Shown here in pieces: positions 1-23,852 of a stretch of DNA of 23,852 nucleotides. The position numbers and the translations under genes were made by a program. Origin of the DNA: a virus. The notes beneath the pieces were generated by a model, which was not told the DNA's origin, did not search any database, and worked only from the letters and a program-made list of their open reading frames with translations. The stretch spans positions 1-23,852 of IMG/VR virus record IMGVR_UViG_3300042907_000292; one strand, given 5' to 3'. Position 1 is the stretch's first letter; each line of letters begins with the position of its first letter.

Positions 1-1362
1 ATAAGATTCGATTAAGGGATCGACTACTTTAGTCGTATTGTCTTCATCGATTTCAATCATGTCGTTTAAAGAATCTGTAGATGCTGTTCTGATTTCTGTT
101 GGGAAATAGCTTTCCTTGATAGAAACCAATTTTTCTGAAAAATCTTCTTCAGAAACGAACTCAACATTCTTAGCTAGTGCTCTAACTTTCTCAGCTTGAG
201 ATAGTGTTAGACCTTCACATGCTAGATGAACTACTTCTTCTTTTCTGTGTTCGGATAGAGATTTCTTTAGATCAATATTCTTTAGATGTTGTTCATTGAT
301 TTGATCTTCTAGCTCTTCAACGCGATCAGCTAGTTGTTCAACGATATCAACTTTATCTTCTGGAATATCAATATAATGTTCTACGAACACATTCTTTAAT
401 GCTCCGATGAAATCTTCTACGATCTCAGAACGAAGTCCTTTTTCGATAGCTAATTCATTTTCAGCCATCCAATTTTCAACAACGTAGTCTAGGTAAGAAT
501 CTAGCTTAGATGCAAAATCTTCCTTAACTACTTCTAGAGTTTCTTCAAACTCAGCAATATACTTTTCTTCTAGTTCAGAAGCGATTTCTTCAACACGAGC
601 TTCAACAGCCGCTTCGAAGATCATAGAAGCCTTTTCTTTGAATTCTTCAGAAAGGTTTTCGCCAGAAAGCATGGCATCAACGTCTTCTTTAACCTTCATT
701 TTCATTTCGTCTTTCTTTGCTTTTTTTGCTTTCTTATTTTCTTCTTCGTCTTCGTCTTCATCGTCATAGGAATCGCAACTGTCGCCTTCCATGATTCTTA
801 CTGCTTCGTCTTTATCGCAACCATATTTTTCCATGAAAGATTCATCTTCCATATTTTCTAAGTCTTCCATAACTTCTTCAATGGTAGCTTCTTCCAATTC
901 TTCCTCTTCTTCGTACTCTTCTTCTTCTTCTCCTTCGCAAGCTGCAACAGCTTTAGGATTGCCTTGCTTCTTGACGGAAGCTAGAGTGGCCTTAGTACGT
1001 TCGCCCTTTTCGGCGGATTTAGAAGTTTCTGGTTCGATTTCTGGGGACTTAGCTAGATCAGAACGACCAGCCTTTTCGCCTGGTTGAGTTGATAACTTCT
1101 TCATTGGTTCGGAACCAACTGGTGGGGTTTTACCCGGAGCAGTTGCTGTAGGAACTCCATTAGTAGGATCTAGAGCACTGTCATCAGTTGAATAACCATT
1201 TCTACCAATATCTTTTGTAGACTGCTGTGGAGCAGTTACGCTTGGCTTATATCCATCTCCGAAAGATGCAGATGGAGCAGCCTTTTTGCTGGCAGCAAGA
1301 TTAGCAGAAGCATCACCTTCTAGAATCTTTGCAGCAGCTTCAGATAAATTTAATTTAGACAT
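1..1362 (-). CDS. 22: Prohead core scaffold protein gp22, C-terminus cut off by window edge
   Basis: This is probably the main scaffold of the T4-type prohead core, around which gp23 assembles and which gp21 later degrades. The frame is open for 454 codons from the ATG at 1362 to base 1, so the C-terminus is missing. AAGGAG stands 7 bases before the start and a late promoter lies further upstream. The N-terminal 150 or so residues are Ser/Pro/Lys-rich and probably disordered. A Glu-rich acidic run follows, then a Lys/Glu helical region (roughly residues 200-420) with coiled-coil character, as expected of a scaffold. The acidic run contains LEEA, a (L/I)xE-type gp21 cleavage site. T4 gp22 is about 269 residues, so this one is much longer. 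The call rests on position just after gp21, composition and helical character; I did not align it. Confidence 0.85.
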   Translation of the reverse strand, partial: MSKLNLSEAAAKILEGDASANLAASKKAAPSASFGDGYKPSVTAPQQSTKDIGRNGYSTDDSALDPTNGVPTATAPGKTPPVGSEPMKKLSTQPGEKAGRSDLAKSPEIEPETSKSAEKGERTKATLASVKKQGNPKAVAACEGEEEEEYEEEEELEEATIEEVMEDLENMEDESFMEKYGCDKDEAVRIMEGDSCDSYDDEDEDEEENKKAKKAKKDEMKMKVKEDVDAMLSGENLSEEFKEKASMIFEAAVEARVEEIASELEEKYIAEFEETLEVVKEDFASKLDSYLDYVVENWMAENELAIEKGLRSEIVEDFIGALKNVFVEHYIDIPEDKVDIVEQLADRVEELEDQINEQHLKNIDLKKSLSEHRKEEVVHLACEGLTLSQAEKVRALAKNVEFVSEEDFSEKLVSIKESYFPTEIRTASTDSLNDMIEIDEDNTTKVVDPLIESY

Positions 1363-1402
1363 TTATAATCTCCTTAAATATGCTTAAATATATTATATAA
1401 GT

Positions 1403-1410
1403 TATTTATA
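1403..1410 (-). promoter_or_regulatory. T4-type late promoter of gp22
   Basis: An exact TATAAATA late box on the minus strand ends 40 bases before the gp22 start codon. It lies in the only gap between gp21 and gp22. A transcript starting about six bases downstream would have a leader of some 35 bases with a strong AAGGAG site. In T4, such boxes are read by RNA polymerase carrying gp55, with gp33 and the sliding clamp. Confidence 0.8.
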
Positions 1411-1423
1411 AGAATGGATTTTT

Positions 1424-2089
1424 TTACAATCTATTCATATAGTTTTCAAAAATCTTTAAAGCTACTGCTTCAATATCTTTTGATTTTACTTTCTTCAATG
1501 TTTGCTTCGCTTCTTCTCTGTACTGTTGTACCCAACCTTTGCCATCGACAAACATCCACTCGGCATCTTCCATAATGCCATCAACCCAACAGGACAATCC
1601 TGATGGTTGTAGAACTGCATCTACACAAGAAATTGTAAAGTCTCCTTGTACAACTTTAATACCATTCTCTCCTTCTTTAATAGAACCTAATGCTCTAGAA
1701 GAACAACCAAAAGAAACTCCTCCCTCGATTAGAGCTTGTAGTTCTTTTCCTGCGGCGGTTTCTAAAATTTTCGCTTTACCATAAACATCTCCTTTATCGG
1801 AACCTTTTCTTTCCAATCTAAGTTCTGTGATGATGTGAGAAATCTTGCCTTCGGAAATTCTTGGACTATCTTCGTGGCCCAATGTACCAACCGCTCTATT
1901 ACGATCTACATAATCTTCAATATATTTCTCTACCGCTGGAAACATTACGTTTTCTTGATAGATTCTATTGTTTCTGTTAGCAACTCCCCATTCCATAAAT
2001 GGACCTTGGATATAATAATTCTTTTTTCCAGAAGCAGTAGATTCTGTCAAAACTTCAAAATCTTCTATATCTTCTCTTAGTAATTTCAT
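1424..2089 (-). CDS. 21: Prohead core protease gp21
   Basis: This is the serine protease of the T4-type prohead. After assembly it activates itself, digests the scaffold and trims head proteins after Glu in (Leu/Ile)-x-Glu sites. The 221 residues fit T4 gp21 (212). The N-terminal half has the family's 'N-R-N-N-R-I-Y' segment near residues 38-44. The likely catalytic His is H72 in GTLGHEDSP, and the likely catalytic Ser is S130 or S131 in GCSSRALG. Residues 150-170 (GDFTISCVDAVLQPSG) match the conserved region that follows. The gene sits between a head-region gene and gp22, as in T4. No exact late box lies upstream, only an imperfect TATAAAAC near 2125. Confidence 0.95.
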   Translation of the reverse strand: MKLLREDIEDFEVLTESTASGKKNYYIQGPFMEWGVANRNNRIYQENVMFPAVEKYIEDYVDRNRAVGTLGHEDSPRISEGKISHIITELRLERKGSDKGDVYGKAKILETAAGKELQALIEGGVSFGCSSRALGSIKEGENGIKVVQGDFTISCVDAVLQPSGLSCWVDGIMEDAEWMFVDGKGWVQQYREEAKQTLKKVKSKDIEAVALKIFENYMNRL

Positions 2090-2117
2090 TTATATTCCTC
2101 TTTAATTTGAAATTGTT

Positions 2118-2609
2118 TTATATTGAATCAGAATCCAATTTTTTTAATTGTTTTTTATATAAATTTGGTTCGTGTTCCTTAACTTTTTCTTTTCTAATGT
2201 GAGATAAAGTAGATCTAACAAGCAATGATGGTTTGTATGGCTCGTTTTGTTCTTTGATAGAAGCATGTTTTCTCCATGCAGAATATACATCTCTTGTAGA
2301 AAATGGAGAAACATCTTTTCCATGTGGAGAAAGAACTATATCTTCATGTCCTGGTTTTTTATATACTTTATGACTTGTCTTATTTTGTCTAGCAAATCTA
2401 TAACCAATACCAGTCAATATATTATGAGCTTGTGAAAATTTCATAATTGTTGGTCTATTACTCGTCAACATAGAAGAAGATATATCAATTCTTTTTTCTT
2501 GTAATTTTAAACATATTTTTTCTTTAATAATATCTTCTAATATGATATTAGCCCGATCTATATCATTTTCTACCAAACAATTTATTAAATTTTTTATTTT
2601 TTCGGACAT
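2118..2609 (-). CDS. PIP-like N-terminus fused to a HicA-like domain
   Basis: This 163-residue protein has two parts. Residues 1-50 (from MSEKIKNLINCLVENDIDRA) resemble the N-terminus of the modular core protein at 3967-4866 and, from memory, that of T4 gp67 (PIP), a prohead core component. Residues 55-117 match the YcfA/HicA fold in motif order: a hydrophobic helix, GYRFARQ, then SH at 79-80 where HicA has its catalytic His, KVYKKPG, SPHGKD at 94-99, and a closing helix. HicA toxins are small mRNA interferases with a dsRNA-binding-like fold. A basic tail follows (120-163). LVE at 12-14 and LQE at 36-38 fit gp21-type cleavage. No HicB antitoxin gene is adjacent. The domain call is by eye; RNase activity is inference. 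The start is an ATG with a modest AAGG. Confidence 0.72.
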   Translation of the reverse strand: MSEKIKNLINCLVENDIDRANIILEDIIKEKICLKLQEKRIDISSSMLTSNRPTIMKFSQAHNILTGIGYRFARQNKTSHKVYKKPGHEDIVLSPHGKDVSPFSTRDVYSAWRKHASIKEQNEPYKPSLLVRSTLSHIRKEKVKEHEPNLYKKQLKKLDSDSI

Positions 2610-2621
2610 TTTTAAATTACC

Positions 2622-3044
2622 TTAAATCGTTGCTAATTGAAAATGCATACCATCTGGTTTTTTCCAATAACCACCCCATGCAAATCCCGCATCTGTAAAA
2701 CATTTTACTAATTCCGGAGACATGGTTGGGGGTTTTCCAAATCTATTCCATGCAGCATTGATATCAATAGCAATTCCCCAAGAATGGAGAGACATTGATT
2801 TCGCCCCACGTTTTGATCTAATATTAAAACAACCATCCCATGTTTTGAGTTGGTCTGTTAGTCCTCTATGTAATATATTTTCAAATGCATTTGTTAAAGG
2901 AATTATCATATCTTTATTACAATAAATCTTTTTTGGGATAACTCCTACGTGTAAATAATTTGGAACGACCCAAAGAGTCATATTAGACTCTTTAAATGGG
3001 TTTCCATATTTTTTCCAACATTGTTCAGAAGTCACCAAAGACAT
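2622..3044 (-). CDS. M15-type D,D- or L,D-carboxypeptidase (putative lysin)
   Basis: A 140-residue zinc peptidase of the M15 (VanY / L-Ala-D-Glu endopeptidase-like) family, expected to cut peptidoglycan stem peptides. The hallmark SLHSWGIAIDIN (residues 85-96) supplies the zinc ligands H87 and D94. DGMHFQL near the C-terminus supplies H134, the third ligand, and a nearby acidic residue. No signal peptide or transmembrane segment is evident, so export would need a holin, lysis, or delivery in the particle. The gene starts 2 bases after the stop of the gene before it, and its GGAG lies in that gene's last codons, so the two are translationally linked. Its place inside the head-gene block is unusual for an endolysin. 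It could serve lysis, or be packaged or virion-associated. Confidence 0.85.
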   Translation of the reverse strand: MSLVTSEQCWKKYGNPFKESNMTLWVVPNYLHVGVIPKKIYCNKDMIIPLTNAFENILHRGLTDQLKTWDGCFNIRSKRGAKSMSLHSWGIAIDINAAWNRFGKPPTMSPELVKCFTDAGFAWGGYWKKPDGMHFQLATI

Positions 3045-3045
3045 A

Positions 3046-3570
3046 TTATTCTCCGGTCATTATTACCAAGTTGGTATTTGCACCAATAGCAGTAACATTA
3101 GCTCTCATATAAGCCCAGCCTGGTTTTAGTGTGATATATGTAGTATTGCCAGAATCTGATCCATGAGTTACAGTATTCGAAGCAATCCAATGATTTCCAT
3201 CCAAGGAAACATCAACTTTATATGAAGCACCGCCAGTACCATTTACATAAGATTGTACAATAGTATCGGTTCCGGTTGCTCTTGGTAAAGTATGTTCTGG
3301 CTTTGTTCCAGTTTGTCCGGATAAAAATCCATTAATACAATAATTATCAATTCCTTGCATATGTTTATTGCATTGAACTGTAAATGTATTTGAGGATGTT
3401 ACTGTTGCAGTTGCTGTATACGCATCATAACTTGCACCAGATGTTAATGTGACTTCTGCTCCTGTAAATAATCCGTGATTATTGGCTGTTATAGTGATGA
3501 CATTATTAGTATAAGTAAATGAATTTACTGGAAAAAATTGTTTAATGTATCTTACTCGTGAAACGCTCAT
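3046..3570 (-). CDS. Beta-rich protein, probably virion-associated
   Basis: The 174 residues are rich in Thr, Ser, Asn and Gly, with alternating hydrophobics typical of beta sandwiches. Residues 18-68 carry the 'NNHGL..G..V...YDAYTATATVTSSNTFTV' pattern, a small beta module common in phage virion proteins. The C-terminal half (from about 100) has 'YKVDVSLDGNHWIA' and 'ITLKPGWAYMRANVTA', resembling a fibronectin-like or discoidin-like strand series. I do not recognise a specific family. Head-gene neighbours suggest a head decoration or accessory structural protein, but this is inferred from position and composition only. It is two bases from the next gene and seems co-transcribed with it. Confidence 0.6.
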   Translation of the reverse strand: MSVSRVRYIKQFFPVNSFTYTNNVITITANNHGLFTGAEVTLTSGASYDAYTATATVTSSNTFTVQCNKHMQGIDNYCINGFLSGQTGTKPEHTLPRATGTDTIVQSYVNGTGGASYKVDVSLDGNHWIASNTVTHGSDSGNTTYITLKPGWAYMRANVTAIGANTNLVIMTGE

Positions 3571-3963
3571 TTATGTTTCCTTATTAAATTTATCTACAGA
3601 ATATTTTAACATCTGTAAAAAGTTAGTTTCTGATTCAAGTATATATTCTTCAAATTCTACCTTACCATCGGAAATGGATTCATATAATTCTAGAATAGAC
3701 TTTGAACATTCTTCGTTAATATTCAATGTAGAACCATCATGAAAATATAATGGTTCTACTTCTTCTATGGATTTTAACTGTTCTATGATAGAAAAATCGC
3801 ATTCCATTAGTTCTAGGCCATTCTTCTCGTAATTTAAAGAAAAATACTTTTTTAACTGTTCGCAAAAATACAAAGCAACTTTTTGACCTCCCGGAAAGGT
3901 CTGAATAGCAGTTCTTCTCAGAACTAGATTTACAGGAGGTTCTCTAAAAGTTTTCTTTTTCAT
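3571..3963 (-). CDS. Conserved-looking protein of unknown function in the head operon
   Basis: This 130-residue protein belongs to no family I can name. A basic N-terminus (MKKKTFREPPVNLVLRR) is followed by a short beta-like segment, FPGGQKVALYF near residues 23-33, and then by an acidic C-terminal two thirds with predicted helices. It contains no transmembrane segment. It abuts the modular core gene upstream (3 bases between stop and start) and the beta-rich gene downstream, so it is part of the same late transcript. The Shine-Dalgarno site is weak and A-rich (AGAAG). A structural or assembly role would fit the neighbours but nothing in the sequence proves it. Confidence 0.6.
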   Translation of the reverse strand: MKKKTFREPPVNLVLRRTAIQTFPGGQKVALYFCEQLKKYFSLNYEKNGLELMECDFSIIEQLKSIEEVEPLYFHDGSTLNINEECSKSILELYESISDGKVEFEEYILESETNFLQMLKYSVDKFNKET

Positions 3964-3966
3964 TTA

Positions 3967-4866
3967 TTATTCTTCTACTTCTTCATTAGTAGCTTTCTTC
4001 TTTGCGGCATAATATGCACCAAGAGCCATTTGTCTTCTTTCTTCTTTAGATTTTCCTTCAAATCTGGAATCGTCAGAATGGACAAAATCTTTAATCCAAG
4101 CAGAAACGCCATCAGAAACTGATAATTTTTCTTCCAATTCTTCAGATTCTTTTCTAATCATTTTAAAATCTTGAGAATCTAATCTTCCGTTTTTATTTTT
4201 ATCCAGTTTACGCTGTTTTCCTATAAGTTTTTCTTCTAAAGATTCATTAGCAGATTTTTCGGATGCAATTTTTACACCATGATATGTGTGGTCTGGAAAT
4301 TTTGTATGCATTATTTTAATAGCTTTATCATTGGCATGTTTTGTAGTTTTTGCTTTAACTTCAAAATCGTGTCTATTACTTCGGTCATCATGCGGACTAT
4401 TAGAAGCATATCCTGTAAATTTGAAAGTGGCTTCTTCCAAAGATTCATTAGCAGATTTTTTTAAATATCTTTGCATATACCAATCAGGAGTACCATTGTT
4501 TTTTCTCCAATATAAAACACCAGAAGCATCATTTACTTGATCTAAATATTTTGCTTCTGCTTTGTCTCCAGAAATTGTACCATGTGTTCTCATGGCTTTT
4601 GCAGCTTCGCCAGCATCTTTCATGATAAATCTTAGTTGATCATCAGATTTACTGTGATATTCGTGGCCTTCTAATGGATGTTGTTTAGATTTTCTGGCTT
4701 CTTCCAAAGATTCATTAGTATTCATGAATGATTGAGCAACTTCAATTCTTTTTGATTCTAGAGCATCAACAATTTTAGATTGAATGGCCGCTGTAATTGA
4801 TGCTTGCATATCAGCAATATTATCGGACGAAGCATATTCAATAGCGTTTTTAATGTTTTCTTCCAT
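3967..4866 (-). CDS. Modular prohead core protein with four LEE cleavage-type linkers (gp67/68 position)
   Basis: The 299 residues look like beads on a string. Residues 1-50 resemble T4 gp67 (PIP) and the N-terminus of the HicA-like protein at 2118-2609. Then LEE sites of the gp21-cleavage type end at residues 56, 145, 212 and 246, three of them inside the repeated motif NESLEE. Between them lie: module A (57-145), with HEYHSKSDDQLRF and KAEAKYLDQVND; module B (146-212), His/Lys-rich; module C (213-246), with a perfect EF-hand loop (D222, N224, N226, G227, L229, D233); and module D (247-299), with SVSDGVSAWIKDF and GKSKEERRQMALGAYY. The gene lies just after gp20, where T4 has genes 67 and 68. 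Inference: it is incorporated in the core and cut by gp21 into several head-internal peptides. What the modules do is unknown. Confidence 0.75.
   Translation of the reverse strand: MEENIKNAIEYASSDNIADMQASITAAIQSKIVDALESKRIEVAQSFMNTNESLEEARKSKQHPLEGHEYHSKSDDQLRFIMKDAGEAAKAMRTHGTISGDKAEAKYLDQVNDASGVLYWRKNNGTPDWYMQRYLKKSANESLEEATFKFTGYASNSPHDDRSNRHDFEVKAKTTKHANDKAIKIMHTKFPDHTYHGVKIASEKSANESLEEKLIGKQRKLDKNKNGRLDSQDFKMIRKESEELEEKLSVSDGVSAWIKDFVHSDDSRFEGKSKEERRQMALGAYYAAKKKATNEEVEE
4231..4260 (-). repeat. NESLEE linker repeat, copy 3
   Basis: About 30 bases encoding KSANESLEE. They are nearly identical to 4431-4460, with one shared stretch (AAAAATCTGCTAATGAATC, read on the minus strand), and partly match 4697-4717. 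The fourth linker, near 4130, keeps the LEE but not the whole motif. Near-identity of DNA between otherwise unlike modules points to linker duplication or module exchange at these points. Confidence 0.7.
4431..4460 (-). repeat. NESLEE linker repeat, copy 2
   Basis: This is the second copy of the linker repeat within the modular core gene, encoding KSANESLEE at the border of modules A and B. It matches the copy at 4231-4260 over nearly its whole length. Confidence 0.7.
4697..4717 (-). repeat. NESLEE linker repeat, copy 1 (shorter)
   Basis: The first linker repeat of the modular core gene encodes NESLEEA after the PIP-like N-terminus. The core of the repeat is kept, but the flanking KSA of the other copies is replaced by MNT. 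Confidence 0.65.
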
Positions 4867-4903
4867 TTAAGATTCCTCTTAATATTAGTTATTAATTATT
4901 AGT

Positions 4904-4911
4904 TATTTATT
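4904..4911 (-). promoter_or_regulatory. Late-type promoter before the core-gene cluster
   Basis: AATAAATA on the minus strand, one base off the T4 late box, overlaps the gp20 stop codon and ends 37 bases before the ATG of the modular core gene. Its distance matches the exact boxes before gp22 and gp19, which supports it as a real late promoter. Confidence 0.6.
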
Positions 4912-6571
4912 ACTGTTGTATATTATACGGATTATTATTTCTTGATGTCGATTGTTGTGGTTGTTGCGATTGTTCTTGCTCTGCTCCAGCATCTATTTGT
5001 TGATCTGGTTGTGGCATTAACTTATTAGTAAGTTCCGCAGCTTGCGCCTGAAGAGTAATTTGCTTTTCTTGATCTTCGGATTGCTGTGTAAAGTCGGTGA
5101 TTCTTTCTTCTGCAATTTCCTCGTCCATCAACTTCATTTCTTCTTCGTTCAAACGAAGAATATTTTCTCTAATCCATTTCTTAGAATAATATTTACCAAC
5201 AAAAGGATCTACTGTAGCTAGAATATTTAACCTTTCGGTCATTAATTCGGATTCTTTCAATTCTACGAAATTATTATCAACCGTAAAATCGAAATAAATG
5301 TCTTGTTTAAATTGTTCCCATTCTTCTTCTGTGCAAATTCCTTTTAGAACTAACTGCACTCTCATAGCTTGATAGAAAATATCAGAGAATTTCTTCCTTA
5401 GTTTATCAACAAATTTAGAGAATTTTAATTCATCTCTAGTAATTTCCATTGAACGTCCAATGGATACTGCTTGACCCGGATCTAGTCTTGTAACAGGAAC
5501 ATTCAATGATTTATATAGTTTTTGCTGGAAATATTCCACCATTGCCATATCATTGAAATTGTCTGTCGATTGAAGGGTGGTAATTTCCGTGCCTTTTCCC
5601 CCATCAGAACGACGAGGTAGCCAAAAATCTTCCAACATGGAAAGATGTCTTCTATCATCTCTAACTTCGCCGGTGTTCGCATCATATACCAATTTATTTT
5701 TATATTTGGTCATGATATCACGAACATATTGTTCGGCTTTTTGTTTAGGTAAATTACCAACATCAATATAGAACACTCTTCTTTGTGGTGCTCTAGAAAT
5801 TTTGTAAATGACTGAAGCATCTTCAATCATTCGTAATTGGTTTAATGGTTTAATTGCTTTATGTAAATAACTCAATACCATCGATCTTCTAGGGTCCATT
5901 AATCCCGAAGTGACGTAAATTATTGAATCTGTTGCTATTTTTACTCCAAGAGTAGTTAGACTTTGTGTTACCTTGTCATTATAGACGTAGTATTCTTCCA
6001 CTTTATCAATTAGATCGACACCAGTTTGCGGGTCTTTTACTTTTTTGATTTGCCTAACTTTTTTAATTCTTCTTGGGTCGATATATCGTAATTCGAGAAT
6101 TCCCTTTTGGGGATTATTAACATCAATAATAATTTGATAAAATAAACGTCCATCGACATAATATCTTCTGAATATATCAGAAGACATATTACTATAGTTT
6201 AGTAGTCTCTGGACGTTATCGAATTCGTCATAAATGGCTTTTTTGATTTTGTCTGATTGCTTTAAATCGTCTGTTACTAATTTAATGCTTTTACCATCGT
6301 CATCATTAACGATAGCTTCGTTAACAACATCTTCGATGGCAGCTTCAATTTCGGGTTGCATACTCATCTCTCTATAACGAGTGATAAGTTCAATTTCGTT
6401 TTTAGCAACGCCTTCGACATCTATAGATGCAGAACCAAAGAATGCCGAAGAAGATATAGTAAGAGAACCATCATCGTCAGGTGGTTGGACAAAGGTTTTA
6501 TTATCTACTTCCTCTTCGGATTTTCTTCGAATTTTAAATCCAAATAAAGAAAAACTATTTTTATCAGCCAT
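4910..6571 (-). CDS. 20: Portal vertex protein gp20
   Basis: The dodecameric portal at the unique head vertex nucleates prohead assembly and is the channel through which gp17 drives DNA. The 553 residues are close to T4 gp20 (524). Family features include the N-terminal 'EIELITRYREMSMQPEIEAAIEDVVNEAIV' region (about 60-90), 'LELRYIDPRRIKKVR' (about 178-192), the stem region, and the strongly conserved DPGQAVSIGRSMEITRDELKF segment in the second half. The C-terminus is Gln-rich (from about residue 500) and probably flexible. It lies between tail tube gp19 and the core genes, as in T4. The ATG at 6571 follows an AGAGG site; I see no late box in the 36-base gap after gp19. Confidence 0.97.
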   Translation of the reverse strand: MADKNSFSLFGFKIRRKSEEEVDNKTFVQPPDDDGSLTISSSAFFGSASIDVEGVAKNEIELITRYREMSMQPEIEAAIEDVVNEAIVNDDDGKSIKLVTDDLKQSDKIKKAIYDEFDNVQRLLNYSNMSSDIFRRYYVDGRLFYQIIIDVNNPQKGILELRYIDPRRIKKVRQIKKVKDPQTGVDLIDKVEEYYVYNDKVTQSLTTLGVKIATDSIIYVTSGLMDPRRSMVLSYLHKAIKPLNQLRMIEDASVIYKISRAPQRRVFYIDVGNLPKQKAEQYVRDIMTKYKNKLVYDANTGEVRDDRRHLSMLEDFWLPRRSDGGKGTEITTLQSTDNFNDMAMVEYFQQKLYKSLNVPVTRLDPGQAVSIGRSMEITRDELKFSKFVDKLRKKFSDIFYQAMRVQLVLKGICTEEEWEQFKQDIYFDFTVDNNFVELKESELMTERLNILATVDPFVGKYYSKKWIRENILRLNEEEMKLMDEEIAEERITDFTQQSEDQEKQITLQAQAAELTNKLMPQPDQQIDAGAEQEQSQQPQQSTSRNNNPYNIQQ

Positions 6572-6607
6572 GAATACCTCTAATTACATAACAAAAAAAT
6601 ACAAATA

Positions 6608-7150
6608 TTAGATAAAATCAGTGGTTTCTATATGCTGCCACCAGTTCATCGCAAAAGTAACAGAAAATTCTGCAATTCTGTCATTATCGCCCCAATCTAC
6701 TGGAATAGCACCGATATCAACCGGAAAACACTTAATCATTTGATATTGTGCTTTGATAGAACCGTCTTTTCCATATTGAATAACTTTTCCATCCATTTGA
6801 TAAACGGCTGGAGAAACATATGTAACACTTCTTACGTTTTGTACGTGTCTATTCAATTGATCAGACCATCTTTCTAAAAAAGCTCTTGGACCATCAAAAG
6901 TTAGATCATCTTCGTCTAATAGAACACTAATAGTCCAATCTCCAAAAACTCTATTACCGGCGAATTTGGCTTGACGACCAAAATAAAATGCTGGAGCAAC
7001 CCCGATGCTAGAAGCAGGAATTGCAGAAGCCTTTGCTCTAATAGGCATTTTTAGACCAGTTCCAACTTGGTCAAAGAATATTTCAAAAAGATTTGGTCTT
7101 AGACCATCTCTTTGCATTTCTGAAATGAAATTATTAATATTAAACGCCAT
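6608..7150 (-). CDS. 19: Tail tube protein gp19
   Basis: The inner tube subunit of the contractile tail stacks as hexameric rings around the tape measure and lets DNA pass. At 180 residues it is slightly longer than T4 gp19 (163). It shows the family's succession: RPNLFEIFF near residue 18, 'KASAIPASSIG' near 40, 'FAGNRVFGDWTISVLLDED' near 63-81, and the closing 'FPVDIGAIPVDWGDNDRIAEFSVTFAMNWW'. Its own late promoter lies 40 bases upstream and a terminator separates it from gp18, so it can be made in amounts different from sheath. An AAAGGAG site precedes the ATG. Confidence 0.96.
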   Translation of the reverse strand: MAFNINNFISEMQRDGLRPNLFEIFFDQVGTGLKMPIRAKASAIPASSIGVAPAFYFGRQAKFAGNRVFGDWTISVLLDEDDLTFDGPRAFLERWSDQLNRHVQNVRSVTYVSPAVYQMDGKVIQYGKDGSIKAQYQMIKCFPVDIGAIPVDWGDNDRIAEFSVTFAMNWWQHIETTDFI

Positions 7151-7189
7151 TGTTCATCTCCTTTAAAGATAGGTATATTATTTATTTAG

Positions 7190-7197
7190 TATTTATA
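7190..7197 (-). promoter_or_regulatory. T4-type late promoter of gp19
   Basis: An exact TATAAATA on the minus strand ends 39 bases before the gp19 ATG and some 30 bases beyond the gp18 terminator. The pair terminator-then-promoter resets transcription between sheath and tube genes. Confidence 0.8.
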
Positions 7198-7223
7198 AAA
7201 AATGCAAATTCAAGTTTTTTATA

Positions 7224-7251
7224 GAAAAAAAGGGAGCCGAAGCTCCCTTTT
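7224..7251 (-). terminator. Intrinsic terminator after gp18 with a UUCG loop
   Basis: On the minus strand a GGGAGC / GCTCCC stem closes a TTCG tetraloop. Flanking A/T pairs extend the stem by up to four pairs, and seven T follow (7231 down to 7225). This is a textbook Rho-independent terminator 17 bases past the gp18 stop codon. Confidence 0.93.
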
Positions 7252-7268
7252 ATGATCATATAATTATA

Positions 7269-9047
7269 TTAGAACTGTCCAATTACTGTGGAGAATTCTA
7301 CGCCACTTCTTACGGCTACAAAATTTAGCTGAATAAAGTTAATTGATCTTGCTGGTTTGATGTAGATATCACCAACAAAAGCATTTCTGTCAATTACATC
7401 TGGGGTATTATTTGTTTCATCACAAATAACTTTGAAGTCAATAATACCACGACGACCTTTAACAGTTCTTAGATATGGTTCAATCATAGCAACGAACTGT
7501 GCTCTGGTAAACGCATCATTGAATTCGAATAGGCTATATCTTGCAGATCTGGAGATAGCTTTTTCTAGAGTAATGAATAGTCTACGAACATTGATTCTAT
7601 CAAATGCTGAAGGCTTTGCTTGCATGGTCTTGTCACCTAGTAGAACAACACCTTCGCCCTTCATGAAGATAACAGGATTAACACCATTTTTGTATAGTGC
7701 ATCTCTTTCTGTCAGATTTGGCGACCAAGCTAATTTAACAACATTTTTAATCTTGCCACGATTGAAACCGCCTGGAGAGAACCAAGGATCGGCAACAGAG
7801 TCAGTATAAGCACACAGACCAGCAATGTCAGCATTCAAAGGAACCCAACGATAAACGTTGTTGTAACGATCATATTGATATTTCCAACCGGAGTCAGAAA
7901 CCATATATGAACTGGATCTTGATAGAGTGTTTAGGAAGCTGTCATTATCTGTTACGATTCTTTCGACTTCTTGATTCGGTTTATTCACAACATCCGAGAA
8001 TCTTGGAGAAACGAATAACATCAAATCCTTTCTACCAACAGTTGGAGATTCGGATTCTGGTCCTAGAACAATTTCATCTAGAACATGTTGAGCAACTCCG
8101 ACACTAGAAGAACCAACGAATGCAAGAGAAATTTCGTATCTATCCTTATCTTTGAATCTATCCCAGTTTAATTCTAATGCTCCGTCAGAAGGAGTAGAAC
8201 CATTAGCACCACCAGTTAAAGTAACAGTATAGTTTGATGGAGAGTAGAATCCAGATCCCATAGTAAGATCCGAAGACAATTTGCCCCATGTTGTAGAAGT
8301 ATTCGAAAAATCTACTGGGTCCATTGCATAGATATACTGAGAATTTTGTTTTAGATATTCTTTGTAATAAGAACTTCTACCATTAATATCAACAGCATCA
8401 AATGATTTTGATAGAAATGCAAACTTCTCAATAATTGTATTTGCTTTTCCGGTAAATCCACCAGCAGAGTCGATAACAACAATATGTAATTCGTCATTGG
8501 CAACGTAGTTACCAGTCTTTTCAATGATATATTGAGAAGTTCCTGGAGCATTGTCGAAATAACGGGAATAATTCCAATCTGTAAAATCGGAATTTTTTGC
8601 ACAAATGGAAACTGTTAAAGAATTTCCTAGTGTTCCTGGATATCTAGCAGCAAATGGACCAAAAGAATTTGTATTATTAGCGTAGAAGTACGTAGATTCG
8701 AATGTATCTTGGTTTTTGCATAGCAAAGTTCTGCTAACATTTGCAGTAGCATTGTTTGCGGTATTTGCGTCAACAGTTCTTACTACATACAATGCGTTGG
8801 TATAAGATAAGAAGTTCGCGCAAGAAAAGAAAGAAACAGCAGAAAAAGAATTTTCTATTGTTGATACTGGTTTTCCAAAAACTTCTATTAATTGATTTTC
8901 GTCAGAAATCAATGAAGGATCGTCACATGGACCCCAGTTGAATTGTCCTACATAAGCTCCAACGGAGGTTGCTACACTAGGTACGATAGTGGTTAAGTCA
9001 ATTTCGTTGACAGCAATTCCAGGGCTTAGTTGATTAATTATGCTCAT
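7269..9047 (-). CDS. 18: Contractile tail sheath protein gp18
   Basis: Sheath subunits form the helical outer layer that contracts to push the tube through the cell envelope. At 592 residues it is somewhat shorter than T4 gp18 (659), the variable outer domains accounting for such differences in the family. The N-terminus has the conserved 'INQLSPGIAVNEIDLTTIVPSVATSVGAYVGQFNWGP'. The C-terminal third has the conserved sheath core: 'WSPNLTERDALYKNGVNPVIFMKGEGVVLLGDKTMQ', 'FDRINVRRLFITLEKAI', 'FEFNDAFTRAQFVAMIEPYLRTVKGRRGI', and a final beta strand that hooks neighbouring subunits. A strong AAAGGAG precedes the ATG. It is followed by the UUCG terminator. Confidence 0.97.
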   Translation of the reverse strand: MSIINQLSPGIAVNEIDLTTIVPSVATSVGAYVGQFNWGPCDDPSLISDENQLIEVFGKPVSTIENSFSAVSFFSCANFLSYTNALYVVRTVDANTANNATANVSRTLLCKNQDTFESTYFYANNTNSFGPFAARYPGTLGNSLTVSICAKNSDFTDWNYSRYFDNAPGTSQYIIEKTGNYVANDELHIVVIDSAGGFTGKANTIIEKFAFLSKSFDAVDINGRSSYYKEYLKQNSQYIYAMDPVDFSNTSTTWGKLSSDLTMGSGFYSPSNYTVTLTGGANGSTPSDGALELNWDRFKDKDRYEISLAFVGSSSVGVAQHVLDEIVLGPESESPTVGRKDLMLFVSPRFSDVVNKPNQEVERIVTDNDSFLNTLSRSSSYMVSDSGWKYQYDRYNNVYRWVPLNADIAGLCAYTDSVADPWFSPGGFNRGKIKNVVKLAWSPNLTERDALYKNGVNPVIFMKGEGVVLLGDKTMQAKPSAFDRINVRRLFITLEKAISRSARYSLFEFNDAFTRAQFVAMIEPYLRTVKGRRGIIDFKVICDETNNTPDVIDRNAFVGDIYIKPARSINFIQLNFVAVRSGVEFSTVIGQF

Positions 9048-9076
9048 ATATAATCTCCTTTAATAAAAAATATGTT

Positions 9077-9084
9077 TTATTATA
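9077..9084 (-). promoter_or_regulatory. Possible late-type promoter of gp18 (degenerate)
   Basis: TATAATAA on the minus strand ends 29 bases before the gp18 ATG, within an AT-rich leader. It differs from the late consensus TATAAATA and could equally be read as a -10 element. gp18 needs strong late expression and its gene is separated from gp17 by 440 bases, so a promoter here is expected; which bases form it is uncertain. Confidence 0.35.
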
Positions 9085-9138
9085 AATTATTTAGTAAATC
9101 ACACTTTTTCACCAAAGATTAGTTGGAATTTTAAGACG

Positions 9139-9146
9139 TATAAATA
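9139..9146 (+). promoter_or_regulatory. T4-type late promoter on the plus strand, facing away from gp18
   Basis: An exact TATAAATA lies in noncoding DNA on the strand opposite to all protein genes. Transcription from it would begin near 9152, exactly where the run of base-paired segments begins. The same box is used on the minus strand before gp22, gp19 and a fibre-region gene, so this phage evidently uses this consensus. There is no plus-strand reading frame of note downstream. Confidence 0.6.
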
Positions 9147-9151
9147 AACAC

Positions 9152-9452
9152 AGACAATTGCTATAGATAGCACATCATCAAGCAACATATAAAGTTGTTC
9201 TTGCGCTGATGGTCAACCCAATAGTTCAAAGCTCACGGCGGATAATGGCTCTATACGACGATAACCATTAAAGAATTGGATGTAGTTTCAAGTGCTACCA
9301 ATTTCTTACAGCTAGTTAAGACGAAGGTAAAAGGAGACAGCTAACCCCCCTTGTATACCTGTAATAAGGTTCTTCTACTTGAAATGCAAACCGAAATGGC
9401 TCCATACGATGACGTTTCAAAATTGCAACTTGCCCGTGTAGGGTAAGTTGCA
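9152..9452 (+). ncRNA. Candidate structured noncoding RNA between gp18 and gp17
   Basis: About 300 bases without a protein gene fold into successive helices on the plus strand. TGCTA/TAGCA with a TAGA loop (9159-9172). AGCAAC/GTTGTT inside CATCA/TGATG (9173-9211). TAATGG/CCATTA (9243-9270). AATTG..GTAG/CTAC..CAATT (9274-9303). TTGAAA/TTTCAA (9379-9420). A final 12-pair hairpin TGCAACTTGCCC/GGGTAAGTTGCA with loop GTGTA (9424-9452). The helix at 9181-9199 and the last hairpin each hold a G-U pair (9182-9198, 9432-9444) that exists only in plus-strand RNA; the minus strand would have mismatches. The loop at 9286-9293 is fully complementary to 9377-9384, a possible pseudoknot. A plus-strand late promoter precedes it. 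No T-run follows the last hairpin, so the 3' end is unclear. I match it to no known RNA family. Confidence 0.55.
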
Positions 9453-9489
9453 CCCAAAATTCACCCTCGATGACTAAAGTTAGATTAAA

Positions 9490-11196
9490 TTAACCTCTAA
9501 AGAAATTATCAAAAAGTTCTTTATAGATATCATCATTTTTAGTACCCAGATTAGCATTAACCCACAAAGTGCCATCTTCCTGATAGAAATCTAATTGCAT
9601 TCCATTTGTTGGACCAATTACAGGTAACATTTCATCGTCATCAAATTCTTCAAAATGTTCTATTTGTAATTGTCTTTTAATATCATGTGATACAATTTCT
9701 TTAAATAATTTTTGTGAAGCTAACCAAGCAAATATTACTAAAGTCATTGCTATGTCATCATTACAACCTTCTTCTGCTCTGTATGTTGGACCATCTACTA
9801 CAAATGTAGTTAGTTCAGAAATAGTTTCAAAATCATTAATGATTAGTTTATCATTTTCTATTAATGTTTTTAATGATGAACATCCTACTCTTTTAACCAA
9901 AGGACTCATCTTCAATCCAGAGAATGTTTTACCGGATCTTAATGAAATTGTTTGAGCTTTTTTATTCCCCGACGATACCCTAAAAACATTTTCATATCCC
10001 AAATCTTCTTGTAATATGTCTGCTACTTGTGGATTATTATTGATTTCCACCAAAACGTGTGCAGTGTTGTAATAATCCGCACATGCTTTGACAATAGCTG
10101 GTAATACCATAGGAGAAATATTATTGTTTCTATATACTGCTACTTGTTTATATGGAATTGCTGAAATATCAAACACAGAAAATGCAGAATAGTCTAAATT
10201 CTTTCCTTCCGAGACATCTACAGTAATTGCATATAAATGATCTCCAGATATGGGTTTTCCTGTATAATCATCAATTGTTTCTTTTACAGGTTGCTCGTAT
10301 ATTGTCATATTGGAATATTCGCCAATAGGTTCTTTGTACGGAAGACAAGCTAATTTTTCTCCAGAGATTAATGTATTGGTTGAACCGAGGAACGAACATT
10401 CAATTTCTTGTGCGAATTGTCTTTCTGAAGTATTTCTTATAAATTCTTCTTTCCACTTCTCATCTCTTCCCGGAACTTGAGTCCAGTGAACGTCGATACA
10501 TGAATAATCATTTTTTCCAGATTTTGCATCGGTAAAGATTTTATAGAATAGATTCATACCATTAGGAGTACTAATGATAGTGATCTTTGTTTTTTCGCCG
10601 GAAGAAATAACTGGATATACCGATGTAAAGAATTCTTCGGCTAGATTATTATGAACGTGGGCGAATTCGTCAAGTATGACATGGGTATAACTTCCGCCTC
10701 GCACTGCTGATGAAGATGTTGCGGCGGCGGTTACTTTCGATCCGTTTTCTAATTCAATATTACCTTTATTCCACACTACTACCCCTTGTTGCAAGAACAT
10801 GGGCAGATTTTCGTATGATCTTTGATACCTATCAAGAAGATCCCTAGCCAATGACCCTTTATTAGCAAGGATAACAATATTTTGTGTATCTTTAAATAGA
10901 GATGACCATAAAACATAACCTATAGTAGTTTGACTTTTACCAGATTGGCGACCAATTCTGCCTACAACGCGACGATTATCGTAAATAGTCTTGATCATCT
11001 CTCTTTGGAAATCATATAACTTGAAAGGGATCACACCCCTATCAACGTGAATGATTTTCATGTAATTTTCTATAAAATATATCGGATCTTGGGAACATTT
11101 TAAATATTCCTCTAGTTGCTCCTGAGTATATTCTAATTGAACATTACATCTTTTTAAGAGTGGATTCGCTCGGTAGCTATCACTCAAATCCGTCAT
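9490..11196 (-). CDS. 17: Terminase large subunit gp17 (packaging ATPase and nuclease)
   Basis: This motor docks on the portal, pumps DNA with its ATPase and cuts concatemers with its nuclease. The 568 residues fit T4 gp17 (610). ATPase domain: Walker A GRQSGKS at 82-88, Walker B THVILDEFAH with D176 and catalytic E177, and the coupling motif IISTPNG at 208-213. Nuclease domain (RNase H-like fold): D327 in TVDVSEG, E384 in LVEIN, and D480/D481 in CNDDIAMTL correspond to the three metal-binding acids of T4 (D401, E458, D542). Its ATG is one base after the gp16 stop, so the two are coupled. Downstream lies the 440-base noncoding region rather than gp18 directly. Confidence 0.98.
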   Translation of the reverse strand: MTDLSDSYRANPLLKRCNVQLEYTQEQLEEYLKCSQDPIYFIENYMKIIHVDRGVIPFKLYDFQREMIKTIYDNRRVVGRIGRQSGKSQTTIGYVLWSSLFKDTQNIVILANKGSLARDLLDRYQRSYENLPMFLQQGVVVWNKGNIELENGSKVTAAATSSSAVRGGSYTHVILDEFAHVHNNLAEEFFTSVYPVISSGEKTKITIISTPNGMNLFYKIFTDAKSGKNDYSCIDVHWTQVPGRDEKWKEEFIRNTSERQFAQEIECSFLGSTNTLISGEKLACLPYKEPIGEYSNMTIYEQPVKETIDDYTGKPISGDHLYAITVDVSEGKNLDYSAFSVFDISAIPYKQVAVYRNNNISPMVLPAIVKACADYYNTAHVLVEINNNPQVADILQEDLGYENVFRVSSGNKKAQTISLRSGKTFSGLKMSPLVKRVGCSSLKTLIENDKLIINDFETISELTTFVVDGPTYRAEEGCNDDIAMTLVIFAWLASQKLFKEIVSHDIKRQLQIEHFEEFDDDEMLPVIGPTNGMQLDFYQEDGTLWVNANLGTKNDDIYKELFDNFFRG

Positions 11197-11197
11197 A

Positions 11198-11644
11198 TTA
11201 ATTTATCTCTTTAATATTATCTTCGTTCATTTGTTTTACTAGTTTCGATAGCTCCGAAGTAGAACCGACAAATAGTGCATTCTTGATTGTTGTTTGACCA
11301 TCAGAAGAACCTTTTTGTTTGTAGTTTGATATTTCTCTCACTTTTTTGTGGAGATCAATCATTCTTTCGTTTGCTTCGATGGTATTTTTTAATAGCCCAG
11401 CAGCAACTTCAAAATCTCGTCCTTTTTCCGATTCTCTTGCTATAGCTAGAATATCATCAATTGCATCTTTACTTTTTTCTATCAATTCATGCATATTTTC
11501 TCTAGCAATTTCATAATCTTTTTTCAGATCTAATTCTAGAGTTTCGTGCGGAATTGAATCGTATGTTTTTTTGGGAAGATTAGACGGTTCTACAGGAGTT
11601 ACATCGAAGAACTCTTCCATATTTTTTTCAAATTTACTTGTCAT
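11198..11644 (-). CDS. 16: Terminase small subunit gp16
   Basis: The small terminase subunit forms rings that stimulate the gp17 ATPase and regulate its nuclease at packaging initiation. The 148 residues are close to T4 gp16 (164). Its middle (about 40-110) is a run of long charged helices, with KDYEIARENMHELIEKSKDA and 'FEVAAGLLKNTIEANERMIDLHKKVREI', the oligomerising coiled-coil core typical of T4-type small terminases. The C-terminal part is more variable. Position between gp15 and gp17, with one-to-four-base junctions, supports the call. Confidence 0.92.
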   Translation of the reverse strand: MTSKFEKNMEEFFDVTPVEPSNLPKKTYDSIPHETLELDLKKDYEIARENMHELIEKSKDAIDDILAIARESEKGRDFEVAAGLLKNTIEANERMIDLHKKVREISNYKQKGSSDGQTTIKNALFVGSTSELSKLVKQMNEDNIKEIN

Positions 11645-11648
11645 AGTA

Positions 11649-12689
11649 TTATGTATTTGGGTATTCTGTTACTATCGTATTTGCTGTCCAATAAGAATTT
11701 GCGTTGGCGTTTGTGGGATCTGCGGTTGTTGTTATTCTCATTGCTATTACAGTATTTACCGATGGAGCAATTGGGATATGTATAGATAGTGTTTCGGAAC
11801 CGATTATAGGTTGATTTAATTTAAAATCACCACAAACATCCGATATAATTATAGTATTTGCGTTTGCATCCCACAATTGAACTTTACCTGTCGCGTAGGC
11901 ATAATCCAAAGATTGTCCTTGATATACTAATTCTTTATTACCATAATCTCCATATCCATTAGGAAGTACAGTATATGATTTCGAGATTTCTCCTGTACAA
12001 CAAACTCCTTCTCCATCGAAATTTGAAGAAACTCCTGTAGAGGTTGAAATATTTAAAGTTGTATTTGCGATTAGTTTAGTATCTTTTATTGCACCGAATA
12101 TAAATGCTTTTACTGTAAATTTTAATGACCAAATTACTGTTCTTACTTCTGAATTGAAGTCTCCATCAGATTCTATTATTTGTTGAACATCGTTAAGAAC
12201 AATCGGAACTGATTTGGATATTCCCATTTCCGGAACAAGATTTAATTTCATTGAGTAATCCGGAGTAAAATAAGGAATTATTTGTTCGATTATTTGATTT
12301 CCGTCTTCGACATTTCTAGTATAAATTGTCAATGAAAATCCAAAATCATACGGTACTGGATTATACATTGAAAGAGCATTTGCTCCACCAGACGGACTAG
12401 AAGCAAAATTTTTGTTATTAGTATTTAATTTTCTAGAAGCATCATAATTAAATCCTACCATTTCATACGACATTCTAGGAAGTGCTATCTGAATTTTTTT
12501 CTGTAATTCCGGATCTCCTCTTAAACGTTTTACATATTTTTCGCCATCACCATATTCTATGGGAACAATAAATCTTTGATTTTCTGTATTATTAGGATTT
12601 TGTCTTATTAAAACGATATTATTAAATAATGAAGCAAATGCAATATTAATTTTTCTAATAGTTTTATAATAATTACTTAATGTTGTCAA
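11649..12689 (-). CDS. 15: Tail sheath stabiliser / tail completion protein gp15, with an extra C-terminal module
   Basis: gp15 forms the hexameric ring that caps the finished tail and binds the neck. Residues 1-205 match the T4 protein segment by segment, for example ALPRMSYEMVGFNYDA (69-84), MYNPVPYDFGFSLTIYTRN (108-126) and IIEQIIPYFTPDY (133-145). The protein is 346 residues against 272 in T4. The excess includes a module at about 248-298 that closely resembles one in gp14 (residues 191-243). The start is TTG, overlapping the gp14 stop as TTGA, with GGAGG seven bases upstream. No ATG occurs in frame before residue 73, which lies inside the conserved core, so TTG is the real start. Confidence 0.92.
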   Translation of the reverse strand: MTTLSNYYKTIRKINIAFASLFNNIVLIRQNPNNTENQRFIVPIEYGDGEKYVKRLRGDPELQKKIQIALPRMSYEMVGFNYDASRKLNTNNKNFASSPSGGANALSMYNPVPYDFGFSLTIYTRNVEDGNQIIEQIIPYFTPDYSMKLNLVPEMGISKSVPIVLNDVQQIIESDGDFNSEVRTVIWSLKFTVKAFIFGAIKDTKLIANTTLNISTSTGVSSNFDGEGVCCTGEISKSYTVLPNGYGDYGNKELVYQGQSLDYAYATGKVQLWDANANTIIISDVCGDFKLNQPIIGSETLSIHIPIAPSVNTVIAMRITTTADPTNANANSYWTANTIVTEYPNT

Positions 12690-13564
12690 AATAATCCTCC
12701 AAATGGATTAGATTCAGAGGTATCAATAAAATTATCTACCTGAGTTTCTATTACTTTATTATCCCAAGAATTTTCTTTTTGCGAATAATTCAAAGGATCG
12801 TATGTTTGTAATATGTATCTAGCATTACTAGAGTTTCCTATAATAGTTTCTGTATTAGAAAATACTCCAGAAATATTTGTAAGCGTTAAAGTATTTGCTG
12901 GATAATTCCAACCGTGTACTGTTCCTTTTGCCGTGGATGATAAAACATTAGCTCCTTGAAAAGCAATCTCATTGATTGTATAATTACCAGTTCCGGAGGA
13001 AACTATATATTCTATAGAATATGCATCCATTTCATTTATGATATCAATATCTTCGATACCAGTATTGATTTCATCGTTTGAATATTTGAATAGTTCTAAT
13101 TCAAGTTCCCAATAATATGGAGAAGATCTACCCAGAGTAAAGAAATCCGTAGCATCGTTTACAAATTTAATTTCATAAAGTTCTCCGGTTCCCGATAAAA
13201 ATGGAATATAAACTAAATCTCCTTCTCTTGGTCTTTGAAATTTATCTTGAGGAACTCTTTTAGCAAATGCTCTTCTTGGCATTTGAATTCTTATAGAGTT
13301 TTTAATTTCTAAGCCAAATTTGGAAAAAAATTCTCCGGACATTCCAGGATCTACAGAATTTGAAAGATAGACTTCTAGAGGATATGCTGCCTCAAATTTT
13401 TTAAGAGGATCATCTGAGAATACTAAATCCCTTGCTTGGTCATTTGAATTTGGTAAATAATAACAATCAAATCCCATGATTTTGACTGCTTCGTGAATTA
13501 AATCCTCAACAAGATTTTGTTCTGGCTTGGATTTGTAATTATTAAAAAATGCTGAAGTAGCCAT
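12686..13564 (-). CDS. 14: Neck protein gp14, with an inserted QG/IIG module
   Basis: gp14 and gp13 form the neck that closes the filled head and receives the tail. The 292 residues exceed T4 gp14 (256). Residues 22-95 match T4 closely: the CYYLP segment at 34-38, DLVFSDDPLKKFEAA at 46-60, and FFSKFGLEIKN at 79-89. REGDLVYIPF (113-122) and the C-terminal SNPFGGLF (near T4's ESSPFDNDF) also agree. The module at about 191-243 (NEIAFQG...GTVHGW...ANTLTL...IIG) is absent from T4 gp14 as I recall it and recurs in the neighbouring gp15. The gene overlaps gp15 by four bases; a homing endonuclease gene separates it from gp13. Confidence 0.93.
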   Translation of the reverse strand: MATSAFFNNYKSKPEQNLVEDLIHEAVKIMGFDCYYLPNSNDQARDLVFSDDPLKKFEAAYPLEVYLSNSVDPGMSGEFFSKFGLEIKNSIRIQMPRRAFAKRVPQDKFQRPREGDLVYIPFLSGTGELYEIKFVNDATDFFTLGRSSPYYWELELELFKYSNDEINTGIEDIDIINEMDAYSIEYIVSSGTGNYTINEIAFQGANVLSSTAKGTVHGWNYPANTLTLTNISGVFSNTETIIGNSSNARYILQTYDPLNYSQKENSWDNKVIETQVDNFIDTSESNPFGGLF

Positions 13565-13568
13565 TATT

Positions 13569-14357
13569 TTATATGTCCGATATTAATTTATATCCTTCCG
13601 GCTCTGTTCCCGGAAAACAATATTTAAATTTGTTTAATTCAATATTTATGTATTTTTTTCTTCCTATTTTGGATTCGGAAACTTTTTTTCGATTTTCTGG
13701 ATCGGCCATAGAATTTCTTTCTCCCATTCCTTTCCCTGTTCTGGATTGTTTTTGTTTTTCCACAGTTTCTTTTGAAGGTTTTTTCCCTAATCTACTTTTT
13801 GAGATTTTTTCTTTTGCTTCTTCTGTGTGCGAATAAGTCATTCCTAAAGCATATTGGTTTCCTATTAATGATTCGGAAATTTTTTTGGAAGTTTCTTCTT
13901 TCTGTTCTTCGGTTAGGTTTTCGTACCATTGTTTCATTATTTCGGAATGTTTGGATTTAAATTTTTCATCTTTAAATCTTTCGAGAGCTTTTTTTCTTAT
14001 TTTATTTTTGGTCGAGCGCCCACATTTTCTTCCATGTGATCCTTCACCGCCCAGAGTTAAATTGTAACCCTTGCAATCTATAAACCCACAATATGATTTA
14101 TATTCGAGGATGAAATAATTTTCCATTACATTTTTTGTATGTTCTCTATATTTAGATTGATATAGAACTTCCCACGAAAAATTATTAATTCCATATTTTC
14201 TAATTGCTTCATAAAATGCAGAAAAATGTTTATTATTTAGTTTTTCTGTGACATTTTTTATATGGTCTTTTTTCCTTTTATCAAAGTTTTGGGTAAAACC
14301 AATGTAGACTTTTCCGTTAATTACATTTTTTGCTTTATATATGGTATAAATATTCAT
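13569..14357 (-). CDS. Free-standing GIY-YIG homing endonuclease
   Basis: This 262-residue nuclease is of the T4 Seg / I-TevI kind. The N-terminal catalytic domain has TIY at 5-7 and YIG at 18-20 (the two halves of the GIY-YIG motif), Arg at 28, and the metal-binding Glu at 79. GYNLTLGGEG at 97-106 marks the end of the domain. Downstream are NUMOD3-like DNA-binding repeats: GRSTKNKIRKKALERF, 'YSHTEEAKEKISKSRLGKKPS' and NRKKVSESKIGRKK. The gene lies between intact gp13 and gp14, so it is intergenic and not inside an intron. Such genes cut the matching locus of phages that lack them and spread by repair. It follows a hairpin-containing gap (14358-14440) and has a good GGAG. Its stop is four bases from gp14, so the insertion is very compact. 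Confidence 0.93.
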   Translation of the reverse strand: MNIYTIYKAKNVINGKVYIGFTQNFDKRKKDHIKNVTEKLNNKHFSAFYEAIRKYGINNFSWEVLYQSKYREHTKNVMENYFILEYKSYCGFIDCKGYNLTLGGEGSHGRKCGRSTKNKIRKKALERFKDEKFKSKHSEIMKQWYENLTEEQKEETSKKISESLIGNQYALGMTYSHTEEAKEKISKSRLGKKPSKETVEKQKQSRTGKGMGERNSMADPENRKKVSESKIGRKKYINIELNKFKYCFPGTEPEGYKLISDI

Positions 14358-14392
14358 AGCTGAATCTCCTATATTAAAGTTTTGGATTTAGA

Positions 14393-14430
14393 GTAGGTGG
14401 GAATGCTGGTTCCGCGACCTACATTTTTTT
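14393..14430 (+). terminator. Hairpin plus T-run, terminator-shaped on the plus strand
   Basis: GTAGGT (14393-14398) pairs with ACCTAC (14417-14422), and inside it GGAA pairs with TTCC. Seven T follow at 14424-14430. The order fits a Rho-independent terminator for plus-strand transcription, although no plus-strand gene precedes it. On the minus strand the hairpin lies in the 83-base gap between gp13 and the homing endonuclease, where it could shape the leader of that gene; no T-run follows it in that direction. Confidence 0.5.
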
Positions 14431-14440
14431 AAAAATTAAT

Positions 14441-15187
14441 TTACCCCATCATTAGCTCGCACGGGAGTTCGTACTTATCTTGCATTTCCGCTTCGAGTTG
14501 TTTTATTTGTTGAAGAGCATCTTGATAGATATTATCACCATTTAAATTGATACCACCCGGAAGAGTTATCCCTTGGAATTTACGAAGATTCTCTCCCCAT
14601 TGACGTTTAATTAATGCAGTAGCATATTCTTTTATCCAACGATCATTATAAACATCATTAAAAATTTCTGGATCGATTAATTTATAACATTCAAATACTA
14701 ATTCTGTTCCTTCTGGACATTGGGAAGTTCCCCAACCCATATCAGCATATACTCTATTCTGATGTCTTTGAAATCTAATAGGAATTTCTCCGACAAATAA
14801 TAATTCCAAAGATCTTATATGTTGCATAGCTATTGTGTATGACAACATTGAAGTGGAAGAAAGATCCCAAAGATTATTAAGAATCAATTGATATCTAATA
14901 TCCCACATATAAGATTTAGAAAGAAGATTATTGAGAGGAAGAATTCTTGTCACGCCAGTAATAGAATCGTCTACTGAAATATATCTATTTTCAATATCCG
15001 TTGATGTTACAGTATGTTTTAAGTATGTTTTAATTACAGCATCGTAATGATAATCGGAATAAAATTGAAATGCGTCAGATATACGATCTTCAATCTGTTC
15101 ATCGGAAATATTAATTTCTATGACAGGAAAACCGAGTCTTCTTAGACAATAATCTTTTAATTCTTCTCTTGATGATACTGTTGACAT
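14441..15187 (-). CDS. 13: Neck protein gp13
   Basis: gp13 binds the portal after packaging, closes the head and, with gp14, forms the platform for tail joining. The protein has 248 residues (T4: 309). Family traits include the start 'SREELKDYCLRRLGFPVIEINISDEQIEDRISDAFQFYSDYHYD' (about 6-49), 'YMWDIRYQL' (93-101), the central RFQRHQNRVYADMGWG, and the conserved 'YNDRWIKEYATALIKRQWGENLRKFQGITLPGG', seen across T4-like phages. The C-terminal QDALQQIKQLEAEM is helical. It is the first neck gene of the 13-14-15-16-17 series and follows a 53-base AT-rich gap after the 219-aa unknown. Confidence 0.95.
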   Translation of the reverse strand: MSTVSSREELKDYCLRRLGFPVIEINISDEQIEDRISDAFQFYSDYHYDAVIKTYLKHTVTSTDIENRYISVDDSITGVTRILPLNNLLSKSYMWDIRYQLILNNLWDLSSTSMLSYTIAMQHIRSLELLFVGEIPIRFQRHQNRVYADMGWGTSQCPEGTELVFECYKLIDPEIFNDVYNDRWIKEYATALIKRQWGENLRKFQGITLPGGINLNGDNIYQDALQQIKQLEAEMQDKYELPCELMMG

Positions 15188-15240
15188 TTGAGTTTAAATT
15201 CCTTAGTTAATTTTAAATTTTAATTTTCATTAATAAGAAT

Positions 15241-15900
15241 CTATTCTATTAATGGTAGAGTTTTGTTTTCTAACAAATTCTTAATTTCTTCGGATTCGAT
15301 TAATTGTCTGATTTGAGTTACGTTTTCTGGAAATAACCTATCTTGTACTCTACCATCTTCTATGCATTGTTTTATATTTGTTATTTCTGGTAGAATACTT
15401 GATTTGAAATCTGGATGCATTCTCATAGTATTGAATTCGTCTATGGGAATAGTTCCGGATGTTATAAGACAATTTTCCGCCCTATTAATTAACTCCAATC
15501 TCCATTCTTCACGTTGAGAAATTTCGCTGGCTTCTGAGTCGGGTACGTGAGAATATTTTCTATGAGGTTCTATTCTACGTATACATTCTTCTATAAATTC
15601 CAGTTCTTCTGATGCAGCTTTCACGGTGTTGTTAAATGTGTCCTCCACAGCTTCTAATTCCGCCAAATCTGCTTCTGCTAATAAAATTTCTACCTCATCG
15701 GGGCTATTTAATGCTCTTGAGGCAGATAGTTTTTTCGCTTTATTTTTTAATAATGTGGTTTTCGTCATTTTTAGTGCATTCGACCTGTCTTCTCTTAGAT
15801 CTTTTAGAATAAAGTATGCTCCATCTGTCGTGTGACACGACCCCACTAAAAAGTATAAAATTTGAAAATTTGTGTTTAATCTGTTATTACTAGAATGCAT
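15241..15900 (-). CDS. Conserved unknown protein upstream of gp13
   Basis: This 219-residue protein has no fold I can assign. Residues 10-40 hold NTNFQILYFLVGSCHTTDGA, a Cys/His-containing hydrophobic segment I have seen in proteins of aquatic T4-like phages without a function. It is followed by a basic stretch and then an Ala/Glu-rich helical part (about 45-110) with coiled-coil pattern. The rest is acidic and helical. The lone hydrophobic stretch is short and is probably packed in a domain rather than a membrane anchor. Its place between adhesin genes and gp13 would fit an accessory or assembly role, but that is only position. AGGA precedes the ATG at 15900. Confidence 0.6.
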   Translation of the reverse strand: MHSSNNRLNTNFQILYFLVGSCHTTDGAYFILKDLREDRSNALKMTKTTLLKNKAKKLSASRALNSPDEVEILLAEADLAELEAVEDTFNNTVKAASEELEFIEECIRRIEPHRKYSHVPDSEASEISQREEWRLELINRAENCLITSGTIPIDEFNTMRMHPDFKSSILPEITNIKQCIEDGRVQDRLFPENVTQIRQLIESEEIKNLLENKTLPLIE

Positions 15901-15917
15901 AATATTGTCCTAAAAAA

Positions 15918-16931
15918 TTAAAAACTTCCGGGAGGATTTGATGCTGCTCCGGTCCCATCGGCATTATATGGAAAAACATTACTAACCGTTATCGAAGTAT
16001 CGGAAGAATAAGTATATTGTAAAATATTCGTACTAGAAGCATAACATCCTATAGTACCGTTACCGGCTCCAGAATGTCCCTGTGGAGAATTAGGAAGAGC
16101 ATTTCTATTGACAAAGGCATTATTGCTATATGTGTACCTACCATGACTATTATAGTGTGATATATACGCATCAGTCGTTGTAGAGGTTGAAGCCGCAAAA
16201 TATGCACTAAAATAAAGATATCCGACAGTTTTTGTGTTGTTTGTTAGATTCCATCTATCTAGTTTGTTAGTTCCTGTATATGAGGAAAAGAAATATCCAT
16301 AAGTGCTATTATTTGTTCCGGTACAAAAATAATCTGTATCTGTTAGATTAGTACCAGAAACACATGAATTTGTGGAGTAAGTATAAATGGAGGTTGTATT
16401 AGTATACAAATTTATGGAACTTAATTGTGAATGACTAAATACAGCTTGTGTTGCATTTCCTATAGCAGATCCTGCCGAATGTACTCTATTTAAGTTAGTA
16501 GAGTTTGTATACGAGTTATTTGAGAATGTGAATCTTGTTGTGGTAGCTATATAGTAACCCTCGACACCACCTCCCATAAATGCAAATGTGGATGTACTAG
16601 TAACGGCTCTGGCCGAAGATGTTCTAGCGGTAGGTACTGAAGTAGTTTCGACGGATAAACCAGTAGAATACCCATACTTACGACTATTAAAAGTTATAAG
16701 ACCTACCCCCCAACCAGACCCTAGATATAGGCCATATTGACTTGTAATATCATTAGCTTTTCCATAGAAATTACTAATAGATATCTGTCCAGAAGCCACT
16801 CCAGCCAAAGTTCTTAGTGGTGTTTCGTTTAGATTGGAAGATTGCGTTGCAGTCCTGCCCAATTCCAAATTTATAGACTGACCAACAGTCGTGCCACCAA
16901 TTGATAATGTTCCTGTAGTATTTAAAGGCAT
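15918..16931 (-). CDS. Kelch/propeller-like tail fibre protein with shared 'NFYGK' attachment domain
   Basis: Residues 1-57, ending LAGVASGQISISNFYGK, are nearly the same as the N-terminus of the Gly-rich adhesin at 18241-19218, so both probably dock to one virion site. The remaining 280 residues are Tyr/Thr/Ser/Asn-rich with repeated short blades ('RFTFSNNSYTNSTNL', 'IYTYSTNSCVSGTNL', 'RWNLTNNTKTVGYLY', 'RYTYSNNAFVNRNAL', each about 40-50 residues apart). That pattern is of a kelch-type beta propeller, with some five or six blades. A receptor-binding or tail-surface role is likely. It is preceded, four bases upstream, by the 161-aa MPNY protein, the same gene pair as at 18241-19575. Confidence 0.75.
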   Translation of the reverse strand: MPLNTTGTLSIGGTTVGQSINLELGRTATQSSNLNETPLRTLAGVASGQISISNFYGKANDITSQYGLYLGSGWGVGLITFNSRKYGYSTGLSVETTSVPTARTSSARAVTSTSTFAFMGGGVEGYYIATTTRFTFSNNSYTNSTNLNRVHSAGSAIGNATQAVFSHSQLSSINLYTNTTSIYTYSTNSCVSGTNLTDTDYFCTGTNNSTYGYFFSSYTGTNKLDRWNLTNNTKTVGYLYFSAYFAASTSTTTDAYISHYNSHGRYTYSNNAFVNRNALPNSPQGHSGAGNGTIGCYASSTNILQYTYSSDTSITVSNVFPYNADGTGAASNPPGSF

Positions 16932-16935
16932 TATT

Positions 16936-17421
16936 TTATCCGCTTATTGGATATGGTGGTTTGGATATATTCTGAATTTCCCATGTTTGCAAAGATTCGT
17001 CCCAATAATAGTCTTGTCCATCTTCTGGTTTTGGAATTGGTGACATCCAAGAATTTGTTTCTTCGCTCCATGACCAACTTGGATATGGTTGTGGTCCTTT
17101 ATCGCGTTCTTTTGCCAAATGAAAATATAAAGAATATAAAGAATCGTATAATTCTTTATAAGTCATCGACTTTCCAGAATTTTGCTTGGTTTCGGAATCT
17201 ACAATATCAAAAACGGTATTTGAATTTTCTTGTGTAAGAGATTTGTATACAGGACACAATGGATTGTATTGTTTTTTTAGCAAAGTACCATCGGTAAAAT
17301 TAAATAATTCTTCTTCTATATATGTGATGGAAGGAGATTCCCCATAGTCGTTTAAAAGAACAATTTTATTTGCTCTTATCCAAGTTTCTCCATTTACATT
17401 AGTTTTATCGTAATTTGGCAT
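16936..17421 (-). CDS. MPNY-type small fibre-associated protein with C-terminal Trp module
   Basis: The 161 residues fall into two parts. Residues 1-105 are paralogous to the 117-aa protein at 19222-19575 (shared: GE.WIR.NKI...NDYG..P, EEELFNF.DG, LYSLYFHLA). Residues 110-152 (YPSWSWSEETNSW...DGQDYYWDESLQTWEI) match the C-terminal Trp/Tyr module of the 121-aa protein at 17869-18234. It thus looks like a fusion of two neighbouring small-protein types. Pairing with a downstream adhesin gene in both cassettes suggests a role with that adhesin, for example in assembly or as a fibre part, but none is proven. A late-type box stands upstream. Confidence 0.65.
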   Translation of the reverse strand: MPNYDKTNVNGETWIRANKIVLLNDYGESPSITYIEEELFNFTDGTLLKKQYNPLCPVYKSLTQENSNTVFDIVDSETKQNSGKSMTYKELYDSLYSLYFHLAKERDKGPQPYPSWSWSEETNSWMSPIPKPEDGQDYYWDESLQTWEIQNISKPPYPISG

Positions 17422-17464
17422 TAATTCACCTTCTATTGATCTTTTTGTTATCTATAAAAATAAA

Positions 17465-17472
17465 TATTTATT
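17465..17472 (-). promoter_or_regulatory. Late-type promoter of the MPNY/kelch cassette
   Basis: AATAAATA on the minus strand ends 43 bases before the ATG at 17421 and overlaps the end of the 134-aa gene upstream, as the box at 4904-4911 overlaps the gp20 end. Spacing is like that of the exact late boxes in this window. Confidence 0.5.
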
Positions 17473-17872
17473 CGGATTGGGAATAGTTGAATTTGTAATA
17501 TTCTTCCATATTATGCGCTACTAAGTCCCATCCACCTTCTTTATAATATTTATCCCACATATTTTTGTATATTTCTTCAAACTCTTCTTCTTTTACGTTA
17601 AGCCAAGAATGTTTTAGTATTAAGTACCAAATATATTCGGCTCTATCTTTAAATTCGTAGATTTTTTTGTGATATATATCATATTCTTTTTCGTTCAAAA
17701 AATCTATATGAGCGTTTGGGCAAGGTGTATCTTTTAATATTGATAGATCTTTTGTTAAGATTTCTTCGCTTCTATCGTAATAATTTATAGTAATTTTGTA
17801 TTCCGGTATGACTTCTTCTATTGGCGGATTGTTTTCTAATACAAATTTATAGATATCTTCAATTTTTATCAT
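17468..17872 (-). CDS. Acidic/aromatic protein of unknown function in the fibre region
   Basis: I place the start at the ATG at 17872, which overlaps the stop of the 121-aa gene as ATGA and gives 134 residues. The longer frame would need a TTG at 17890 with a worse upstream site. The protein is acidic and rich in Tyr, Trp and Lys/Glu: 'IEDIYKFVLENNPPIEEVIPEYKITINYYD', 'RAEYIWYLILKHSWLNV', 'YKNMWDKYYKEGGWDLV'. I recognise no family and see no transmembrane segment. Lower GC and helical composition set it apart from the beta-rich neighbours. It may be an accessory (moron-like) gene; function unknown. Confidence 0.55.
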   Translation of the reverse strand: MIKIEDIYKFVLENNPPIEEVIPEYKITINYYDRSEEILTKDLSILKDTPCPNAHIDFLNEKEYDIYHKKIYEFKDRAEYIWYLILKHSWLNVKEEEFEEIYKNMWDKYYKEGGWDLVAHNMEEYYKFNYSQSE

Positions 17873-18234
17873 AATTCTACTATATTCCAAGAGAGAGTTT
17901 CTTCGTTCCAGTCATATATATTTCCGTCTTGGGGATATTGAACTGGGGCTTCCCAATCACATTCTTCATTTAAAATCCAACTAGGATAAAGTTGTGGTTC
18001 TATAAAGCAATCTTTTTCCGAATCGTATTTGAACCCTATCCCAGCGCCACGTTTTCTGAATGCCCCATTGTAACTGGTTTGCTTCCATGTGGTGTTATTA
18101 CCGTATAAAAATTTACAAAATTCTATTCCTATTGGTTCAGACTCCGGAAAGGGTAGATCTCTTATAACATTATTATTAACAACTATCACAGTTTCAACAA
18201 TATTATTCTCGTCTAATTTTGCAAAATGTGCCAT
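17869..18234 (-). CDS. Trp-motif protein of the 'MAHFAKLDENNIV' phage family
   Basis: A 121-residue protein of a family I associate with fibre regions of aquatic T4-like phages. It has the start MAHFAKLDENNIVETVIVVNN, then 'FCKFLYGNNTTWKQTSYNGAFRKRGAGIGFKYDSEKDCFI' (about 41-80), and a C-terminal Trp/Tyr module (YPSWILNEECDWEAP...DGNIYDWNEETLSW). The same C-terminal module closes the 161-aa protein. The function is not known; association with adhesins or sugar binding through the aromatic residues is conjecture. It begins seven bases after the Gly-rich adhesin gene and overlaps the next gene by four bases. Confidence 0.7.
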   Translation of the reverse strand: MAHFAKLDENNIVETVIVVNNNVIRDLPFPESEPIGIEFCKFLYGNNTTWKQTSYNGAFRKRGAGIGFKYDSEKDCFIEPQLYPSWILNEECDWEAPVQYPQDGNIYDWNEETLSWNIVEL

Positions 18235-18240
18235 ACTTAC

Positions 18241-19218
18241 TCACCAAGTAATAGTTCCAGATCCAGTAAAAGTATATATTTTATATCCCCCAGAATTTAA
18301 ATATGTAGGAGATCCTGTTGTAGATACAGCATCTTTAAGTGTATTAGAGTATCTTATGCCAACTATTCCAGAACCACCCGTTCCACTATTAAGAGATGAT
18401 CCTGCTGCAGTAGCACCGCCGCCTCCTCCAGTATTTACTGTCCCTGCTGTTGCTGATTGTGGAGAAGTTCCGTTTGTCCCCACTCCCCCGGCACCGCCGC
18501 CGCCAGATCCACCGGCTCCTATGTCAATAGTTGAACAACCGCCGCCGCCGCCACCAAAGGTTCCACCAAAAGTAGATTTTCCGGCACCCCCATTTCCAAC
18601 TGGATTTCTGGTAGTAGAATTTCCTCCGGCAGCACCTGCTCCTCCTCCTCCTCCTCCGGCTCCTACCAACGCACCCCCAAGTAAACCATTCCCACCAGCG
18701 AATCCTTGTCCAGAAGTTCCTGCTGCACCAGCGGTATAACTGGTTGTTGATCCACCAGCACCTCCGGAACCTCCTGTTGAAGCGGTAGCGGAATTTCTCG
18801 CGCCTTTTCCTCCTCCAGTAGCAGTTATCGAAGAAAAAACAGAACTAGATCCAGCGGCATCCACGCTTGCTCCACCAGCGCCTACTGTTACTGTATACGC
18901 TACTCCAGTAGAAACTGCTACAGAACCTGTCAAAACACCTCCCCCACCACCAGCGCCAGGATGTCCTTGGGAAGTTGTTCCCCCAGAAGAACCACCACCA
19001 GCAACAACGTAATACTCTACGGAAGAAGGGGGGAGGATATACGATTTTCCATAAAAATTACTTAGAGAAATTGCTCCAGACGCAACACCAGCAAGAGTTC
19101 TAACGACAGTTTCATTTAAATTCGTCGTTGCTCCTGCTGCTCTTGTTATTTCTAAATTGATGGATCTATTAGCCGTAGATCCGCCAATTGACATTTCTCC
19201 AGATGCCGCTAGTGTCAT
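18241..19218 (-). CDS. Gly-rich tail adhesin with shared 'NFYGK' attachment domain
   Basis: Residues 1-58, ending LAGVASGAISLSNFYGK, form the same attachment domain as in the kelch-like protein. The next 230 or so residues are dominated by Gly/Ala/Ser/Thr with runs such as GAGGGGGV, GGGGGGAGAAGG and GGGGGGCST. This is like the poly-Gly sandwich of distal adhesins of T-even phages (gp38) and other glycine-rich virion domains. A beta-rich end (YLNSGGYKIYTFTGSGTITW) follows. In gp38 the Gly-rich part holds hypervariable host-range loops; the same use here is inference. The high GC of this stretch follows from the Gly codons. It forms a cassette with the 117-aa protein upstream, three bases away. 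Confidence 0.78.
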   Translation of the reverse strand: MTLAASGEMSIGGSTANRSINLEITRAAGATTNLNETVVRTLAGVASGAISLSNFYGKSYILPPSSVEYYVVAGGGSSGGTTSQGHPGAGGGGGVLTGSVAVSTGVAYTVTVGAGGASVDAAGSSSVFSSITATGGGKGARNSATASTGGSGGAGGSTTSYTAGAAGTSGQGFAGGNGLLGGALVGAGGGGGGAGAAGGNSTTRNPVGNGGAGKSTFGGTFGGGGGGCSTIDIGAGGSGGGGAGGVGTNGTSPQSATAGTVNTGGGGGATAAGSSLNSGTGGSGIVGIRYSNTLKDAVSTTGSPTYLNSGGYKIYTFTGSGTITW

Positions 19219-19221
19219 ATA

Positions 19222-19575
19222 TTATGGTGTTGGGTCTGTAAATTTATCTGCCAAATCTCTCTTTTCAGCTAAATGAAAATACAAAGAATGTATTAAAACG
19301 TACAAATCTTGATATGTTGCAGTATTTCCCGTTGGTAATTCTGTCTCTGGATTAATTAATTCAAAAGTTGTATTGGCATTATCGGAAATAAAAGTTTCCG
19401 TTACAGGATTAAATGTAGTGTATAATGACTTAACTATTTTCCCGTCGGAAAAATTAAATAATTCTTCTTCCTGATAATAGATTCTAGGAGGTTGTCCGTA
19501 GTCGTTTGTACAAATAATTTTATTGGATCTGATCCAACTTTCACCAGTAACAGACGTTTCGTTATATTTTGGCAT
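19222..19575 (-). CDS. MPKY-type small fibre-associated protein
   Basis: 117 residues, paralogous to the first 105 of the 161-aa protein at 16936-17421: MPKYNETSVTGESWIRSNKI against MPNYDKTNVNGETWIRANKI, then 'EEELFNFSDGK', the Asn/Thr segment near 70, and HSLYFHLAEKRD near 92-103. It lacks the Trp module. As with its paralogue, the gene directly precedes an adhesin gene with the shared N-terminus, so a cassette of the two appears twice. Its function is not known. Confidence 0.68.
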   Translation of the reverse strand: MPKYNETSVTGESWIRSNKIICTNDYGQPPRIYYQEEELFNFSDGKIVKSLYTTFNPVTETFISDNANTTFELINPETELPTGNTATYQDLYVLIHSLYFHLAEKRDLADKFTDPTP

Positions 19576-19579
19576 AATT

Positions 19580-19762
19580 TTACTTTACAACTTTATCGGA
19601 TAAAGGACCATCTGGTTTTTGTTCCATTTGATCGTTAACTTGTTTATGAATATTATTAAACATTTGTAAAGAAGATTCTAAAGGAAGTTTACCAAGTCCA
19701 GCAAGAACAAGGTTGATTTCATTAATGTTTAATTGTAAAGTTAATAATTTTTCTTCATTCAT
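19580..19762 (-). CDS. Small helical fibre-region protein (60 aa)
   Basis: 60 residues with an amphipathic segment LLTLQLNINEINLVLAGLGK followed by LPLESSLQMFNNIHKQV. The pattern 'LQL...EINLVLAGLGKLP' recurs in small proteins next to fibre genes of aquatic phages, which is why I take it as real. It has its own exact late box 25 bases upstream and a GGAG ribosome site, and its stop is four bases from the next start. No function is known. Confidence 0.65.
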   Translation of the reverse strand: MNEEKLLTLQLNINEINLVLAGLGKLPLESSLQMFNNIHKQVNDQMEQKPDGPLSDKVVK

Positions 19763-19786
19763 TTCGTTTTCTCCATGTTAAATATT

Positions 19787-19794
19787 TATTTATA
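19787..19794 (-). promoter_or_regulatory. T4-type late promoter before the 60-aa gene
   Basis: An exact TATAAATA on the minus strand, overlapping the stop codon of the DUF7936-type gene. The start codon of the 60-aa gene is only 24 bases further on, so the leader would be short but still holds the GGAG site. Confidence 0.65.
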
Positions 19795-20146
19795 CCGAAA
19801 CATTTTCCGTATTTGCCCAAGGTAAAGAAGGTTCTGTTACTGGGTTTATTTTCAAATCTATTTGCTCTTGGATTTTTTCGTTTACGTGTCTTTCGTAATC
19901 GCCAACAACAATAGATTTAATCCAATCAAGAACATTTTCTTCTGTAAGTTGGTCGAATGGAACAAACGGTCCAGAATTATCGGTTGGGTCTGGAGTAAAC
20001 GGGGTTGCTCCAGAAAACTTTCCTTCGTTTCCGTTTTCGTCTGTGCCAATCTTTTCCCAGTATGTTTGTACTACTGCGTTTTCTTTATTTTCAGAAACAT
20101 TTTGTACCTTTAATCCGGTAACTTTCCAAGTATATGTAATTGTCAT
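19790..20146 (-). CDS. DUF7936-type protein following the large fibre gene
   Basis: 118 residues with the start 'TITYTWKVTGLKVQN', then NAVVQTYWEKIGTDENGNEG (23-42), 'FSGATPFTPDP', and PFVPFDQLTEENVLDWIKSIVV, a sequence series I know from fibre clusters of aquatic phages and from the DUF7936 family. Two bases separate it from the fibre stop codon, with GGAG in the fibre's last codons. A role in fibre assembly or as a virion component is plausible; none is established to my knowledge. Confidence 0.72.
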   Translation of the reverse strand: MTITYTWKVTGLKVQNVSENKENAVVQTYWEKIGTDENGNEGKFSGATPFTPDPTDNSGPFVPFDQLTEENVLDWIKSIVVGDYERHVNEKIQEQIDLKINPVTEPSLPWANTENVSV

Positions 20147-20148
20147 TT

Positions 20149-23100
20149 TTACTCCAAATTTAATAATAATTTTAATTTATTTATTGTTTCTTGTTGTTTA
20201 TCAATTTGATTTTGTTGTTCTTTTATTCCTTGTATTAATAAGGGAACGATTCGATCATATTGAACTGTTTTATAATCTTCACCAGATTTAGATTTTCCTA
20301 GTCTTGATAATTCTTCTTCTGAATATTCTTTTTCTGGTTCCGGCGTCCAACGATCAAATGGTGCTAAAGTAATTACTTGTGGTAAAACTTCTTCGATTTC
20401 TTGTGCAATTACGCCAATATCGTTATATTTGTTTTCTGGAGTAAATCCAACTTCCTCTGCTAAATCGTTCCAATCAAAGGTAACACCTCTTATTTTTTTA
20501 ATCTTTTCTATAGCATTTGGAATTTCTTTGATGTTTTCTTTTAATCTTTTATCCGAAGCATATGCAGTAACGTTATATATTGCTGAAATATTTCCGCCCC
20601 ATGTTACATCATTATTAGTTAAATTTAGAGTCATGGGCCATGAACCGCTACCTACCGTAGTCCAAGTTGTTGTATCATTTCCTCCTCTCAAAATATACAA
20701 AAGGTTGCTGTTATTATGAAGCATTGCACAATTGGCATCAGTATCTCTGAAATATATAGTAGGAGAAGCGCCTCTTATAAAAAGAGCATTGGGAGTAAAA
20801 TAATTGTTTGTGTCGCCTCTTAAATAGAATACATTAGCTCTACAATCATTTAAATGTGATACAGAATTTGGATCTACAAAATATGCAGTATCATTAGTAT
20901 CATAAAATCCGGTAAAATATGAAAAATTTCCGTTTCCATAAAACATATTGTCGCAATTTATACGACTACATTGAGAAGTTCCGTTTGGATCTACATAATA
21001 TGCAGTATTATTATAATCATAGAATAACGGAGATCTCATATCGGTAACGCATCTAATACTCCCAGTAACAGACGCTCTAAAACCCCCATTAACCAAAACT
21101 AATAATCCGTGATCATTTAAGTTTCCTGCAACTCCTCCAGCGTTTGGGTGCGACCAAGCCAACCCGTATAGGTTGCCGGTATTTGTTCCGTCATCCGGCA
21201 AGTACCAACTTTCTCCCATAGACCAAACGCCTTGGTATCTTGTTGAATCGTATACACCAAAAACACTATGCCCATAATTTCTAGTTAATTTTATTCTGCT
21301 TGCTATTATATGATTTGTGCTTGATGTGCTTGCTGCATTTATATAATATCCGGTATCATTATAATCGTAGAATATTGGCGCTCTTACATCAACGCTGTTT
21401 GTTGCAGAAGACCCTGCTGGCATTGCATAAGAAGTGTAGTTACCATCATCAATTTGCGTTCGCCAAGGAGAGTAAGTAGGTATAGCCGTCTGGATACCTC
21501 TTGAGTACATCCGGCCAGTGGAGTACTCGATAACAAGCTGTGCTGCTGTATCCCCTCGTTCGTACATCTGGATGAAGTTACTATACGCACTGACAGGGGG
21601 ACCGTTAGTAGGTGCATCATTTACACTGTAAATGCCAGAGGCAAGCGTTCGCTGGGCGTTAAAATCTATATTGCCAATAGCCCCACCACGGACTAAGGCG
21701 TTTGTAATACCATACCCGGATACTGTGGTTGGTTTACTGGTAATGCCAGACCACGCGACAGAACCCGCACTTCCCGTAGTATTCTGATTCAGAGTTGGTA
21801 CATCTGCTGCTTGAATTGCAGAAGAAACGAAATTAGTACCATTACCTCGGAGATATTGACCAGACGTTGCTGCATTGTTGATACGAAATCCTGTTACAAC
21901 ACTAAGTATACCAGTTGCAAGGAGACTCATGGTGTTAGTTGTGCCGTGATACCACTTGAATCCACCATTTGTATTATCTACGGTACTAAACCACAAATTA
22001 TTATTTTCGATACCTAATGCAAAATCTACTGATGATGCTCCTACGTTGGGATATAAAACGATTTTCGTACCTGCACTTCTAGTAGTAAATGCTGGAGCAC
22101 CAACTCCGTTGGTATTAAAATCAATTCTATTGCCCGTTGCACCATTTATATAAATTTGACCACTGCCCGTAGCAGCATTCCATGCAAGGGTAGATGTTAG
22201 TTGTCCAGTTAATGTCCCACCCGCTAATGCAAGTGCTCCTATGCTATTATGCGAAATAGTCACGGCAGTAGAACCGTTAAAGGTTGTTCCAGAAGCTGCA
22301 CCAGATCCGCCGTTGTTAAACGTTACTGCATTTCCAACCGATCCAGAGCTTCCTCCGATAGACAAACTTGATGCTGTTCCGGTTAATCCGGTTCCTGCTC
22401 CAAAAAATGTTGTGGCATAAACATTGCCAGAAACTCCAGCGCCACCAGTTACAATTAATGTTCCTGTTGTAGTATTAGTAGAAGCGGTATTTGCAGTTAG
22501 TGCTAATGTATTTGCTTTGGCGGTTCCGTTAACGTCTAGTTTGTAAGATGGGGAGCTAACTCCAATCCCCAAATTCCCAGCCAATGTCAGCGTCATTGCT
22601 AGTGTAGGAGAAATCACCGCACCAGCAGTACCAGATACTACGGTAAAAAATTGGTGACTCCCAAAGTTTTGTGTATATGCAGACGCCGTTCCTGTCGTTC
22701 TATAGATAAATTGACCACTATCGTTTAAATACGCATTAGAGGCTACTCGAACAAGAGAACCGGAAATACTTGCGTCTATAGAACCATTTCCGATTTCGAC
22801 CGCTTTATATGATGAATTCCAAGCACTCGGAGTGGTCCCAATTCCCACATTACCCGATGAGTTGATCCGAAGACGTTCTACAGAATCTGTTGCGAAAATC
22901 AAATCGCCTATCGAAGCAACTCCCATTTCTCCAATACTATTAACGTCTGGTCCGATGTATCCGTAAATATTGCTGCCTGAACTAAAAGTTAGATACCCTA
23001 ACCCGGCAGTTTCGCAATCAAAAGTGCCATAATTTTTAGTCGAAGATGCATAAACCTGTAATGCCCCTCCAGAAAGAGGACCGCTGAGTGGGACCATTCC

Positions 23101-23852
23101 AATCCCAAGACTCCCAGTTCCAGCGTCAAAAGCAAGTGCGTTGTTAGCAAATCCAGCAAGATTTCCATTAGTATCAGAAATCAACTGTGGATAGTATATT
23201 CCAGAAGTAGTATTGTTTATTACTTCGTATGTTGCAACATTGGCAGTTAAATTTGACGCAGTTCCAGTTAATCCGGTTCCTGCTCCAAAGAATGTCGTGG
23301 CATATAAATTACCATCGTAATTTAATCTATTAGTATTTGTTGGTGCAGTCGAACCACCATCAAACTGACCAGCAGTTTTCGTAGTTCCATTATATTCAAT
23401 AAACGATGGAGTTGTGGAACCAGCGGTAACACCTCTATCGCCCGGAATTGTACCAGAAGATAAATTTGTGGCATTTCCTCTGTAGGTATTTGCTGTGTTT
23501 GCAGCAGCCCATGCATTATTTGCTGTTATATAAGCATTATTAGCAGTACTTGATGCAAATGTATATGAAGCATTAGCTCCAGCCCAAGCAGAGTTCGCAG
23601 TACTATATGCCGCATTAGCTTTTTGATGAGACGCATTAGCACCTGCCCAAGCATTATTAGCTGTTATATAAGCATTATTAGCAGTACTTGATGCAAATGT
23701 ATATGAAGCATTAGCTCCAGCCCATGCAGAGTTTGCAGTATTGTATGCATTATTAGCAGTACTTGATGCAAATGTATATGAAGCATTAGCTCCAGCCCAA
23801 GCAGAGTTCGCAGTACTATATGCCGCATTAGCTTTTTGATGAGACGCATTAG
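20149..23852 (-). CDS. Large tail fibre with S74 intramolecular chaperone, N-terminus beyond window
   Basis: The frame is open from its stop to the right edge (over 1,230 codons), so the N-terminus is missing. A TTG at 23184 is internal. In order: Ala/Asn-rich repeats (23852-23516); repeated FFGAGTGLTGTA segments; trimeric beta-fibre sequence; a pyocin-knob-like domain (about 21660-21440, FNAQRTLASGIYSVND to YSPWRTQI); three copies of YD.N.TAYYVDP; and a C-terminal Peptidase_S74 domain with SDKRLKENI. S74 domains help trimerisation and then cut themselves off just before the Ser, here at about 20557, leaving a 135-residue fragment that ends in a Gln/Lys coiled coil. This is probably the main long fibre. 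Base composition varies sharply inside it. Confidence 0.9.
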   Translation of the reverse strand, partial: NASHQKANAAYSTANSAWAGANASYTFASSTANNAYNTANSAWAGANASYTFASSTANNAYITANNAWAGANASHQKANAAYSTANSAWAGANASYTFASSTANNAYITANNAWAAANTANTYRGNATNLSSGTIPGDRGVTAGSTTPSFIEYNGTTKTAGQFDGGSTAPTNTNRLNYDGNLYATTFFGAGTGLTGTASNLTANVATYEVINNTTSGIYYPQLISDTNGNLAGFANNALAFDAGTGSLGIGMVPLSGPLSGGALQVYASSTKNYGTFDCETAGLGYLTFSSGSNIYGYIGPDVNSIGEMGVASIGDLIFATDSVERLRINSSGNVGIGTTPSAWNSSYKAVEIGNGSIDASISGSLVRVASNAYLNDSGQFIYRTTGTASAYTQNFGSHQFFTVVSGTAGAVISPTLAMTLTLAGNLGIGVSSPSYKLDVNGTAKANTLALTANTASTNTTTGTLIVTGGAGVSGNVYATTFFGAGTGLTGTASSLSIGGSSGSVGNAVTFNNGGSGAASGTTFNGSTAVTISHNSIGALALAGGTLTGQLTSTLAWNAATGSGQIYINGATGNRIDFNTNGVGAPAFTTRSAGTKIVLYPNVGASSVDFALGIENNNLWFSTVDNTNGGFKWYHGTTNTMSLLATGILSVVTGFRINNAATSGQYLRGNGTNFVSSAIQAADVPTLNQNTTGSAGSVAWSGITSKPTTVSGYGITNALVRGGAIGNIDFNAQRTLASGIYSVNDAPTNGPPVSAYSNFIQMYERGDTAAQLVIEYSTGRMYSRGIQTAIPTYSPWRTQIDDGNYTSYAMPAGSSATNSVDVRAPIFYDYNDTGYYINAASTSSTNHIIASRIKLTRNYGHSVFGVYDSTRYQGVWSMGESWYLPDDGTNTGNLYGLAWSHPNAGGVAGNLNDHGLLVLVNGGFRASVTGSIRCVTDMRSPLFYDYNNTAYYVDPNGTSQCSRINCDNMFYGNGNFSYFTGFYDTNDTAYFVDPNSVSHLNDCRANVFYLRGDTNNYFTPNALFIRGASPTIYFRDTDANCAMLHNNSNLLYILRGGNDTTTWTTVGSGSWPMTLNLTNNDVTWGGNISAIYNVTAYASDKRLKENIKEIPNAIEKIKKIRGVTFDWNDLAEEVGFTPENKYNDIGVIAQEIEEVLPQVITLAPFDRWTPEPEKEYSEEELSRLGKSKSGEDYKTVQYDRIVPLLIQGIKEQQNQIDKQQETINKLKLLLNLE
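20870..20911 (-). repeat. Fibre repeat YD.N.TAY.VDP, copy 3
   Basis: Encodes YDTNDTAYFVDPNS. It is similar at the DNA level to 20986-21030 (shared GTTTGGATC-type ends and TAATATGCAGTATT-like middle). This motif recurs as a spacer in long phage fibres. Confidence 0.6.
20986..21030 (-). repeat. Fibre repeat YD.N.TAY.VDP, copy 2
   Basis: Encodes LFYDYNNTAYYVDPNGT, the second of three copies spaced some 115 to 350 bases apart in the fibre shaft. Confidence 0.6.
21331..21380 (-). repeat. Fibre repeat YD.N.TAY.VDP, copy 1
   Basis: Encodes IFYDYNDTGYYINAAST, the most diverged copy, directly after the pyocin-knob-like domain. Confidence 0.55.
23516..23852 (-). repeat. Ala/Asn-rich heptad-like repeats in the fibre gene
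   Basis: Near-identical blocks recur: one beginning GCAGTACTTGATGCAAATGT (plus strand) starts at 23543, 23681 and 23756, offsets of 138 and 75 bases. Another, from GAGTTCGCAGTACTATATGC, recurs after 213 bases. All offsets are multiples of three. The protein shows ANNAWAG / ANASYTF / AxxAYxx units of about seven residues, a trimeric coiled-coil type shaft. The array runs past the window edge. Confidence 0.75.

Follow-up and report, generated by a model that had tools for sequence, protein, structure and literature searches.

A candidate late structured RNA gene, oriented against the genes, at the terminase-tail sheath junction of a T4-like phage lineage

Structured and antisense RNAs have been described in several T4-like phages. 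CfrI of cyanophage S-PM2 is an RNA of ∼225 bases that runs against the genes of this T4-like phage and lies beside a homing endonuclease gene (PMC2984593, PMC12197685; the latter also reviews phage small RNAs). In T4-like cyanophages, manA and wcaG are potential 5' UTR elements of metabolic genes and are located on the gene's strand (PMC2864571), and Rfam RNAs of cyanophage S-CREM1 are covered in PMC9964418. T4 itself has two small RNAs of unknown role, RNAC and RNAD, and, according to PMC3014915, no T4 riboswitch or trans-acting small RNA had been functionally characterised by 2010; the reference list of that paper includes a 1987 study of how T4 gene 32 is transcribed in the sense and antisense directions. 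GOLLD and ROOL are large ornate RNAs, also of unknown role (PMC12286853). In the literature covered here, which includes few subscription journals and was partly available, we found neither a described equivalent of the element reported below nor an RNA between gp17 (terminase) and gp18 (tail sheath).

The element is located in the window, that is, the whole stretch of 23,852 nucleotides analysed here (IMG/VR record IMGVR_UViG_3300042907_000292), which comes from a T4-like phage and carries the neighbouring genes on the minus strand in T4 order (Table 1). A sister record (G001, IMGVR_UViG_3300042882_000327; 89,959 bases, hereafter the 90 kb sister record) is identical in sequence to the window over the common stretch, and all 105 of its ORFs of at least 60 aa, as called by a greedy longest-ORF procedure, are on one strand. 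The best-ranked cultured gp18 relatives are phages of Stenotrophomonas, Sinorhizobium, Ochrobactrum and Pelagibacter (45-49% identity). Relatives for comparison were collected from IMG/VR with gp18 as the query, which confirmed 265 of them (best 80 retained), and from a gp17 search (best 80 of at least 599). Four more contigs of the same phage (L001, L002, L003 and L005) are identical to the window where they overlap and all carry the element, and a second phage, L004 (IMGVR_UViG_3300044655_001033), which has 83% identity to the window over 9 kb, carries it at the same gp17-gp18 junction. Thus, the element could not be an assembly accident of a single contig. It was not found in L212, a contig of the same phage from the best 80 of at least 599 gp17 matches, in which the terminase match is cut at residue 485.

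Several other features were observed in these records. Between gp14 and the next gene of the window, a 262-aa ORF (13569-14357) has a weak GIY-YIG match (PF01541, E 8e-4, under the curated cut-off) and is a possible homing endonuclease. Matches to phrog_45, the gp19 tail tube family, were obtained for two genes (L102:15299-15868 and window 6608-7150; E 1.1e-26 and 2.1e-38, respectively), which suggests that this phage has one more gene of the tail tube type. A glycine-rich protein of 325 aa (window 18241-19218; PF21722, E 1.5e-16) is encoded at a GC content of 52-57%, against ∼33% around it. The uvsX gene of the 90 kb sister record (L101:15027-16744, minus strand) is apparently interrupted by an intein that is encoded in two ORFs: the N-part closes a 306-aa ORF and the C-part opens a 201-aa ORF (PF14890, E 1.1e-4 and 4.9e-4, both under the curated cut-off), with the UvsX C-terminal domain (PF21134, E 8.8e-22) after the C-part. 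The intein may be naturally split, or it may have decayed; two of the record's other long gaps flank this region. Finally, gp17 of the relative L071 (519-3030) falls into two matching parts ∼930 bases apart, with an intron, an intein or an inserted gene as possible causes.

A sequence-only reading of the window had noted an exact TATAAATA on the plus strand, followed by a gene-free stretch with successive helices. The box was confirmed in the sequence, and the stretch, of ∼330 bases, contains the helices described; no ORF of at least 60 aa overlaps the gap between gp17 and gp18. We infer both ends of the RNA candidate from conservation between the window and L004 alone (Table 1). The 18-base internal repeat may be a repeated binding site, and the conserved stretch before gp18 is presumably the promoter region of that gene. 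Small peptides were also considered, as the repeat gives short frames that start with ATG; by eye, the second frame is altered and shortened in L004, and this candidate was rejected.

Table 1. Features of the element and its surroundings (window coordinates)
Feature	Coordinates	Strand	Evidence or remark
Gene order: gp14, gp15, gp16, gp17, gap, gp18, gp19, gp20	gp17 9490-11196; gap 9048-9489; gp18 7269-9047	-	T4 order
Conserved stretch before gp18	9074-9098	-	Window versus L004; without exact TATAAATA
TATAAATA, late promoter candidate of the RNA gene	9139-9146	+	Exact box; kept in L004
RNA candidate	9150-9473	+	Block conserved between window and L004; both ends putative
Hairpin 1 (5 pairs, UAGA loop)	9159-9172	+	Invariant in both sequences
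Hairpin 2 (13 pairs)	9173-9211	+	Three compensatory double substitutions
Compensatory pair, hairpin 2	9175/9209		U-A to A-U
Compensatory pair, hairpin 2	9184/9196		A-U to G-C
Compensatory pair, hairpin 2	9186/9194		C-G to U-A
Nearly invariant core	9226-9470	+	237/245 identical to L004
Hairpin 3 (6 pairs)	9243-9270	+	Invariant; local fold no better than shuffles
Internal repeat, copy 1 (18 bases)	9244-9261	+	16/18 alike with 9395-9412
Hairpin 4, loop contains 9286-9293	9271-9307	+	Invariant; consensus z -2.1 plus, -0.5 minus
Possible partner of the hairpin 4 loop (9286-9293) in an 8-pair pseudoknot	9377-9384	+	Exact complement, invariant
Internal repeat, copy 2	9395-9412	+	One base different in L004
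Possible closing helix, 9403-9409 with 9467-9472, enclosing the end hairpin	9403-9472	+	Consensus fold, pair count; invariant
12-pair end hairpin, 9424-9435 with 9441-9452	9424-9452	+	One G-U pair, plus only

The comparison with L004 revealed strong constraint on the element. At fourfold-degenerate sites, the two phages are identical at 93 of 180 positions in gp17, 124 of 221 in gp18, 93 of 161 in gp20, 33 of 62 in gp19 and 20 of 41 in gp16, that is, 49-58% in the five flanking genes. In the core, 237 of 245 bases are identical; no other 245-base window across the 9 kb in common is as conserved, and no identical run elsewhere in the alignment is as long as the one of 89 bases that the core contains. 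One 2-base and one 1-base indel lie inside the conserved part, which is therefore not one reading frame. On the gp18 side, 9099-9138 is mostly diverged apart from an island, ACTTTTTCAC, and TATAAATAAA is exactly kept; toward gp17 the conserved block stops at 9473, and the next 16 bases up to that gene are alike at 10 positions with a 3-base gap. The constraint is supported by this comparison, which, like that of covariation below, involves two distinct element sequences, those of the window and L004. A separate stretch of the window (7103-7204) was identical to L004 at 101 of 102 bases (runs of 69 and 32); it covers the gap between gp18 and gp19, including a minus-strand TATAAATA at 7190-7197, together with the beginning of gp19, and appears to be a tail tube gene leader that is unusually well conserved.

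Folding of the window's sequence by itself gave modest values. For 9150-9460, z was -1.4 on the plus strand (9 of 100 shuffles were as good) and -0.8 on the minus strand, and the middle (9226-9420) was no better than shuffles (z +0.8 on the plus strand). The region of the end hairpin (9418-9458) reached -5.6 and -3.3 on the plus and minus strands, respectively. For this hairpin, 12 pairs including G-U pairing valid only in plus-strand RNA had been claimed, and this holds, G9432-U9444 being its one such pair. The complementarity of the loop at 9286-9293 to 9377-9384 over eight bases, which had suggested a pseudoknot, is also present in the sequence; an 8-mer complementary to this loop, which was picked after the fact, occurred in 1.2% of 20,000 trials in which the rest of the element was base-shuffled. 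In the consensus fold of both sequences, z was -4.05 on the plus strand and -1.19 on the minus strand (60 column shuffles for each strand, which preserve conservation classes and not dinucleotides). These values support a plus-strand preference. The folding signal was located in the 5' domain (-4.6 plus, -3.1 minus) and in the end hairpin (-6.7 plus, -4.0 minus), and the middle windows gave +0.1 to +0.7 on the plus strand, except for hairpin 4. An invariant core of this kind, which has no stable nested fold, would fit a pseudoknotted or protein-held RNA. Four further long gaps in the sister record (374, 285, 191 and 175 bases) showed no strong fold (z -1.7 to +1.3). It should be noted that the case for the element comes from the comparison with L004; most values of the window by itself are no more than chance.

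Hairpin 2 differs between the window and L004 by 10 substitutions, none of which breaks a pair: six form three compensatory pairs, and four affect the loop or a bulge. When 10 substitutions were placed at random, this was equalled in 7.5e-5 of 200,000 trials, and at least three double changes alone were reached in 0.16%; in a two-row control of compensatory pairs, the observed value was reached by 59 of 500 shuffles. Over the whole structure, three double changes were found, none of 65 pairs was broken and 62 pairs did not vary between the two sequences. When the pair partner was slid by 1-3 columns, 26-47% of the cells were still paired, against 100% in register, and none of the three double changes was left, a drop that is partly due to the structure having been drawn from the same two sequences. 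In these two distinct sequences, the changes in hairpin 2 appear to be helix-preserving, and no covariation was found inside the core. The strand argument from G-U pairs that had been made for the helix at 9181-9199 is weak, because the register fitting both phages (CAUCA/UGAUG, CAAG/CUUG and CAAC/GUUG) has no G-U pair; the hairpin itself (hairpin 2) exists.

To place the element in a wider context, the gp17-gp18 gap was measured in 159 of 286 loci, loci in which either gene end could not be placed being dropped. These comprised 15 copies of the window's phage, four of L004 and 140 others, and the element was not found in any of the 140 other loci, either by gap measurement or by nhmmer on the loci. 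The 140 gaps (84 distinct sequences) have a median of 71 bases; 136 are shorter than 100 bases, two measure 107 and 154 (138 of 140 below 200) and two, those of L252 and L207, measure 697 and 767. In four of the six cultured relatives, gp17 immediately precedes gp18, with 62-80 bases separating the two genes. Of these six, Rhizobium phage RHph_I1_18 (L207) has a gap that holds two ORFs, both annotated on the opposite strand, and Ochrobactrum phage OC has the small terminase gene before the sheath gene. The gap of L252 contains a 210-aa ORF between gp17 and gp18 (L252:4703-5335), which by eye had been read as a GIY-YIG endonuclease; no Pfam match at E 0.001 was obtained and this assignment was dropped. 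As nearly all other gaps are short, the element is supported as an insertion, most simply one that occurred in one lineage at a junction that now and then takes inserts.

We also analysed the occurrence of the promoter box. PMC2984593 describes NATAAATA in cyanophage S-PM2; in T4 and KVP40 it describes TATAAATA. The window contains five copies of TATAAATA (4.3 expected). There are 17 copies in the 90 kb sister record, eight of them intergenic, with ∼4% of the record being intergenic; seven of the eight are on the gene strand, 32-120 bases ahead of called genes (1.3 expected; none of 500 shuffles reached seven), and the sole one on the opposite strand is that of the element. This enrichment on the gene strand supports TATAAATA as a late promoter motif of this phage, and a homologue of the gp55-type late sigma factor is encoded in the sister record (L102:12295-12831, phrog_234, E 1.1e-59). 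For the opposite strand, 1.1 intergenic copies are expected in the 90 kb record and at least one occurred in 67% of shuffles; a plus-strand copy in this gap alone appeared in 5% of 2000 shuffles. The element's own copy is supported by its conservation and by its location ahead of the structured part. Opposite-strand copies were also present in eight of the 140 other gaps, which are short and do not carry the element, and all of them overlap a box on the gene strand (TATTTATAAATA-like or adjacent). The plus strand showed no terminator-like site in 8900-9700, so either the transcript would be trimmed back as far as the end hairpin to give the 3' end, or transcription would continue into gp17.

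No known RNA family could be assigned to the element. Rfam 15 (4227 models) gave no match at gathering score in the window or in six loci of sister records, and matches below it were at chance level (E 2.5-7.7); ARAGORN found no tRNA or tmRNA in the window and none in the 90 kb sister record, which also has no second copy of the element. Among 50,697 phage records no convincing match was obtained (short or AT-rich pieces, E at least 0.04), and 72,556 plasmid records had no match at E 1. Pattern scans of viral and genome contigs, which rely on exact seeds and are escaped by distant homologues that have no seed, found no third homologue, the carriers being L001, L002, L003, L005 and L004. The best five of the remaining seed hits were rejected, none of them extending into the element: that of L201 is in a frame open across all 1260 bases examined, those of L122 and L123 are within mechanical ORFs, and the matches of L287 and L288 are limited to 18-21 bases. 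A two-sequence profile gave no convincing nhmmer match in the other loci compared.

On balance, and with slightly better than even confidence, we regard the element as a lineage-specific gene of ∼320 bases for a late, trans-acting structured RNA. It would be a 'moron', inserted between gp17 and gp18 in two T4-like phages that are close relatives, and a gp55-type late sigma factor would start its transcription at TATAAATA, opposite to the gene direction. The RNA would fold into a 5' hairpin domain, the nearly invariant core, which may contain the pseudoknot, and a 3' domain whose 12-pair hairpin could protect or define the 3' end. It would act late and in trans through its shape and specific bases, probably by binding a phage or host protein, and not by antisense pairing. 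In RNAs that act by seed pairing, conservation usually lies mainly in the seed; per-base constraint such as that observed here speaks for specific contacts, with protein or in tertiary structure. The original proposal of a late structured RNA running against the genes is supported by the comparison with L004, and its transcription is what we infer. The element can now be stated as a candidate RNA with proposed borders, promoter and fold, which makes the question testable.

Other explanations were weighed against the same evidence. Since the element lies between two late genes, on a strand pair of which the minus strand is surely transcribed, it could act in cis on the late message of gp17 and gp18, for instance in processing or stability downstream of gp17 or as a long gp18 leader. 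The end hairpin does form on the minus strand, and the consensus energies of the two strands are nearly equal (-71.45 plus, -71.05 minus). However, the minus fold barely beats shuffles, in contrast to the plus fold, G9432-U9444 pairs on the plus strand only, the conserved TATAAATA points the opposite way and a separate conserved stretch is present between the element and gp18, and we consider a cis element unlikely. Alternatively, transcription from 9139 might continue into gp17 and lower its expression, the structure being a stabilising leader; an antisense leader acting on gp17 had also been proposed from the sequence. The orientation toward the 3' end of gp17 and the lack of a terminator-like plus-strand site in 8900-9700 make this possible, and CfrI is a precedent of antisense RNA in a T4-like cyanophage (PMC2984593), but an invariant core is not needed for antisense action, its base-by-base conservation is left unexplained and the 16 bases from the conserved block to gp17 align poorly; we think it decidedly improbable that the element is such a regulator. 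Pairing of 9158-9181 with 11437-11460, which would make the RNA antisense to gp16 (21 of 24 bases), was discarded, as the two stretches change in L004 and the match is lost.

The hairpins might also act as DNA, in a replication, recombination or packaging site or in a short mobile element. The element appears to be an insertion, L252 and L207 have other inserts at the same junction, and DNA hairpins would also yield compensatory changes. We nevertheless strongly doubt this explanation, as the consensus fold with RNA energies favours one strand, the promoter box is kept at the head and no second copy exists in the 90 kb record. We give the least credence of all to a functionless core, in which recent recombination between the two phages could mimic constraint. 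T4-like phages do recombine, the conserved patch is fairly sharp-edged (8 differences in 245 bases) and only two distinct sequences are available; on the other hand, the changes in adjoining hairpin 2 all keep the helix or are in the loop or bulge, and TATAAATAAA is kept amid largely diverged surroundings. A packaging-associated RNA had also been suggested; the basis for this is position, and the element was not found in the 140 other gp17-gp18 loci. No specific support was obtained for either packaging or antisense roles of the element.

If real, the element is an RNA gene inserted backwards in the late structural operon of a T4-like phage. We tentatively suggest, as a possibility well short of even, a new class of phage RNA, that is, a late opposite-strand RNA whose core is an RNA machine carried as a moron in the structural operon; such a machine might be a scaffold of a ribonucleoprotein, a decoy that engages a host protein of defence or RNA processing, or a new ribozyme. 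GOLLD and ROOL are associated with phages and are longer than the element, and their models are presumably present in the Rfam library searched; the element differs from them in having no Rfam match. The phi29 packaging RNA (pRNA) belongs to phi29-type motors and none is known for T4-type motors; the packaging idea, with the element adjoining a terminase gene, invites the comparison, and the element differs in having no Rfam match and in not being found in 140 other terminase-sheath loci. RNAC and RNAD, which are encoded in the T4 tRNA region, are set apart from the element by their location. With manA, wcaG and PhotoRC-II the element shares that they are structured RNAs of T4-like phages (PMC2864571), whereas, in contrast to manA and wcaG as described there, it has no downstream gene on its strand and no Rfam match. 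CfrI is antisense to psbA and an endonuclease gene, whereas the element lies in a gene-free gap and its conserved block ends before gp17; what the two have in common is that both are oriented against the genes of a T4-like phage.
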